Assembly: GCF_028898845.1 (NCBI RefSeq)
Contig: NZ_CP118574.1
Span: forward strand, 558,001-622,000
Direction: 5' to 3'
Source of the DNA: Streptomyces sp. WZ-12
GTDB taxonomy: Bacteria; Actinomycetota; Actinomycetes; Streptomycetales; Streptomycetaceae
Length of the DNA: 64,000 bases
The translations under genes and the position numbers were made by a program. The notes beneath the pieces were generated by a model that did no database searches, had not been told where the DNA came from, and saw only the letters and a program-made list of their open reading frames with translations. Shown one piece after another: positions 1 through 64,000 of this stretch. Positions within the stretch are counted from its first letter, which is position 1, and every line of letters starts with the position of its first letter.

Positions 1-1
1 C

Positions 2-373
2 ACCGGTGCCCGCGAGCCGTCCGGTGTGGCCGTCACCATCGAGGTCCCCCAGCCGACGACACCGGCGGCGTCCCGTCCGGACCGCAAGGCCGGGGACAAG
101 CCCGGCGGGCGGTCCGGCCGCCGACGCCGAGGCGGCGGCGGGGCCAAGCCGGCGGCGGGTGCTGCTCCCAGGACCGGAGGTCGGGGTTCCGACCGCCGGT
201 CCGCGACCGGGGCGACGGCGTCCGGTGGCGCTTCCGCGAACGGTGGGAGCAGTTCCGGTCGCCGAGCGGGTTCCGGTGGACGAGCAGGCGCCGGCGGGGC
301 CAAGGGTGGCGCCGCCAGGGCGGGCGGACGCGGCTCCGACCGCCGGGGCGGCCGCCGCACCTCCGCCACCTGA
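2..373 (+). CDS. C-terminal tail of a DEAD/DEAH-box RNA helicase (partial)
   Basis: The frame is open from the window edge and stops at 373, so only about 123 C-terminal residues are visible. The tail is low-complexity and very basic, rich in Gly, Arg, Ser and Ala (runs such as GGRSGRRRRGGGG), preceded by VAVTIEVPQP. Streptomyces DEAD-box RNA helicases of the RhlE/CsdA type commonly end in such an RNA-binding, disordered tail, and the short segment before it matches their usual end of the helicase C domain. No helicase motif is inside the window, so the assignment rests on the tail alone. A strong hairpin 70 bp downstream ends the transcript. Confidence 0.55.
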   Translation, partial: TGAREPSGVAVTIEVPQPTTPAASRPDRKAGDKPGGRSGRRRRGGGGAKPAAGAAPRTGGRGSDRRSATGATASGGASANGGSSSGRRAGSGGRAGAGGAKGGAARAGGRGSDRRGGRRTSAT

Positions 374-441
374 GCCGCCAGGCAGTGTTGGCCCTGTGGC
401 CCTGGCTGCCTCGATCCGGTTGAGCCAGGAAGTGTTGCTCG

Positions 442-479
442 GGGCGTAGGCGATCCCCACTTGTTGTTCGCCTACGCCC
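442..479 (+). terminator. hairpin terminator after the helicase gene
   Basis: A perfect 12-bp inverted repeat (GGGCGTAGGCGA at 442-453 and its complement at 468-479) encloses a 14-nt loop. It has no U-tract, as is usual for actinomycete terminators. The rest of the 374-597 gap shows nothing else apart from the promoter listed next. Confidence 0.7.
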
Positions 480-583
480 GGGTCGGGTCCCGACGGGCTG
501 GCGCACCGCCGCATCCCAGGGGCGCATGCGGACGCACCGTTCCGCCCGCGGTGAACGCCCGCCCGACCGGACTTGACGCTCAC

Positions 584-597
584 TACAGTCCGGTCGC
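584..597 (+). promoter_or_regulatory. putative -10 box for a leaderless transcript
   Basis: TACAGT at 584-589 fits the actinobacterial TANNNT -10 consensus and lies 8 nt before the ATG at 598. There is no purine-rich ribosome binding site in between, so transcription would begin at or next to the start codon. Confidence 0.45.
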
Positions 598-1329
598 ATG
601 ACGACGGTTACCACACACACGGTCGAGTACCCGGCCGACGGCCTCACGATGATCGGGCACCTCGCGCTCCCGGCCGGTGCCGGCCGCCGGCCCGCAGTCC
701 TGGTCGGGCCCGAGGGGACGGGACTGAACGACTTCCAACGCCGCCGGGCCGACGCCCTCGCCGAACTGGGCTACGTGGCGCTGGCCTTCGACATCAACGG
801 CGGGCGCTGGTTCACCGACCCCGAGGAGATGCTGGCGCACACCACCCCCTTGCTCGCCGACCCCGACCGGATGCGGGGCATCGGCCACGCGGCGCTCGAC
901 GTGTTGCGCGCCGAACCGCGGACCGACCCCCACCGGATCGCCGCCGTCGGCTACGGCACCGGGGGCGCGATCGCGCTGGAACTCGGGCGCGACGGCGTCG
1001 ACTTCCGCGCGATCGCGACGGTCAACGCGGTGACCACCGGCCGACCGGGCGAGGCTGCGCGCATTCGCTGTCCGGTGTGGGCCGGGGTCGGCTCCGAAGA
1101 CCCGATCATGCCGCCCGCCCAACGGGAGGCGTTCACCGCCGAGTTGCAGGCCGCGGGCGTCGACTGGCGCCTCGTGGTCTACGGCGGTGCCTTGCACGCC
1201 TTTCACCACCCGCCGGTCGACCAGACCGTGCTCCCCGGCGTCGGCCACCACCCACGGCACGCGCAGCGAGCCTGGCACGACGTCGTCGCCCTGCTCGCCG
1301 AGTGCCTGCCCGTGGCCGTAACGGAGTGA
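598..1329 (+). CDS. dienelactone-hydrolase-family protein lacking the nucleophilic cysteine
   Basis: The 243-aa product has the size and alpha/beta-hydrolase order of dienelactone hydrolases, which open lactone rings in aromatic degradation. The acid is visible in GSEDPIMPP (about residue 163) and the base in HAFHHP (about residue 200). The nucleophile elbow, normally G-x-C-x-G-G, reads GYGTGG at about residues 117-122, so the catalytic Cys is Gly (codon GGC, one base from TGC). It is therefore probably inactive as a classical DLH or has changed chemistry; a sequencing error is the alternative. It is a single-gene unit with no signal peptide. ATG at 598 is chosen because the family begins there and a -10 box sits 8 nt upstream. 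Confidence 0.8.
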   Translation: MTTVTTHTVEYPADGLTMIGHLALPAGAGRRPAVLVGPEGTGLNDFQRRRADALAELGYVALAFDINGGRWFTDPEEMLAHTTPLLADPDRMRGIGHAALDVLRAEPRTDPHRIAAVGYGTGGAIALELGRDGVDFRAIATVNAVTTGRPGEAARIRCPVWAGVGSEDPIMPPAQREAFTAELQAAGVDWRLVVYGGALHAFHHPPVDQTVLPGVGHHPRHAQRAWHDVVALLAECLPVAVTE

Positions 1330-1417
1330 ACCGATCCGGTCGGCAACCACGATTCCGGGCTGCGAACCGGGCCGGTCGGCCACCGCCATCGTTCCGGCAG
1401 GGCTTCGTCAAGGTCGT

Positions 1418-1572
1418 TCAGGTGAGTCGGAGCGTGGTCAACGGCGGGTGTGGTCACGGGAGTTGTGGCGTAGACCGGCGATGACGTTGGGGGCTCCGGT
1501 GATACGGAGGGCGCCGATGGCGAGGCTGCGCAGGGCGGCCATCGTTCTGCGGTTGGCGGCGGGAGAATAGGG
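1418..1572 (-). pseudogene. ISAs1-family transposase, C-terminal remnant
   Basis: On the minus strand the frame reads AALRSLAIGALRITGAPNV then IAGLRHNSRDHTR, the conserved C-terminal helix region of ISAs1-family transposases (usual form LRNLAIGxLRLxGxxNIAxALRHxxRDxxRPLxxLG). It stops early, but adding one base restores the typical ending RPLTTLRLT, so a frameshift is present. The DDE catalytic region and everything upstream are missing. It is a dead scar of an insertion sequence between the DLH-like gene and the LAL regulator. Confidence 0.75.
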
Positions 1573-1588
1573 AGGCCGCCGCGCACGT

Positions 1589-1640
1589 CGTAGCAGTGGC
1601 CGCCAGCCCTCGGTATCGGGGGCTGGCGGCCACTGCTACG
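1589..1640 (-). terminator. strong hairpin terminator of the LAL regulator
   Basis: A perfect 21-bp stem (1589-1609 with 1620-1640) and 10-nt loop stands 16 bp past the stop codon of the LuxR-family gene on the minus strand. Being symmetrical it could also stop transcripts arriving from the left. Confidence 0.85.
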
Positions 1641-1656
1641 TGTCAGGGGGTAGCGG

Positions 1657-4428
1657 TCAACGGACGTTCACCCGTGCTCCCAGTTCGGAGCGGCGGCGGA
1701 TCTTGAGCTTGCGGTAGATCCGCGTGAGGTGTTGTTCGACGGTGCTCGCGGTGACGTACAGCGCGTCGGCGATCTCTCGGTTGGTGTACCCCTCGGCCGC
1801 CAGGCTGGCGACCTTTCCCTCGGCGAGGGTCAGTGCCGGTCCCCCGGCGGTCCAGGGGGCTTGGGTGGCGGCGCTCTTGTCCTGCGTCACGGGGGTCCGG
1901 GGCGTGGGCTGTGCGGGGGCCGGCGGGCGGATAGTGGGGGCGGGCGAGGGGGCCGGGGTCTGTCGGGTGGCGGGGGTCCGGATCTCCTCCAGGGCGCGGA
2001 CGCCGCCGCACTCCATGGCGAGCCGTTCGGCCCGGCGCAGCGTTCTGCGGCCGTAGTTGAGGTCGCCGGTGAGTTGGTAGGTCTGCGTCAACGCCCCGAG
2101 CGTGCGGGCGAGTTCGAGCGGGTCGCCGGACCGTTCGAGCACGACGGCCGACTCCCGGAGTCCCGCCGCGCGCCGTCCCATCGGGGAGGCCATGGCCCGC
2201 AGGCGGAGTGCGATGCCGCGGGTGCGGGCGTTGGGGGCCGGGAAGAGGTCGAGGTGTTCGTCGATCCGGACCCTTGCCTCCTCGCGTTCCCCGAGGCGCA
2301 GCAGGGTCTCGGCGAGGTCCAGGCGCCAGGGCACCAGGCCCGGCAGTTCGGTCTTCCAGGACTGCAGGATGTCCCCGCAACTGCGGAAGTCGTCGAGGGC
2401 GGCCCGCAGGCCACCGGTGGCCAGGTGGTGCCGGCCCCTGGCGCGCAGGTGGACCAGTCCGTAGGGGCTGCGCGCGAAGAACGCCGGCATGGGCTGGGAC
2501 AGTTCCTCCTCGACCTCCTGGTGCCGGCCCTGTTCGGTCATGGCCAGGAGTTTCAGGCCGCGCGGAAGTCCGAGCAGGATGCCCCACTTCGGGGCGTCGA
2601 GCAGGTCCAGCGCGGACTCCACCGAGCGCACCGTGCCGGCGGGGTCGCCGCGCCACAGGTCGACGACGCCCTGCGCGACCGACAGCATCGCGGTCCAGCG
2701 CGCGGGCACGGGTGCCCCGCCGGCCTCCACCGCGGCCTGGACGGACCGGAGTCCGTCGGCGTCGAGTTGTTCCGCGGCCAGCAGTGAGAACAGGGCGACC
2801 TGCGCCGCTTCGAGGTCGGTGTGGTCGGGTCGGGCGCGTTGGAGTATTTCTTCGGCGCGGCGCGTCACGGGCTCCTGCTCGCCGCCGGTGAGCAGTCCGG
2901 GCAGTTCGCTGGCGCTGCGCAGCCACGGGAATCCGCCGATGATCATCTCCGGGCTCAGCTTGCATCCGTCGCAGCACTCGGCGTGCGGCATGCCGGGGAA
3001 GACGTGGCGGAGCCAGAAGTCGGTGAGGGCGAATTCGATGCGGGTCTCGGGGTCGTTGGGGCGGCCGGCCCTGGCCATCGCGAACACCTCGTCGGCCTCG
3101 TCGGCGCGGCCCTGCCAGGCCAGGCGTCGGGACAGCCGGGACAGCCACCGCCCGGACAGGTTGCCCTCGCGGGCGCTGGCCACAAGGGAGTTCAGGCGTC
3201 GGGAGACCAGGTCCGGGTCCATCCACCAGGTGATGTCCAGCAGTTTGGCGTGGACCTCGACGCGGGTGAGGTTGTCGGTGCAGCCGTCGGAGGCGAGTTT
3301 GAGCAGGGCGATGGCGTGCTGGTAATGGTGGCGGCGAGTCGCGTGGTCCGCGGCCTCGCCCAGGATGCCCACCGCCCAGGGCTGCGGTGCGGTGCCGGCG
3401 GCGAGCAGGTGTTGGGCGATGTGCTCGGCCGGTGCGCCGTCCTCGTAGAGCACCTCGGCGGTGCGCAGCCGCAACCGGCGGGCCGCCTCGTGGTCCATGG
3501 CGCCGGTCAGCACGTCGCGGACGCGGGGGTGCAGCACCAGTCCCGGTGACAGCACGCCGCTGCCGGTCAGTCCGTCCAGTGCGCGGTGCAGTTCGCGGGG
3601 TGCCAACTCGACGACGCGGGCGAGTCGTTCCCGGTTGCAGAACGGGCCCAGGACGGCCACGGCTTCCACGACGTCGGCGGTGGTCGGGCAGTCGGCGGGG
3701 CGCAGGCGGGTCAGGACGGTTGCCGCGAAGGAGGGGCCGTAGACCGGTTCGTCCCGGTCCTCTTCGCCCGCGGCCACGGCGTCGTCCAGCAGGGCCTGGA
3801 GGAGCAGCGGGTTTCCGCCCGTCACGGCCAGCAGTTCGTCGACCAGGACGACCGGGGGTTCGCGGTCGAGCCGGTTGCGGAGCAGTGCGGCCACTCCCCC
3901 GCGGGTCAGCGGGCCGAGGGTGAACGAGCGCCGGCGGGAGCGGGGGAAGAGGGCGACGCCGTGCCGGGAGTCGTGGGAGTCGGCGGCCCGTCGGAAGTCG
4001 GAGACCAGCACGTGCAGCGGCGCGGAGTCGAGGCGTCGGGCCAGTTCGCGCAGGAGCTTGGTGGAGTCCGGGCTGGTGAGTTGGGCGTCGTCCACGACGA
4101 GCAGCAGCGGTTCGGCGGAGGCCAGGGCGAGGAGGTGGTCGGCGAGGGCGGTGGGGGTGGTCGGTGGCTCGGTGTCCGTGGTGTCGCGCAGCGCGTCCCG
4201 CACCGCGCCCACCACGTCGACCACGGCCGGTCCTTCGGGTTCGGGGCCGTCAACGGACAGCACCCGTATGCCCTGTGTCCGGGCGTGCGCCGAAGCCGCT
4301 TCGAGCAGGGCGGACTTACCGCAGCCGACCGGCGCGCTGACGGCGAGGAACTCTCCTCGCCGTGCCGAGGTCGCTCCCATGCGGTCAGCAAGCTCGCTCA
4401 ACTGCGCGTCCCGTTCGACTAAGTACAT
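1657..4428 (-). CDS. LAL-type LuxR-family transcriptional regulator with TTA codon
   Basis: A 923-aa large ATP-binding regulator of the LuxR family (LAL). Walker A is SAPVGCGKS at residues 31-39, Walker B LLLVVDDAQL at about 100-110, a long helical TPR-like middle follows, and a LuxR helix-turn-helix (EGYTNREIADALYVTASTVE) lies near residue 870. Such proteins usually activate secondary-metabolite or catabolic operons. An upstream extension of 82 codons exists, but the start at 4428 is chosen because AGGAGG is 5 nt upstream and the protein then begins MYLVERDAQL, typical of LALs. Codon 3 (positions 4420-4422 on the plus strand) is TTA, the codon read by the developmentally controlled bldA tRNA in Streptomyces. 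No biosynthetic cluster is adjacent; only an NRPS fragment remains upstream. Confidence 0.92.
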   Translation of the reverse strand: MYLVERDAQLSELADRMGATSARRGEFLAVSAPVGCGKSALLEAASAHARTQGIRVLSVDGPEPEGPAVVDVVGAVRDALRDTTDTEPPTTPTALADHLLALASAEPLLLVVDDAQLTSPDSTKLLRELARRLDSAPLHVLVSDFRRAADSHDSRHGVALFPRSRRRSFTLGPLTRGGVAALLRNRLDREPPVVLVDELLAVTGGNPLLLQALLDDAVAAGEEDRDEPVYGPSFAATVLTRLRPADCPTTADVVEAVAVLGPFCNRERLARVVELAPRELHRALDGLTGSGVLSPGLVLHPRVRDVLTGAMDHEAARRLRLRTAEVLYEDGAPAEHIAQHLLAAGTAPQPWAVGILGEAADHATRRHHYQHAIALLKLASDGCTDNLTRVEVHAKLLDITWWMDPDLVSRRLNSLVASAREGNLSGRWLSRLSRRLAWQGRADEADEVFAMARAGRPNDPETRIEFALTDFWLRHVFPGMPHAECCDGCKLSPEMIIGGFPWLRSASELPGLLTGGEQEPVTRRAEEILQRARPDHTDLEAAQVALFSLLAAEQLDADGLRSVQAAVEAGGAPVPARWTAMLSVAQGVVDLWRGDPAGTVRSVESALDLLDAPKWGILLGLPRGLKLLAMTEQGRHQEVEEELSQPMPAFFARSPYGLVHLRARGRHHLATGGLRAALDDFRSCGDILQSWKTELPGLVPWRLDLAETLLRLGEREEARVRIDEHLDLFPAPNARTRGIALRLRAMASPMGRRAAGLRESAVVLERSGDPLELARTLGALTQTYQLTGDLNYGRRTLRRAERLAMECGGVRALEEIRTPATRQTPAPSPAPTIRPPAPAQPTPRTPVTQDKSAATQAPWTAGGPALTLAEGKVASLAAEGYTNREIADALYVTASTVEQHLTRIYRKLKIRRRSELGARVNVR

Positions 4429-4674
4429 TCCGCCTCCTGCGTTGGGCATGGCCCAGTTCCCGTACGGCTCGGACGTGCTCCGTGCGGAAGTCGCATCCGG
4501 GGGGACCACACTGTCGTGAGAACCCGAACTCTTAGACCCGCCAGGGGTCGTGACGTGTGCAGGTGCAACGCTCTTGCTCGGGCGACTTCCGTTCGGGACC
4601 GAGCAACTCATTACGGCATCGGACCACAGTTCGCCCGATTCACTCAAGATCGACCAGGTGATCCGGGGTGACAC

Positions 4675-4722
4675 TAGTCGCCCCTTCAGTCACCCCTACA
4701 GTCATCACTACAGTCACGGACT
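4675..4722. repeat. four 12-bp tandem units upstream of the LAL gene
   Basis: Four adjoining 12-bp units (TAGTCGCCCCTT, CAGTCACCCCTA, CAGTCATCACTA, CAGTCACGGACT) share AGTC at the same position. They lie about 250 bp upstream of the LAL start. The period of just over one helical turn suits cooperative regulator binding, which is an inference. Confidence 0.6.
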
Positions 4723-4984
4723 ATCTGAGACATCAGCCATGCCTCGCGAGAGCGATGCCCCATCTCACGGCCGCTATCAAGCCACTCAACAGTGCTTTTC
4801 GGCCCGCTACTTGACTAAGGTTCTCGCGTTGGTCACATGCGCACAACCCGTTTCGGAAAAGCGATCGCCAAGCGACGGAAATGCGCGCGTTACAAAGCGG
4901 CCAACTGCCGAGAGAGGCGTGTCACGCGTGGGTGATGGTGCGGGTGAGGTGGGGGCCGCTTTGCAGTTGCGCCACCCGCAGGAA

Positions 4985-5370
4985 ACCTTGTGTGCGCGGT
5001 GAGTTGGCCGGGCGGCGGGGGCAGCCGATCGGAGCGATGGTGGACCGTGGGCAGCGCGTGCAGCGGCAGCCGCGCGGCCGCGCGGCCGCGCACCCTCCGG
5101 GCAGACGCCCTTCCGGCCCGGCCACCGCAGCCCGGAGCACCGCGACGGTCGGGCGGGGCGGTCCACCACGACGGCGCACTCGGTGATACCCGGGAACTCC
5201 CGCAGCAGGGCCTCGATTTCGCCGAGATCGATGCGCATGCCCCGGATCTTCACCTGGTCGTCCGCGCAGCCCAGGAACCGCAACTCACCGTAGGGCGCCA
5301 AGCGGCCGGTGCCCCCGGTGTCGGCACGCGCGTTGTCCACCGGGCGCCCGATCGGCACGGTGCCCTCTCC
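4985..5370 (-). pseudogene. NRPS adenylation-domain remnant
   Basis: The minus strand carries decayed adenylation-domain motifs of a non-ribosomal peptide synthetase. [10 protein letters not shown] (motif A5/A6 region) is followed after an internal deletion by [17 protein letters not shown] then MRIDLGEIE, the A8 motif that contacts the amino-acyl adenylate. Past [14 protein letters not shown] the frame is lost and the alignment resumes in another frame with [15 protein letters not shown], a degraded A10 motif (usual LPLTPNGKVDR). Core motifs A1-A5, the thiolation domain and a start codon are absent. A 235-codon open frame covers part of it, but it mixes real and shifted sequence and should not be annotated as a protein. 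It suggests that a peptide cluster near the LAL regulator has been lost. Confidence 0.7.
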
Positions 5371-5807
5371 GGAGCCCGGCGGGAAGTCGATCCGCCGTCC
5401 TCGATGCCGGCCCGCAGCGCCGCGGCTTCCGAGGCGCGACGACGCATCGGCTCGCGCCACACCCATGATCACGACGGCGGCGGTTAGCTCAGCCATTTTC
5501 GGTAACCCCTGCAACGCTCTCGCGAACGCCTTCGCGCCCTCCGATCACACACTCTCTACATGCCGCTCATTCAATGTCCGATCAGAATCCCCCTCCACCC
5601 CTAGCCCTCCCCAAACACTCCCCTAACCTGGCGATCAATGGGGGCACCTCATGCACCCGAGCGGTAGAGCCGAGCACAGGCCATCCGGCACCAGCAACAT
5701 CCAGTGAACGACTTTGCACTCGCGGCAGCGAACGCCCCCGGCTCCCCTCCTCCGCTACGGCCGCCTCAGCGTTAGCGCCCGCCCCGCCCCGCGCGCAGGC
5801 TGGACAC
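5371..5807. other. gap without a recognisable gene
   Basis: No frame here shows homology I recognise. The AT-richer stretch at about 5540-5640 may hold the promoter of the following MBL-fold gene, but no clear -35/-10 pair could be fixed. Confidence 0.4.
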
Positions 5808-6707
5808 ATGGACACCCTCACGCTCGGGGACGTGGAGATCACCCGCGTGCCGGAGCTGCCCGCCAGAGGCCGCGCCCGCGGCTACGTCTTTCCCGACGTG
5901 CCCCGCGAACACTGGCGGGCGAACGAGAGCTGGCTCGCCCCCACCTTCCTTGATCCGGCCGCCGACGAGGTCCGCTTGCTGATCCAGACCTGGTTGGTCC
6001 GCAGCGGAGGCCGGACGATCCTGATCGACACCGGCGTCGGCAACGACCGGGAGCGCCCGGCCATGCCGAACTTCCACCGCCTCAACACCGACTACCTCAC
6101 GAGGCTGACCGCGGCGGGCGTCCGCCCGCAGGACGTGGACACGGTGATCTGCACCCATATCCACGTCGACCACGTCGGCTGGAACACCCATCTGACGGAT
6201 GGCGGACAGTGGCGACCGACCTTCCCCCACGCCCAATACCTGATCCCACGGGCCGACTTCGACTACTTCAACCCCGCCAACGGACACCGCACCCGCGCCG
6301 GTGCCCAAATGGCCAACGTCTTCGAGGACAGCATCACGCCCGTTCACCAGGCCGGGCAGACCCTGCTGTGGGAGGGCGACCATCACGACGTCGACGCCCA
6401 ACTCCGCATCGAGCCCGCCCCCGGCCACACACCCGGTTCCGCCGTCGTCTGGCTACGGTCCGGCACTCACCAGGCGGTGTTCGCCGGGGACCTGCTGCAC
6501 AGCCCCCTGCAGATCGTCGAGCCGGACGACTGCCCCGGCTTCGACGAGGACGAACCACACGCACGCAGCAGCCGACGCCGCGTGCTGGGCGAGGCCGCCG
6601 ACCGCGGCGCCCTCCTGCTCCCCGCCCACTTCCCCGGACCGGGCGCGGCCGAAGTACGGCGCGCCGGCGACCGGTTCGCGGTAAGGGCGTGGGCGGCATG
6701 GCGGTGA
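5808..6707 (+). CDS. MBL-fold metallo-hydrolase
   Basis: A 299-aa cytoplasmic metallo-beta-lactamase-fold hydrolase. The metal-binding motif THIHVDHVGWN (H-x-H-x-D-H) is at about residue 110, the following His in APGHTPGS at about 208, the Asp in FAGDLLHSP at about 225 and the last His in LLPAHFPGP near 278. The full set of zinc ligands is therefore present. The pattern is that of the broad lactonase/aryl-hydrolase subgroup, and the substrate cannot be told from sequence. The frame is open further upstream, but ATG 5808 is chosen because the family begins with a short strand such as LTLGDVEITRVPE. The ribosome binding site is weak. It is a single gene, not coupled to neighbours. Confidence 0.85.
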   Translation: MDTLTLGDVEITRVPELPARGRARGYVFPDVPREHWRANESWLAPTFLDPAADEVRLLIQTWLVRSGGRTILIDTGVGNDRERPAMPNFHRLNTDYLTRLTAAGVRPQDVDTVICTHIHVDHVGWNTHLTDGGQWRPTFPHAQYLIPRADFDYFNPANGHRTRAGAQMANVFEDSITPVHQAGQTLLWEGDHHDVDAQLRIEPAPGHTPGSAVVWLRSGTHQAVFAGDLLHSPLQIVEPDDCPGFDEDEPHARSSRRRVLGEAADRGALLLPAHFPGPGAAEVRRAGDRFAVRAWAAWR

Positions 6708-6782
6708 ACACGCTCCGCGGCCGCCGCCCTGATGGCTCGGCAGCACGGCACCCCGGCATCCGCCGAACCCGAACCCGGAACG

Positions 6783-6818
6783 AAGGTCAAGGAAGGAAGG
6801 TCAAGGAAGGAACGTCAA
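6783..6818. repeat. 14-bp tandem duplication
   Basis: AAGGTCAAGGAAGG occurs twice in direct succession (6783-6796 and 6797-6810), followed by a partial third copy AACGTCAA. It sits between two genes and has no recognised function; slippage is likely. Confidence 0.7.
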
Positions 6819-6972
6819 TCTCGCACCGCCGCGACTCGCCGGCGAACTGGAGGACGACCACCCGCGCCCCCACCAACGCCCGCCAGCCCGCCAACCGTTG
6901 GGACGATCTCCTCGCACCACATCGCACCGCCATCCTGCACCCCGCCACGTGACCACGGCACCGAAGGGCCCC

Positions 6973-6986
6973 TAGCATCGGACGGC
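6973..6986 (+). promoter_or_regulatory. putative -10 box for a leaderless transcript
   Basis: TAGCAT (6973-6978) lies 8 nt before the ATG at 6987 with no ribosome binding site between, as at the DLH-like gene. Confidence 0.45.
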
Positions 6987-7382
6987 ATGCGTGGAACGCG
7001 GCGACTCAAGGTGGGATTGCGCGTGCAGGACCTGGACGCGTCCTGCCTGCTGTACCGCAAACTCGGCTTCAAGCAAATCCCCAACACCACCTACCCAGGC
7101 ATCCGCTACCTGACCTTCGGCCACACCTGGTTGATCCTGTCCGGCATGTTCGACCACGGCAACCACAACGCCGTTCGCGAGCAAGCGGCCAGAACGGGTC
7201 CGCTCGGCAACGGCTTCGTCCTGACCGTGCCCACCAAGAACCTCCACACCATCCACAACCTCTGGCGCGTTGAGCGGCTCCCGGTAACGCTGGAACCGGC
7301 GGACGCCCCGTGGGGACGCATCTTCATGGGCCTGGACCCCGACGGCTACGAGTTGCTGTTCGAGCAGATCCGCAACAACTGA
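6987..7382 (+). CDS. VOC-family (glyoxalase/bleomycin-resistance fold) protein
   Basis: The 131-aa product has the usual size of a single vicinal-oxygen-chelate subunit. It starts with LKVGLRVQDLDASCLLYRKL, the first beta-alpha unit with the typical Y-x-x-L-G-F, and ends GLDPDGYELLFEQI, the last metal-side strand with the expected Glu. VOC proteins act as dimers that isomerise, oxygenate or sequester small molecules; the substrate is unknown here. The frame is open upstream from 6732, but the protein starts at ATG 6987, where homology begins and where a leaderless-type promoter is positioned. It stands alone and reads toward the convergent secreted-protein gene. Confidence 0.82.
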   Translation: MRGTRRLKVGLRVQDLDASCLLYRKLGFKQIPNTTYPGIRYLTFGHTWLILSGMFDHGNHNAVREQAARTGPLGNGFVLTVPTKNLHTIHNLWRVERLPVTLEPADAPWGRIFMGLDPDGYELLFEQIRNN

Positions 7383-7604
7383 ACGCCAGACGCCGCCGCA
7401 CCCTGAGTGCGACTCACTGACTGCCAGGCGCAAGCGCGGATCTGGCGGGGATGCGGCGGCAGCTCCGGGACTTCTCTGGGGCTTTGGGCTCTCGCTCCGC
7501 CCAGGACCCCGCAGGCGGCCGGGGTGCCGGCTCGGCACGGCGGTCCCGCGCGCCAAGACCCCGGGCGAGGCAACGGGCTCGGCCCTGCCCGGGGTTGCTG
7601 TTGG

Positions 7605-8897
7605 TCAGACCTTCAGGAGGTCGAACGTGCCGGAGCCGTCCTGCCTGCCGCTGGAGTACTGGCGCAGGAACTCGCCGTCGGCGTAGCGGTCGTAGCCGAT
7701 CATGGAGCCGGTGTACTTGTTCTGCACACCGATCTTCGCGCTGCCGGGTACGTCGCGGTAGATGGAGAACCGCTGGAGGTCGTCCTCCGTGCAGGGGGCC
7801 GTCTGCAGGACCGCCTGTTCGTTGGCCGCGTTCTGCTCGGCGATGGTCGCGCACCCGCCGTTGCCCCAGTTCCACAGGGACGCCTCAAGGACCCCGTTGT
7901 TCTCCGTCACGTTGCACAGCCGCCAGTTGTCCAGGTGGGCGCTGAAGATCGTCGAGGGCCGCAGGCGGACACCGTCGGCCGCCAGGAGCGGCGCGCCCCA
8001 GGACAGGGGCTTGCCGGGTACGGCGATCTTGTAGGCGCCAGGCTCGCAGTTGAGAGCGGCGGCCCGCGCGCTACGCCCGGTGGCCTTGGGTTGTTCGGCA
8101 GACATGCCGCTGGTGTGAGCCGGGCGCTGCACGAGGCGGTCACGCATCTGCTTCGCCGTCGGCGCCACCGCACCCGCCGGGTGCTCGGCCTTCGCGGCGG
8201 GCGAGCCGCAGTCCAGGAGACCTTGCGCCTTGGCCATGATGCTGTTTGCGGGGACCTTGTCCTCGCAGCGCACCGCGCCTTCCTCAAGGGTGGTGTACGT
8301 GGTGTAGCTGCCGGTGTCGGCGCTCTTGATCCACTTCAGGGCCCAGGAGCCGTCGTCCTGCTGGACGCGGTTGCAGTTGAGGCTGCCGTAGGTGCCGGTG
8401 ACCTTCTTGGTGCCCTTGTAGAGGCCGTAGTAGCCGGGCTGGCGGAAGCTCCAGGTGACGGAGTCCGAAACGCTGCTGGTGGAGGTGTAGTTGACCTGCA
8501 CGTTCAGGCCCAGGCTCGCGCCGACTTTGCCGAGGGTCTCGACGGCGAAGCTGCCCTCGACGTTGCCGGTGAGGCCGACGGAGACCGAGATGGTGGTCTG
8601 GGTGTTGGTGTTGACCGTATGTGTGCCGGTGGTGCCCTCGGTGACGTACCAGCCCTTGAAGTGGGTGATCGTCGGGGACACCTCGGAGGTCTTGATGTAC
8701 GGGTGGCGCGTGCCGAGGTCGGCCGCGGTACAGGACTGACCGGCCTCGGGCCCGTCCCCCGCGGCGGCGGCCGTCGTGGCGGGTGCGGCGGCGGCCGGCG
8801 AGGCCGCGAGGCCCGCCGCGGTGAACACGCAGGCTGCCGAGGCGGTGGCGGCCATGAGCGTTCTGCCTATGCGGCCAACTGGTCTTCTGGGGCGCAT
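7605..8897 (-). CDS. secreted beta-stalk protein with trefoil-like C-terminus (possible pore-former)
   Basis: A 430-aa exported protein of no family I can name with certainty. Residues 1-38 are a clear signal peptide with a twin-Arg-free basic start, hydrophobic core and ASPAAAAP cleavage region. Residues about 75-150 are long alternating polar/non-polar strands rich in Ser, Thr and Val (HTVNTNTQTTISVSV, LGLNVQVNYTSTSSVSDS), as in aerolysin/ETX-MTX2-type beta pore-formers. The last 150 residues have paired Cys and repeated WNWGNGGCATI and LQRFSIYRDV patterns like a ricin-type beta-trefoil. The start at 8897 follows a GGGGGAAAGGG stretch; the longer frame adds no signal. It is divergent from a secreted nuclease (191-bp gap), suggesting a shared role, perhaps in competition. 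The pore-former idea is inference. Confidence 0.7.
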   Translation of the reverse strand: MRPRRPVGRIGRTLMAATASAACVFTAAGLAASPAAAAPATTAAAAGDGPEAGQSCTAADLGTRHPYIKTSEVSPTITHFKGWYVTEGTTGTHTVNTNTQTTISVSVGLTGNVEGSFAVETLGKVGASLGLNVQVNYTSTSSVSDSVTWSFRQPGYYGLYKGTKKVTGTYGSLNCNRVQQDDGSWALKWIKSADTGSYTTYTTLEEGAVRCEDKVPANSIMAKAQGLLDCGSPAAKAEHPAGAVAPTAKQMRDRLVQRPAHTSGMSAEQPKATGRSARAAALNCEPGAYKIAVPGKPLSWGAPLLAADGVRLRPSTIFSAHLDNWRLCNVTENNGVLEASLWNWGNGGCATIAEQNAANEQAVLQTAPCTEDDLQRFSIYRDVPGSAKIGVQNKYTGSMIGYDRYADGEFLRQYSSGRQDGSGTFDLLKV

Positions 8898-9088
8898 TGT
8901 TGCCCTTTCCCCCTGGTGGTTGCTGGGCTGACAGGGGGTGAATGTAGCGGCCAACGGGGGTGGTGGTGTAAGCCCGGAACTGGCCAAAAATGGTAATAGA
9001 GGGGCTTATTCCGCCCCTGTGCGCGCAGGCGTCGGGCCGGTTCGATCCCAGGTGGACCCGTACATCACCGACTGAGGAGAACCATCCT
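8898..9088. promoter_or_regulatory. divergent promoter region of two secreted-protein genes
   Basis: This 191-bp gap must hold both promoters. It includes an inverted repeat AGGGGC-(7)-GCCCCT at 9000-9018, about 70 bp before the nuclease start, and an AT-richer stretch (8980-9000). The inverted repeat could be a regulator site; no known consensus was recognised. Confidence 0.4.
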
Positions 9089-10315
9089 TTGAAACGCGTC
9101 AGACGCATACTCGCGGCCGTAGCCGCACTCGCCGTCACCGCGGCACTGCTCGCCCTGGGCGCCTCACCGGCGGCCGCCGCACCCGTCGGGAGCCGGGCGA
9201 CGCCCCCCAAGGGCCACGGCACGTGCAAGGCCACCGCCCCGGACTTCCCGGCGCACCGCCGGGGCACCGGCTGGACCTGTATCAAGGCGGTGCCCGTCGC
9301 CACCCCTGTCGCTGTCACCGCACGCGGCCTGCGCGGCGGCTCGGATGGTGCGTGCGCCAACGGCCGGAACTCCGACCGGCACAACTACTGCTGGGGCGAG
9401 AAGTTCACGAACTCGGCCTTCGACACCAAGGGCAAGGAGTTAGGTCGCGCCGTCGTCGAGGCCGTGAGCTTCGCTCGCCTGAGCTCCTCCAGCGGGAAGT
9501 GGACGGAGAACATCGCCGTCAAGGCCACCGAGATGGAGGGCGACGCGAAGACCGTGTCGATGGACCTGTCCGCCACCTGCAGCGGCCTGTGCACCGTGGA
9601 CGCACCGGCCTGGGGCGGCGCGCCCGTCGAACTGGCGCTGGGCGACGAGAAAACCGGGAACCTCTCCTTCACCTCCACTGTCACCAAGGGCAATTACTCG
9701 TTCATCTCCCCCACCTACACATCGTTCGGGGAGATCCTCGACGTGGGCGGCAGCCCTGCGAACCCGGTGACCTGGAACGGCCACGACCTGCGCTGCGACG
9801 CACAGGTCGGCAGCAACCCCGGCTGCATCGTGATGGGGCACATGGCCAACGTGACCATCCGCGAATCCGCCTACGGGGCCGCCGCCGTCGCCTACGGGGG
9901 GGCGCAGAGCAACCTCAAGGGCGGTAACTTCGGCACCAAGACAAAGCCGCTGCAGCGTAATGCCGGTGGGAAGAAGGCGGCGGCCAAGAAGCGCTACCAG
10001 TCGTGCACGGCGGCCCCGGACCCGTTCAAGCAGGACCCCAGCGTCCAGGACGACTCCTGCGACGAGTTTCCCTTCGCCAGCTCCGTGCAGGGTGGCACGA
10101 ACGGCTCCGAGTGTACGGAGATCATCCCCAGGAAGACCGGCGGGGTGTGGCACGTCGACGTCGTTCGGGACAGTCCGCACGGCGATTTCGCGCCCTGTAT
10201 CCGGGCTCATGTGCCCAAGCCCGAGAACACGGGGGCGGGGGGTGAACTCGGCCGGGCCGTCGTCGCGGACCGCATCCTTGAGATGGAGTGGTACGAGGTG
10301 ATCATCGCGCCGTGA
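9089..10315 (+). CDS. secreted NucA/NucB-type deoxyribonuclease with TTA codon
   Basis: A 408-aa exported protein. The start is TTG 9089, giving KRVRRILAAVAALAVTAALL and cleavage near ASPAAAAP; GAGGAGA lies 8 nt upstream. A longer frame from 8990 would bury the signal peptide and is rejected. The C-terminal 100 residues carry SCDEFPFASSVQGG, the active-site signature of NucA/NucB-type nucleases (D-E-Y/F-P-F-A-S), followed by conserved Cys and Asn/Gly residues. Residues about 100-260 form an unassigned beta-rich domain. Codon 118 (9440-9442) is TTA, so translation would depend on the bldA tRNA and so on development. It is divergent from the beta-stalk secreted protein. Confidence 0.82.
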   Translation: MKRVRRILAAVAALAVTAALLALGASPAAAAPVGSRATPPKGHGTCKATAPDFPAHRRGTGWTCIKAVPVATPVAVTARGLRGGSDGACANGRNSDRHNYCWGEKFTNSAFDTKGKELGRAVVEAVSFARLSSSSGKWTENIAVKATEMEGDAKTVSMDLSATCSGLCTVDAPAWGGAPVELALGDEKTGNLSFTSTVTKGNYSFISPTYTSFGEILDVGGSPANPVTWNGHDLRCDAQVGSNPGCIVMGHMANVTIRESAYGAAAVAYGGAQSNLKGGNFGTKTKPLQRNAGGKKAAAKKRYQSCTAAPDPFKQDPSVQDDSCDEFPFASSVQGGTNGSECTEIIPRKTGGVWHVDVVRDSPHGDFAPCIRAHVPKPENTGAGGELGRAVVADRILEMEWYEVIIAP

Positions 10316-10692
10316 CGGGCGGTCATTCGGCCACCGGTTCGGCGAGCTTGGCGCGATGTGCGGTTGGATGCCTTGCCGACCTCGTCCAACCAGATCCGCC
10401 GCGCCAGTCCCGGGTGCAGGTCGGCCACACACCAGTCGACAGCACGCGCCTGCGGGCGTGCCTGGTTCTGATCGACCAGGATCCCTGGTCGGGTGATCTT
10501 GACCGAGCACACGCATGAGGACGAGCGCAGGGCCCCTTGGCAGCTCGGGGTTGCGACGCACGAGCACCGAGGAGGCCCTGTTGTCCCAGTCTTGCGTGAC
10601 GGTCCTTCTTCCGTCCAACTCCCGTGTGTCGTCGCGCGATTGCCGCCCGCGCCGGTTCGGGAACGCGGCCGACCGTTCGGACAGAGTGCGGC
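10316..10692. other. scrambled accessory DNA without an intact gene
   Basis: Frames on the minus strand remain open here, but none gives a product I can recognise; the piece joins abruptly to the helper-like gene fragment at about 10,693. It looks like insertion or rearrangement debris. Confidence 0.4.
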
Positions 10693-11001
10693 GGCCGCGA
10701 GCGCCTCCGCCGCCACCCCCTGGCGCCATCGCGGCACGATCGAGCCTGCGACCGGGACCGTCTTTGCCCCCGCGGACACCGTGACCGCCACCTGTCGCGG
10801 CTCGTCCACCGGCACATCCGTCACCGCGGTCGGAGCGGCCAGGGCCTCGACAAGCCCAGTCCGGGCGATCTCCCGACGCTCCAACACCCCCTCTGTCTCA
10901 CTGAGTTCGGCAAGAACCCGTTCAGCTTCCGCACGAAGCTCCGCCGCCCGCGCCCGGGCAACCATCTCCCGCTCTTCCAGCAGTCCCCTCACCGACGTCA
11001 C
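10693..11001 (-). pseudogene. N-terminal fragment of a small coiled-coil/winged-helix accessory protein
   Basis: From GTG 11001 the frame reads VTSVRGLLEEREMVARARAAE and a heptad-like helix (LRAEAERVLAELSETEGVLE), then SIVPRWRQGVAAEALA, after which similarity stops. Actinomycetes carry many small proteins with this coiled-coil start followed by a winged-helix domain, often near transposase genes. That association is from memory and has not been searched. Here the winged helix is missing and replaced by unrelated sequence, so the 264-codon open frame is a chimera. A frameshifted relative lies at 32767-33112. Confidence 0.55.
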
Positions 11002-11210
11002 CGGTCATCTCCGCATCACCGAGAACGAACTGATCGACCGAACCCTCCCGCAACGGCGTCGGAACGATCCCTGATGCCTGAGTAACGGAAACTCGGCGAT
11101 CACATCCGATCAGGCAATGGCTTCTGGGGAGTTGCGAGCGGCAGATGCGGCGTGGGCGGCGGCCCCTCTGTCCGAGGTGCTCGGAGACCCGTTGCCGCGT
11201 TGCGAACCGC

Positions 11211-11222
11211 TAGCCTGTCGGT
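11211..11222 (+). promoter_or_regulatory. putative -10 box for a leaderless transcript
   Basis: TAGCCT (11211-11216) ends 6 nt before the ATG at 11223 and no ribosome binding site is present. Confidence 0.4.
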
Positions 11223-12566
11223 ATGTCAGAGCGTGTCATGCCCGGTCGCACGGACGGCCTGCTCACCGTGCGCAACGCGGACGCATTGTGGGTTGAGTTG
11301 ACGGCCAACAGCGCTGTGCCGACGACTTCCGGGGCACTCACCCGCTCTCCTACCCAGGCTCGGCTGGGGTACGTCCTGCTCGGCAGCCATGTGGTGGCGA
11401 CAGTGCTGACGAGCGCCGGCCAGTGGAGCGTTCCGGAGACCGAGGTGCGCCGGGCGGCCGCGGAACTCAACGCGGTGCGGATGGACCGCCACGACCTGGT
11501 CCGCATCGGTCCGTTTCGTGGGGCACCGCGGCAGGAGCGCAACGTGGAAACGCCGTTGCGCTGGCGTCAGCGCATCACGCGGGAACTGCAGGAACTGGGC
11601 GGCTCCGAGCGGGCAGCACGACCTGACGTCGGCCGGCCGTGCCATCTGGCGGGGGTCGACTGGCGACAGATCCTCGTGGAGCAGACCCGCGACGGATCGC
11701 AGCGAACGTGGTGGCTGCCGCGCGCCGTGGTCAGGCTGCTCGACGCGGCCGAGCACGCCGAGACGCAGTGGCTGCACGCCGCGCGGACCCGCCAGGCAAG
11801 CGCACCCGTCACCGAGCCGCCCTCCCCCACCCGGCAGGCCCCAGTCACCGACGGTCCGCAGACGACGAACTCCAAGAGCCCCACCACCGCACTGCGCCCG
11901 TACAACGCAGAGCTGAAAGGCCAGTTGTACTCGGTGCTCAGCAAGAAGCCCAGTACCTCCCGCAGGGTGGCCGAGTGGGCCTGCGCCGTCTGCCACACCG
12001 CGCCCGCCACCGTCCTCGACCACTGCCACGAACACGGCTACGTCCGCGCCCCCCTCTGCCAGTCCTGCAACACCCAAGAACGCCCCGACCACCTGTACGA
12101 CAACGACATCCGCGTGGCCAACCGCTACCGGCGCCTCTTCGACACCGACACCGAGAACTGGCTCCGCCACTGGCACCGTTGCCCAGGCTGCCGCGCACGC
12201 ACCACCCTGCCCCTTCCCCACCTCGCCGCATGGACCGCCCACATAGCCTGCCAATCACTACGCCCGACCCACCGCGCCCCCGGCGGGCGCAAGCCCTGCG
12301 GTGTCCTCCGCGCGTCCTGGACAGGCAGCCAGCAGGCACCTCGTTCCTGCCTGCTCACCATCGCCGTCGACTTCTGCCCCTCCGGCGAACACCGCGTCCT
12401 GGCACAAGTCCCCTACCGCGAAGCCGCCGAGCGGTTTCACCTCTGGTTGACCGAGACGGCCCCCGCCGTGGCCGCCGCAGCCGGCCCCGACCGCCTGGAC
12501 GACCTCCCCGCCCAGCCCCGCCCAGTCATCGCGGACACCAGCGGCGAGGGCCTGGCACTGTTCTGA
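11223..12566 (+). CDS. endonuclease VII-like (His-Me finger) domain protein
   Basis: A 447-aa cytoplasmic protein. The only recognisable domain lies at about residues 258-300: CAVCHTAPATVLDHCHEHGY followed by VRAPLCQSCN. This is the zinc-binding and catalytic core of recombination endonuclease VII, a His-Me finger nuclease that cleaves branched DNA (the DHCH is the catalytic part, the two CxxC pairs bind zinc). A third pair (CPGC) follows at about 320. The first 190 residues and the last 120 resemble uncharacterised Streptomyces proteins with a winged-helix-like start. Function is probably DNA or RNA cleavage tied to mobile elements, or a defence role; neither is shown. ATG 11223 is supported by a leaderless promoter. 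Confidence 0.75.
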   Translation: MSERVMPGRTDGLLTVRNADALWVELTANSAVPTTSGALTRSPTQARLGYVLLGSHVVATVLTSAGQWSVPETEVRRAAAELNAVRMDRHDLVRIGPFRGAPRQERNVETPLRWRQRITRELQELGGSERAARPDVGRPCHLAGVDWRQILVEQTRDGSQRTWWLPRAVVRLLDAAEHAETQWLHAARTRQASAPVTEPPSPTRQAPVTDGPQTTNSKSPTTALRPYNAELKGQLYSVLSKKPSTSRRVAEWACAVCHTAPATVLDHCHEHGYVRAPLCQSCNTQERPDHLYDNDIRVANRYRRLFDTDTENWLRHWHRCPGCRARTTLPLPHLAAWTAHIACQSLRPTHRAPGGRKPCGVLRASWTGSQQAPRSCLLTIAVDFCPSGEHRVLAQVPYREAAERFHLWLTETAPAVAAAAGPDRLDDLPAQPRPVIADTSGEGLALF

Positions 12567-12833
12567 GCGAGCACCGGGAGACGTGACCCTCCAACGTCAC
12601 CTCGCATCCGCCGGCCCCCGACATGTCCACCTCGCACGCCCCGACGTAATGCGCAGCAGAATTCCCAACTAGGGTCTGTAAAACAATAGATGACGCCTAG
12701 TCAGGGATACTTCGATGGCGGCGCTGCCACACGCACCGGCCCCGGACAGGAAGTGGGATGCCGGGGCTGCTGCCTACCCCCGTGCAGTGCTCGCTCTGGG
12801 GCAGCGCCCCCGCGCCGGGGGCCTGCGGGTGGG

Positions 12834-13409
12834 TTACCGGTCCGCTTGGTAGCGGAGCCCGTCGAGGAGTAGGTCGAGGAGCCGGTCGGCTCGGTCGCGT
12901 TGGGCGGGGGTGCCGGTGGTCAGTGCGATGCCGGCAAGGCTGAAGCCGACGTCGAGAGGGTCGATGTCCGAGCGCAGGAGGCCGGCTTCGGCTCCGGCAC
13001 GCAGCAGGGTGTCAACTGCGGCGCCGAGTTTGTCGAGGGTTTCGGCGAAGGGGTCCGCGCCGGAGGCGACCGCGGCCCGCAGGGCGTCGGCCATACCGTG
13101 CTTGGCGGCCAAGTAGCCGATGAACCTGTCCATCCACAGGCGCATCGCCCGGTCCGGCGGGAAGTCGGTCAGCAACTCGGCGGCGCTGTCGCAGACGCGA
13201 GCCAGCTCGTTGCGGTAGGCCGCCTCGATGAGCGCCTCGCGCGTGGGGAAGTGGCGGTAGAGCGTGGCCGAGCCGACGCCCGCGGCCTTGGCGATCGTGT
13301 CGATCGGGACGTCCGCGCCCTTGTCGGAGAAGGCGCGCACGGCCGCTTCGAGGATGCGCTCCCGGTTGCGGCGGGCATCAGCGCGCAACGGGCTCGGCTC
13401 AGTGGTCAA
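12834..13409 (-). CDS. TetR-family repressor of the divergent SDR gene
   Basis: A 191-aa one-domain-plus-HTH regulator. The N-terminal DNA-binding region (residues 12-58) has the TetR hallmark IDTIAKAAGVGSATLYRHFP; the C-terminal two thirds are helical and would bind a small ligand. It is transcribed divergently from a short-chain dehydrogenase 132 bp away, and two near-identical palindromes lie between them, so it very likely represses both itself and the dehydrogenase. The start at 13409 has AAGGGAGC upstream on the minus strand. Confidence 0.92.
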   Translation of the reverse strand: MTTEPSPLRADARRNRERILEAAVRAFSDKGADVPIDTIAKAAGVGSATLYRHFPTREALIEAAYRNELARVCDSAAELLTDFPPDRAMRLWMDRFIGYLAAKHGMADALRAAVASGADPFAETLDKLGAAVDTLLRAGAEAGLLRSDIDPLDVGFSLAGIALTTGTPAQRDRADRLLDLLLDGLRYQADR

Positions 13410-13446
13410 GGAAGCTCCCTTCGTCAGGAGACCACTCTAGCTGGAC

Positions 13447-13500
13447 AACCGGGGAACTCCCCGGTTACCGTCCAGACGACAACCGGGGAGTTCCCCGTTT
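13447..13500. promoter_or_regulatory. paired TetR operators
   Basis: Two 20-bp palindromes, AACCGGGGAACTCCCCGGTT at 13447-13466 and AACCGGGGAGTTCCCCGTTT at 13481-13500, are spaced 34 bp centre to centre (about three helical turns). The first is perfectly symmetric, the second has one mismatch pair. Position between divergent TetR and SDR genes makes them the likely operators. Confidence 0.85.
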
Positions 13501-13541
13501 ATTGGTCCGTGCATGTGCACCAAACCTGAGGAGCCTCCGCA

Positions 13542-14387
13542 ATGACCTCCCCGAAGACCGTCCTCATCACCGGCACCTCCTCCGGCATCGGCTTGGCGGC
13601 CGCCGTCGCCGCCGCCCGGGCCGGGTGGACCACCATCGCCACGATGCGCAACACCGGCAAGGCCGAGGCCCTGCTCCAGGCTGCCGCCGAGCACGGGGTC
13701 GCCGACCGCATCCAGGTCAAGCGCTTGGACGTGGTCGACCCCGAGAGCATCGCCGCCTGCGTGGACGAGGTGATCGCCGAGCACGGTCGCCTCGACGCCC
13801 TGGTCAACAACGCCGGCGCCGCGAAGATCGGCACCATCGAAATGATGAGTGTCGAGGACGTCCGCGCCGCCATGGAGGTCAACTTCTTCGGTGTGGTGGC
13901 CACCACCCGCGCCGCGCTGCCGCACCTGCGCGCCTCCCGGGGGCGGGTGATCACCGTCACCAGCGTCGGCGGCGTGGTCGGTCAGCCCTTCAACGAGGCG
14001 TACTGCGCGGCCAAGTTCGCTGTCGAGGGCTTCATGGAGTCCCTCGCGCCCCTCGCCGCCACCGTCGGCGTCGACGTCACCGTGATCGAACCCGGCGCAG
14101 TGGCAAGCGAGTTCGTCGCCAACCAGAGCCTCGACATCCCCGCCCTGCTGGATGCGGCCGGACCCTACGCCCCGGCTCTCGACGCGTACGTCGCCCGCAC
14201 CCGGGGCGCCTTCGCAGGCGCCCAGACCCCCACCGAGGCCGCCGCCCCGATCATCGACGCCCTGACCTGCGACCGCCCCGCCTTCCGCATCCAGACCTCG
14301 CAGTGGGCCCGCGACTTCGTCGCCACCACACTCGCCGACCTCGACGGCTCCGCCGTCCAGAACCTCACCAACACCTGGATCCGCTGA
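13542..14387 (+). CDS. short-chain dehydrogenase/reductase (SDR)
   Basis: A 281-aa classical SDR, slightly longer than the usual 250. The NAD(P) motif TGTSSGIG is at residues 10-17, NNAG at about 88-91, the catalytic Ser at TSVGG (about 147) and Tyr-Lys in AYCAAK at about 152-157. These enzymes oxidise or reduce alcohol/ketone substrates; the TSSGIG and C-terminal pattern suggest the retinol-/ketoreductase-like group, substrate unknown. ATG 13542 follows GAGGAG by 8 nt. Expression is probably induced when a ligand releases the divergent TetR repressor. Confidence 0.9.
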   Translation: MTSPKTVLITGTSSGIGLAAAVAAARAGWTTIATMRNTGKAEALLQAAAEHGVADRIQVKRLDVVDPESIAACVDEVIAEHGRLDALVNNAGAAKIGTIEMMSVEDVRAAMEVNFFGVVATTRAALPHLRASRGRVITVTSVGGVVGQPFNEAYCAAKFAVEGFMESLAPLAATVGVDVTVIEPGAVASEFVANQSLDIPALLDAAGPYAPALDAYVARTRGAFAGAQTPTEAAAPIIDALTCDRPAFRIQTSQWARDFVATTLADLDGSAVQNLTNTWIR

Positions 14388-14575
14388 CCACCCCGAAGAG
14401 AAACACCCTGATCGAGCTCACCGCACCGCACCTCGACACCCTCCGCTCCGCCTGCCCGCCAGCGCCTGTGAGCATCGCGCCGGCTGCTCGGCGAGGCGGC
14501 CGAGTCTGGTCAACGGCGAGGCTGCTGTGACCGGGTGGATGCGTAAAGGGCGAGGCGTCTACGCGCCCGGCATCG

Positions 14576-15472
14576 TCATGTCGTGCTTTCGCTCGCGGCG
14601 TTGCCGGCCGTGAGGTCCGGCGCCGACCAGCTGCTCAGCAGGCGCAGTGCGTCGGCGGAGGGGCTGCAGGGTTCGGCGGTGTAGAGGTAGAGGGCTTGGT
14701 CCGGGTCGTCGGGGAGGGGAAGGGACTCGTAGTCGAGGGCCAGTTCGCCGACGAGGGGGTGGTGGTAGTGCTTGGTGCCGTGGGTGTATTGGAGAACGTC
14801 GTGGTCGGCCCACCACCGGCGGAAGTCCTCGTCGTGCACGGAGAGTTCGCCGACCAGTTCGGTCAGGCGGGGGTCGTGCCGGTGGCGCCCGGCGTACAGG
14901 TGCAGAACCGCCACCGCGCCGCGGGCCGCCGTGGACCACTCTGCGAGCAGCTCGCGGGCGGCGGGGTCGAGGAAGATGAACCGGGCGAGGTTGCGGTCGC
15001 GGTGCGGCAGGGCATCGAAGTCGGTGTACAGCGCCTTGGCCAGGGAGTTGGCGGCCAGCACGTCCAGCCGATGCCCCATGATCATCGCGGGAGTGTCGGT
15101 CAGAGAGTCAAGCAACCTGAGCAGTCCGGGCCGCACCCGCTGCGGCTCCATCGTGCGGCGCCGGGTTGAGCCCGGCCTGGGGCGCGCCAGGTCGAACAGG
15201 TGGGCACGCTCGGCCGCATCCAGGCGTAGCACGCGGGCCACGGCCTCCAACACCTGCGCGGAGACGTTCGGGTTGCGCCCGCGTTCCAGCCGGATGTAGT
15301 AGTCGACGCTGATCCCGGCCAGCTGTGCCACCTCTTCGCGCCGCAGCCCTGGTACGCGGCGGCGGCTGGTGTCCGGGAGCAAGCCGACCTCGCGGGGACT
15401 GGTCCGGGCCCGACGCGAGCGCAGGAAATCGCGCAGCTCAAGGTTGGGCTCACGCCCCGCTGACTGGCTCAT
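14576..15472 (-). CDS. XRE-type regulator with MmyB-like ligand-binding domain
   Basis: A 298-aa member of the actinomycete XRE family that begins ELRDFLRSRRARTSPREVGL and carries a helix-turn-helix at about residues 35-75 (GLRREEVAQLAGISVDYY, LERGRNPNVS). The C-terminal 180 residues match the MmyB-like domain, a PAS-like fold that binds fatty acids or other ligands. Members usually regulate a divergent oxidoreductase, and here an SDR starts 162 bp away on the other strand. GAGGGA lies only 2 nt before the ATG at 15472, unusually close, but no better start is available. Confidence 0.9.
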   Translation of the reverse strand: MSQSAGREPNLELRDFLRSRRARTSPREVGLLPDTSRRRVPGLRREEVAQLAGISVDYYIRLERGRNPNVSAQVLEAVARVLRLDAAERAHLFDLARPRPGSTRRRTMEPQRVRPGLLRLLDSLTDTPAMIMGHRLDVLAANSLAKALYTDFDALPHRDRNLARFIFLDPAARELLAEWSTAARGAVAVLHLYAGRHRHDPRLTELVGELSVHDEDFRRWWADHDVLQYTHGTKHYHHPLVGELALDYESLPLPDDPDQALYLYTAEPCSPSADALRLLSSWSAPDLTAGNAASESTT

Positions 15473-15633
15473 TCCCTCAGGCTAGGACAGCCTGCGCCGC
15501 TGCTGCACGGCGGAAGGGGGGTCTGGCGAACCCCCTGTACACCCTGCCCCTGCTGGCCGTGCGCGGCGCGCTCTCCGCGGTGGTCTCCTGGATTGCGGCA
15601 CAACCATTCGTACTTGCCTGAAGAGGGATCACC

Positions 15634-16356
15634 TTGTCCAAGCCCCTGATCGTCATCACCGGCGCCAGCTCCGGCATCGGCGCGGCCACCGCCCGCCTCC
15701 TGTCCGCCCAGGGGCACCACCTCCTGTTGCTCGCCCGGCGGCTGGACAAGCTCCAGGAGCTCGGCCTGCCCGAGACCCTGTGCCGCAAGGTCGACGTCAC
15801 CGACCGGGACGCGCTCCACGTCGCCGTGCGCGAGGCGGAGGAGCGGTTCGGGCCGGCGGACGCGATCGTCAACAACGCGGGGGCGATGCTCCTGGGTCGC
15901 GTTGAGGACCAGAGCCCCGAGGAGTGGGACCGGATGATCGACCTGAACATCAAGGGCGTGCTCTACGGCACTCGCGCCGTCCTCCCCGGCATGCTCGCCC
16001 GCGGCGCCGGCACGATCATCAACGTCAGCTCCGTCGCCGGACGCAAGACCTTCCCCAACCACACCGCCTACGTGGGCACGAAGTTCGCCGTTCACGCGAT
16101 GTCGGAGAACCTGCGCAAGGAGGTCGCCTCCTCCGGCGTGCGCGTGGTGACCATCGCCCCCGGTGCCGTGGAAACCGAGTTGCTGTCCCACACCAGCGAT
16201 GAGCAGATCAAGCAGGACTACGAGGTGTGGAAGAAGTCCGCCGGCGGCGCCCTGGATCCCCAGGCCGTGGCGGAAGCCATCGCCTACGCCTACCACCAGC
16301 CGTCGAGCGTCACCATCCGCGAGATCGTCCTCGCCGCCACCGGTCAGGAAGCCTGA
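15634..16356 (+). CDS. short-chain dehydrogenase/reductase (SDR) next to an XRE regulator
   Basis: A 240-aa classical SDR of the YdfG-like group. TGASSGIG is at residues 7-14, NNAGAML at about 78-84, the Ser in NVSSVAG near 131 and Tyr-Lys in AYVGTK at 144-149. Members reduce short-chain carbonyls with NADPH. The start is TTG 15634 with GAAGAGGG 8 nt upstream; no ATG is available before the Rossmann motif. It is divergent from the XRE/MmyB regulator, which probably controls it. The C-terminus ends just before a decayed IS3 element. Confidence 0.9.
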   Translation: MSKPLIVITGASSGIGAATARLLSAQGHHLLLLARRLDKLQELGLPETLCRKVDVTDRDALHVAVREAEERFGPADAIVNNAGAMLLGRVEDQSPEEWDRMIDLNIKGVLYGTRAVLPGMLARGAGTIINVSSVAGRKTFPNHTAYVGTKFAVHAMSENLRKEVASSGVRVVTIAPGAVETELLSHTSDEQIKQDYEVWKKSAGGALDPQAVAEAIAYAYHQPSSVTIREIVLAATGQEA

Positions 16357-16378
16357 CCAGCACCACACCACGGGCAAG

Positions 16379-17200
16379 TCAGGTTCGACGAGACGGGTCG
16401 GTCCCGGCAGCCAACGAGGAGACGACTGCGGTTGGCTGTGTGCCCGGCTGCTGACGGCGGCGGGGTGCTGGTGGCGTGCCCGCGGCATCCGCACCTGTCA
16501 TGGTGCGAGAAGCCGCCCGCATTCCGAACGTGATCGCTGGGGTGCCGTTCAGGGCCTCGGCCATCGCGTTGCCATAGCTGTCCACGCCGGAGCCGACCGA
16601 CGCGGCAGTGCCGATCTCGGCGAGCCGGTTGGCGTACCGCATGTACACGCATTGCGGCCCGGGGTCGCTGCGATGAATGCGGCCGGAGTCCTTCTTGATC
16701 CTCCGTCTCCATAGCGCCATATCCGGTGCTTCCAACGGGAGTTCGGTCCGCGTGCGGTTCGCGACCTGCCAGCCGATGATCATCCGCGAGAACACGTCCA
16801 GGGCGAGGGCCACGTATGCCCACCCCGACCACGTGCGGACATACGTCCCGTCCGCCGCCCACAGCTGGTCGGACCAGACAAGCGCCCGCATACGGGCCCG
16901 ACCCTCCAGCCGCTGCCCTTCAGGCTGTCGTCGATCACCTGGTCGCCCCCGTCCGGGGACGGTCGAACTCCTGGGCAAAGAAGCGCACTTGTTGCCTTGA
17001 GGACCTCGTTTTGCCCGTCTCAACTCCGCTATTTCTTTGCGTAGTTGCTTCAGCTCCCCTCACGCTCGACGCTGGTCGGCCGGTCGTCGCGTTCCCCGGC
17101 GCGTGCCTCGGCCTGGCGGGCCCAGCCGCGCAGGGCCTGCTTGCGGATGCCCGGGACCTTGGCGACGCGCGCATTCGGACGACCCGTACTGCTCACGCTT
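16379..17200 (-). pseudogene. decayed IS3-family element (orfA and orfB)
   Basis: Reading right to left, 17000-17190 encodes an orfA piece (KVPGIRKQALRGWARQAEAR, then ELKQLRKEIAELRRA) broken by a stop and frameshifts. It runs directly into an orfB piece that has lost its first part: SDQLWAADGTYVRTWSGW, then YVALALDVFSRMIIGWQV, the DDE core start of IS3 transposases. The second and third acidic residues are damaged (HRSDPGPQCV in place of HSDRGSQYV), and the C-terminus turns into unrelated sequence after AMAEALNGT. A 214-codon frame survives but cannot encode an active transposase. Ends of the element and target duplications could not be located by eye. Confidence 0.8.
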
Positions 17201-17870
17201 CTCCCTCGGGTCAGGATCCATGCCTGGCTTCACGGACTCCACGACACCGAGGTCAGCTCATCCCGTCAGGTGCGGGCCGCACGCCCCCCGACGGGGTTGG
17301 TTGAGCCCGGGAGCGTACGACGGCAGCGGACAGTCGGTCAGCCGTGGTCGGGCGGCGGTCGGCCGACGTGTTCCCTCCCCGACGTGCCCGCCCCCAAGAG
17401 CCGGATGCCGCGCAAGCCCCCTCGCCTGGCACCTGCGTTGACGTCATACCCCACTGCGCCACGGAGTCGACGGCCGTTCTCCAGTAGCGGTGCCGCGTAC
17501 CGGTCACTTTCGCCGGGCTGAACGGTGGCCTGTCTGTCGGGGCTCAGGCATCCGCCGGCGCGGGGCGGTTGTCGGCTCGTACGGTCCCGCCCATCAGCAG
17601 CGTTTCCGTGCCACGACTGGCTCTGCGCGTGTAGATAACGCGTAGATAAATGGAGATGGTCCGTTTTTGCCGCGAGGAATCCCAACTAGCCCCGTCTATC
17701 CGCTAGATCACGTTTGCGCATCCATTCGCCGCCATGTCTGGCAATAGTTCACCGAGGCGTTGAAGACTCCCGCACCAACAGGGCGTTTGCCCCTGCGTAC
17801 GACGGACTGAACAGCCGCCACAGCGCCAAGCGCGGGCCGGCCACCGCCGGTTGAGAGGGGTCCCTGCCAG
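17201..17870. other. gap upstream of the peptide transporter with phased GTAGATAA repeat
   Basis: No gene is recognised. GTAGATAA occurs at 17631-17638 and again at 17642-17649, exactly 11 bp apart, in an AT-richer stretch (17630-17720) about 220 bp before the transporter operon. This is the likely promoter/operator region for the operon. Confidence 0.45.
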
Positions 17871-18878
17871 ATGACGGCACCACTGCACGAGCCGACTGCG
17901 GAAGCGGCGCCGAACGCTGCCGACCAGGCATCGGTCGCCAGCGTCGACGCCAAGGCCGTACCGGGCCGTTCCCTAGGCCGGATTGCCTGGGAACGCCTCA
18001 AGCGCGACAAACTCGCTCTGACCGGCGGCATCGTCGTGCTCTTCCTCATCGTGGTCGCGCTTCTCGCACCGGCGATCGTGCACGCGGCCGGCCAGGATCC
18101 CAACCTGCACCACGAGGACCTGATCGACCCGCTCTTCGGCACCCCCAAGGGCGCCCTCGGCGGTATCAGTGGCGACCACTTGCTCGGCGTCGAACCGGTC
18201 AGCGGCCGCGACGTCTTCGCCCGCGTCGTCTACGGCGCCCAGATCTCCCTGCTCGTGGGCTTCCTGTCCGCCGTGGTCGCCGTCATCCTGGGGACCGTCC
18301 TCGGCATCCTCGCCGGCTTCTTCGGCGGTTGGGTGGACGCGGCCATCAGCCGGGTCATGGACGGCCTGCTCGCCTTCCCACAGCTGCTGTTCATCATCGC
18401 GCTGGTCTCCGTCATGCCGAACGAGATGCTCGGCCTGTCCGGCACGGGTGTGCGCGTCTTCGTGATGATCCTGGTCATCGGCTTCTTCGGCTGGCCCTAC
18501 ATCGGACGCGTGGTGCGCGGCCAGACGCTCTCGCTGCGCGAACGCGAATACGTCGAGGCGGCGCGCTCGCTGGGCGCCGGCCGCATCTACATCCTGTTCA
18601 AGGAACTGCCGCCCAACATCGTGGCGCCGATCATCGTCTACACGACGATGATGATCCCGACCAACATCCTGACCGAGGCCGCGCTCAGCTTCCTCGGCGT
18701 GGGCGTCAAGCCGCCGACCGCCTCCTGGGGCCAGATGCTCTCGACGGCCATCGACTACTACGCGGCCGACCCCATGTACATGGTGGTCCCCGGTGTGGCG
18801 ATCTTCATCACCGTTCTCGCCTTCAACCTCTTCGGCGACGGTGTGCGCGACGCGCTCGACCCCAAGGGCTCTCGCTGA
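17871..18878 (+). CDS. peptide ABC transporter permease (DppC/OppC-like)
   Basis: A 335-aa inner-membrane permease. The N-terminal cytoplasmic tail is followed by a first membrane segment at about residues 55-75, a large outer loop, then five more segments. The EAA loop that docks the ATPase is YVEAARSLGAGRIYILFKEL at about residue 225. Length and the LSFLGVGVKPPTASWG end are typical of DppC. It is the first gene of a five-gene importer operon; the order with this permease before the binding protein is unusual. GAGAGGGG about 12 nt upstream may serve the ATG at 17871. Together with the B-type permease it forms the transmembrane channel. Confidence 0.93.
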   Translation: MTAPLHEPTAEAAPNAADQASVASVDAKAVPGRSLGRIAWERLKRDKLALTGGIVVLFLIVVALLAPAIVHAAGQDPNLHHEDLIDPLFGTPKGALGGISGDHLLGVEPVSGRDVFARVVYGAQISLLVGFLSAVVAVILGTVLGILAGFFGGWVDAAISRVMDGLLAFPQLLFIIALVSVMPNEMLGLSGTGVRVFVMILVIGFFGWPYIGRVVRGQTLSLREREYVEAARSLGAGRIYILFKELPPNIVAPIIVYTTMMIPTNILTEAALSFLGVGVKPPTASWGQMLSTAIDYYAADPMYMVVPGVAIFITVLAFNLFGDGVRDALDPKGSR

Positions 18879-18944
18879 ACTCCCCTTCCCCCAGTGGCCC
18901 GTGACCTCCGCGGGGCCTCCCCTCTATCCGAAGGATGCAAGAAC

Positions 18945-20741
18945 GTGACTACCCAACGCACCTCAGCGCGGCGCAAGCAGACCCTGGCCGCAGCGGCCGT
19001 GGTCGGGGCGCTGCTGACCACGGCGGCGTGTGGCGGCAACGGCGGTGCCGACAGCGGCGATTCGAAGAACGGTGCGGCCGGCTACGACGCGGCCAACAAC
19101 AAGGTCGCCCAGGCTTCCGAGGCCGAGAAGGGCGGCACGTTGAAGTTCGCGTCCGCCCAGGACGCCGACTCGTGGGACACCACGCGCGGCTACTACGGCA
19201 TGATGTGGAACTTCTCTCGCTACTACAGCCGCCAGTTGGTCACGAACAAGGCGGAGCCCGGCGAGACCGGCGCGCAGGTGACCCCGGACCTCGCCAAGGA
19301 CCTCGCCAAGGTAAGCGACGACGGCAAGACCTACACCTACACGCTGCGCTCCGACGTGACCTGGGAGGACGGCAAGCCGATCACCTCCAAGGACGTCAAG
19401 TACGGCATCGAACGCGTCTGGGCGCAGGATGTGCTGTCCGGCGGTCCGACCTATCTCAAGGAGGTCCTGGACCCGGACGGGAAGTACCAGGGCCCCTACA
19501 AGGACACGCACAAGGAACGCCTGGGGCTGGAGGCGATCGACACACCGGACGACCAGACCATCGTCTTCCACCTGCCGAAGGCCAACTCTGACTTCGAGCA
19601 GATGCTGGGCCTGGTCTCGGCATCCCCGGTCCGCCAGGACAAGGACACCAAGTCCAAGTACGGTCTGCACCCCTTCTCCTCCGGCCCGTACAAGTTCGCC
19701 TCGTACAGCCCGGGCAAGGACCTGAAGCTCGTCCGCAACACCGAGTGGAAGCAGACCTCGGACCCGATCCGCAAGGCATACCCGGACGAGATCACCATCA
19801 AGTTCTTCTCGAACGCCAACGAGATGGACCAGCGCCTGATAGCCGGTGACTACGACCTGGACCTGAGCCAGACCGGCATGTCGCCGCAAGGCCGCCAGAC
19901 CGCCCTGAAGAAGCACAAGGCCAACCTGGACAACCCGGTCTCCGGCTACGTCCGTTACGCCGTCTTCCCGCAGAGCGTGAAGCCGTTCGACAACATCCAC
20001 TGCCGCAACGCCGTGATCTACGGCGCCGACCACGTATCGCTCCAGACCGCGCGCGGCGGCCCGGTCGCCGGCGGTGACATCGGCACCAACATGCTGCCCC
20101 CGGCGGTGCCTGGCGCCGAGGGCCAGAAGTACGACCCGTTCGGGTTGGCCGGCGCCAACAAGGGCGGCAACGTCGAGAAGGCCAAGGAAGAACTGAAGGC
20201 TTGCGGGCAGCCGGACGGCTTCAAGACCACCATCGCCGTCCGCAACAACAAGCCGGTCGAGGTGGCCACCGCCGAGTCGCTCCAGGCATCGCTGAAGAAG
20301 ATCGGCATCGACGCGCAGATCGACCAGTACGACGGCTCGCAGATCGCCGGCATCATCGGCAGTCCCGCGAACGTGAAGAAGAAGGGCTACGGCATCATCA
20401 TCATGGGCTGGGGTCCGGACTTCCCCTCCGTCCAGGGCTACGGTCTGCCGCTGTGGAACAGCAACTACATCCTGCAGAGCGGTAACAACAACTACGCCCT
20501 GATCAAGGACAAGACGATCGACGGCCTCTTCGACGACTACGTCAACGAGTTGGACGACGCCAAGAAGGCCGGGATCGCCACTCAGATCAACCACAAGGTC
20601 ATGGAGGGCGGCTACTACCTGCCCTTCGTCTTCGAGCGGTTCATCAACTGGCGCTCCGACCGCCTGGCGAACGTCTACACCTCGGACGGCTACAGCGGCA
20701 TGTACGACTTCGTCAACCTCGGCCTGAAATCCTCGAAGTAG
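18945..20741 (+). CDS. peptide-binding lipoprotein of the ABC importer
   Basis: A 598-aa extracytoplasmic solute-binding protein of family 5 (peptides, nickel, sugars). The signal peptide ends in a lipobox LTTAAC at about residue 25, so it is anchored in the membrane by its Cys. Downstream signature SDVTWEDGKPITSKDVKYGI, at about residue 125, is characteristic of the family. GTG 18945 follows AAGGATG with the right spacing; the upstream frame from 18894 would not start with a signal peptide. It delivers substrate to the permeases encoded on either side. The large size and many Lys residues suggest oligopeptide binding. Confidence 0.93.
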   Translation: MTTQRTSARRKQTLAAAAVVGALLTTAACGGNGGADSGDSKNGAAGYDAANNKVAQASEAEKGGTLKFASAQDADSWDTTRGYYGMMWNFSRYYSRQLVTNKAEPGETGAQVTPDLAKDLAKVSDDGKTYTYTLRSDVTWEDGKPITSKDVKYGIERVWAQDVLSGGPTYLKEVLDPDGKYQGPYKDTHKERLGLEAIDTPDDQTIVFHLPKANSDFEQMLGLVSASPVRQDKDTKSKYGLHPFSSGPYKFASYSPGKDLKLVRNTEWKQTSDPIRKAYPDEITIKFFSNANEMDQRLIAGDYDLDLSQTGMSPQGRQTALKKHKANLDNPVSGYVRYAVFPQSVKPFDNIHCRNAVIYGADHVSLQTARGGPVAGGDIGTNMLPPAVPGAEGQKYDPFGLAGANKGGNVEKAKEELKACGQPDGFKTTIAVRNNKPVEVATAESLQASLKKIGIDAQIDQYDGSQIAGIIGSPANVKKKGYGIIIMGWGPDFPSVQGYGLPLWNSNYILQSGNNNYALIKDKTIDGLFDDYVNELDDAKKAGIATQINHKVMEGGYYLPFVFERFINWRSDRLANVYTSDGYSGMYDFVNLGLKSSK

Positions 20742-20850
20742 ACCCGGCACACCCGCCCGTACGGCACGAAAGGCAGGTGAAGGCCGGCGCGGTGAGACCG
20801 CGGGCCCCGGAGACATCCGGACGTCCGCGGTCCGCTGCGGGCCGTAAGCC

Positions 20851-21849
20851 GTGCTCGCTTACTTCATCAGGCGGTTGTTCGCCGCCGCCGTGATGTTGGT
20901 GGTCATCATCCTGGTGGTCTTCAGCATCTTCTTCCTCGTCCCCCAGTGGGCCGGTGTCGACGTGGCCACGAGCTTCGTGGGCAAGCAGGCCGACCCCGCC
21001 GCCGTTGAGGCGGTGCGGCAGAAGCTGGGTCTGGGCGACCCGATCCACCTTCAGGTCTGGGAGTTCTTCAAGGGCATCTTCGTCGGCCGCACCTACACGG
21101 GCGGTGGCGAGGCCACCCAGTGCGCCGCGCCGTGCTTCGGCTACTCCTTCCGTAGCGAGCAGGCCGTCTGGCCCGTGTTGGCCGACCGCTTCCCGGTGAC
21201 CCTGGGGCTCGCACTCGGTGCCGCGGTGCTGTGGCTGCTCTTCGGTGTCGCCGCGGGTGTGCTCTCCGCGCTCAAGCGGGGCAGCCTGTGGGACCGCGGC
21301 GCGATGCTGATCGCCCTCGGCGGCGTCTCGCTCCCCATCTACTTCACCGGCATGCTCAGCCTGGCGATCTTCGCGTTCGGGCTGGGCTGGATCAACGGTG
21401 AGTACGTACCCCTCGGCGACAGCTTCAGCGGCTGGTTCGGCGGCATGATCCTGCCGTGGATCACCCTGGCGTTCCTCTACGCGGCGATGTACGCCCGAAT
21501 CACCCGCGCCACGATGTTGGACATCCTGGGCGAGGACTACATCCGCACGGCTCGTGCCAAGGGCCTGCGGGAGAAGACCGTCATCGCCAAGCACGCGATG
21601 CGCTCGACCATGACACCCCTCCTGACCATGCTCGGCATGGATCTCGGCGCCCTCATCGGCGGCGCGATCCTGACCGAGACGACGTTCAGCCTGCCCGGCC
21701 TCGGCCAGGCGGTGCTCAACGCCATCAAGACCCAGGACCTGCCGATCATCCTGGGTGTCGTACTGATCACCTCCGTCGCGGTGCTCATCGCCAACCTCGT
21801 GGTGGACGCCCTGTACGCCGCGATCGATCCCCGAGTGAGGCTCGCGTGA
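20851..21849 (+). CDS. peptide ABC transporter permease (DppB/OppB-like)
   Basis: A 332-aa membrane permease beginning MLAYFIRRLFAAAVMLVVI, the DppB hallmark. The EAA loop DYIRTARAKGLREKTVIAKH lies near residue 230. About six membrane segments are visible. The outer loop carries two Cys (TQCAAPCFG). GTG 20851 is used; the 109-bp gap from the binding protein has no clear terminator. Its stop overlaps the start of the next ATPase gene by GTGA, showing translational coupling. Confidence 0.92.
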   Translation: MLAYFIRRLFAAAVMLVVIILVVFSIFFLVPQWAGVDVATSFVGKQADPAAVEAVRQKLGLGDPIHLQVWEFFKGIFVGRTYTGGGEATQCAAPCFGYSFRSEQAVWPVLADRFPVTLGLALGAAVLWLLFGVAAGVLSALKRGSLWDRGAMLIALGGVSLPIYFTGMLSLAIFAFGLGWINGEYVPLGDSFSGWFGGMILPWITLAFLYAAMYARITRATMLDILGEDYIRTARAKGLREKTVIAKHAMRSTMTPLLTMLGMDLGALIGGAILTETTFSLPGLGQAVLNAIKTQDLPIILGVVLITSVAVLIANLVVDALYAAIDPRVRLA

Positions 21850-22945
21850 CCGAACTCAGCAACAGCGACGCCGCCGTGGGCGAACCCGCCGACGCCGCCG
21901 CCTCGTTGGCCCCGACCTCCTTCCTGGAAGTGCGCGACCTGAAGGTGCACTTCCCCACCGACGACGGCCTGGTGAAGTCCGTCGACGGGCTCAACTTCGC
22001 GTTGGAGAAGGGCAGGACCCTCGGCATCGTGGGCGAGTCGGGGTCCGGCAAGTCAGTGACCTCGCTGGCCATCATGGGCCTGCACACCGCCGGCCAGTAC
22101 GGCAAGCGCAGGGCGCGGCTCTCCGGCGAGATCTGGCTGAACGGCACCGAGTTGCTGTCCGCCGATCCGGAACGCGTGCGCAGGATGCGCGGCCGTGAGA
22201 TGGCCATGATCTTCCAGGACCCGCTGTCCGCACTGCACCCGTACTACTCGATCGGTCAGCAGATCATGGAGGCATACCGGGTCCACCACCATGTCGACAA
22301 GAGGACCGTCCGGAAGTGGGCCGTCGAAATGCTCGACCGGGTGGGCATCCCCCAACCGGACAAACGCGTGGACAGCTACCCGCACGAGTTCTCCGGGGGG
22401 ATGCGCCAGCGCGCGATGATCGCGATGTCGCTGGTGAACAACCCCGAACTGCTCATCGCGGACGAGCCGACCACCGCCCTGGACGTCACCGTGCAGGCGC
22501 AGATCCTCGACCTGATCCGCGACCTGCAGAAGGAGTTCGGCTCCGCGGTCATCATCATCACCCACGACCTGGGCGTCGTCGCCGAACTGGCCGACGACCT
22601 CCTGGTGATGTACGGCGGCCGCTGCGTCGAGCGCGGACCGGCCGAGAAGGTGTTCTACGAGCCCCGGCACCCCTACACCTGGGGCCTGCTCGGCTCGATG
22701 CCGCGTCTGGACCGCGACCAGCGGGACCGGCTCATCCCCGTCAAGGGCTCCCCGCCCTCCCTCATCAACGTCCCAGCCGGTTGCGCGTTCAACCCGCGCT
22801 GCCCGTACGCCGACGTTCCGAAGGGCGACATCACCCGCACGGTCCGCCCCGAACTGATCGAGGTCGGCGATCAGCACTGGGCCGCCTGCCACATGCCGCA
22901 GGGGCAGCGGGAGCGGATATGGACCGAAGAGATTGCGCCGAAGCT

Positions 22946-22949
<4 letters not shown>
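21846..22949 (+). CDS. peptide ABC transporter ATPase (DppD/OppD-like)
   Basis: A 367-aa ATPase. Walker A GESGSGKS is at about residue 63, the signature EFSGGMRQR at about 180, Walker B LLIADEPTTALD at about 200 and the H-loop ITHDLG near 238. The C-terminal oligopeptide-transporter extension with CAFNPRCPYAD and CHM (paired Cys, an iron-sulfur-like motif in the family) is present. It starts at GTG 21846 within the stop of the permease gene (GTGA). It powers import as a heterodimer with the next ATPase. Confidence 0.93.
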
Positions 22950-24280
<1,331 letters not shown>

Positions 24281-24412
24281 GCGGGACAGCTCGACGGAAC
24301 GACTCGCGAACTCGGCGTGCGGCTCGCGGCAACCACTTCGCCCCACTGTCCCAACTCGCCACCGAGCTGCCCGCCGCAGTCCTCGTCCGTCCCCTTGCAT
24401 CCACATCACCGT

Positions 24413-24430
24413 CGCCGTCAAGCGACGGCG
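24413..24430 (+). terminator. weak hairpin after the transporter operon
   Basis: CGCCGTC (24413-24419) and GACGGCG (24424-24430) form a 7-bp G/C stem with a 4-nt loop, about 130 bp past the last stop. It may end the importer transcript. Confidence 0.4.
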
Positions 24431-25579
24431 GCGACTGGGGCGCCTACGCCTCCGAAGTTGGCCGCCCCCTCCGGCAGTCTCACCAACACAAGGACATATT
24501 TCGCATGTAGACGTAGGTGTAGATACGGAGCGGTGGCAGTCCTACAGTCCTTTGCCATACGACTCCCGTCGGGCGCCTCCGAGCAACCGCTGATCTCGTC
24601 GACCCGCACCTGTGGCATCTTGGCGGCCGCCCGGGGGCTGCTGGCCTGCCGCCGAGCGCAATCGCCGCGCCCGCGAGCTCCGGATCGACTTCCAGGACTC
24701 CTACACACGTGAGCGGCCACCATGGGGCGGCTGCCAGGGACGGAATCGGGACCCGCACGCAGGAGACCCATCCGTTGTGCGCGGAGAGGCGCTGGCGATC
24801 AGCAGTACCGCGAGACCGTCAACCACACCAACAACCCACAACAACACGCAATATATTGACGACCCATCAGTTTCGCTCCCCCCTGGAGCCTCGGGAGCAG
24901 AGGTGTATCGGCAGCATACTTTCGTCGGTCGGAGACCTCACGAAAGGCTGTCGACTTCCCTCCCTGCGCATGGTGCTGTTGCCTAACAGCTCTACGGGTG
25001 CGGCCGGGGCCTGGCGATCGTCGCCGCGCTGAGCCGAGCCGGGGCGGTGGTCCACCACCAGGACCGGCACAAGCACGGGTGGGGCGAACTGCCCGCCCCG
25101 CTGGGCAACATCAACACCCCTGCGTGCACCGACCCGTAGTGCGCAGTGACGGGGCCTCAACCTTGGGAAAGTGGTGCACAGTCGACACATATCAGGAGGG
25201 GAGTGTCGAAACGCCACCGTACTGGCAAGAGCGACTTTTACGTCCGTGTAAACAGACACCTGCTTATCTGTGCCCGAAACGGTCGTGATCGCCGAGGTAA
25301 CAACCGCCGGCCGGGCCCCGCTCTTCGCCGTCAGGGATCGCCAGGCACGCGGCACACACGTTGTGCGTCAAGCCTCCGCGACCGCACCACGCTCCCACCA
25401 GGGGGCGCCGAACAGTGTTGGCGCGGCGCTGTCCCAGCGGCCTTGTACGGCCCGTTGAAGACGAGGAGACCTCCCAGGATGCCAGATCACCAGCGGCAGC
25501 CGGACGCGTACCGAAGCTCCTCGCACCGCATGGACGCCCTACGTGTTCCGAGCATTCCCGCTCCCACCATGCCTGCCCC
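24431..25579. other. 1.1-kb gap of gene debris
   Basis: Apart from the two fragments listed separately, no reading frame is convincing. A GTG at 25203 with AGGAGGGG just upstream opens a very basic frame (VSKRHRTGKSDFYVRVNRHL), but this gives nothing recognisable and runs into the symporter remnant. Confidence 0.4.
24987..25139 (+). pseudogene. possible C-terminal fragment of an anti-sigma-type ATP-binding protein
   Basis: The frame between two stops reads LYGCGRGLAIVAALSRAGAV, then HKHGWGEL, similar to the last motif of the GHKL ATPase fold in Streptomyces anti-sigma-factor-like proteins (G-R-G-L-x-I-V-x-A-L, then W-x-E-L). Only about 50 residues remain and there is no start codon. The call is tentative. 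Confidence 0.35.
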
Positions 25580-25945
25580 CGCTCACTGCCGTGGTTCCCC
25601 TACCTCTTGACCATCGCGGTACTCCTGTTCGCGTTCTCCACGATCATCACCTGGGGCTACTACGGCCTCAAAGCGTGGACGTTCCTCCTCGGGCGTAGCC
25701 GCACCACCGAGACCGTCTACAAACTGCTCTTCACCGCGTTCGTCGCCCTCGGCCCCGTTCTTTCCCTCAGTTCCCTGATCAGCATGGCCGACGCGGTGCT
25801 CTTCCTCCTGGCGGTCATCAACATCACCGGCCTCTACCCGCTGGCCCCCAGCGTGAAGAAGGAACTCGACTCCTTCCTCACCCTGATACGCACCGGAATT
25901 TCGCGCCGGTCCTCCGCGTCCTCCTCCCCCACCTCCGACGTCTGA
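25580..25945 (+). pseudogene. C-terminal remnant of an AGCS-family alanine/glycine:cation symporter
   Basis: The last 120 residues match the end of AGCS sodium/alanine symporters: LPWFPYLLTIAVLLFAFSTI, then ITWGYYGLKAWTFLLG and LAVINITGLYPLAP. Three membrane segments remain of the usual ten or eleven. The 5' three quarters are missing, and no start codon precedes the homologous part in a sensible place. The open frame extends to 25361 but that upstream part is unrelated. The gene is dead; the join is at about 25,580. Confidence 0.8.
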
Positions 25946-26078
25946 CCTCGAAGGCGCCGAGAGCCCCGGCCCCCTCGCACGAAGCCGTCGCAGGCCGGAA
26001 CCACCCACCAACGCCAACAGGCGATCCCACCCCCGCACACACCTCCCCGAGCGCAACGCCGCGGGCGCAAGGAACACC

Positions 26079-26852
26079 ATGAGAATTCTGTTCGCCCACG
26101 ACGACAGCGCCTCGGCTCAATCAGTCGTCAGTGAGTTGCGTCGACACGCCATGGCCGTCGACTTCGTTCACCGCAGCGACGAGGCCGAACGGCTGAGCAA
26201 CTGCAACAACTACGACGTCGTCGTCCTTGACCAGAACCTGCCGACGATCGGGGGCTACGAAATGTGTCGTAGCCTCTTCGGCCACGATGATCCGCCACTG
26301 GTCATGTTGCTGACTGTGGACCAGGTGGAGGACAGGGTCCGCGGGCTGCGGGCGGGCGCCGACGACTGCCTGTCCAAGCCCTTCGCCTTCGTCGAACTCG
26401 TCACCCGCATACGGGTTCTCAGCCGACGCCGTCGAGCTGCGGCACCCCTGATCCTGCGTCACGGGGGAATCGCGTTGGACCCGGCACGCCGAGAAGTTCG
26501 CGTCCGCGGGCGTCTGGTGAGACTGACCCCCAAGGAGTTCGCCGTGCTGCAACTTCTCCTCGAAGCCCAAGGCCAACCCATCGCCCACGAGGAGTTGTTG
26601 GCCACCATCTGGGACACCCACATGGACTCGCGCACCAACACCGTACGCACCACCGTCAGCAGACTGCGCCACAAGCTCGGCCGCCCCAACGTGATCTGCG
26701 TGGACAACGGCAAGGGATACCGCCTGAACCGCGCCATGCTCCCGGATCCCGTCGAACCCACCATCCGAGACCGCCGCCGCAGCGAGCCCTGGCGATCCGG
26801 TCCCACGGAAGAAGAACCCACCCCAACCAAGCGACCACCGCTTCAGCCATGA
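26079..26852 (+). CDS. orphan OmpR-family response regulator
   Basis: A 257-aa two-domain regulator. The receiver domain occupies residues 1-120, with acidic pocket HDDS (8-11), phospho-acceptor Asp51 in VVLDQNLP, Thr in LLTVDQ and Lys in LSKPF near 101. The winged-helix DNA-binding domain (about 130-222) carries RLTPKEFAVLQLLLEAQG and NTVRTTVSRLRHKLG, typical of OmpR/PhoB. A 35-residue basic, Pro-rich tail follows. AAGGA stands 6 nt before ATG 26079. No histidine kinase is adjacent, so it is an orphan here and its signal is unknown. Confidence 0.92.
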   Translation: MRILFAHDDSASAQSVVSELRRHAMAVDFVHRSDEAERLSNCNNYDVVVLDQNLPTIGGYEMCRSLFGHDDPPLVMLLTVDQVEDRVRGLRAGADDCLSKPFAFVELVTRIRVLSRRRRAAAPLILRHGGIALDPARREVRVRGRLVRLTPKEFAVLQLLLEAQGQPIAHEELLATIWDTHMDSRTNTVRTTVSRLRHKLGRPNVICVDNGKGYRLNRAMLPDPVEPTIRDRRRSEPWRSGPTEEEPTPTKRPPLQP

Positions 26853-27113
26853 GAACCGGCCACAAAGCGAAGTCCTTGCGCATCCCTCCTCGTCGAGCAA
26901 GAAGCGGTGCTCAGCTCACCCTCCACCAGTCGCTGCGCCGCGCCATGGTCGATGCCGTGGAGTCCGTACCAGGGATCGACCCCGATCGCGCTGGCTTCAC
27001 CTTGGCTGATCGCTCCCGCTCACCCCAAGGTCCCCAACCACCGGGCGAGTTGACGTTTCCACCACGCTCTCAACTTCGTGGCCCGGCCCAGTCACAGCGG
27101 CGGCTTGACAACG

Positions 27114-27608
27114 TCATGAGGAGGTCAGAGCACGGAGCATGTTCGTGAAGTTCGGGGAGTCCGGGAACGGTTGCTGGTTCCCGACCTTCCGGTATCCCCA
27201 CGACTCGTGCAGGGCCGCTACCTTCGGATGGTCGGAGTCGACCAGGAGCGCAGCCAGGGCTTCGGGACGCTCCGCCATCAGCGCTTCGTGCAGCCGCTGG
27301 GCCGTGCCAGTCTTCCGCCACTTCGACGGAACCGTCAGCTCAGACAGGGCGAAGGTCCGCGGATCTGCCGGCGCCGGGTCGAGAGAATCGCGCCTCCACT
27401 CGTGCCCCTCGGTGGCCGGGGCGCCGTACGCGAAGCCGACGGGTTCGCCCGCGTCATAACCGACGACACAGGCGAACCCCGGGCGGGCGGACCAGTTGTC
27501 CACAAACCAGGCGAAGCGTTCGCGGGTGTGGAACGGGTCGTCTTGCCGATCGGCGTAGCAGTCGTCGTGTACGTCGGTCTCGCGGTGCTTCCGGGGGCAG
27601 GGCCCTCA
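27114..27608 (-). pseudogene. 5'-truncated GNAT N-acetyltransferase
   Basis: The frame encodes most of a GNAT acetyltransferase: CYADRQDDPFHTRERFAWFV, FALSELTVPSKWRKTGTAQR (the acetyl-CoA-binding beta4-alpha3 with R/Q-x-x-G-x-A/G altered to WRKTGTA) and ESWGYRKVGNQQPFPDSP. The reading frame goes back to a stop at 27606-27608 with no start codon, although homology is already present at about 27,570, so some 30 N-terminal residues are lost. A GTG at 27503 gives a 129-aa protein lacking the first strands. It is a truncated gene, or a start moved downstream after rearrangement. On the other strand just right of the join, an unassigned Ala-rich gene end (DPAQAVAAIAKAAAAA) begins. Confidence 0.75.
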
Positions 27609-27759
27609 CACCACCGTTGTGGAACTGACCGACCCGGCTCAGGCCGTCGCAGCCATCGCCAAGGCAGCCGCCGCCGCCCTCGCGGTCGCGCACACCTAAA
27701 TCCGGCACCGCCCCCACACGCGCACCGGAGCACCCAGTCGCTCAAGGGGTCGGTGCGCG

Positions 27760-28404
27760 TCACTGCGAAGCGGGGGGCGCATCTCGCGGACTCGCTCGGG
27801 TGGCAGCGTCGATCTGGGCGTTGAGGAGGTCGAGCGCGGTCCGCGGGGTCAGGTGACCGATCAGAACGTGGGTGGTCAGGCCGTCGGCGAGGGCGAGTAG
27901 CGTGTGCGCGGCCTGGTGGGGGTCGTGGTCCGTCCGGAGGGCCTCGCCGGGGTGTGGTGCCGGGGCGTTCGCGGAGCTCTCGCGGAGCAGGCGCACGAGC
28001 AGGGGGTGCAACTCGGCGTAGCGGTCGCGCAGCACGGTGGCGAGTTCGGGGGTCACGGCGGCTTGCGCGACGAACGCGAGCCAGACCCGCGCCTCGCTCC
28101 GGTGCGCCTCGTCGACCAAGGCGATCTCGCTCAGTACGTGCCCCAAGGCCGGGTTGGTCGAGGGTGCTGCCGTGGCGGTGCGGGCTTGTGCCCGTTCGGT
28201 CACCCGCTCGCCGACGTGGTTGAGCGCGAAGACGAGCATCTCCTGCTTGGTGCGGAAGCAGCGTTGGACCGCTCCCATCGAGACACCGGCTCGCGTGGCG
28301 ACGTCGCGCAGGGTGACGCCCTCTAGGCCGCTGCTGTCGGCGAGCGCGCATACCGCCTCCGCGATCCTCCGTCGCCGCTCCTCGTGGTCCACCTGTCTGG
28401 GCAT
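27760..28404 (-). CDS. TetR-family regulator divergent from an amidase
   Basis: A 214-aa regulator with an N-terminal TetR helix-turn-helix at about residues 10-55 (LRDVATRAGVSMGAVQRCF) and a C-terminal TetR_C-type domain (TLLALADGLTTHVLIGHLTP near 180). This resembles the BetI-like subgroup. It is divergent from an amidase gene, and an interrupted perfect palindrome lies between them. The most likely job is ligand-relieved repression of the amidase and of itself. Confidence 0.9.
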   Translation of the reverse strand: MPRQVDHEERRRRIAEAVCALADSSGLEGVTLRDVATRAGVSMGAVQRCFRTKQEMLVFALNHVGERVTERAQARTATAAPSTNPALGHVLSEIALVDEAHRSEARVWLAFVAQAAVTPELATVLRDRYAELHPLLVRLLRESSANAPAPHPGEALRTDHDPHQAAHTLLALADGLTTHVLIGHLTPRTALDLLNAQIDAATRASPRDAPPASQ

Positions 28405-28430
28405 GGGCTCGCCTCACCGCTCTCGTTGTA

Positions 28431-28475
28431 ATGCGCTTGCATCGCTTCCCAGCATAGGATGTGATGCAAGCGCAT
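28431..28475. promoter_or_regulatory. TetR operator pair
   Basis: ATGCGCTTGCAT (28431-28442) and its exact reverse complement ATGCAAGCGCAT (28464-28475) are separated by 21 bp. Centre distance is 33 bp, three helical turns, matching the spacing seen at the other TetR site in this window. Confidence 0.8.
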
Positions 28476-28595
28476 CGGAACGAAGAGGAGCCGAGTGCCA
28501 TGCCTTGCCGTGGCACGTCACGGCGCGATGAGGGAGAGGGGGCAGGGGTGTGCGCTCACCGCCCACGAGGGCAGAGCGCGTGTCCCGGCGATGCA

Positions 28596-30008
28596 ATGAA
28601 CACCGAACTGTGGAAGCACCATGCGACCGAGCTGGGCGCGGCCGTCGTCCGCGGCGAGGTCTCTGCGGCCGAGGTCGTGGAGAGTCACCTGGAGCGCATC
28701 GCGGCGGTGAACCCGGCCGCGAACGCCATCACCCAACTCATGGCGGACAGCGCCCGCGAAGCCGCGCGCGCAACGGACCGGCGCCGCGCGGCCGGGGAAC
28801 AGCTCGGCCCGCTGGCCGGGGTGCCGTTCACCGTCAAGGAGAACATCCACGTGGCGGGGTGGGCGACCACGCACGGTGTGCCGAAGCTCCGCGATCACCT
28901 GGCCGAGGCCGACTCCCCACCGGTGCGCCGACTCCGTGCCGCCGGGGCGATCCCGATCGGCCACACCAACATGCCCGACCTGGCGATTTCCTCAGACCCC
29001 GCGAGCCAGCTCTACGGCAGGACGTACAACCCCTGGGACCGGTCGAAGACCCCGGGCGGGAGCAGCAGCGGGGACGGGGTGGCGGTGGCGGTCGGCATGG
29101 CGGCGCTCGGCCTCGGCAACGACTCGGGGGGCTCGGTGCGCATGCCCGCGGCCTTCAACGGAGTGGCGGGACTGGCGCCGAGCCACGGCCGCTTCGCCGC
29201 CGACCACCGCGTCAGGGGCCAGGAACCGATGCTGGCCTCCCAACTCATCCCCGTAGACGGCCCGATCGCCCGCTCGGTCGCCGACCTGCGTGCGGCCTAC
29301 GAGGCACTGGCGGGCGCGGATCTGGAGGACCCGCGGGCGGTCCCGGTGCCTGCATACGGGCCCCGCCCCACCGGCCCGCTCAAGGTCGGCATCGTGGCCG
29401 ACCCGGCCGGAGCCGGCGTCGACCCCGAGATCCGCGCCGCCATCAACCAGGCAGCAACCGCCCTGGAGGAGGCGGGCTATGCGACCGAGGAGGTGCAGAT
29501 CCCCCGGCTCGCCGAGACCCTGGAGTGTTACGGCAAGCTCATCATGACCGAGTTCGGCGTGAAGTGGCCCCGCATCAGGCAGTTGCTCACCGAAAGGGGC
29601 GCCCAGCACATCGACTTGTTCATGGAACGCACTCCGCACACCGATCTCGACGAGTTCCTCCGGCAGACCGGTGTCCGGCTCAGCATCCAACGCGACTGGG
29701 CCAAGCTCCTGGACACTCACCCGTTGCTCCTCGGGGCCACCTGCCCCCAGCCCGTTCCCGGGGCCGACTTGCTCCCCGACGACACCGACACCGAGAGTCA
29801 CGCCCAGATGATGCTGGCGGGAGCCCTGTGCACCGTGACCTCCCTTGTCGGAGTGCCTGCGGTGAGCGTGCCCACCGGGTTCGCGGGCGGCATGCCTCAG
29901 GGCGTCCAGCTCATCGGCCAGAGGTACCGCGAGGACTTGTGCCTGGAGGCCGCCGAGGTGATCGAGCGTCACTTCGGCGTACTGGCCCCCATCGACCCGC
30001 GCCCGTAA
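28596..30008 (+). CDS. amidase-signature-family hydrolase
   Basis: A 470-aa amidase. The Ser-cisSer-Lys triad is present: Lys in FTVKENIHVAG (about residue 75), cis-Ser in GGSSSGDG (about 152) and nucleophile Ser in LGNDSGGSVRMPA (about 176). Such enzymes hydrolyse amides to acids and ammonia; the substrate is not evident. ATG 28596 is used, as the family starts with a short helix like TELWKHHATELGAAV; the frame is open 45 codons further up but would overlap the operator. The ribosome binding site is weak. Control is probably through the divergent TetR. A terminator follows. Confidence 0.92.
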   Translation: MNTELWKHHATELGAAVVRGEVSAAEVVESHLERIAAVNPAANAITQLMADSAREAARATDRRRAAGEQLGPLAGVPFTVKENIHVAGWATTHGVPKLRDHLAEADSPPVRRLRAAGAIPIGHTNMPDLAISSDPASQLYGRTYNPWDRSKTPGGSSSGDGVAVAVGMAALGLGNDSGGSVRMPAAFNGVAGLAPSHGRFAADHRVRGQEPMLASQLIPVDGPIARSVADLRAAYEALAGADLEDPRAVPVPAYGPRPTGPLKVGIVADPAGAGVDPEIRAAINQAATALEEAGYATEEVQIPRLAETLECYGKLIMTEFGVKWPRIRQLLTERGAQHIDLFMERTPHTDLDEFLRQTGVRLSIQRDWAKLLDTHPLLLGATCPQPVPGADLLPDDTDTESHAQMMLAGALCTVTSLVGVPAVSVPTGFAGGMPQGVQLIGQRYREDLCLEAAEVIERHFGVLAPIDPRP

Positions 30009-30025
30009 CCCGAGCGCGCTTCAGT

Positions 30026-30056
30026 GTCCGCCCCTGGCGACGGGGCAGGGGCGGAC
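30026..30056 (+). terminator. hairpin terminator after the amidase
   Basis: GTCCGCCCCTG (30026-30036) pairs perfectly with CAGGGGCGGAC (30046-30056) over an 9-nt loop. The remaining gap to 30299 holds no recognisable gene. Confidence 0.8.
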
Positions 30057-30299
30057 GAGCGCCGCTACGCGGACGTCAAGGGCCGTTCGCGGTTGCCCTG
30101 GACGTCGCCTCACCCCTGAGGATCTGTCCCGCCTCTCAGCCACACCGATCCGACCCCGAGAGCGGAGCCGGACCATTGCATACCGCGCCCACCCGGGCGC
30201 AGGGCAGCAAGGCACGGTCCCCTCGGGCGGCACTCCCCCAGAACCCACAGAGCCCCAAGCCCTTGCCTTCCCGTCCGGCCCTCTTGCCGAAAAGTTAGA

Positions 30300-30336
30300 T
30301 GCAAACTACACTAAAACTAGTTGCAAATTACACCTA
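30300..30336 (+). promoter_or_regulatory. direct repeat in the CoA-transferase promoter
   Basis: TGCAAACTACACTA (30300-30313) and TGCAAATTACACCTA (30322-30336) are imperfect direct repeats 22 bp apart (two helical turns) in an AT-rich island about 90 bp before the CoA-transferase start. Such spacing suits a regulator dimer or tandem -10 regions. Confidence 0.55.
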
Positions 30337-30419
30337 GGCGCGCCGAGACGCCTCGGGCGGGTCGCCCGTCAGCCCACCGGCTCGACTTCACCGCCCGTGC
30401 CACACCAGGGAGCCGACCG

Positions 30420-31841
30420 ATGACCACAGCGGACGCCCGCCGCCTCACCCAACGCATCGAAGCCGCCGTCGCCACCCCCGCGACCGACGACGCCTTCGAC
30501 ATCCACGCCGCGTTCACCGAGGTGCTGGACGGCATCGGCATGAGCCCGCAGGACACCGGCGGCACCGTCACCTTCCGGGGCGCCGACCCGGTCGTCCCGA
30601 GCACCCTGCGACTGGGCGCGGCGGCCGGCATCGCGTTGGCCGCGAAGTCCGCCGCGGTCGCCAAGCTGTGGCGACTGCGCGGCGGTGCCGACCAGGACAT
30701 CGCCGTCGACCTGCGCACCACGCCCCACCGCCTGTGCCCGTTCTACGACCGCAAGTGGGAACTGCTGAACGGCTACCCGGGAAGCTCCGGCAAGGAGAAC
30801 CAGGCACTCGGCTTCTCCTTCTACCCCACCGCCGACGGCCGCTGGATGATGCCGCTCAACCCCTACCCCGGCATCAAGGACGCCGCCATGAAGCTGCTCG
30901 GCACCCCGAACGACCCCGAGGCGGTGGCCGCAGCGATCGCCCAGTGGAAGGGCGCAGACCTCGAACAGGCCGCCGCCGAGGCCGGCACGGTGCTCCCGAT
31001 GCTGCGCTCCCCACTGGAGATCCTCGACGAGCCGCAGTACCGCGACCACCTCGCCCAACTGCCGCTGATCGAGGTCGAGAAGATCGGCGACAGCCCCGCC
31101 GAGCCGCTCCCCACCGGTGGCGGCCAACCGCTGTCCGGCATCCGGGCGCTGGGCATGGGCCACGTCATCGCCGGCGCCGGCGCGGGCCGCGCGCTCGCCC
31201 TGCACGGGGCGGACGTGCTCAACATCTGGCGCCCGGGCGAGATCGAGCGGGACACCCCCTACCTCAGCGCCAACGTCGGCGTCCGCTCCGCCACCGTCGA
31301 CCCGCGATCCACCGACGGCGCGGCCCGGATCCGTCAACTCCTCACCACAGCCGACGTGTTCTACGCCAACCGCCGCCCCGGCTACCTCGACAGCATCGGC
31401 CTGAGCCCCGAACAGGCCGCCGGGATCCGCCCCGGCGTCATCCACGCCACCGCTACCCTCAACGGCCCCACCGGCCCCTGGGCGGACCGGGTCGGCTTCG
31501 ACCAGACCGCCGGCAGCCTCGTCGGCATGATGCACCTCGAAGGCGACGGCGAACGCCCCGGCCTGCCGCCGATCCTGGTCGCGATGAGGATGCCACCGAC
31601 AACGCCGGCGATGACACCAGCAGCGATCATGACCGCGCCACCGGCGATCATCGCGTTGTCTTTGGAGATGGCTGAGTGCAGGGCGTCGATCTCGCTGGAG
31701 ATGGTGTTGAGGAGTCCGGTGTCGCCGTTGAGGAGTGCGACGACCTTGGTGTTGTCCCCGTCGAAGGCCCGGAAGTCCGCCTCGATGTCCGCCTGGAACG
31801 TCCCCAGCCGTTTGACGAGTTTCTCCACGGCCGCCAGGTAG
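30420..31841 (+). pseudogene. CoA-transferase family III (CaiB/BaiF), truncated at 3' end
   Basis: From ATG 30420 the product follows class III CoA-transferases for about 385 residues: LRLGAAAGIALAAKSAA, NGYPGSSGKENQALGFSFYP, GAGRALALHGADVLNIWRPG and GPWADRVGFDQTAGSLVGM. Homology ends at about 31,575 after PGLPPILV, where the family normally continues with another 60-90 residues. Beyond that the frame reads the antisense of the neighbouring toxin gene until a stop at 31841. The catalytic Asp region near HGADVLNIWRP is present, but the C-terminal part that completes the interlocked dimer is missing. It is a deletion product, probably non-functional. Confidence 0.8.
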
Positions 31842-32278
31842 GACTCGGCGTCCTGCTCGATGGTCTTCAGTTGATCTTGAGCTTCGGTCAGAGCCCTGCG
31901 CTTCTGCTGGTCGTCGCCGCTCTCCTTGGCCTTCTGCAACGAGGCCGGCAGCTCGTTCAGGGCCGCGCTGATGAGGTCGCCGTGGCCGTAGATGTTCTCG
32001 TTGGTCCCGATCATGCCCTGGAGCAGGTTCGGGTCGGTGTTCCAGTCGGTGGCGTGGCCCCGGGCCTTGCCGAGGTGGGTGTTGATCTGGTCGAGCGCCG
32101 CCAGGCCGTCGTCGACGACGTGCTTCTGATCGGTCGGTAGCTCGTCCTTGAACTTGTCGTTTTCCTTGAGCGTCTTGGTGTCCATGTTGCTCTGCTTGGT
32201 CACCATCTGCGTGAACGTCTGCACCGCCAGCCCCGGACCGTGCGAAGCCTTCAGGGCATCAGCGAATGCGACTGCCAT
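31382..32278 (-). pseudogene. HBL/XaxA-like alpha-helical pore-forming toxin, truncated
   Basis: From ATG 32278 (GGAGAGAG upstream) the protein is almost entirely helical: MAVAFADALKASHGPGLAVQ, long polar helices rich in Asp, Gln, Lys and Leu, then ISKDNAMIAGGAVMIAAGVI, the start of a hydrophobic hairpin. This order is that of the HBL/NHE/ClyA superfamily of pore-forming toxins (Bacillus_HBL type), where the hydrophobic hairpin inserts into membranes. After GVVGGILIAT, at about 31,580, homology ends and the frame runs into antisense of the CoA-transferase gene. The second half of the hairpin and the C-terminal helices are lost. No signal peptide is visible, which is common for actinobacterial members. 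Confidence 0.7.
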
Positions 32279-32766
32279 CGTCTCTCTCCGTTCGCCGGCG
32301 GCTATCTGCCGACCGAACGGAGCAAGCCTCACAGCAGGTAACGAATGCTCGACAGGACACTTTGGGCCCCCGCAGCGGCGAGGGCTTCCGGCCAACAGGA
32401 TTCGGCGCAAACCCACGACGGGCCGCCCGGCGGGCCCGCCTGCCGGGCCGGAACCACCATCACGAGAGCGCATTTTCTGGTGCAATCGCCTAACCTCTCG
32501 TGGCCAGGCGGGCATCCTTGCCGCGAATGCCGAGGGTCGTGCTGGAGGCAACCCTCAAGGCAGAACGCGCTGCGACCGTAACTCGCGTTCCCGGCCGCAC
32601 CCCCGTACCACGTGTTCCACGGTGCCCACTTGGCGGGGAAGCAGTCCTCGCTCTCCCCGTCAGAGAACGTGTACTTGCGTGGTGGGTCTGACTGGGGGTT
32701 CTGTGAGCGAGGTTCAGCGGACCGCATCGTGCCTGAAGGCCGGTTGTCCGGTTCGAGGGAGCGCCA
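32279..32766. other. gap without a recognisable gene
   Basis: Open frames exist on both strands, but none shows homology or a convincing start. This includes a Cys/Trp-containing minus-strand frame across 32,360-32,700, which I could not assign. The promoter of the truncated toxin should lie at the left end. Confidence 0.35.
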
Positions 32767-33112
32767 GTGAAACAGCTCCGGGACACGTCCGAAGCCTGGC
32801 AGCAGCTGGTGCGGGAGACGGCCGGGCAACTGCGTGCACAGCTCGCGCTCCTCACCGAGCAGCTCGGCACTGCCGAACACGCCCTGGAATGTACGGACTT
32901 CACCCGCGCAACGACGCTCGAACTGACCGCCGAGGTCGACACCAAGCCGCCTGAGGCCACTGCCGCCTGGCTACGGTGAGGTCCTGGCAGCCTTCGAGCA
33001 GGCCGAGCACCGGCTCCGCGCGAAGCAAGTCTGGGAGATTCCGGGCATCGGCACCGAGCCGCGGCACACCGAGACCGTTGCGCGCCAAGCGGACGTGTCG
33101 CCATCATGCGGA
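32767..33112 (+). pseudogene. frameshifted small coiled-coil/winged-helix accessory protein
   Basis: GTG 32767 with GAGGGA upstream starts KQLRDTSEAWQQLVRETAGQ and LRAQLALLTEQLGTAEHALE, a coiled coil. The frame stops at 32979, but from about 32,955 the next frame continues PPGYGEVLAAFEQAEHRLRA, then GIGTEPRHTETVARQ, the winged-helix part expected for the family. A single-base shift therefore splits the gene. It belongs to the same loosely defined family as the fragment at 10693-11001. The C-terminal wing is also missing. Confidence 0.6.
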
Positions 33113-33339
33113 CCCGTGTGGCCCCTGTCGCAGGACCGTTTGGCTCCAACCGCGGCGCGGGGTACGGGCACTTCGGCACGGTGGAGCCGGGTGCATCTGC
33201 GCCCCGTTGCCGTCGAGCTTGGCCGGGAACAGGTGGATTCTCCACCTCATGGGCCCGATCCTGCCCTCAGCAGAATCTTCGAACTCCCAACGGCAACCTG
33301 GCTTATACGTTTCCGGAGGCAAGGCTGAACGGGGCAGGC

Positions 33340-34002
33340 ATGCATGGTGACGGCCGGTCGACAAGGGATTCCCTCGACAGCAACGAAGAGGGAACCGGAG
33401 GCGACACAGGCAAGTACTACGACGCTGTGGTGCTGGCGGGAGGGCGCGCCCGACGTTTGGGCGGAGCGGACAAGCCGACGGTGTCCGTTGGCGGCATGCC
33501 GCTGCTCGATCGGGCGATCGAGGCATGCGTCGGGGCGGGGAGGACCATCGTGGTGGGCCCGCACCGGGCCACCGCCCACCAGGTGCATCACGTGCGCGAG
33601 GGCCCCTCGCACGCCGGGCCGCTCGCGGCGCTGGCGGCGGGAATGCGCTGGGTGCGCGCGCCGTACGTGGTGGTCCTGGCGGCGGATCTTCCCTTCGCGC
33701 GGAAGGAGACGGTCACGGAGTTGCTGCGCCAGGCGGCCGGTTCCGCGATCGAGGGCGCGGTCATGTTGGAGACACAGGGCCGCGACAATCCACTGTTCGC
33801 CGCATATCGGACCGCAGCCGTGCGACGGGGCCTTGCGCGAACCCTCGCTCAGCACGGACTGTTGGCGGGACTGCCTATTCGAGTACTGACCCGTTCTCTC
33901 GCCCTGCGGCAGGTGCCTGATGTCGGCGGAGTGTCGTTCGACTGCGACACCTGGGAAGCGGTGGCTCTCGCCCGGGCCTACCTGAAGTCGAAAGCCGGTT
34001 GA
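33340..34002 (+). CDS. MobA-like nucleotidyltransferase
   Basis: A 220-aa NTP-transferase related to molybdenum-cofactor guanylyltransferase MobA. The nucleotide loop VVLAGGRARRLGGADK is at about residues 29-44, the metal-binding Asp in VVVLAADLPFA at about 119, and the C-terminal FDCDTWEAV at about 200. MobA joins GMP to molybdopterin; relatives act on other phosphate or sugar acceptors. ATG 33340 with GGGGCAGG 2-9 nt upstream is chosen, giving a 25-residue polar leader; start uncertain. It precedes a FolC-like ligase by 49 bp, and no other Mo-cofactor gene is present, so the pair may serve a different cofactor or a peptide-like product. Confidence 0.8.
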   Translation: MHGDGRSTRDSLDSNEEGTGGDTGKYYDAVVLAGGRARRLGGADKPTVSVGGMPLLDRAIEACVGAGRTIVVGPHRATAHQVHHVREGPSHAGPLAALAAGMRWVRAPYVVVLAADLPFARKETVTELLRQAAGSAIEGAVMLETQGRDNPLFAAYRTAAVRRGLARTLAQHGLLAGLPIRVLTRSLALRQVPDVGGVSFDCDTWEAVALARAYLKSKAG

Positions 34003-34051
34003 CCAGTTTCGAGCACGAATTTCCCCCCACCAATTCGGTTGCGAGGCACAG

Positions 34052-35365
34052 TTGGCGACAAGGGAAGATCTGGCGTGTCAAGAGATCATCGGCCGCTACC
34101 AGTTCAACGGAGCGGGTGTCAGCGCGATGCCTCAACTCCTCAATGCCCTCGGCGACCCGGGACGCAACCTACGGGGCATGACCGTCGTCGGCACCAACGG
34201 AAAGGGGTCGACCTGCGCGTTCGCCGTCTCCGCGTTGGCCGCGGCGGGCATGCGCGTCGGAAGCATGCCCAGCCCGCACCTGCAGCACGTCACCGAACGC
34301 ATCCGCATCAACGGGGAGCCCGTCTCCTCGCTCGCGTGTCACCACGCCTTCGCAAAGGTTGACGACGCGCTCAGGAGGACGGGCCTTGTGGTCAATGCAG
34401 GAGGGGTGCATGCGGCCGCAGCGGCGGTTCACTTTGCCCTCTCGGGAACAGACTTGGCGGTCATGGAGGCGAGCATCGGCGGCCAGCGCACCGCGGTCAA
34501 CTACTTCGACCCCGGTGTGAAGGTCATTACCGGAGTGAGCCTGGACCACCAGCATCTGCTGGGAAGCACCCTGGGCGAGATCGCGCGGAACAAGGCGGGC
34601 ATCGTGCGAGACGGCGATCACGTCGTGCTCGGTGAGTTGCCGGCGGAGGCGGCCAAGGCCGTGGACGACGTCCTCCAGCCGCACACGGAGTTGACCGTCT
34701 GGCGCCTCCACCGGGAAATCCACTGTCGGCCACGCACGGCCCGCGACGGACATACCGTGCTGGAAGTAGCCACCCCACATGCCGTCCACCGCGAATTGCC
34801 CTGCCCACTCCGCGGAGAACACCAACATCGCAATCTGGCTCTTGCCGTAGCCGGCATCGACGCGCTGGCCGAACGAGGACTGATCGGCGACCTCTCGGAT
34901 GAGGCCCTGCGCAGCGGCCTGGCCGCGACCCGCTGGCCCGGCCGCCTCGAACTCCTGGCACCGGCCCGCCTCGGCTCCTGGACCGGCAGCCTCCTGCTCG
35001 ACATCGCCGACAACCACCAGGGCGCGGTCGCCGCAGCCCCGGAAATCCTCAAGCAGTCCCGCGCCGCCGAACACACCGCCATCGTCTTCGGCACCCTCGG
35101 GTACAAGGATGTGGCAACCATGCTTGAGCCGCTGCCAGTTGACTGGCCGGTGGTGTTGACCCGGGTCGGTCACCCCAAAGAAGCGGCCCCGGACACGATG
35201 CGCACCGCTCTGGCGTCACGCCCAGAGTTGTACGTACGGGAAGAGACCGCTGACGCCGTCCGTCACGCCACGGAACTCGTCGGGGACGGCGGCCTCGTCA
35301 CCGTTCTGGGATGCCCCCTTCTGGTTGGCCGTGTCCGTGAGCTCTTCCAACTCCCGCCCGGCTGA
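34052..35365 (+). CDS. FolC-like Mur-ligase-family enzyme (divergent)
   Basis: A 437-aa protein of the folylpolyglutamate/dihydrofolate synthase family. The P-loop TVVGTNGKGSTCAF is at about residues 44-57 and DHQHLLGSTLGEIARNKAGI at about 170-189, both hallmarks. These enzymes activate a carboxylate as acyl phosphate with ATP and join an amino acid. The motif near residue 320 that is normally DGAHNPxG reads DIADNHQGA, so the highly conserved His-Asn-Pro is altered and the substrate may differ from folate. TTG 34052 is the only start before the N-terminal helix. It is likely co-transcribed with the MobA-like gene, and a terminator follows. A housekeeping folC would be expected elsewhere (inference). 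Confidence 0.82.
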   Translation: MATREDLACQEIIGRYQFNGAGVSAMPQLLNALGDPGRNLRGMTVVGTNGKGSTCAFAVSALAAAGMRVGSMPSPHLQHVTERIRINGEPVSSLACHHAFAKVDDALRRTGLVVNAGGVHAAAAAVHFALSGTDLAVMEASIGGQRTAVNYFDPGVKVITGVSLDHQHLLGSTLGEIARNKAGIVRDGDHVVLGELPAEAAKAVDDVLQPHTELTVWRLHREIHCRPRTARDGHTVLEVATPHAVHRELPCPLRGEHQHRNLALAVAGIDALAERGLIGDLSDEALRSGLAATRWPGRLELLAPARLGSWTGSLLLDIADNHQGAVAAAPEILKQSRAAEHTAIVFGTLGYKDVATMLEPLPVDWPVVLTRVGHPKEAAPDTMRTALASRPELYVREETADAVRHATELVGDGGLVTVLGCPLLVGRVRELFQLPPG

Positions 35366-35379
35366 CCACGTACCGAGAC

Positions 35380-35419
35380 CAGTGGCCCCCTGCCAACGGC
35401 GCATTCCAGGGGGCCACTG
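35380..35419 (+). terminator. hairpin terminator after the FolC-like gene
   Basis: CAGTGGCCCCCTG (35380-35392) and its perfect complement (35407-35419) enclose a 14-nt loop, 14 bp past the stop codon. Confidence 0.85.
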
Positions 35420-35843
35420 CACGAACAGCCAACGCAACAAGGCTGATCGACCCGACAAACTGCCGGACCAACCGGCCTCAACGGGTCGGATGACTCCACC
35501 GCCGAACAGGGCCAAACGGCGCGTGTGCCCTCGCCGTCCTTCGAGAGGGAGCACTTGAGGAGACGTACGTTGCCGCCCAACGCGCCTTGTTCACCGTTCG
35601 CACACCCCAGGCGTCGCTACCAAGTCACTCGGGACGCAGGCATGCCCCCGCGATCCGACTCACCGCTGAGCTGGTCAAACACGACCACACGAACAGCCCG
35701 ACCCCGTCCGTCGCGGTTGATCTACACCTCCGCCACCGACTCGAACGCCCACGACGGCAATGGCAAAACCCTCCGCCCGTATCCCTATTACTCCACGTCA
35801 GCACGAGACGGACTCGATCCCACTGCCCGGGCGCCACCCGCCG
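35420..35843. other. gap without a recognisable gene
   Basis: Long open frames here are due to high GC; none carries a motif I recognise. Confidence 0.4.
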
Positions 35844-36656
35844 ATGCCCACCACCCCGCCCCACAACACCCCACACGCCTCCCGCCCGCACACCAACCAC
35901 CCGCTGCCGACCACCATCTGGCTCCCCTCCCCCGACGAACCGCACGCTGCTCCCGCCCCCGGCACCGTCCTCCCCGACTGGGCCATCGAGCGCATCCGGA
36001 CCGTCTTCACCACCCGAGCCGGCCAACTGCCCGCTCCCCTGCTCAAGTTCACCGTGCAGGACACCGAACCAGGCATGGACGCCCGCACCCCCGTCATCAC
36101 CTACGCCGACCGCGCCAACCTCGCCCACGTCCCCACCGCTCACCTCCTGGAGGCGTTCACCGAGATCCTCGCCCAGTGCCGCACCATGCTCCGCCCCGGC
36201 GGCACCGCCGTCATCACCACCCGCCCCTGGCGCGAACGCGGCGAACTCATCGACCTGCCCTCCGCCGTCCTCGCCGCCGGCAAATCCGCCGGCCTCATCC
36301 CCACCGAACGCTGCGTCGCCCTCCTCGCCGGCATCCGCAACAACCGCCTCATCACCCGCCCCTCGTTCTTCCAGATGAAGAACGTCAACCACGCCCGACG
36401 GCAAGGCATCCCCCCTCTCCGTCGTCCAACACGAAGACGTCGTCATCTTCACCAGGCCCGCAACCAGGACGGGCAGGCCGTGCCCGAAGAGCACCAACGC
36501 GACGTGCCCGGCAGCCCTCAGTTGCCGAACCCGCCCCCTCAGAACTGGCCGTCGCGACCGCTGATCGCACCGACACAACTGTCGAACGTCGGGCCCCGCA
36601 TCAAGCCCTCCACCGCGAACCGATCGTGTCCCTACCCACCCCATCCCACCCAGTGA
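35844..36656 (+). pseudogene. DNA-methyltransferase-like protein with frameshift
   Basis: From ATG 35844 the product contains TTIWLPSPDEP, then ITYADRANLAHVPTAHLLEA, FTEILAQCRTMLRPGGTAVI, TTRPWRERGELIDLPSAVLA and RPSFFQMKNVNHARRQGIP. This is the conserved C-terminal half of the TRM11-like DNA methylases seen on actinomycete plasmids and integrative elements. The usual motif I (DPMCGxGTT) and SPPY catalytic loop are replaced by an unrelated segment (PDWAIERIRTVFTTRAGQL), so catalytic ability is doubtful. In a run of six C at about 36,410 a +1 shift restores the family end (SVVQHEDVVIFTRP), so the present 3' frame is wrong. It is best read as a decaying mobile-element gene. Confidence 0.7.
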
Positions 36657-36657
36657 A

Positions 36658-37073
36658 AAGGCAGAGGGTGCGCTGGCCCGCACCACCGAGGGGTTCTACG
36701 GCCGGCTGGCGGCCGAGCAAGCTGAGGCCGGTCCGGCGGGCCTTCCTTCCGCCTGTGCACCCCCGGCGAGAGCGCACAGGACACCAGTCACCCCGTCACA
36801 CACGCCGAGTTGGAGAGTGCGGGAACTGGTGGAGAGACCGGTTCTGACGTGGGCGTGCTCGGTGAGCAGTTGGCACGCGCCCGTCTGGGCACCCTCGACG
36901 GCGACACGGTCGCCCTCGCCCACGAAGCGCTGGTCTCCGCCTGGTCCCGACTGCGCGCCTGGATCGACGAGGCCCGTGACCGACTGCGCCTGCACCGCCG
37001 GCTGGCACAAGACGCCTGTACCTGGGACGCCCTCGGACGCGATGACGGAGCCCTGTACCGGGGCGCCAGGTGA
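36658..37073 (+). pseudogene. nSTAND/WD40-type ATPase fragment
   Basis: A short fragment matches the helical region that follows the ATPase in Streptomyces nSTAND proteins with WD40 repeats: RARLGTLDGDTVALAHEALV then SAWSRLRAWIDEARDRLRLH and ALGRDDGALYRGAR. A frameshift at about 36,735 separates GALARTTEGFYGRLAAEQ from ESAQDTSHPVTHAELES. Both the NTPase motifs and the WD40 repeats are absent and it ends with a stop where the repeats should begin. Such proteins act in signalling or in anti-phage defence, so this may be the scar of a lost defence gene next to the methylase remnant. Confidence 0.7.
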
Positions 37074-37112
37074 AAGCGGAACGTCACCTACGAGTGATAG
37101 CGCTGCCCTCGT

Positions 37113-38219
37113 CTAGGGCATGACCAGGACCGGCTTGATCACGGATCCGTCCCGTGCCTGCGCGGCGGCATCGTTGATCTCCTCGAACGGGAACCGCTGG
37201 ATCAGCCGGTCGAAGGGCAGGCGGCCCTCCCGGTGCAGTTCGATCAGTTGGGGCAGGAACAGCTGCGGATTGCTGTCGCCCTGGTTGGTACCCAGCAGCC
37301 GGATACCGCGTACGAGCAAGTCCGGTACGTCGACGGATATGGTCGAGCCCAACGGCGGCGCACCGACCACGACGCAGGTGCTGGCCGAGGCCAGGGAGGC
37401 AATCGAATCTTCCAGCGCGGTCACTCGGCCGCTCGTCTCGATGACGTAGTCGGCTCCGACGCCTCCGGTCAGCTCTCGCACTGCCTTGGACACATCGACC
37501 TCGGTGGCGTTGACGATGTCCGCGGCCCCGAGTTCCCGGGCCAGCTCAAGCCGCGCTGGGTTGACGTCCACGGCCACGACACGCGACACGGCGGTCAGTT
37601 GAGCTCCCATGACCGCGGCCAGTCCCACGCCACCGGCACCCATCACCACCAAAGTACTGCCCGCGGCCGGTTGAGCCACGTTGAGGACGGCTCCCACGCC
37701 GGTCTGCACGCTGCACCCGAGTGGTGCGAGAACGTCCAGATCGATGTCGTCAGGCGCCTTGATTGCCGACCTGGCCTGCACGAGCGCGTGGTGGGCAAAC
37801 GAGGACTGCCCGAAGAAGTGGCCGTGCATCGCCCCCGCCCCATGTGTGATCGGGGCGGAACCGTCCAGGCGCGACCCACCGAGCAGGTTCAGTTCCGTCC
37901 AGTGGTCGCAATACACGGGCCGTCCCGCCCCACAACCGGCGCACGCTCCGCACGAGTTGAAGCTGATCAACACGCAATCACCGGGCGTGAAGTTCCCGAC
38001 CTGTGAACCGACGGCCTCGACCACGCCCACACCCTCGTGGCCCAGGACGGCGGGAAGGGGAAACGGAGTGGAACCCCGTTGCACGCTCAGGTCCGTGTGG
38101 CACAGCCCGACAGCGACGATCCGCACGATCATCTCGTCCAGTTGAGGATCATCAAGCGTGACCTCGACGAGCTCGAAGGGTGCGCCCTGAGCTTCCACGA
38201 CAGCCGCTGTGGTCTTCAT
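37113..38219 (-). CDS. zinc-dependent alcohol dehydrogenase (aryl-alcohol type)
   Basis: A 368-aa medium-chain alcohol dehydrogenase. Catalytic zinc ligands appear in GLCHTD (Cys about 38), LGHEGVGVV (His about 61) and LGCSVQTG (Cys about 168). The structural zinc has four Cys in CGACAGCGAGRPVYC (about 91-105), and the NAD motif is GAGGVGLAAV at about 194. The pattern is closest to benzyl/aryl-alcohol dehydrogenases. It is the last gene of the gentisate operon (32 bp after the isomerase gene), so a hydroxybenzyl-alcohol-type substrate feeding the pathway is plausible; this is inference. Confidence 0.9.
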   Translation of the reverse strand: MKTTAAVVEAQGAPFELVEVTLDDPQLDEMIVRIVAVGLCHTDLSVQRGSTPFPLPAVLGHEGVGVVEAVGSQVGNFTPGDCVLISFNSCGACAGCGAGRPVYCDHWTELNLLGGSRLDGSAPITHGAGAMHGHFFGQSSFAHHALVQARSAIKAPDDIDLDVLAPLGCSVQTGVGAVLNVAQPAAGSTLVVMGAGGVGLAAVMGAQLTAVSRVVAVDVNPARLELARELGAADIVNATEVDVSKAVRELTGGVGADYVIETSGRVTALEDSIASLASASTCVVVGAPPLGSTISVDVPDLLVRGIRLLGTNQGDSNPQLFLPQLIELHREGRLPFDRLIQRFPFEEINDAAAQARDGSVIKPVLVMP

Positions 38220-38250
38220 CGTCGTCCTTCTGGTGGGATGCCGAGCATGG

Positions 38251-38961
38251 TCACAGCCACGGCGGAAGTTCTGGGAGCGGGTCTCCCGCAGTCGTTACGA
38301 GTTGCGGGTGTGTGCCCCTGCCGGTGAGCCAGCGGGCGAGGTCGGCGGCCGTACCCTCCGCGACGACGTCGCCGTCCGCGAAGGTGTTCACCGCGCGGTC
38401 GGTGGCCCTCGCGCTCACCTCCACCAGTTGCGCCGTGCGCCGCCTCGTCACGGCATCGGTGATCAGCGCGTCGGTGAAGTCGGCGGGGAAGCCTGCGAAG
38501 TCGGCGCCGGACCGCAGGTCAGTCGCATGGACCCACAGCTCGCGGCTGCGCAGCCAGGGGATGACTGTCGCCGGAACGGTGCGCCCCTGCGCGGTGACGA
38601 CCTCGGCCCGCCAGCCCGCGCAGGTGAGCCGTTCGAGCGCGATGGACAACCGCACCTGTTCCTCCTCGACGAAGGCGCGCAGCCGCGCCGCCGACCAGAG
38701 AGTCCCCGCCTCGATCTCCTCGTCCCGCGCTGACGGGCTCGGGTACATGGGCGTCAGTTCCCCGGTCGCCGCCCAGTGCGTCAGGCGGGCAAGCGCTCGC
38801 GCGTTGTGGCCGACATGGGACAGCACATGCTTGCGGGTCCAGCCGGGCAGGGCGCTCGGCTCCTCCAGTTCCTCGTCGCCCAAGTTCCGCAGCGCGCACA
38901 GGAAGTACTCGTGTCCCTCGGTCATCCAGGGAAGGTGCCGGGACGTCGGCGGGTGCATCAT
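38251..38961 (-). CDS. mycothiol-dependent maleylpyruvate isomerase
   Basis: A 236-aa DinB-fold enzyme that isomerises maleylpyruvate to fumarylpyruvate using mycothiol, the step after gentisate ring cleavage. The N-terminal helix bundle has LPGWTRKHVLSHVGHNARAL with the metal His near 49, and the remaining ligands lie in RSRELWVHATDL (E-x3-H, about 146-150). The C-terminal domain ends with the usual LARWLTGRG. ATG 38961 overlaps the stop of the hydrolase gene (ATGA); a second ATG follows directly at 38958. Its presence fits an actinomycete, as glutathione is absent there. Confidence 0.9.
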   Translation of the reverse strand: MMHPPTSRHLPWMTEGHEYFLCALRNLGDEELEEPSALPGWTRKHVLSHVGHNARALARLTHWAATGELTPMYPSPSARDEEIEAGTLWSAARLRAFVEEEQVRLSIALERLTCAGWRAEVVTAQGRTVPATVIPWLRSRELWVHATDLRSGADFAGFPADFTDALITDAVTRRRTAQLVEVSARATDRAVNTFADGDVVAEGTAADLARWLTGRGTHPQLVTTAGDPLPELPPWL

Positions 38962-39785
38962 GACGTCGTGCCTTTCCGTACGGGGGTGACCAGTTCGCCG
39001 ATGCCCTCGATGCGGGTGACCATGGTCTGTCCGTCCCGCAAGTAGCGCGGCGGCTTGCGGGCGTGTCCCACTCCCCCGGTGGTGCCGGTGGCGATCAGGT
39101 CGCCGGGGTTGAGGGTGAGGATCGTGGAGACGTAGCTGATCAGGTCGGCCGCGTCGAAGAGCAGGTCGCCGATGTTCGACTTCTGTACGACCTCGTCGTC
39201 GATGGCGCAGCTGATCTCGGCGTCCTGGGTGAGCTCGTCCGGGGTTGCCAGGTAGGGACCGAGGGGGGTGGTCGCCTCCCACGTCTTGCCCTGCAGCCAT
39301 TCTCGGGTTCGGAACTGCCAGTCGCGCAATGTCACGTCGTTGAGGATTGTGTATCCGGCGATGGCCGCCTCGGCGGTTGCCCGATCCGCGCGCCGGACAC
39401 GCTGCCCGACGACGGCGACCAACTCCGCCTCCCAGTCCACCTCCCCGGACTCCGACGGCAGCGTCAACGGGTCGTTCGGCCCGATGAGGGCCTCGGGGAA
39501 CTTGGCGAACAGGGTCGGGAATTCGGGCAGATCGCGACCCATCTCCGTGATGTGGCTGCGGTAGTTCAGGCCCACGCAGACGATCTTTCCGGGCTGCGGG
39601 ATCACGGGCGCGAGCCGGGAGGGCACAACTCGAAGGCGGTCGCCGACGGCTCCCGCGGCGTGTGCCTGCCAGTCGGCCCTGGCGAGGAGGCTTCCGACGT
39701 CCCCGGGGCCGACGTCGACGTAGGTGTCGCCCTCGACGCGGACTGTGCGGAGCCCGTTGTCGGTGCGGATGCTGGCCAGCTTCAT
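38958..39785 (-). CDS. fumarylpyruvate hydrolase (FAH family)
   Basis: A 275-aa fumarylacetoacetate-hydrolase-fold enzyme, expected to split fumarylpyruvate into fumarate and pyruvate. Motifs include GKIVCVGLNYRSHITEMG (about 66-83), metal ligands in SGEVDWEAELVAVVG (about 118-130) and LNDVTLRDWQ (about 153-162), and the end DLIATGTTGGVGHARKPP. It overlaps both neighbours by ATGA, so the three ring-cleavage enzymes are made in step. Confidence 0.92.
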   Translation of the reverse strand: MKLASIRTDNGLRTVRVEGDTYVDVGPGDVGSLLARADWQAHAAGAVGDRLRVVPSRLAPVIPQPGKIVCVGLNYRSHITEMGRDLPEFPTLFAKFPEALIGPNDPLTLPSESGEVDWEAELVAVVGQRVRRADRATAEAAIAGYTILNDVTLRDWQFRTREWLQGKTWEATTPLGPYLATPDELTQDAEISCAIDDEVVQKSNIGDLLFDAADLISYVSTILTLNPGDLIATGTTGGVGHARKPPRYLRDGQTMVTRIEGIGELVTPVRKGTTS

Positions 39786-40897
39786 GCCTGGGCCCCTTCG
39801 TGGTGGGAGCGGTGCAGGTGCAGTCGTTCCAAGATGGGTGCGTCGGTGAACCGGAACAGGTCCAGGCCGGCCTCGGTGGCCAGGGTCAGGGCCTGCCAGG
39901 AGGGCACGACGAACAGGTCGCCGCGTTCGACGGTCCAGCGGGTTTGCCCGACGGTGATCTCGCCGGCGCCGTCGAAGACCTGGAAGACGGAGGAGCCGAC
40001 CTCGCGGTGCGCCGCAGTCGTGGTGTCCGGCGCCAGGCGGTGGAACTCGGCGCGCAGCGTGGGCAGGACATCGCCGCCGGTGGTCGGGTTGGTGTAGCGG
40101 ACCGCCGCATGGCCGGGCTCGACGGTCGCCGTGTGTCCCTCCGCCTCCAAGGCCAGCTGCTCGGCGAGCGCCCGATCCGTGTGTTCCCATCGGTAGGCGA
40201 GGAGTGGGGTCGCGGGAGTGGGCTGGAGGTGGGTCAGCGGCCGCAGGCCAGGGTGCGCCCACAGCCGTTCGGAGTTGGAGCGCTCCAGTGCCGCGCGGGT
40301 GACCGCCTGGTCCGGTCCGAACTCGAAGAACGTCGCGTCGGTGTAGTGCTGGAAGGGGATGTCGAGTCCGTCGATCCAGGCCATCGCCCCTTCGCTGCGG
40401 TTGTGGTGACCGTGCCAGTGCCAACCGGCCTGCGGGAGGAAGTCCCCGCGCCGCATGGCAACCGAATCGCCGTTCACCACGGTCCAGACGCCCTCGCCCT
40501 CGACCACGAAGCGGAAGGCGTTCTGGGTGTGCCGGTGAACCGGCGCGTCCTCCTGCGGGTTGAGGTACTGGATCGCTGCCCAGAGCGTCGGGGTCGCGAA
40601 CGGCTGACCGCCAAGTCCGGGGTTGGCCAAGGCGATCGCGCGGCGTTCACCGCCGCGGCCGACCGGGACGAGCTGTCCCGCCTGCTCCGCCACCGGCAGC
40701 AGGTCCTTCCAGCGCCAGCGATGCGGTCGCGCCTGCGACAGCGGATGCGTCGGCATCAGCTCACCGATCTCGGTCCACAGCGGAACGAGGAGCTGCCGCT
40801 CGAAGTCACGGTACAGAGCCTCCAGTTGAGGAGTTCGTTCGGGCTGGTCGGCGGCGTCGGTGGCTTCAACGCGCACCGGTGAGGTCGTGGGTGTCAT
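39782..40897 (-). CDS. gentisate 1,2-dioxygenase
   Basis: A 371-aa bicupin ring-cleavage dioxygenase. The N-terminal cupin has the iron ligands in PVHRHTQNAFRFVVEGEG (two His) and the later His in WHWHGHHN (about 155-160). The second cupin (about 280-345) is partly degenerate, as usual in the family. The DFLPQAGWHWHGHHN and YLNPQEDAPVHRHTQNAF patterns are specific to gentisate dioxygenases. It converts gentisate to maleylpyruvate with Fe(II) and oxygen. It is the first gene of the operon; GGGAGGAC precedes the ATG at 40897. It is divergent from the IclR regulator. No gene that makes gentisate (salicylate or 3-hydroxybenzoate hydroxylase) is in this window. Confidence 0.93.
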   Translation of the reverse strand: MTPTTSPVRVEATDAADQPERTPQLEALYRDFERQLLVPLWTEIGELMPTHPLSQARPHRWRWKDLLPVAEQAGQLVPVGRGGERRAIALANPGLGGQPFATPTLWAAIQYLNPQEDAPVHRHTQNAFRFVVEGEGVWTVVNGDSVAMRRGDFLPQAGWHWHGHHNRSEGAMAWIDGLDIPFQHYTDATFFEFGPDQAVTRAALERSNSERLWAHPGLRPLTHLQPTPATPLLAYRWEHTDRALAEQLALEAEGHTATVEPGHAAVRYTNPTTGGDVLPTLRAEFHRLAPDTTTAAHREVGSSVFQVFDGAGEITVGQTRWTVERGDLFVVPSWQALTLATEAGLDLFRFTDAPILERLHLHRSHHEGAQA

Positions 40898-40919
40898 GCG
40901 TGTCCTCCCGAATTCGAGT

Positions 40920-40987
40920 CGGCAGCGCTGCCGCTGCTCCGGATCGCGTCACCAGCTTCGGCGAAATTCCCTGAGCCGGAATAGGCT
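40920..40987. promoter_or_regulatory. palindrome and leaderless promoter between gentisate operon and IclR gene
   Basis: A perfect 14-bp palindrome CGGCAGCGCTGCCG (40920-40933) is 22 bp upstream of the dioxygenase start. TAGGCT (40982-40987) lies 8 nt before the IclR ATG and suits a leaderless transcript. The palindrome is the best candidate for the regulator site. Confidence 0.5.
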
Positions 40988-40995
40988 TTTCTGCT

Positions 40996-41739
40996 ATGCG
41001 GAATCAACCCCACTACCGGATCGCTTCCGTCGACCATGCGTTGCATCTGGCGACCCTGCTTCAGCAGGAGGGACCGCTGCGGGTCAGTGATGCGGCCGAG
41101 CGGCTGGGCGTGTCGCCCTCCACCGCGCATCGACTGCTCGCGATGCTCGTGTACCGCGGCTTCGCCGAGCAGCGACCGGACCGGTTGTACGAAGCCGGTG
41201 ACGTCCTTCGCCCCGTGGCCGCGTCCCAGGCACCGGTGGCGCTGCTCCGTCAGGTAGCCATCCCCCACCTCCACGAACTCGTCGCACGCGTGGGGGAATC
41301 CGTCAACCTCGTGGTCCTGGCAGGGACCGACGCCCGGTTCGTCGCAACCGCGGAGAGTCCGCAGGTCCTGCGCGTGGGCAGCAGGGTGGGCCAGACGCTG
41401 CCCGCCCGGCTCGCCTCCGCCGGCAGGGCCGTCCTGGCAGCGCTTTCGACCGACCAGGTCGCCGGGCTCTACGAGGGAGCCGAAGGCGTGGACCTTGAGA
41501 GGCTGCACCGCGAACTCGCACTCATACGCAAGCGCGGCTTCGCAATCAATGACCAGCGCACAGAGTCCGGGCTGACCGCCCTCGGGACCGTCTTGCACGA
41601 TCCGGACGGGCTGCCCGTCGCGGGGGTAGCCATCGCCATGCCGACGGTGCGCTTCGACCGGGACCGCGTCCCGTCCTGGGTGAGTGCGCTGAAGGCGACC
41701 GTCTCCGAGATCGAGCGCGAGTTGTACAACGCGCCCTGA
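40996..41739 (+). CDS. IclR-family regulator of the gentisate operon
   Basis: A 247-aa regulator. The N-terminal winged helix (about 10-65) reads LRVSDAAERLGVSPSTAHRL then LAMLVYRGFAEQ, and the C-terminal effector domain holds RVGQTLPARLASAGRAVLAAL and SGLTALGTVLHDPDGLPVAG, both typical. IclR members of this type respond to aromatic acids. Divergent transcription from the gentisate dioxygenase with a 98-bp shared gap supports direct control. ATG 40996 is supported by the leaderless promoter. Confidence 0.92.
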   Translation: MRNQPHYRIASVDHALHLATLLQQEGPLRVSDAAERLGVSPSTAHRLLAMLVYRGFAEQRPDRLYEAGDVLRPVAASQAPVALLRQVAIPHLHELVARVGESVNLVVLAGTDARFVATAESPQVLRVGSRVGQTLPARLASAGRAVLAALSTDQVAGLYEGAEGVDLERLHRELALIRKRGFAINDQRTESGLTALGTVLHDPDGLPVAGVAIAMPTVRFDRDRVPSWVSALKATVSEIERELYNAP

Positions 41740-41834
41740 CACTCCCCGAACCGGCGACGCCGCCTCGCATCTCGCGCAAGGACGGTGCGCCGGTACTGCT
41801 CCTCGCTCGCGGCGGTGGTCCTCATCCGGCCGAC

Positions 41835-41864
41835 GTGCCCTGCGAACTGGGGACAGCAGGGCAC
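41835..41864. terminator. bidirectional hairpin between IclR and aldehyde dehydrogenase genes
   Basis: GTGCCCTGC (41835-41843) pairs with GCAGGGCAC (41856-41864) over a 12-nt loop between two convergent genes. Confidence 0.7.
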
Positions 41865-41884
41865 ACGCCTGGGGCCTGTTCCTG

Positions 41885-43363
41885 TCAGTCGCCGCGGGCG
41901 GGCGCCGGGTGGACAAGGTGCTTGGTCTCCTGGAACTCCTCAAGTCCGCGCGTGCCGTTCAGCCGCCCCATCCCTGACTGCTTGAACCCGCCTTCCTCGA
42001 ACTGGTCGTGGACGACGGCCCACGTGTTGGTCCACACCGTGCCCGCCTTGATCTCACGGGCAACACGCAACGGCCGGTCCACATCCCGCGTCCAGATCGA
42101 CGCGGCAAGCCCGTACTCCGTGGCGTTGGCCCGCCCGATCGCCTCGGCCTCCGCGTCGAAGACCTCGAACGTGGCGACCGGTCCGAACACCTCCTGCTGC
42201 ACGATCGGGGCGGACACGTCTTCGACCTCGACCAGCGACGGGTGGATGAACGCGCCTCTACGGACGCCCTGGAGCAACACGTTGGCGTAGGAGGCAGCGT
42301 CGGCGACGAAGTTCTCGACGCGCTCGGCGTTGCGTTCGTCGATCATTGCGCCCATCTCGCTGTTCGGGTCGTCGCCGGGGCCGACCTTCACGGCTTCCAG
42401 TGAAGCGGTCATCCGGCGGCGCAGTTCGTCCGCGATACCGCGCTGCGCCAGGATGCGACTGCCGGTCATGCAGAACTGGCCGGTGAACGTCGTAACCGCC
42501 TTGGTCAGTACGGGTACCGTCGCGTCCAGGTCGGCGTCATCGAAGACGATCATCGGGCTCTTGCCGCCGAGTTCCAGGGACAGCGACTTGAGGGTGGCCG
42601 ACGCCAACTCCATGATCTTCCGGCCGACCGTGGTGGAACCCGTGTAGCTGATCACGTCCACCTCCGGCGAGGAAGCCAGCAGCGACGCACCTTCGTTGCC
42701 GGTCTCGGTGAAAATGTTCAGAACGCCGGTCGGAAGGCTCTTGGTCCGCGCGGCAAGCTCGCTGATCAGGCCGTTGACAAGACCCGTCTGCCCCGGCAGT
42801 TTCATGGTGACGGTGCATCCCGCGGCCAGAGCCGGGGCGAAGGACCGCACCGCCAACACGACCGGGGAGTTCCACGGGGCGATGACCGCGGCAACGCCGG
42901 CCGCCTCTCGCAAAGTCATCGAGTACAGCCCCGGCTTCACCTCGGCGGCTCCACCGTGATCGCTCAGAGCGAGGGCCGCGTAGTAACGCAGCTTCGGGAT
43001 CGTCAGGTCGATCTCGAAGGCCGCTTCACCGAGGATCTTGCCGTTTTCGCGCGCAAGCAGCGTGCTGAACTCCTCGCGGCGCTCCTCCAGTAGGGCGGCC
43101 ATCTCGCACAGGGCCCTGGCCCTCAGGTGCCGGTCCCGGGACCAATCAGTGGTGTCAAAGGCCATGCGGGCGGCCGTGATCGCCTTCCTCGCCTCCTCCG
43201 CTCCTCCGTCCGCAAAGGTGCCCAGCACTTCGCCGGTGGCAGGGTTGAGGGACTCGCTGTGCCGGACGGAGTCGGTCCATTGACCGGCGATGAAGTGGCG
43301 GGCGTGGGGCAGATGAAGGCCCTCCTCCACGATGGGGTTGCCGAAGCGGTTGTTGCCAGTCAT
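41885..43363 (-). CDS. aldehyde dehydrogenase, aromatic-aldehyde type
   Basis: A 492-aa NAD(P)-dependent aldehyde dehydrogenase. Motifs: VIAPWNSPVV (about 145), TGSTTVGRKI (about 230), catalytic Glu in SLELGGKSP (about 253), Cys in FTGQFCMTGSR (about 287), and EVFGPVATFEVF near 385. Position beside a gentisate operon with an alcohol dehydrogenase suggests it oxidises an aromatic aldehyde made by that enzyme; this is inference. The start at 43363 is preferred because GGAGG lies 10 nt upstream; ATG 43396 would have its purine stretch touching the start. Its own promoter region carries a tandem repeat. Confidence 0.9.
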   Translation of the reverse strand: MTGNNRFGNPIVEEGLHLPHARHFIAGQWTDSVRHSESLNPATGEVLGTFADGGAEEARKAITAARMAFDTTDWSRDRHLRARALCEMAALLEERREEFSTLLARENGKILGEAAFEIDLTIPKLRYYAALALSDHGGAAEVKPGLYSMTLREAAGVAAVIAPWNSPVVLAVRSFAPALAAGCTVTMKLPGQTGLVNGLISELAARTKSLPTGVLNIFTETGNEGASLLASSPEVDVISYTGSTTVGRKIMELASATLKSLSLELGGKSPMIVFDDADLDATVPVLTKAVTTFTGQFCMTGSRILAQRGIADELRRRMTASLEAVKVGPGDDPNSEMGAMIDERNAERVENFVADAASYANVLLQGVRRGAFIHPSLVEVEDVSAPIVQQEVFGPVATFEVFDAEAEAIGRANATEYGLAASIWTRDVDRPLRVAREIKAGTVWTNTWAVVHDQFEEGGFKQSGMGRLNGTRGLEEFQETKHLVHPAPARGD

Positions 43364-43456
43364 GACGGGACGGCCTCCGTATCCGTGAGCTGTCATCCTT
43401 CGGTCCGGCCCTGAGGTCGAACGGCATTGACACTACGAAGGTCCGCGGAGGACGAA

Positions 43457-43480
43457 ATCGGTCACCGTATCGGTCAGCGA
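43457..43480. repeat. 12-bp tandem repeat upstream of the aldehyde dehydrogenase
   Basis: ATCGGTCACCGT (43457-43468) is followed directly by ATCGGTCAGCGA (43469-43480), 94 bp upstream of the dehydrogenase start. It may be a binding site for a regulator, possibly the LAL protein encoded just upstream (inference). Confidence 0.55.
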
Positions 43481-43586
43481 CCGGTTGCGTATCCGGACGG
43501 CCCGGAGCTGGATCCCGGAACCGTTCGAGGCGAGCGGGCAGACGTCGCATCGGCAGATCTCTCACCAAGTCGCGCGAGGCCACAGG

Positions 43587-46355
43587 TCAGCCGATCAAGC
43601 GCAGCCCGCCCTCGAAGTCGACGCGAGCGAGGTCGGCGCGCGAGACGATGCCGAGCTTCGGGAACACGTTGGCCAGGTGGTGGCCCACCGTCCGGGGACT
43701 GATCAGCAACCGTGCGCCGATTTCCCGGTTGGTGAGTCCTTCGGCTGCCAGGCGGGCGACTCGTAGTTCCTGCGGGGTGAGGATCGGGACCGTGTCTCGG
43801 ACCTCGGTGGCAGTGCCGCGCGGCTGCTGTCCGGTCAGCTCTTGCTCGGCCTGGACACGAGCGAGCAACGGAGCCGCGTCGAGCCTGCGGAAGGTCTCGG
43901 CCGCTTCAGCGAGTTGGATCCGGGCATCCGCGCGACGGCGGGCCCTGCGCAGCCATTCGCCATACAGCAGGCGTGTGCGGGCGTAGTTGAAGGGCCGGGA
44001 CGCGGCCCCCGGCACCTCAAGCGCCAGCCGGAACTGTCTCTCCGCCTCTGCTCCCGAAGCCAGCAGGGCATGGGCGACGTGCATCGCGGAGATGACCCAA
44101 TCAGCTTTGGTGCGCTCGGCGCAGCGTCTGAGCAACCGCGCCTGATGCTCGGCCGTGGTCAACTGCCCTGCCTGGACTGCGGCCTCGACACTGTCCAGCG
44201 CAGTGAGAACCGCGAAGGTGGGATGCGCCGAGTGATGCCCCTTCTCGGTGAGGCGGACGAGTCGGTCCAGTGCTTGCTCGGCCCGGCCCGCGAAGAGTGC
44301 CGACATTCCCAGGTTCCACTCGGCGGCCGCGCTCAGTGCGCGCGCTCCTCGTGGCACCGACTGCTCGAAGGTCCTGGCGGCGTACTCCGCGACTGCCTGC
44401 TCGTCGCCCCGGACGGCCGCTAGCCATCCGAGGCAGTTGCGGCACTGCGACGCCAGATGATCCGCGCCGACCTCCTCGGCCAACTGGAGCCCCTCGATGG
44501 CGTTCACCGTGGCCGAGGCCCAACGGCCCTGGGCAATCTTCAGCGTCACCGTTTGGGCCAGCGCCAGAGCCAAGGTGATGACCTGGTCCGTGTGTCGCAG
44601 CTTGTCGATCTTGCGATGGAGCGCCTCGTCCAGGACACCCTCAATACCCCAGGCCACGCCGAGCGGTGCCGGGGGCATCAGGCGCCAGGAACTGCTGCTG
44701 AGCCAGTCAGCGGTCTCCCCCGTGGGGACGAGAACCCGGCCGTGAGCATCGGCGCCGCACTCGCAGTCCCATGCCCACCATTGCCGCAGTAGCGCCAGCG
44801 GGTCGGCGTTCGGGAATTCAGCTTGTGGGAGCTGTAGGAGATGTTCCATCGCCGCACTCTGCAATCCGCTCTGACCGGCCGACCAAGCCGCCCGCACGGC
44901 CATGCTGCCGAGCTTGAACGCCTGCCCAGGGTCAGCCACCAGGTCCCTATCGCGGATCAGGTACCGGTAGGCGCTTTCCAGGTCACCGTGCGCGAACTCG
45001 ATCATCCCGCGCAGCCCGTCGCTGAATCCCGCGACCGCGGACTCGCTGGACATTCCCTCGGCCCGTTCCAGCATTCCCCTTGCCACGTCAACCTGCCCGG
45101 CCTCCCAGGCCGCTCCCGCACCGTGAGCCAGGCGCCTGGCGCCATCCTCTGCGGACGGGGAAAGCATCGCAGCGCGCCGCAGGGCACGGGCGGCCGAGGC
45201 GCAGCCGCCGCGTGCCCAGGAAAGGTGGGCCGACTGTTCCAACAGCCGGGCCGCCTCCTCGTCAGATCCTCCGGCGGCCTCCGCAGCCGCAGCGAGGTGC
45301 CAGGGGCGTAGCTCGTCGGCCATCTCGCCGGTCAACACGGAGGCGAGGGCGCGATGAACGACCTGCCGGTCGGCCAGCAGCGCCTCCTCGTAGACCACCG
45401 CTCTTATCAACGGGTGCCTGAAACCGATCCACTCCCCCGCGCGCACGGTGAGCAGGCCGGAGCGCAACGCCTCGTCCCAGGCCGCCGAGTCGAGGCCGAG
45501 CATGCCGCCGGCTTGGCGCACGGTGTTGCGATCACCGCGGTCCTCGGCGGCAGTGAGCAGGAGCGCGGTACGGGCAGGCGGAGACAGGTCTGCGATCTGG
45601 ATGCCGAAGGCGCGGCGGAGGCGCGGTCCGACGGCGATCTGTTCGCCGTCGAGGGGGTGCGTGGAGATGTCTCCGGCCGCCATGGAGACAGGCAGTTCCT
45701 GGAGCGCCAACGGATTGCCAGCCGCAGCGCGAACGACGTACCGGATCACGGCCTCGTCCGCATCGGGAGCCGCGGTGCCGACCAGGAGCCGGGCGTCTTC
45801 GCCGTCGAGTCCCCTGATTTCCCTCGCCGGTAGTTCCTCCCAAGGGCCATCGGCTGGATCGTCTCGGCCGGTCAGGAGAACGACCACGGATTCGTTGCGC
45901 AGCCGACGGGCTACGAAGGCCAGACACTGCGCGGAGGGTTCGTCCAACCATTGGGCGTCATCGGCCATGATCAGAAGCGGTCGTATCTCGGCAAGCTCCC
46001 CCACCAACGTCAGTACAGCCACGCCTATGAGGAATCTGTTCGGTGCGTCACCGCTGATTCCAAGGGCTCCGTTCAAGGCGTTGGCCTGGGGCTCCGGGAG
46101 GGTGCTGATCCTCTCCATCACTGGCAGGAGCAGTTCGTGCAGTGCAGCGAACGCCAGCCCCGACTCCAGACGAGTACCACGGCACGTCAGTACGGTGAAG
46201 TCCTCCGCGGCGGCTTTGGCCGTGTAGCCGAGCAGTGCGGTCTTGCCTATGCCCGGATCGCCCCAGAGCACCCAGGCCGCCCCCTGCCCTTGACGAGCGT
46301 CGTCAAGGAGCCGGTCAAGGGCTGCCTGCTCCTGGCGCCGTCCGTACAGGTCCAT
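43587..46355 (-). CDS. LAL-type LuxR-family transcriptional regulator
   Basis: A 922-aa regulator with the same layout as the LAL at 1657-4428 but only distantly similar. The start MDLYGRRQEQAALDRLL leads to Walker A GDPGIGKTAL at about 32-41, Walker B PLLIMADDAQW near 128, a long helical repeat region, and a C-terminal LuxR helix-turn-helix LTNREIGARLLISPRTVGHH near 880. The last helix reads ANVFPKLGI, a small variant on the usual YKVFPKLGI. The gene is upstream of, and in line with, the aldehyde dehydrogenase gene (223 bp gap) and may regulate it or the gentisate operon. The ATG at 46355 is 9 nt from a TACAAT box. Confidence 0.92.
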   Translation of the reverse strand: MDLYGRRQEQAALDRLLDDARQGQGAAWVLWGDPGIGKTALLGYTAKAAAEDFTVLTCRGTRLESGLAFAALHELLLPVMERISTLPEPQANALNGALGISGDAPNRFLIGVAVLTLVGELAEIRPLLIMADDAQWLDEPSAQCLAFVARRLRNESVVVLLTGRDDPADGPWEELPAREIRGLDGEDARLLVGTAAPDADEAVIRYVVRAAAGNPLALQELPVSMAAGDISTHPLDGEQIAVGPRLRRAFGIQIADLSPPARTALLLTAAEDRGDRNTVRQAGGMLGLDSAAWDEALRSGLLTVRAGEWIGFRHPLIRAVVYEEALLADRQVVHRALASVLTGEMADELRPWHLAAAAEAAGGSDEEAARLLEQSAHLSWARGGCASAARALRRAAMLSPSAEDGARRLAHGAGAAWEAGQVDVARGMLERAEGMSSESAVAGFSDGLRGMIEFAHGDLESAYRYLIRDRDLVADPGQAFKLGSMAVRAAWSAGQSGLQSAAMEHLLQLPQAEFPNADPLALLRQWWAWDCECGADAHGRVLVPTGETADWLSSSSWRLMPPAPLGVAWGIEGVLDEALHRKIDKLRHTDQVITLALALAQTVTLKIAQGRWASATVNAIEGLQLAEEVGADHLASQCRNCLGWLAAVRGDEQAVAEYAARTFEQSVPRGARALSAAAEWNLGMSALFAGRAEQALDRLVRLTEKGHHSAHPTFAVLTALDSVEAAVQAGQLTTAEHQARLLRRCAERTKADWVISAMHVAHALLASGAEAERQFRLALEVPGAASRPFNYARTRLLYGEWLRRARRRADARIQLAEAAETFRRLDAAPLLARVQAEQELTGQQPRGTATEVRDTVPILTPQELRVARLAAEGLTNREIGARLLISPRTVGHHLANVFPKLGIVSRADLARVDFEGGLRLIG

Positions 46356-46364
46356 TTAGTTGAA

Positions 46365-46370
46365 ATTGTA
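46365..46370 (-). promoter_or_regulatory. -10 box TACAAT for the LAL gene
   Basis: TACAAT (minus strand) is one base from the TATAAT consensus and lies 9 nt before the ATG at 46355 with no ribosome binding site between them, again a leaderless arrangement. Confidence 0.5.
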
Positions 46371-46679
46371 ACGCCGCGTTCCACACAACTGTTGGCCACT
46401 GAGGTGCCAGGCTGAGAGGCCATCGTGCGTCTCCCCTTCGGCGAGGATGCCGAGTTGGCCAGGCACTTCAGCCTGGCCCCGACGCCTTCGACGTTCTTCG
46501 ACAGCGGTCGGGGTCTGATGCCCCGCCAACACCGGGACTGAGCCCCTTGTCCGTCAGACTCACGAGTGCGCTCCAACACAGGGAAAATCTCTACCAGTTG
46601 AGCACGAAGCCGGTTGCTTCTGCCGCGTCCCGTCGAAGACCACGTCCAGGCGGCGGGTGGTCAACGTGCGCAGGTCGAC
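46371..46679. other. gap between LAL gene and IS3 remnant
   Basis: No gene or repeat is recognised; the right part probably contains degraded insertion-sequence DNA. Confidence 0.4.
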
Positions 46680-47318
46680 GGCGACTTCGTCGCCAGGCCG
46701 CAGCAGGCCGGGATCACGGCGGACGCGGGCCTGGTCGGCGATGACGAACGTGCGATGCAGAGCGTCTTCGACGCCTCGGGCGGCACCTACGGCTCCCCGA
46801 AGATCTGGATCACACCGGTGAGGGAGGGATAGCGGGTTTCGGTGAACACCGTCGCGAAGCTCATGGCCGAACTCGACCTGGCCGGACGCATGGTTCGCCG
46901 ACGACGTGGGCTGACCCGGCCCGGCAAGCGGGCCGCCGCCCCGGATTTCGTGCGCCGCAGCTTCACCGCGGACGCACCCGACCATATCTTTGCCGGCGAC
47001 GTGACGGAGATCGTCACGGACGAGGGCAAGCCCTACCTGGCCACTGTGATCGACCCGTTCCCCCGACGTCTGCTCGGCTACGCGAGGGGAGCGCATCACG
47101 ATGCGGAACTCGTCGTCGCCGCCTTGAACATGGCTCGTGCCACCCGCGGCGGCGGTGTCCGGGGCATGACCTTTCCTTCGGACCGCGGCGGCGCATACGC
47201 TCTCGCTGCTTCCGTCGGGCCTGCTGCCGCCTGGCGTGACCCATGCACCTTCACCACCCGCATCGAAGCCCGGCTGAAGATCTCCACAGTCCGAGGCGAC
47301 TGGCACCGGCGAAGTTGA
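46680..47318 (+). pseudogene. IS3-family transposase orfB, frameshifted and truncated
   Basis: The plus strand reads VFDASGGTYGSPKIWITPVREG then stops; one frame over it continues VSVNTVAKLMAELDLAGRMV, RRRRGLTRPGKRAAAPDFVR and FAGDVTEIVTDEGKPYLATVI. This is the HTH_21 region and first catalytic Asp (GDVTEI) of an IS3-type DDE transposase. The second Asp is found in the decayed FPSDRGGAY; the third acidic residue and the C-terminus are lost and it ends DWHRRS. It differs from the IS3 remnant at 16.4-17.2 kb, so two separate IS3 insertions decayed here. Near-complete motifs suggest that the decay is fairly recent. Confidence 0.8.
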
Positions 47319-47387
47319 CCGGAGTGCGGTATACCGGCGGACGAAGCAGCGGACGAGCTCTTAATGGGGACCCTCGGAGGCCGAGGG

Positions 47388-48290
47388 TCAACTCGACTGC
47401 GCGGCAGCCGCGTTGGCCGCCGTGCGGATCTCGTCGGCCAATGCCATGGCGGCCGGTGAGGTGTGGCCGACGCGGGTGGCCAGTGACAGCGTCCAGGTCA
47501 ACGCGGGTTCGGTGACGGGGACGGCGGACAAACCGGTCTGCCGGGCCGCGGCGGTGGCCGGCATCAGGGCGATACCGAGGCCGTGCCGGATCAGCCCCAT
47601 AGCGGTGGCGTAGTCGGCGACTTCGAACGGAACCGATCGCGGCAGCCCCGCCGACTTGAAGGCGGTATCGGTCGCGGCCCGGCTGCCCCAGCCAGGGGCG
47701 AAGTCGATGAAGGTCTCGTCCGACAGCTCGGCAACGCCCAACCGCCGCCGACGGGCCAGGCGGTGATCGGGCCGGCAGACCACACACATCGGTTCCTCGG
47801 CGAGCCGATGCAGGCCGACCGCGGAGGTCGCGGGACCGGTGTGGGAGACCAGGGCGAGATCGAGCTCGCTGTCGGCGACGGCCCGGATATGACCGACCGA
47901 CCCCGCCGCCGCCTGCCGCAACTGCACCGTCACCCGCGGATGCGCCCGGTGGAAACGTCCGAGCACGGCCGGGACGTCCAACGGCCCGGTGGACATGAGG
48001 ATCCCCAGCGTGACGGCGCCGTGCAGGTACCCCCGGTCGGTCGCCACGCTGTCGCGCGCCCGTCGGCCGGCCTCCAAGGTCGCCCTGGCCTCGGGCAGCA
48101 GCGCCGCCCCCGCCGGGGTGAGGGCGATCTGACGTTTGGAGCGGTCGAACAGCTCGACGCGCAGCTCGCGTTCGAGCCGGGCGATCGCCGCGGAGACCGC
48201 GGACTGAACGGTGTGCGACCGCCGGGCGCCGCGCGAAAAACTCAACTCGTCGGCCACCGCGACGAAATACTCAAGCTGCCGTAACTCCAT
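47388..48290 (-). CDS. LysR-family regulator with TTA codon
   Basis: A 300-aa LysR regulator. The N-terminal winged helix is QLEYFVAVADELSFSRGARR then VQSAVSAAIARLERELRVEL; the C-terminal co-inducer domain follows (AVTLGILMSTGPLDVPAVLG near 95). It is divergent from a hydroxyacid-dehydrogenase-like gene and probably controls it. Codon 3 (48282-48284 on the plus strand) is TTA, so it too would need the bldA tRNA. Only GAGGGG directly adjoining the ATG is seen as a ribosome binding site. Confidence 0.92.
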   Translation of the reverse strand: MELRQLEYFVAVADELSFSRGARRSHTVQSAVSAAIARLERELRVELFDRSKRQIALTPAGAALLPEARATLEAGRRARDSVATDRGYLHGAVTLGILMSTGPLDVPAVLGRFHRAHPRVTVQLRQAAAGSVGHIRAVADSELDLALVSHTGPATSAVGLHRLAEEPMCVVCRPDHRLARRRRLGVAELSDETFIDFAPGWGSRAATDTAFKSAGLPRSVPFEVADYATAMGLIRHGLGIALMPATAAARQTGLSAVPVTEPALTWTLSLATRVGHTSPAAMALADEIRTAANAAAAQSS

Positions 48291-48299
48291 CCCCTCATT

Positions 48300-48314
48300 A
48301 TCGCCATTCGCGAT
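48300..48314. promoter_or_regulatory. candidate LysR box
   Basis: ATCGC-CATTC-GCGAT (48300-48314) is a 5-5-5 interrupted palindrome 10 bp from the LysR start; a further ATCGCGA follows at 48323. This fits the T-N11-A type of LysR site loosely. Confidence 0.5.
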
Positions 48315-48424
48315 GGGTCATATCGCGACCTTTCGTTGGACGTGATGCATGGCCGACGGCAGAGTCGTTGGCGTTGCCGGCTCATCCGGCGAAGGAACTG
48401 GCAGACGTGGAAGGCGTGAGAGAC

Positions 48425-48460
48425 ATGAAGGGGATGAAGGGAATGAAGGGCATGGAGGGG
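48425..48460 (+). repeat. 9-bp tandem repeat of ATG plus Shine-Dalgarno-like unit
   Basis: Four contiguous 9-bp units (ATGAAGGGG, ATGAAGGGA, ATGAAGGGC, ATGGAGGGG) run from 48425 to 48460, all in frame with the dehydrogenase that begins at ATG 48467. Each unit holds a start codon and a purine-rich element. The last unit's GGAGGGG is 6 nt from ATG 48467. Confidence 0.8.
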
Positions 48461-48466
48461 CTGACC

Positions 48467-49393
48467 ATGACCGAAGGTAATGGCATGCCGCGGATCGGCT
48501 GGATCGGGGCCGGGCGGATGGGCGCCGCGCTGGCCCGGCGGCTGCTGGCCGCCGGATACCAGGTTGCCGTCTACAACCGCACGCGCGCCAAGGCCGAGGC
48601 GCTCGTCGAGGACGGCGCCACGGTGGTGGACCGGCCGGTGGAACTGGCCGATCGCGACCTGGTGTTCACCATGGTCTCGGCCTCCGACGACCTGCTGGCC
48701 GTGACCAGTGGCCAGGACGGAGTACTGCGAGGCGAGTCGGCACCGGGAGTGCTGATCGACTGCTCGACGGTGTCGGCCGAGGCATCGTCACGGGTGCGTC
48801 AGGCCGGCCGCGAACGAGGAACCGCGTTCCTGGCGGCTCCGGTCAGCGGCAACCCGTACGCGGTCGCGGACGGCTTGGCCACACTGGCCGTGTCCGGACC
48901 CGAAGGCCCGTACGCCAACGCCCGCCCGGTACTGGAGCAGTTGGCCGCCAAGGCGACCCATGTGGGAGAAGGGGAAGAGGCCCGGCTGGTCAAGATCTGC
49001 CACAACGCGCTGCTCGGAGTCCTCACCCAGTCATTGGCAGAGGTCACCGTGCTGGCGAACAAGGCAGGCATCTCCCGGGCCGCCTTCCTGGAATTCCTCA
49101 ACAACTCCGTGCTGGGCTCGCACTTCACCCGGTCCAAGACCCAGGCGCTGGTGGAGCTGGACTTCACCCCGACGTTCACACCACCGTTGCTGAGCAAGGA
49201 CCTTGAGCTCGCGCTGGCCGCCGCGCGTGAGTTCACGGTGCCCATGCCGGTCACGGCGGACGCCGCGCAACTCGTGACCTCGGCGGTCGGCGCGGGCTAC
49301 CACGACGAGGACTTCGCCGTGCTGGTGCTTGAGCAGGCACGCCGATCCGGACTCACCCTCCAGCCCGAGCCCCGGACGGATGAAGTCGACTGA
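48467..49393 (+). CDS. NAD(P)-dependent beta-hydroxyacid dehydrogenase family protein
   Basis: A 308-aa oxidoreductase of the 3-hydroxyisobutyrate dehydrogenase-like family. The Rossmann motif RIGWIGAGRMGAALARRLL is at about residues 8-26, the substrate loop APVSGNPYAV near 123 and the catalytic Lys in RLVKICHNAL near 175. These enzymes oxidise short hydroxyacids or reduce imines/semialdehydes. Several in-frame ATGs precede the Rossmann fold; 48467 is chosen because GGAGGGG lies 6 nt upstream, while 48425-48452 are alternatives that would add a repetitive MKGMKGMKG leader. The gene is divergent from the LysR regulator and likely co-transcribed with the next gene. Confidence 0.88.
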   Translation: MTEGNGMPRIGWIGAGRMGAALARRLLAAGYQVAVYNRTRAKAEALVEDGATVVDRPVELADRDLVFTMVSASDDLLAVTSGQDGVLRGESAPGVLIDCSTVSAEASSRVRQAGRERGTAFLAAPVSGNPYAVADGLATLAVSGPEGPYANARPVLEQLAAKATHVGEGEEARLVKICHNALLGVLTQSLAEVTVLANKAGISRAAFLEFLNNSVLGSHFTRSKTQALVELDFTPTFTPPLLSKDLELALAAAREFTVPMPVTADAAQLVTSAVGAGYHDEDFAVLVLEQARRSGLTLQPEPRTDEVD

Positions 49394-49435
49394 CGCACAT
49401 CGTCGTCGCACACACAGCACCCGAAGGGAACTCCC

Positions 49436-50392
49436 GTGCATGCCGCAGTAGTCACCGCCTTCGGGCGACCACCGCGCCACCAGCAACACCCCGACCCGAG
49501 GCCCGCCGAGGGCGAGGTACTCGTCCGCGTGCTCGCCGTCGGTCTCCATCCGCGCGTCCGATCCGGCGCCGCGGGCACCCACTACACCAGCGACCAGACC
49601 CTGCCGCTGGTCCCCGGCTTCGACGGTGTGGGCCGGACCCCGGAGGGCACCCGGGTCTTCTTCAGCGGACTGAGGGCACCGAACGGGAGCATGGCCGAGT
49701 GCGTCGCCGTCCCCGCCGGCCAACTGGTCCCCTTGCCCGACGGCGTTGACGACGTCATGGTGGCCGGGGCGATGAACCCGGCCATGTCCGCCTGGCTCGC
49801 CCTGACACAGCGCGCCGAACTGAAGCCCGGCGAGCGCGTCCTGATCCTCGGCGCCACCGGCAACGCCGGGCAGATGGCCGTCCAGCTCGCGCGCCTGCTC
49901 GGCGCGGGCACCATCACCGCCGCCGGCCGCAACGCCCGGGCGTTGGCCGGCCTCCCGGCCCTCGGTGCGGACCACACCGTCACGCTCGCCGCCGACGACG
50001 ACACCATCGCCGCACGCCTTGCGGAGGCGGCCGCCGACGCCGATGTGGTCGTCGACTACCTCTGGGGCCACCCCACCGAAGTCGCCCTGGCCGCACTCTC
50101 CAACGCCCGCACCGATCCGGCCGCCCGCCTGCGCTGGGTCCACGTCGGCGCCATGGCCGGCCCCACCATCACCCTCCCCGGCGCCACCTTGCGCAAGGCC
50201 AATGTCGACTTCCGTGGCAGCGGCCAGGGTTCCGTCTCGCCCACCGAGATGCACACCGCCCACCGGGAACTCGTCGACCGGCTCCCCACCGCCGACCTGA
50301 CGATCGAGACCCTGGCCGTACCCCTGAGCGAAGTCGAGACCGCCTGGGCCACCAACGCCCCCACCGGCACCCGCATCGTCCTGCTGCCCTGA
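49436..50392 (+). CDS. zinc-free quinone-oxidoreductase-type MDR protein
   Basis: A 318-aa medium-chain dehydrogenase/reductase without the zinc ligands of alcohol dehydrogenases. It starts HAAVVTAFGRPPRHQQHPDP and has the NADPH motif LGATGNAGQMAVQLARLLGA at about 138-157. The GFDGVGRTPEGTRVFF region near 60 corresponds to the quinone oxidoreductase entry. Enzymes of this group reduce enones or quinones. GTG 49436 with GAAGGGAA 8 nt upstream starts it, 42 bp after the hydroxyacid dehydrogenase gene; the two are probably one transcript under LysR control. Confidence 0.88.
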   Translation: MHAAVVTAFGRPPRHQQHPDPRPAEGEVLVRVLAVGLHPRVRSGAAGTHYTSDQTLPLVPGFDGVGRTPEGTRVFFSGLRAPNGSMAECVAVPAGQLVPLPDGVDDVMVAGAMNPAMSAWLALTQRAELKPGERVLILGATGNAGQMAVQLARLLGAGTITAAGRNARALAGLPALGADHTVTLAADDDTIAARLAEAAADADVVVDYLWGHPTEVALAALSNARTDPAARLRWVHVGAMAGPTITLPGATLRKANVDFRGSGQGSVSPTEMHTAHRELVDRLPTADLTIETLAVPLSEVETAWATNAPTGTRIVLLP

Positions 50393-50454
50393 CAGGTCGG
50401 CAGGACGCGGTCACCCCGGCACGACGACCGGCCCCCTCGATGCCGCCCGTCCGG

Positions 50455-50492
50455 CAACGGACTCCGGTGGGGATCAACGGACTCCGGTGGGG
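50455..50492. repeat. 18-bp direct repeat
   Basis: CAACGGACTCCGGTGGGG occurs at 50455-50472 and again at 50475-50492, 20 bp apart, in the gap between two convergent genes. Confidence 0.75.
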
Positions 50493-50550
50493 GCGCACGA
50501 CGGCACCAACGTCGGTCGGTCAGTCAGCGTCGACTACCGGTAGTTCGTCG

Positions 50551-50588
50551 TGCCGTGGGCCGGACGTCGAGCGTTCCGGCCCACGGCA
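50551..50588 (-). terminator. hairpin terminator of the large-protein operon
   Basis: TGCCGTGGGCCGGA (50551-50564) pairs perfectly with TCCGGCCCACGGCA (50575-50588), 14 bp with a 10-nt loop, 16 bp past the stop of the fibre-like gene. Confidence 0.85.
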
Positions 50589-50604
50589 TCACGTCCCTGG
50601 ACGC

Positions 50605-52305
50605 TCAGTCGGAAGGAGTGGAAGGGGTGGAAGGGGTGTCGGTACCGGACCCCTGCGACGCGTCCGCCGCGTCGGCGGCGTTGTCCTCGACGAAGTCGGC
50701 GGCCTTGGAGAAACCGGACAGCGGGCTGTCCGCACCGTAGGGGCGCCACAACAGCCTGATCGCCAGCTTGTCGTACCAGATCGAGGTGTCGTCGTGGGTG
50801 AGGTACACGGAGATCGAGTCGCCCTTGCGGACCGGCGCCGTCAGTGCGTAATGCTGCGCTCCGGCTCCCGACTGCCGCAGGATCGGGGCGTCGCACCGAT
50901 ACGTGTACCCGTTCACCCTGACATTGAGGCTGCCCTTGTAGCCGATGTTGTCGTTCTTGCTCGTGTTGTCGTAGCACTGGATGTTGCCGTACAGGACACC
51001 GTCCGTGGATGCCGTTGCCTGATACGGATTCGACGATTGGGGCGCTTGCCCCTGGCCCCACGAGCGTTGATAGGTGCTGCGGTAGCCCTGCACCGCCCCG
51101 GTGAATCCGGCCGTGCCGGCGAACTCGGCGTCTCCCTCCGCCCGGAGCTTACCGTCCACACGCAATCCCCCACCCGCCACGAGGTCGTTCGGTGCGTAGA
51201 CCGTGACGTTGTGGTGGAAGACGGATTCACCGGCCGTGCTCGTTTCGAAGGCGCCGTTGGCCTGGAGCTTCCCGTCGGCCGTCAGCTGCTCCGTGACCTT
51301 GAGGGTCCCTCCGACCGTCGTGTTCCCCGTGACATCCAGCGTGCTCTCCGCCGTGACCGCCCCCGTCACGTCCAGTGTCTGCTGAGCCGTCACCACGCCC
51401 TTAGCGGTCAGCCCACCGCTCACCGTCAGGCTCGCAAGCGTCTGGTCCGTGACACACACCGTCAAGTGATCCCACCGCGTCACGAACCCGCCGTCCGGCG
51501 TGGGCGTCACCGTCTTCAGCGCGAACGCCCTGTCCCGCAGCACCTTCCCGGCCGGAACCGGATACACGCTCCCGCCCGGGATCGAGGCATCCGGCACGCG
51601 CTCCCCGTCCATGTACAACTCGTGGTTGTCGCCGCGCACATGGTGCCACTCCAGCCGTACCGGATCACCGGCGGCGATCCGCGTGGCGGGCGGGCCGCCC
51701 TGTGCCGTGACGGCCACCAGCGCCCGCCCGACCCCCGGCGCGGGGTCCGCCCCGCTGCGGAAGGGGAACTTCGCGACGTCCAGCGTCCCGGTGTTCGGCG
51801 CCTCCGGGATCGTGGAACCCGTCGTCGCCCACTCCTCGATCCCGATCCGGGCGACACCGGTCTTGTTGCTGATCGCGATGTTCTTCAGGGTGATGTACAG
51901 CCCGTCGACGGTGACTTCGCTCGTCCCGCCCGTCGGCTCGACGCTGAACCGCACCTTCGACGAGTCGCCCGTCGCCTCCCCCGCCGCAGGGAACACCGCC
52001 GTCTCCGCCATCGGCACGGCGAGCAGGACATCCGGCTGCGGACCCACGATCGTCCACCCGGACTCCGGCTCGACATACGGCGCGATGCCCTCGCCCGTCA
52101 ACGCCAGGTCCTGGGCCAGGGAGCCGACCGGCAGGACGACGGCGATGCGGCTGCACCGCACCGTCGTGCCGCCGCTGTTGGAGATGACGAGGTCGATGGA
52201 CCCGTAGGCCAGCTCATCCTCGTTGCCGGGGCCGGACTTGGGCGGGCTGACGGTCAGCGGGGTGGGCACGGTCGTCAGGGCGTAGCTCAGCACGCAGTCG
52301 CTCAT
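50605..52305 (-). CDS. fibre-like protein: Ig-like domain, 12-residue beta repeats, jelly-roll-like head
   Basis: A 566-aa protein without signal peptide, last gene of the operon. Residues 1-155 form a beta domain (LVISNSGGTTVRCSRIAVVL). Residues about 170-290 look Ig-like (GDPVRLEWHHVRGDNHEL then MDGERVPD). Residues about 290-405 are repeats of roughly 12 residues (LTVSGGLTAKG, LDVTGAVTAEST, LDVTGNTTVGGT, LKVTEQLTADGK), the style of phage tail-fibre or collar shafts. The last 130 residues before an acidic Ser/Thr/Pro tail (APVRKGDSISVYLTHDD) resemble a small jelly-roll head with a Cys pair. ATG 52305 overlaps the stop of the upstream gene. It looks like an adhesive or structural trimeric fibre; family unknown to me, role inferred. 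Confidence 0.72.
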   Translation of the reverse strand: MSDCVLSYALTTVPTPLTVSPPKSGPGNEDELAYGSIDLVISNSGGTTVRCSRIAVVLPVGSLAQDLALTGEGIAPYVEPESGWTIVGPQPDVLLAVPMAETAVFPAAGEATGDSSKVRFSVEPTGGTSEVTVDGLYITLKNIAISNKTGVARIGIEEWATTGSTIPEAPNTGTLDVAKFPFRSGADPAPGVGRALVAVTAQGGPPATRIAAGDPVRLEWHHVRGDNHELYMDGERVPDASIPGGSVYPVPAGKVLRDRAFALKTVTPTPDGGFVTRWDHLTVCVTDQTLASLTVSGGLTAKGVVTAQQTLDVTGAVTAESTLDVTGNTTVGGTLKVTEQLTADGKLQANGAFETSTAGESVFHHNVTVYAPNDLVAGGGLRVDGKLRAEGDAEFAGTAGFTGAVQGYRSTYQRSWGQGQAPQSSNPYQATASTDGVLYGNIQCYDNTSKNDNIGYKGSLNVRVNGYTYRCDAPILRQSGAGAQHYALTAPVRKGDSISVYLTHDDTSIWYDKLAIRLLWRPYGADSPLSGFSKAADFVEDNAADAADASQGSGTDTPSTPSTPSD

Positions 52306-55300
52306 CGGCGGTCTCCTTCTGTCTGGTCGTCGGCCTTCGCAGGACGCAGGGTGAGGCGGCCGGTGCGCAACGTCGGCGCGGGATACGGGTGGTGCGGTTC
52401 GCCGTCGGACGCGTAGGTGGTGGCCTCGCTCCACGTGTCCGCCGTCTCGTTCTGCGCCCACGTCCACGTGCCGTACCGGTCGGACGGGCGCGGTACGACG
52501 AGCGCGGGCGGCTGCTCCCCGGCCCGTACTCCCGCCGGGTCCGGTACGTACTCGCTCACCGGCAGCGGGCCCAGCCGGAAGGACACCGGGAGTTCGGCCA
52601 GTGGCGGTTCCACGAGCCGGGCGGGCAGGCGGACTTCGGCGGCCGGCAGGACGTCCGTGGTGGCGTGTGTCGTGCCGCGCGGGTCGGCGAGCAGGGTGAG
52701 GTAGGCGGCGTTCCGGTGGTCGGGGTCGCTGCCCGGGGGTCGGGCGGGCAGGGTGAGGGAGGCGCCCGTACCGATCGGGTCGAAGTACTGCCGTGCCTCG
52801 TCGGGGAGTTCGGCCTCGTCGAGGACCGTGTGCAGCACCCGGTAGTCCGTGTCGCGGTGCTCGCCGTGGAAGTAGCCGACGAGTCCGTCCGTCAGCTCGT
52901 TGCGTTCGCCGAGCCGGACCGGCCAGCGGTAGCCGGGGTAGGCCGGTGCCTGCGGATCGCGCAGGTTCTCCCACGAGGGGTCGGTGTGCGGCGGGCCGTC
53001 GAGGTCCAGGTCGAAGCGGACGCGCATCAGCGCGAGCGGCCGTCCGACGAGCACGCTCGGGGTGTGCGGGGGCGCGGCGTCCCCGATGGGGGCGGTGGTG
53101 GACAGGGTGCGGTCGATGACGGTGAGGAGGGAGCGCAGGGCGGCCGGGCCCCGGTCCGGGGCGACCAGCGCGGTCAGGAAGCCGTGCAGGATCGGGTGGT
53201 TGTCCCGCAGGTCGTCGATCTCGCGGTAGCGCGAGTACGGCAGCGGGTGCCAGGTCACCTGATGGGTGCCGCTGGGCGGCAGGGTCGTGCGCAGCTCGCC
53301 GAGCGGGGTGCCGTCGGGGCCGTACGCGTACAGTGCGCGGTCCAGGTACCCGGGGACGAGCCAAGCGGACACCGGGGTCGTGTCCGGGTCGCTCGCGGTC
53401 GTCAGCGGGTTGAGGTCGTTCCGGGCGTCGAGCAGGGTGAAGCCGGCCCGGGCGGGCTGGATCAGCCGGGGTGTGAGTTGCGTGAAGCGGTACCAGGTGG
53501 GCGGGTTGATGGTCCAGTGGCCCCGGCCGGGGTCTCCCGGGTCCTGCCACGAGGGGGTCAGTTCCTCGGGGAGTTCGGGTGCGAAGCGGCGGGCGGGTAC
53601 GCCGACGCCGATCACGTCTCCGGGCTCGTTCCCGGGCGCGAACCGCAGGGCCAGCGGGTCCGGGAAGATCGCGGGCAGGGCGTGCCCGAAGCGGTCGATG
53701 ACGGCGAGCCGGGCGAAGGCGAACTGGCCCGCGCGCAGCGGCTGGTAGGGGCTCTCGTTCCAGCCGGTGAACGGGCGCGGGAGAGCGCCCGGGTTGGGCG
53801 GCAGGGTGCGGCCGGACGCCTCGGTGAGCGCGATGCGCACGTCGTCCGGCAGCGCGGAGTGGGGGTTGAGGGTGGCAGGGGTGGACGCACGGGCGGCGAG
53901 CTGTTCGGTGAAGCCGGCGAGGGGCTGCGAGAACCAGTCGGCGTCGTCCTCGACCTGCCGGGCGAGTGCCCGCAGCGCGCCGGCTCCCGGTCCCGGGTGG
54001 GTACGGGCGTACTGGCGCAGCGCGGCGGCCATGGTCTCCGAGGGCGTCGGGGTGAGGAACTGGCGGCCGCTGAGGCTGAGGGGGACGGCGTGGTCTCCGG
54101 TGCCGAGCCAGTGGTACTCGGTGCCGTCGAAGCTCCAGTTGGCGCGGTCCGCATGGCCACCGTCCGGGTCGCCCCGCCACTCGATGGGGAAGTAGTCGAC
54201 CTTCCACTCGAAGAACAGGGGCTGCCAGGGCTGCCGCCACTGTGCGGTGTACGCGCCAGGGGTGCCGATGGCGTTGGTGTGCGGGTCGCGCATGGCCGTG
54301 GCGAGCGCCTGCCAGTCGCTGAAGCCGGTGGCCCTCGCGAGCGTTCGGGCGTTGGCGGACGCGAGGTGGAAAAGCTCACGCAGCAGGGCCGACAGCACGC
54401 CGGACAGCCCGTCGGGAGACGGGAGGTCGGGCGGCTTCGGGGTCTGCGCGTCGCTCGCGGAGACCGTGCTCCCCGCGACCCGTACGCCGGTGACGAGCGC
54501 GTCCGGCCAGCGGCACGTCAGCGGCGGGTCCTCGTCCTCCTCGCTGGCGTCGTACTCGCCTTCGCGCACCGCGTACGGGTCGGCGGCCGCCACGTGTTCC
54601 GGGTCCGGCGGGAGGGGGCGGTCCTTCGTCCCCCGGATCACCACGACCGGGTCATTGGGCCGGTGGTAGCCGGGCAGGACAGCGCGCTTGAGGACGACTT
54701 CGCCCGGCGGGAGGCCGTGGTCGATCTGGTACTGGCCGATGGCGTCGGCGAGTTGCTCGGGGGTGTCTTCCCAGGGGATCGCGGCACGCAGCCGTGTCAC
54801 CCGCTCGCGCTGGTCCTTCGCCGCCCTGGTGGCGTCCCCCACACGTGCCGTGAGGTCCTCGCGGTATGTGCCGCCCGGCTCCCCCGGAGCGTCCGGCACC
54901 TTCGGTAGGTTCGCCGCCCACCACAGGTCGTACAGCCGACGCTGCGCGGCGATGAGGTCCTGGACGGCGGCGTCGTGCGCGGCCTGGTCCTCGTTGAGCT
55001 TGGCGAGGGCCCGCGCGTAGGCGCTGCGTACGGCACGCGGCCGACGCCGGCGCGCGGTCGGGTCCGGCGTGCCGGGTTGCTCGGCGTCCTCCAGCACCCA
55101 GGTGTATCCGCCGGGCTCGGGGGTGAACCACGAGGCGTGCAGGGCGCGTTCGGCCTGGAACTGGCCGTCGGGTTCCTCCAACAGGTCGAGGACGCCGGAG
55201 TGCACGGCCGAGAGCAGGGAGGCGAGCTCGGGCGGGGATCCGGCGCGGCGCGCCGCGTACTCCTTGATGGCCTTGGTGGCGTGCTCGGTGTTGTTGCCCA

Positions 55301-56150
55301 CGCCGATGGTGACGTAGTCGGGCCGGTCGGAGGCGGGCATGCCGCTGCCCCGGCGCTGCCACTGCACGTCGAGGACGGTGCCGTGGCAGACCGTACGGGC
55401 GGTGTCGGGTGCCGTGCCCGTGGCCTTCCAGTGGAGCGCGGCCAGCCGCTCCGCGAGGCCCCCGGCCAGCGGGTCGGCGGCGGGGTCGCCGTACCAGCCC
55501 GCGACCAGGTAGTTGAGCTCATAGACGGTGTCCGGGTCGAGGTCGTCCGTGCGGTCGTGCACGGAGAACACGTCGAGGTTGTACGGCTGGTACGCGGCGA
55601 AGGTGGGCAGCCCCGGGCCGACGGCGGTCAGGAACAGCCCACCGGGCGTGCCGGGTTCGCTCCATGCACCGTCGGCGAGGCTGATGCGGCGGCCGATGCG
55701 GGTGAGGCGGCCGTCCCGGTCCATGTAGGTGCTGGAGCCGAGGGCCGGGTCCAGGTAGTCGCTCTCGACGATCCAGCCGGTGTCGGTCCGCTCCCCCGAG
55801 CCGGTGTCGACGGCCTGCCGGACGACGAGCCAGCGGTTGGGCACGAGCGGGAAGACGGGGACGCCGTCGCCCCTCTCGTCCACGCCGTGGGTGAGGGCTT
55901 GCGGCAACTGCCAGTGCAGATAGACGCCTTCGCGGTCGGGGTCGGCGTTGAAGGCCGTGTCGGTGTTGGAGAACGCGGGCGGTTCGGGCGACAGGTTCAG
56001 CCGGGTGAGGGCGTAGTTGGCCTGCCAGCGCTGGAAGACCTCGGCGTGGCGGACGCGTTCGTTGACGGTGAGCGCCTCGACTTGCAGGGGGACGACGAGG
56101 GGATGTGTCACGGCGCGGTGCTGCCCTTCTTCGGGGGTCTTCGCGGTCAT
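52302..56150 (-). CDS. 1,282-aa protein of unknown function
   Basis: A large soluble protein with no signal peptide or membrane segment. Early motifs are REGVYLHWQLPQALTHGVDE (about residues 73-92) and VFPLVPNRWLVVRQAVD (about 98-114). I have a sense of these from other bacterial hypotheticals next to DUF6603 genes, but cannot name a family. Residues about 375-495 are a charged helical, coiled-coil-like insertion (ARALAKLNEDQAAHDAAVQD, ATRAAKDQRERVTRLRAAI) in an otherwise beta/loop-rich, Trp- and Pro-rich protein. A second conserved-looking block reads WQPLFFEWKVDYFPIEWRGD near 640. Start and stop overlap both neighbours by ATGA, so it is made in step with them, as expected for parts of one complex. 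Confidence 0.7.
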   Translation of the reverse strand: MTAKTPEEGQHRAVTHPLVVPLQVEALTVNERVRHAEVFQRWQANYALTRLNLSPEPPAFSNTDTAFNADPDREGVYLHWQLPQALTHGVDERGDGVPVFPLVPNRWLVVRQAVDTGSGERTDTGWIVESDYLDPALGSSTYMDRDGRLTRIGRRISLADGAWSEPGTPGGLFLTAVGPGLPTFAAYQPYNLDVFSVHDRTDDLDPDTVYELNYLVAGWYGDPAADPLAGGLAERLAALHWKATGTAPDTARTVCHGTVLDVQWQRRGSGMPASDRPDYVTIGVGNNTEHATKAIKEYAARRAGSPPELASLLSAVHSGVLDLLEEPDGQFQAERALHASWFTPEPGGYTWVLEDAEQPGTPDPTARRRRPRAVRSAYARALAKLNEDQAAHDAAVQDLIAAQRRLYDLWWAANLPKVPDAPGEPGGTYREDLTARVGDATRAAKDQRERVTRLRAAIPWEDTPEQLADAIGQYQIDHGLPPGEVVLKRAVLPGYHRPNDPVVVIRGTKDRPLPPDPEHVAAADPYAVREGEYDASEEDEDPPLTCRWPDALVTGVRVAGSTVSASDAQTPKPPDLPSPDGLSGVLSALLRELFHLASANARTLARATGFSDWQALATAMRDPHTNAIGTPGAYTAQWRQPWQPLFFEWKVDYFPIEWRGDPDGGHADRANWSFDGTEYHWLGTGDHAVPLSLSGRQFLTPTPSETMAAALRQYARTHPGPGAGALRALARQVEDDADWFSQPLAGFTEQLAARASTPATLNPHSALPDDVRIALTEASGRTLPPNPGALPRPFTGWNESPYQPLRAGQFAFARLAVIDRFGHALPAIFPDPLALRFAPGNEPGDVIGVGVPARRFAPELPEELTPSWQDPGDPGRGHWTINPPTWYRFTQLTPRLIQPARAGFTLLDARNDLNPLTTASDPDTTPVSAWLVPGYLDRALYAYGPDGTPLGELRTTLPPSGTHQVTWHPLPYSRYREIDDLRDNHPILHGFLTALVAPDRGPAALRSLLTVIDRTLSTTAPIGDAAPPHTPSVLVGRPLALMRVRFDLDLDGPPHTDPSWENLRDPQAPAYPGYRWPVRLGERNELTDGLVGYFHGEHRDTDYRVLHTVLDEAELPDEARQYFDPIGTGASLTLPARPPGSDPDHRNAAYLTLLADPRGTTHATTDVLPAAEVRLPARLVEPPLAELPVSFRLGPLPVSEYVPDPAGVRAGEQPPALVVPRPSDRYGTWTWAQNETADTWSEATTYASDGEPHHPYPAPTLRTGRLTLRPAKADDQTEGDRR

Positions 56151-58504
56151 CGGGCCGTCCCGCGGGTGAGGAGCTGACGGCGGGGCGCGTTGACGAGCTG
56201 GACGGCCAGGCCCGCGGGGCCGAAGCGGTCCGCGGCCGACTGACCCAACTCGGCCAGACGGGCGCCGAGTTGGCGCAGCAGCCCGTCGGCGGCGGTGGGG
56301 CGCAGGTCGAGGACGGCGCGCCGGCCCGCGGGGTCGGGGCGCAGATACGCGTCGAGTCCGTCGGGGCCCTCGGGGTGCGGGAATGCCTCGCCGTCGATCT
56401 GCCGGGCGACGGCGGGCGGGTCCACGCGCCGCAGGTTGATCACCCGCCGCTCGCCCTGGCTGATGTCGACGCCGAAGGACAGGCCCTCGGGCGGCTCGGC
56501 CAGTTCCACCTCGTCGGGCACCTGCTCGAAGAGCACGAGCAGGACGTCGGGGCCGAGGACGTCCTGCCGGAGTACGGCGATCGGGGTGCGGGTGTCGTCA
56601 CCGTGGCCCCGGTACGGGCGGACGAGCAGCCCGGGGCATTCCTGGACGAGCGCGGACCGGATGAGCACGCCCGCGCGGGGGGTCGGCGCCTCGTCGTCAC
56701 CGCGTGCCCAGGGTGCGGCGATCCGGGCGAGGGCGGCGTCGGTCTCGCCGGTGAGGGCGATGCCCGCCGCGCCGGAGACGAGCGCGGTGAGCCAGCCTTC
56801 GTCGACGTAGAACAGGCGCAGGGACTCGGCGGGCAGGGCGTTCTCGTCGGGAACGAGGTCGGTGAACGGGATGGTGTGCAGCAGGCGCAGCCGCTGCAAC
56901 CAGGCGCTGATCGGGGCAGCGGCGTCGGCGAGTTGGGCGGTGAGGGCGGTGCGCAGGGCGACCGGTGGGTCGGCGAGCAGCTCGGCGGTCCGCGCGACCC
57001 GTGCGGCTCCGCGCCGCCCGGCGGTCGGGGTGCGCCGGAAAGGCTCGGGCGGGGGCGCGTGGCGGGACTGAACGGGGTGCGTACCGGCCCGTAGCAGCCG
57101 TGCGGCGGCGCCGTCGGCGGCGAGCTCCTCAAGGAGGGTGCCGAAGGGGCGGGGGCCGAGGGCGCGTTCCGCCGCCCCGCCTGTCCCCCTCGCCCCAAGA
57201 CCCACCGCCGCCAGCCGCTGCGCCAACACCGCCGCCCGGGTACGGGCCTTCGCGTGCCACGCGGTCAGCATCGCCGCGAAGTCGGCGTCGGCGAGGGCCA
57301 GTGCGCGGCCCAGCGTCCAGGCCGCTCCCCAGCCCGCGTCGAACAGCCCCCACGCCTTCTCGTACGCCATCAGCTGCGCGGCGCTCGTCCAGCCGGCGGC
57401 GGGTGGGGTCGGCAGCGGCTGCGCGGGCTCGGCCGTGAACGGACCCCGGTACCAGGCGTAGCTGCGCTCGCCGGTCTCCAGTCCGTAGGCCAGCGGCACC
57501 CGGCCGGAGGCCAGCCGGGCGCGGGCGGTGGTGTACGCGGCGGGATCGGCCCCGGCGGGCGGTTCGGCCGCGGGCACGGGTGTGCGCAACAACAGGTCGC
57601 GTTGCTTGTGCTCCTCGTCGGAGTCGAAGAGGAAGTGCCGGACCCGGCCGACGAAGCCACCGTTCGCATCCGGATTGCTGGTGAAGGACCAACTCCGCAG
57701 CGCGGCCAGGCGGATCCGTACGTCGGCGGTCAGCTCTCCGGCGTCCGCGTCCGCCAGGATGGAGCGGCAGCCCTCCAGGGCGACGAGGTGCGCGGCGTAG
57801 CGGACCTCGTGCTCGCGGTCGGGCAGCCGGTTGGCGACGACGACCGCGTAGGTGCCCTCGGCGAGCTGTTCGCCGCGCAGCCCGGTGTCGGGGCGGACGT
57901 CGCGGACGTGGATCAGGTGCCGGAGCTCGTCGGTGCGCGGGACGATCGTGGCGAAGACGTCGCCGGGGATGTCCACGGTGTGGCAGAGCGCCGTCGGGTC
58001 GCCCTCGATCTGCGAGGGTGCGATGCGGGGGTGGCGTACGCCTCCGGCGTCGGTGAGGAGTTCCGCCGCCGTCATGGGCACGGTCAGGGCCGCGGACTCG
58101 GGGTCGTCGGGCAACTCGCCCTCGGCGAACAGGAGCAGGGCGAGCCAGGGTTCCTCGGGTGCGGCGTCCAGAGCGGTCCCGGATTCGTCCAGGCGTCGCA
58201 TCCACGGCAGGAGCGGATCGGTGAGCGTGAGGTGCGCGAGGGTCGTGCGGTAGTCGGAGCGGGCCTCGGGTGCCGGGTTGACGGCGTGCACATGCTCGTC
58301 GGCGAGGGCGAACTGCGGGGCGCGGACCTCGAAGGTCTCCTCGACGGGTACGAGGTAGTCGTCGGCGCCTGCCACGCCGGGCAGGGTCTGCGTGGCCCGT
58401 ACGCGGTAGAGGCCGGCGTTGATGGCGGGTTCGCGGTTGTCCTGGAAGTGCAGGACGAAGCTGGGGTCGGTGACCCGCGCGGGGGCGCGGCGCTGGTCCG
58501 TCAT
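56147..58504 (-). CDS. 785-aa protein of unknown function
   Basis: A soluble protein with no signal peptide. The N-terminus is beta-rich (INAGLYRVRATQTLPGV, then VEETFEVRAPQFALADEHVH, residues about 28-75), followed by LTLTDPLLPWMRRL and EEPWLALLLFAEGELPDDPE (about 95-135). The C-terminal half is mostly helical and Ala/Leu/Arg-rich. No enzymatic motif is visible. The sequence VNPAPEARSDY before LTLTDPLLPW resembles unassigned proteins of similar clusters in other phyla (from memory, unverified). The gene overlaps its upstream and downstream neighbours by ATGA. Codon use equals that of neighbours. Confidence 0.7.
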   Translation of the reverse strand: MTDQRRAPARVTDPSFVLHFQDNREPAINAGLYRVRATQTLPGVAGADDYLVPVEETFEVRAPQFALADEHVHAVNPAPEARSDYRTTLAHLTLTDPLLPWMRRLDESGTALDAAPEEPWLALLLFAEGELPDDPESAALTVPMTAAELLTDAGGVRHPRIAPSQIEGDPTALCHTVDIPGDVFATIVPRTDELRHLIHVRDVRPDTGLRGEQLAEGTYAVVVANRLPDREHEVRYAAHLVALEGCRSILADADAGELTADVRIRLAALRSWSFTSNPDANGGFVGRVRHFLFDSDEEHKQRDLLLRTPVPAAEPPAGADPAAYTTARARLASGRVPLAYGLETGERSYAWYRGPFTAEPAQPLPTPPAAGWTSAAQLMAYEKAWGLFDAGWGAAWTLGRALALADADFAAMLTAWHAKARTRAAVLAQRLAAVGLGARGTGGAAERALGPRPFGTLLEELAADGAAARLLRAGTHPVQSRHAPPPEPFRRTPTAGRRGAARVARTAELLADPPVALRTALTAQLADAAAPISAWLQRLRLLHTIPFTDLVPDENALPAESLRLFYVDEGWLTALVSGAAGIALTGETDAALARIAAPWARGDDEAPTPRAGVLIRSALVQECPGLLVRPYRGHGDDTRTPIAVLRQDVLGPDVLLVLFEQVPDEVELAEPPEGLSFGVDISQGERRVINLRRVDPPAVARQIDGEAFPHPEGPDGLDAYLRPDPAGRRAVLDLRPTAADGLLRQLGARLAELGQSAADRFGPAGLAVQLVNAPRRQLLTRGTAR

Positions 58505-61500
58505 CGGGCGGCCCCTTCCGAGGCGGTGGCGGCGAACACGGTGTAGAGGGCAGCGGAGGCGACGGTGCCGGGCGGTAGCTGCCAGTGCCCGGTGGCGATC
58601 GGCGCGTTGTCGTGGATCTCGACGACGGTGATGGTCGCGTCGTCGCAGGCGACGAAGGCGCGGGCGGCGTCCGGAGTGAAGGTGACGGACAACGGGCGGG
58701 CGTCGAGGGGGAGTTCACCGAGGAGGGCGCTGCCGCTGACGACCGAGACGGCGGAGCCGTGCAGGACCCAGGCGCGGTCGGCGGGGTCGAGGGCGAGGGC
58801 GCGGGGGTCGGCTCCGATGGCGACGTCGTACTCGACGGTGGTGACGGGCGGCGAGCCGGGGCGCTCGTAGACCGTGACCACCTGCCCGGTCTCGCCGACC
58901 ATCCGCAACACGACGGCGCGACGGGCCGAGTTCGTGAGCATGGCCAGTGCGGTGCCGCGTTGCGGGAAGTTGTACGGCGTGTACGAGGCCCCGGGGGTCG
59001 GCACCGGCATCACCTGTACCTGGCCGTTGCTGCCCGCCGCCGCACCGTAGACGTACACCCGGCCGGACTGGCCCGGCGTGAGGAACGTGGGTGTCGCGGG
59101 CCCGTAGACCACTCCGAGCTTCGAGCCGGTGGAGGTGTCGTACGTGACGGTCTTGCTGCCGTCGTTGGCGTTGACGTACAGCCGCCCGGCCTCGACGTCG
59201 ACCGCGATGCCACCGAAGCTCTGGACGTCCTGCCGGTCGACGTCCGTGTGAACGGGATCGGCGCCTCCGGCGAGGTCCACTGAGGCCGCGGCGACCTGAG
59301 CCGGACGGGCCACGACCGCCCGGGAGTTGTCGCGTGTGACCGCGAACGCCGTCGGCTGCCCGACCAGTTGGATTCCGGTGCGCGGCGGCCGTACCCGCTG
59401 GGCGACGACGTCGATGACCGCCAGCTGTTTCGGGTCCCTGCCGACCGCGTAGAGCGTCGAGCCGTCCACCGAGGTCGCCGCCAGGTACGGGCCCGCCTGG
59501 CCTACCGGGGCCCGGCCGACGACGGCCGCCGTGTCCGGGTCGACGGACAGGATGGTCCCGGTGGTGTCGTCCAGGACGAGGACGACGGGCCCGGGGGCGG
59601 GCGGTTGGGGGTCCTCGGTGAGCAGCAGCGGGTCCGCGTCGAGTCCGGCGGTGCGGGCCTGCTCGGCGTATGCGCCCACCGTGCCGTTGGGCAGCGGGGT
59701 GTCGGGGCAGAGCCCCGCCAGGACACCGTGCATGCGGGTGCGGGCCGAGCCCCCGGCCAGGTTGGCGAGCTGTCCGGCGAGTACGCCCACCCCCGCGCCG
59801 AGCGGTTCGGCGAGCTCGACGGGCGAGCCGGTGGGGCCGGCGTTCGGGTCGAGCGGGAGCGCGGCGTCGGGGTTGAGCTTCTCCGTGGCGAGGTCGCGCT
59901 CGGCGATCGGGCCGAGGTTCTGGCCGTTGGTCTCGGGCGGGGGGACGGTGATGCGCAGACCGGTGCGGTGGTCGAGGAGTGGTTCCTGGCCGAGGGTGTC
60001 CTTTTGGGCGACGTCGGGGTCGCCCCACAGCGCGAACGGCACATTGCCGTGCTCCACGTCGACCTGCCACTTGCCGTCGTTCGGGAGCGACTGCCAGGAA
60101 GCGACCTGCCGGCGGCGGGTGTTGCTGTACTCGACCGTGACGTGCAGCAGCCCGTCGATGCCCTTCTTCTGCATGGGCCGGATGTCGACGGTGCTGTGCC
60201 CCTCCGGCTCCCGGTCGTTGAACTGTGCCTGTGCCGCGGGGACGACGCTGGAGACGGCGAAGGAGAAGCCGGCCGGGTCGGCCAGCCACGGCTCCGTACC
60301 GGCCTTGACCCTCGCCGCCCGCAGAGCCGGGTCGGCGTCGGGGTCGGTGAGCAGGCCGGTGAGCGGGTGCGCGGTGAGCGGGGCCTCGGGCGGGAGGAGT
60401 TGCGTACGGAACTCGTCCCAGGTGAGCGCCGCGGGACCGGACAGCGAGGCGCCGAACTTGACGGTGACCTTGATGAAGACGAACTTCGCGGTGACCGTGC
60501 CGCCCGTGGGCGGCCCCCACAGGTCGAGCGAGGCCCCGATCTCGCCGCTGACGGTGAACAGCAGCTTGACGCGGGCGCCCACGCGGAGGGAGATCCCGGC
60601 GCGGAAGTGCAGGGGTGCCCACTGGATGAGCAGATTGGCCTGCGCGGTCAGCCATGCCTCGACGTTCCCGGCCTTGTAGCGCACGTCCAGCATGCCGCCC
60701 GCCATGACGGCGTTGGGCGTGAGCGCGAAGTAGGCGCCGCCGCTGACGGTGACGGCCGAGCCGACGGACCAGGTGAAGCCGAGACGCGGGACGACCGGGA
60801 AGTGGCCGGGCTTGGTGTAGTCGGGGTGGTAGCCGCCGACGGTGAGGACGAAGTCCCCGGCGTGCGGGCTCGGCCCGAACCAGGAGTAGAAGGCGAAGCC
60901 GCCGGTGAGCACGCAGGACGGGTCGATGACGTAGGAGTCCACGAGCTGGGCGGTGGCGGCGAGTTCGCCGCGCGCGGACTGGTAGACGATCCGCAGGTCG
61001 ACGCCGACTTGGGCGTATTTCTTCGCGCCCTTCCTCGGGAAGCTCGCGGTGGCGCGGCCGATGAGCGCGAGGGTGAGGGAGTTGCCGACTTCGAGGAGCA
61101 GCAGGACGCGGGCCTGCACGAACTCGAAGGAGGTGAAGTCGATGCCGCCGGCCAGCCAGATCTGGCCTTCGGCGGGCGTGACCCAGGGGTTGGGCCCGCC
61201 GGTGAGCACCGGGAGCGTCTTGAGGGGGTCGTCGTCGAGGCCGCCGTCCAGGCCGGTGACGAGGGGGAATTGGGCGATCTCGGTCTGCTCGGGGACGCGG
61301 ACGCTGCTGTTGTAGCCGAAGCCGAGGGCGAAGCCGGTGACGCGGAACGGTGGCGGCCCGCCGAAGGTGCCCTGGAGACGACCGAAGGCGAAGAACGAGG
61401 TCATGCCGTCGCCGCGCCGCTGGTACGCGCCGAGCGCGAGCGCTCCGAACCTCGGCATCTCGACGACGAGCAGGCCCTCGATCAGGATCGTGTAATCGTC

Positions 61501-63876
61501 CGGCGGGGGCTGGCGGTTGAGGAGAGCGCCCGCGATGTGCAGCGGGTTGCGGCGCAGATCGACGGTCAGCCCCTGGAGGCGGGGTTCGGCGCTCATGGTG
61601 TCGAGGTCCAGGGCGATCCCGAGCCCGATGACGCCCAGGGTGAACCCGGAGGCGCCCATGCTCGCGTCGAACATCACCAGCACCTTGCCGGAGTCGAAGC
61701 CGGCGCCGATGCGTTGCAGGTGCAGGGGTCCGAAGGAGCGGCCGATGTCGGCCCACGCGGCGGACTCCGGACCGCCGCTGCCGCTGTCCCTCAGCGCGAG
61801 CTGTTGCTGCCCGCCTCCCCCGAAGGAGACGGCGAGCGGGTCCTGTGCCGCGCCCGCGACCTCGTACGGGAGGGTGAGCACCGCTCCCTTGGGCAGGCCG
61901 GACCCGGAGTCGGGCAGCCTGCCGCCGGTCCAGCCGGTGGCGTCGAGGTCGGCGTTGACCAGTGCGATCTGGGCGGTGGTCAACGCGCCGCCGGTGACGA
62001 GGAATTGGATGCCGGTGATGCCGACGTCCACGCCCGGCGGGATCTGGCCCCCGACGAGCGGTAGCTGGGACAGCTTGGTGGGGCTGAGGTCCGCGATGTT
62101 CGCGGCGACGAGCAGGACGAGGGCGCGCGGGGTGCCCGGTACGGACGCGACGACGATGCCGCCGCCGGCCTCGGTGGTGGCGGACAACAGCAGCCGCCCG
62201 GCCGTCCTGTCGTAGCGCAGGCCGACGGAGGCCAGGGCGGGCAGGAGTCCGGCGGGGACTCCCGCGGGGATGGACAGCCCGACGGCACCGGCGAGTTCAC
62301 CCGCGGTGACGGCGGGGGTGCCGGTCCAACGGGCGGTGAGGACACGGCCGGTGGGGTCGCTGTCGTAGTCGACGGCGAACTCCAGGACGCGCTCGGTCTC
62401 CTCGTCGAGCGGGACGGTCAGCCGCAGCAGTCCGGAGACCCGGGTGTGCCCGGGGGTGTGGTCGACGGTGACGGTGAGGGAGACGGGGATCTCGTCGACG
62501 GTGAGGGCGGTGGTGCACGCGAAGGTGAAGTGGCCGTGGGTGTCGAAGGCGACGGAGAGTTCCTCGACGGTCAGATCGCGCAGGGCTTCGGGTACGTCGA
62601 TGCCCAAGTGGCCCATGATGGCGGCCGGTTGCAGACCGACCGCGTGCGCGGTGAAGGCCCACCCGTCGGTGGAGGACCAGGTGCCGGCGACATCCAGCAC
62701 CCCCGCGTCGAGCTGCCACCGCGCCGCGAGCCCGGCCAGGGTCACCCCGGCCTGGTGCGAGACGGTGAGCACGACCTGGCCGAGCCTGATGCCGGTGACG
62801 GGCTCCCAGACGTCGGTGAGGGCGAGGTCGAGTCCGTAGCCGCGGTTGCCCGCGTCGGAGGCGAGTTCGGCCCAGAGGGTGAGTTCGCTGACGGTGAGGG
62901 TGGCGGGGACGGGGATGCCGGGGAAGCGGTCCTGGAGGAGTTGGCCGGCGTTGACGGGCCGGACCAGGGTGCCGGTCAAGGAGCGGTCGGGGAGGCCGAT
63001 TTCGACGTCGATGGCGATGTCGTCGGCGAGTTCGACCGTGCCGCCGAGCGTGGTGAGGAGCTGGGGACCGGCGAAGGGGCTGAGCACGGAGAACTCGGCG
63101 TGGAGGTTCCGCACCGTGAGTCCGTCCAGCGGGCTCCACTCCCGGTCGAGTCCGACGGCCAGTTGAACCGTGAGGAGGCCACCCGTGCCGGCCGTCTGCG
63201 CGGAGCCGTTGCCCACTGTGTAGGCGACCGCGAGGGCGGTGAGCGTCAGGCCGGTTCCGGGTGCGAGGTCGAGCGGCAGGTCGAAGCCGCCGGTACCAAG
63301 GGCCGCGAAGGCCGTCAGCTCGTCCAGTGCCGTGAGGCGTACGGGCGTGAATGCGGCGCCGAGCCGCCAGATGGTGCCGTGTGCGGGCGGATAGCCCCAC
63401 AGGTACGGCTTGGGGTCGGCCTGCGCGCCGGGGAAGTCCAGTTCGGCGCCCGCGCCCACCAGAGCCTCGGACTGCTCGTTGAGGGCCGGTTCCACACCGA
63501 GCACCAGGTGCAGGGCGCCGAGGCCGAAGCGCTCCAGCGGGATGAGGGCGTCGCGGAGTTCTTTGGGCAGGTCGGGTGCGTCGGCGGACAGGGCGGCGTC
63601 GATCCGTACCCCGACGACGACGCCCTTGCCGGTGTCGGCGAGGAACCGTACCGCTGTGTGCGCCTCCGTACCGCTTGCCAGTGGCACGGTGCCGACGGCC
63701 GTGAGCCGGTCCACGTCGATCGCCGGCGCGCGCACGTGCAGTACGCCGTCGGCGAGGTGGTCGTGGAACAACTCCTCGGTGGGCTCCAGTTCAAGGAATT
63801 CGGGTGGGACGGTGAGTTCCGGCAGACCTACGGCGGCCTGCAGGGTCGCACGCAGCGTCTCGACGGTCAGCGCCAT
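58501..63876 (-). CDS. 1,791-aa DUF6603-like giant protein with C-terminal beta-propeller
   Basis: The largest protein of the window. The first 650 residues are repetitive amphipathic beta strands (TLTVSELTLWAELASDAG, GIRLGQVVLTVSHQAGVTLA) without enzymatic motifs. Residues about 680-1150 match what I know as DUF6603: GRLQGTFGGPPPFRVTGFAL then GFGYNSSVRVPE near 850, QIWLAGGIDFTSFEF near 905, and long strands after it. From about residue 1428 to the end, repeated units such as VLVLDDTTGTILSVDPDTAA and GIAVDVEAGRLYVNANDGS form a YncE/YVTN-like beta-propeller. ATG 63876 follows GGAGG; no signal peptide. Function of DUF6603 is unknown; the propeller suggests protein or polymer binding. Overlaps the next gene by ATGA. 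Confidence 0.75.
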   Translation of the reverse strand: MALTVETLRATLQAAVGLPELTVPPEFLELEPTEELFHDHLADGVLHVRAPAIDVDRLTAVGTVPLASGTEAHTAVRFLADTGKGVVVGVRIDAALSADAPDLPKELRDALIPLERFGLGALHLVLGVEPALNEQSEALVGAGAELDFPGAQADPKPYLWGYPPAHGTIWRLGAAFTPVRLTALDELTAFAALGTGGFDLPLDLAPGTGLTLTALAVAYTVGNGSAQTAGTGGLLTVQLAVGLDREWSPLDGLTVRNLHAEFSVLSPFAGPQLLTTLGGTVELADDIAIDVEIGLPDRSLTGTLVRPVNAGQLLQDRFPGIPVPATLTVSELTLWAELASDAGNRGYGLDLALTDVWEPVTGIRLGQVVLTVSHQAGVTLAGLAARWQLDAGVLDVAGTWSSTDGWAFTAHAVGLQPAAIMGHLGIDVPEALRDLTVEELSVAFDTHGHFTFACTTALTVDEIPVSLTVTVDHTPGHTRVSGLLRLTVPLDEETERVLEFAVDYDSDPTGRVLTARWTGTPAVTAGELAGAVGLSIPAGVPAGLLPALASVGLRYDRTAGRLLLSATTEAGGGIVVASVPGTPRALVLLVAANIADLSPTKLSQLPLVGGQIPPGVDVGITGIQFLVTGGALTTAQIALVNADLDATGWTGGRLPDSGSGLPKGAVLTLPYEVAGAAQDPLAVSFGGGGQQQLALRDSGSGGPESAAWADIGRSFGPLHLQRIGAGFDSGKVLVMFDASMGASGFTLGVIGLGIALDLDTMSAEPRLQGLTVDLRRNPLHIAGALLNRQPPPDDYTILIEGLLVVEMPRFGALALGAYQRRGDGMTSFFAFGRLQGTFGGPPPFRVTGFALGFGYNSSVRVPEQTEIAQFPLVTGLDGGLDDDPLKTLPVLTGGPNPWVTPAEGQIWLAGGIDFTSFEFVQARVLLLLEVGNSLTLALIGRATASFPRKGAKKYAQVGVDLRIVYQSARGELAATAQLVDSYVIDPSCVLTGGFAFYSWFGPSPHAGDFVLTVGGYHPDYTKPGHFPVVPRLGFTWSVGSAVTVSGGAYFALTPNAVMAGGMLDVRYKAGNVEAWLTAQANLLIQWAPLHFRAGISLRVGARVKLLFTVSGEIGASLDLWGPPTGGTVTAKFVFIKVTVKFGASLSGPAALTWDEFRTQLLPPEAPLTAHPLTGLLTDPDADPALRAARVKAGTEPWLADPAGFSFAVSSVVPAAQAQFNDREPEGHSTVDIRPMQKKGIDGLLHVTVEYSNTRRRQVASWQSLPNDGKWQVDVEHGNVPFALWGDPDVAQKDTLGQEPLLDHRTGLRITVPPPETNGQNLGPIAERDLATEKLNPDAALPLDPNAGPTGSPVELAEPLGAGVGVLAGQLANLAGGSARTRMHGVLAGLCPDTPLPNGTVGAYAEQARTAGLDADPLLLTEDPQPPAPGPVVLVLDDTTGTILSVDPDTAAVVGRAPVGQAGPYLAATSVDGSTLYAVGRDPKQLAVIDVVAQRVRPPRTGIQLVGQPTAFAVTRDNSRAVVARPAQVAAASVDLAGGADPVHTDVDRQDVQSFGGIAVDVEAGRLYVNANDGSKTVTYDTSTGSKLGVVYGPATPTFLTPGQSGRVYVYGAAAGSNGQVQVMPVPTPGASYTPYNFPQRGTALAMLTNSARRAVVLRMVGETGQVVTVYERPGSPPVTTVEYDVAIGADPRALALDPADRAWVLHGSAVSVVSGSALLGELPLDARPLSVTFTPDAARAFVACDDATITVVEIHDNAPIATGHWQLPPGTVASAALYTVFAATASEGAAR

Positions 63877-63886
63877 GGCAAGCCTC

Positions 63887-64000
63887 CTACTCGTACGAGA
63901 TCTCGTAAGTGCCGGCGCCGTCGCGGTCGATCCACAGGATCCAGTCGCGGCCCGTCCATTCGCCTGCGGGGCTGCCGGGGGCTGCCGGGTCCGGGGGAAG
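63887..64000 (-). CDS. C-terminal end of a further gene of the large-protein operon (partial)
   Basis: The frame enters from the right edge and ends with EWTGRDWILWIDRDGAGTYE and a stop at 63887-63889. Only 37 residues are visible. The stop is 10 bp before the start of the DUF6603-like gene on the same strand, so it is the upstream member of the operon. The W-rich end looks like a beta strand; nothing more can be said. Confidence 0.6.
   Translation of the reverse strand, partial: LPPDPAAPGSPAGEWTGRDWILWIDRDGAGTYEISYE

What the first reader, a model, noticed from the sequence alone, without database searches (positions are those of the whole stretch)
50605..64000. Operon of giant, coupled, non-enzymatic proteins: candidate undescribed multi-protein system
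Five co-directional genes (one cut by the window) are coupled by ATGA overlaps at 58501-58504, 56147-56150 and 52302-52305, end in a strong terminator and encode about 4,400 residues. None has a signal peptide or a catalytic motif that I can see. The contents are a DUF6603-like beta protein with a propeller, two large unknowns and a fibre-like protein with an Ig-like part and a jelly-roll-like head. Tight coupling points to a fixed-ratio assembly. A surface structure, an adhesion device or a contractile-tail-like accessory part would fit, but no sheath, tube or baseplate gene is in view.
Basis: partly seen in the sequence, partly recalled or inferred. Interest (0 to 1): 0.88.

Follow-up and report, generated by a model that had tools for sequence, protein, structure and literature searches.

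The report
Undescribed fibre-and-cargo protein operon
A set of giant bacterial genes that sit together in many genomes carries a changing enzyme gene at one end, where there is one, and a target-gripping fibre with an exchanged tip at the other, which looks like an undescribed machine for taking enzymes to chosen targets.

Summary
Four giant genes (1791, 785, 1282, 566 aa) are joined by ATGA overlaps. The cut fifth gene, read beyond the window, is a ComEC-type metallo-beta-lactamase-fold (MBL) hydrolase with its metal motif, so 'non-enzymatic' fails for the full operon.

The set recurs. In 80 loci found through the 1282-aa protein (P3), Actinomycetota plus five from other phyla, DUF6603, the 785-aa P2 and the fibre P4 occur in 78, 79 and 74; misses lie at contig ends. 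In 396 sampled genomes of the phylum, strong P2 and P3 matches fall in the same four.

Both ends change. The slot before DUF6603 holds a gene in 24 of 80 loci: MBL, DNase-I-like, M91-peptidase-like, hemopexin, trypsin-like or unknown. P4 keeps its base and swaps its tip: against the closest relative found, base 97% identical, the rest mostly diverged.

No core protein matches a known delivery system; P3 is modelled confidently without a PDB match. Best reading: a cytoplasm-built, non-contractile targeting particle with an enzyme payload. Assembly, release and delivery are inferred. 54 of 80 loci show no cargo gene, the main weakness.

The parts
63887..64000 (-). 3' end of the cargo gene: ComEC-type MBL-fold hydrolase, 410 aa; the whole gene is L002:13887-15119 minus strand (window numbering 63887-65119, beyond the window)
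   Evidence: 10 bp upstream of the DUF6603 gene
58501..63876 (-). P1, DUF6603 protein, 1791 aa
   Evidence: PF20248 470.9 bits; ATGA overlap with P2
60250..61743 (-). DUF6603 domain (P1 residues 712-1209): in the homologue modelled, a meander of long amphipathic beta strands
58507..59589 (-). C-terminal beta-propeller-like part of P1 (about residues 1430-1790; limits approximate)
   Evidence: weak NCBIfam hit to residues 1429-1527, E 6e-4, far below cut-off; Lactonase-type propeller in 2 of 33 relatives
56147..58504 (-). P2, 785 aa core protein, no known family
   Evidence: in 79 of 80 loci
52302..56150 (-). P3, 1282 aa core protein, no known family; a 1146-aa homologue modelled at pLDDT 85.7 without a significant PDB match
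50605..52305 (-). P4, 566 aa fibre protein
51457..52305 (-). P4 conserved base (residues 1-283)
   Evidence: 96.8% identical to S. albospinus; over 64 loci its distances follow P3 at r 0.93
50608..51456 (-). P4 exchangeable distal part (fibre repeats and head)
   Evidence: 40-residue blocks from residue 281 on 0-38% identical to S. albospinus, against 92-98% before
50671..51090 (-). P4 head module (residues 406-545)
   Evidence: 75% identical to the head in L052, whose base is 25% identical
50546..50593 (-). 3' hairpin after the operon, no T-tract
   Evidence: z -3.74; not found by the terminator scan

Best explanation
The operon encodes a modular targeting particle that is not derived from a contractile tail. 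P2, P3, the DUF6603 protein and the P4 base form a scaffold made in fixed ratio in the cytoplasm. P4 projects a fibre whose distal head is exchanged between strains to fit different surface targets. The first gene, where present, makes an enzyme payload, here a ComEC-type MBL nuclease or phosphodiesterase. After release, perhaps by lysis since no signal peptides are seen, the fibre would bind a target, the amphipathic DUF6603 sheet could engage its membrane, and the enzyme would act there. Shown here by sequence: operon, translational coupling, recurrence, co-inheritance of the four core parts, head exchange, a changing first gene, intact MBL metal residues. Inferred: assembly into one particle, place outside the cell, membrane engagement, delivery.
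For: Order DUF6603-P2-P3-P4 recurs, one exception in 80 loci. Distances of P2, DUF6603 and P4 base follow P3 (r 0.98, 0.95, 0.93 over 64 loci), the P4 distal part only 0.41. Head exchange: of 89 non-redundant P4 pairs with bases at least 85% identical, 35 have distal parts under 45% identical or without a hit. Binding modules: F5/8C in 3 of 64 P4; a tail-collar gene beside P4 in L071 and hemopexin genes. Changing first gene: on a 37-row P3 tree the MBL label needs 6 gains or losses; kinds found are MBL, EEP (DNase-I-like), M91-like, hemopexin, trypsin-like and, between two DUF6603 genes in L077, one ADP-ribosyltransferase-like gene. All 11 whole MBL copies keep H91, D93, D95, H96, D234, H267, H268, and their profile matches ComEC structures, E 6e-16; that domain is a nuclease (PMC12455585, abstract and section list). 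DUF6603 strands are two-faced: mean hydropathy +2.2 and -0.8, z 10.
Against: Only 24 of 80 loci have a same-strand gene within 100 bp upstream of the first DUF6603 gene, 3 of them of unknown kind (one, L078, near an ABC-transporter gene and perhaps unrelated); 54 have none (4 of these cut at the locus end) and 2 show no DUF6603. Several kinds rest on weak matches: EEP in L015 is below the Pfam cut-off (E 0.0038), EEP in L049 is by eye only (no Pfam match; no similarity to L015 or L076 by phmmer or hhalign), M91 in L017, L062 and L063 is below the cut-off. No immunity or release gene recurs; the largest non-core cluster spans 6 loci. By the crude hydropathy test 31 of 79 P3 proteins start with a hydrophobic stretch (read as a beta strand in the model) and 10 of 91 DUF6603 proteins have a TM-like stretch, so a membrane role in the producer is not excluded. 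P2 has no model. DUF6603 fold matches have rmsd near 10 Angstrom, so barrel, lipid groove and soluble sheet are not told apart. No experiment.
Confidence: 0.45

Rival explanations
1. A surface or matrix structure (hypha, spore or biofilm): the scaffold stays on the producer, fibres grip substrate or neighbours, and the enzymes digest DNA or polymers for food or defence. No injection.
For: Fibre heads and F5/8C, hemopexin, collar modules suit adhesion; bearers are mostly filamentous soil bacteria (names, life style recalled); an MBL of ComEC type suits DNA degradation; an M60 peptidase gene lies 61 bp downstream of P4 in L006.
Against: No signal peptide or anchor in the five own proteins by a crude test; M91-like and ADP-ribosyltransferase-like neighbours usually act inside cells (recalled).
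Confidence: 0.24
2. An intracellular anti-phage defence system: the large proteins sense phage and release or activate the MBL or other enzyme.
For: The MBL's best PADLOC models are LmuA (9e-11), RTasMBL and Avs1a among others; patchy presence, 4 of 396 for P2 and P3; plasmid carriage in 8 of 72,556 records.
Against: The shared MBL fold can explain those hits (ComEC gives 6e-16 for the family profile). No PADLOC model hits P1-P4 at E up to 1. A fibre with exchanged head is unexpected inside a cell.
Confidence: 0.13
3. An accessory cassette (alternative fibre plus effector) for a contractile injection system encoded elsewhere in the genome.
For: 39 of 48 operon-bearing genomes have a sheath match against 95 of 150 in the own family (Fisher p 0.02, groups not matched for taxonomy); fibre with conserved base and variable head as in eCIS fibres (PMC12923769, passages).
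Against: 9 of 48 have no sheath match; no sheath near the own operon; no homologues of the large ORFs around own sheath genes in the operon loci; it would not explain P2, P3 and DUF6603.
Confidence: 0.1
4. A carrier or storage complex with no conflict role, for example lipid or polymer handling by the DUF6603 sheet.
Against: Does not explain head exchange or the changing first gene.
Confidence: 0.08

Closest known systems
Extracellular contractile injection systems (eCIS)
   Same: Multi-gene operon, fibres with conserved base and variable head, changing effectors (PMC12923769, passages; effectors also recalled)
   Different: No sheath near the operon; the operon's proteins match no tube or baseplate family; P2, P3 and DUF6603 match no known part
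Tc toxin complexes (TcA-TcB-TcC)
   Same: Giant signal-less proteins in one operon, propeller-like part, enzyme payload (recalled)
Polymorphic toxin systems
   Same: Exchange of toxin-type enzymes, NleD-type metallopeptidases among them (PMC3482391, passages)
   Different: Here the enzyme is a separate first gene, not a C-terminal toxin domain; no recurrent immunity gene seen
ComEC nuclease domain (for the first gene)
   Same: MBL metal motifs, profile match to solved ComEC chains
   Different: Separate protein without the ComEC membrane channel; no TM-like stretch in 12 of 12
Phage tail fibres
   Same: Repeat-rich shaft, exchanged heads, one tail-fibre profile hit
   Different: P3 has no match in 50,697 phage records and none confirmed in a pattern scan of IMG/VR; only 1 of 64 P4 hits that profile

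Membership tests
DUF6603 (PF20248) | Domain over the curated cut-off (27 bits) | tested here: met
   470.9 bits, residues 712-1209; 33 of 33 aligned relatives match
eCIS | Contractile sheath gene in the locus | tested here: not met
   nearest Phage_sheath_1 match on the contig about 3.1 Mb away; 9 of 48 bearer genomes have none
eCIS | Tube, baseplate and AAA ATPase in the locus | tested here: inconclusive
   no such family among the operon's five proteins in Pfam, NCBIfam and PHROGs, apart from weak hits of the MBL and P4 to tail profiles and of one P4 relative to a baseplate-wedge profile; no large ORF from five own sheath neighbourhoods hits the operon loci; flanking genes were not all scanned
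eCIS | Fibre with conserved anchor and variable receptor-binding part | tested here: inconclusive
   layout met, but the eBAP1-5 anchor profiles of PMC12923769 were not at hand
Tc toxin complex | TcA, TcB or RHS families | tested here: not met
   Pfam scan of P1-P4 at E up to 1 lists only DUF6603 and a weak Bactofilin
Tc toxin complex | Tc fold | tested here: inconclusive
ComEC-type MBL nuclease domain | MBL metal residues and ComEC similarity | tested here: met
   invariant H91, D93, D95, H96, D234, H267, H268 in 11 of 11 whole copies; ComEC chains E 6e-16; activity not tested
ComEC/Rec2 equivalog | Over the NCBIfam cut-off, membrane channel | tested here: not met
   29.3 bits against 190.05; no TM-like stretch
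MBL anti-phage systems AVAST type 1 and 6A-MBL | NCBIfam equivalog cut-off for the MBL protein | tested here: not met
   Avs1a 19.0 bits against 420; 6A-MBL 19.8 against 220
Lamassu (LmuA) | LmuA effector with its partner proteins | tested here: not met
   LmuA model hits the MBL at 9.1e-11 (39.5 bits, no curated cut-off), but no PADLOC model hits P1-P4 at E up to 1
Phage tail or prophage | Homologues in phage records | tested here: not met
   P3: 0 of 50,697 phage records by tblastn, 0 confirmed in a pattern scan of IMG/VR
Any delivery system | Particle formed, released and entering a target | not testable with these tools
   needs the bench

The most novel reading that the evidence does not exclude
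A previously undescribed class of non-contractile delivery particle, spread by horizontal transfer among Actinomycetota and at least five other groups, with a P2-P3 scaffold without known structural relatives, a DUF6603 membrane-active beta sheet, exchangeable fibre heads and an exchangeable enzyme payload (nucleases, peptidases, an ADP-ribosyltransferase-like protein).
Probability: 0.31. Interest if true: 0.92.

Novelty: categorically new. Interest (0 to 1): 0.72.

Why it matters
If the reading is right, bacteria have a widespread enzyme-targeting machine that owes nothing to contractile tails or Tc toxins, with natural exchange of heads and payloads. Even if it is a surface or defence complex, it gives two large protein families (P2, P3) and one Pfam DUF a first genomic context and a clear experimental handle in culturable Streptomyces.

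Tried and rejected
Rejected: two extra P2 hits in the 396-genome sample (G009, G051; E 7e-5 and 6e-4) lie in ORFs that read by eye as glycosyltransferase-like proteins and are treated as chance. A UniRef name 'Baseplate protein J-like' on one P2 relative (P0222) is not backed by Pfam at E up to 10. Recurrent flank ORF clusters 0 and 1 are the two strands of one place in the same six loci, not a further core gene. Prophage origin. An EEP label for L049 is by eye only and was not confirmed; it was counted as EEP in the tree, so that call's EEP count (3 changes) is not relied on.

Led nowhere: PDB profile searches gave nothing for P2 and P3, only E 0.95 for DUF6603 and E 0.088 for P4, nothing for the head. 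P3 Foldseek against PDB and BFVD: no match at E 0.001 or better; that does not prove a new fold, and no part was modelled alone. DUF6603 Foldseek best E 1e-3 (maltoporin). Papers: DUF6603 0, PF20248 0; combined searches listed no paper on such an operon by title or abstract start; only open-licence PMC papers are held. Passages of PMC7159879 were read and held nothing on it.

Dropped rows: the trees used 37 and 31 chosen P3 rows; the correlation used 64 loci that had all parts; the sheath test used 49 of 79 fetched loci, in 48 genomes; A6 held 64 P4 proteins, chosen mostly from the 100; P4 pairs were counted on 110 non-redundant proteins with a distal part of 60 aa or more. A first count of 22 cargo genes (made by eye) was mended to 24, and the odds of the best reading and of the novel case were lowered by 0.02 because the EEP evidence shrank.
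Full report
OBSERVATION. The window is G000:C1:558001-622000 of a 9.5 Mb genome; the closest locus found is that of Streptomyces albospinus. The four whole genes, strand and lengths are as reported and the three ATGA overlaps are exact. The five operon genes have 88-93% G+C at third positions, 65-75% overall (window 70%) and no TTA codon. The hairpin after P4 folds better than all 200 shuffles but has no T-tract. In L002 the cut gene is complete: 410 aa, 10 bp before the DUF6603 gene, with ISHPDEDH and GHHGSKTS.

RECURRENCE. A genome scan with 22 P3 relatives kept the best 80 of 183 confirmed stretches, 79 loci; P3 is therefore present by design. With the own locus, DUF6603 is in 78 of 80, P2 in 79, P4 in 74. 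The loci that miss one (L012, L033, L040, L051, L055, L060, L070) all end at or within a few hundred bases of a contig end on that side. Order and strand are the same in all but L065, where P4 genes come first (gene limits from a codon-usage caller written here). Flanks are otherwise not conserved. Without that bias: in 396 genomes of the phylum DUF6603 occurs in 12, P3 in 4, strong P2 in the same 4, and in each the three lie next to one another by their coordinates; the P2 and P3 searches scored only 2 candidates per genome. So P2-P3 looks like the fixed core, and DUF6603 also occurs elsewhere; four such DUF6603-only loci score weakly or not at all against the operon's own DUF6603 profile. 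In 64 loci pairwise distances agree (P2-P3 r 0.98, DUF6603-P3 0.95, P4 base-P3 0.93), while the P4 distal part gives 0.41, which saturation may lower; all four, the distal part included, exceed 999 permutations. Streptomyces rows are scattered over the P3 tree and rows of other phyla nest among Actinomycetota (midpoint root), and 8 plasmid records carry P3, which fits horizontal spread.

EXCHANGEABLE HEAD. Window strain against S. albospinus: MBL 98%, DUF6603 96%, P2 95%, P3 96%, P4 92-98% per 40 residues up to residue 280 and 0-38% after it. The window's head is 75% identical to that of L052, whose base is 25% identical. Of 89 non-redundant P4 pairs with bases at least 85% identical, 35 have distal parts below 45% or no hit; a stricter look for distal parts at least 55% identical over 80 residues on bases below 45% found no pair, so shared heads across distant bases rest on the head-only comparison. 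Among 64 P4 proteins 3 carry F5/8C domains; only 1 of 64 (the own) hits the tail-fibre PHROG. L071 has three short genes beside P4, of which the one tested is a tail-collar protein, E 4e-14.

CHANGING FIRST GENE. Within 100 bp upstream of the first DUF6603 gene, on the same strand, 24 of 80 loci have a gene: 12 MBL; 2 EEP (L015, Pfam E 0.0038, below cut-off; L076, 53% identical to it); 1 with EEP-like motifs by eye only (L049; not confirmed); 2 M91-like (L062, L063; E 0.001 and 0.007, below cut-off; L063 has HQMVH for HELVH); 1 with an HExxH motif by eye and an MBL-like part, E 1e-5 (L077); 2 hemopexin (L045, L053); 1 trypsin-like (L071, E 2e-7); 3 unknown (L078, L080, L081). 54 loci have none, 4 of them cut inside or at the start of DUF6603, and 2 show no DUF6603. 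Beyond that rule: hemopexin at 143 bp (L042), a subtilase at 145 bp (L055, with a signal-peptide-like start, perhaps unrelated), M91-like genes beside extra DUF6603 copies in L017 (E 3e-5, just below cut-off; L068 holds an identical copy, from the same chromosome) and L040 (by similarity, no Pfam hit), and an ADP-ribosyltransferase-like gene between two DUF6603 genes in L077 (Pertussis_S1 E 3e-8, Scabin-like E 4e-4). Two loci outside the 80 (pSCL4 L085 and L098) also have an MBL before DUF6603. On a 37-row P3 tree the MBL label needs 6 changes, so the slot has been refilled or emptied repeatedly. That most loci show no cargo is the main result against the reading.

NOT A CONTRACTILE SYSTEM. 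The own genome has six sheath matches, none within about 3.1 Mb. Large ORFs from five of these places have no hit in the operon loci. Of 48 bearer genomes 39 have a sheath match and 9 have none; in the own family 95 of 150 have one. The difference (p 0.02) is not corrected for taxonomy and leaves room for a link, but sheath genes are not required.

CONCLUSION. The conserved, co-inherited scaffold with one exchanged recognition end and one changing enzyme end has the logic of a delivery or targeting device, and no core part belongs to a described one in the libraries searched. Delivery, release and target are unproven; a surface-bound enzyme-fibre complex is the strongest rival.

Noticed in passing
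G051, G108, G193, G206, G288, G326, G344, G362: DUF6603 occurs without P2 and P3 matches in 8 of the 12 sampled genomes that have it, so the domain has a second, unstudied context.
   Followed up: partly
L010, L019, L025, L026, L037, L068, right after P4: A further fibre-like gene of about 370-385 aa with its own repeat start; no Pfam match in the one tested (L026).
   Followed up: partly
G000:C2:65376-65747 and C2:293858-294229: Two sheath genes with identical scores and frame lengths on the second contig, suggesting a duplicated phage or CIS region.
   Followed up: no
L077:3-2042 (open at the locus start): One protein joins an HExxH motif to an MBL-like part (E 1e-5) whose metal motif looks degenerate by eye.
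   Followed up: partly
L014, L016, L017, L022, L023, L040, L063, L068, L077: Extra DUF6603 copies, mostly about 350-600 aa, near the operon, several next to cargo or fibre genes; a cargo-specific partner is possible.
   Followed up: partly
L086:9951-15302 (Paenibacillus sonchi plasmid): P2 and P3 relatives present, P3 split over two ORFs, no DUF6603 or P4 found in the stretch: perhaps a decaying copy.
   Followed up: partly
L073:13998-19736: Three P4 genes in a row whose distal parts look by eye like propellers instead of shaft and head.
   Followed up: no
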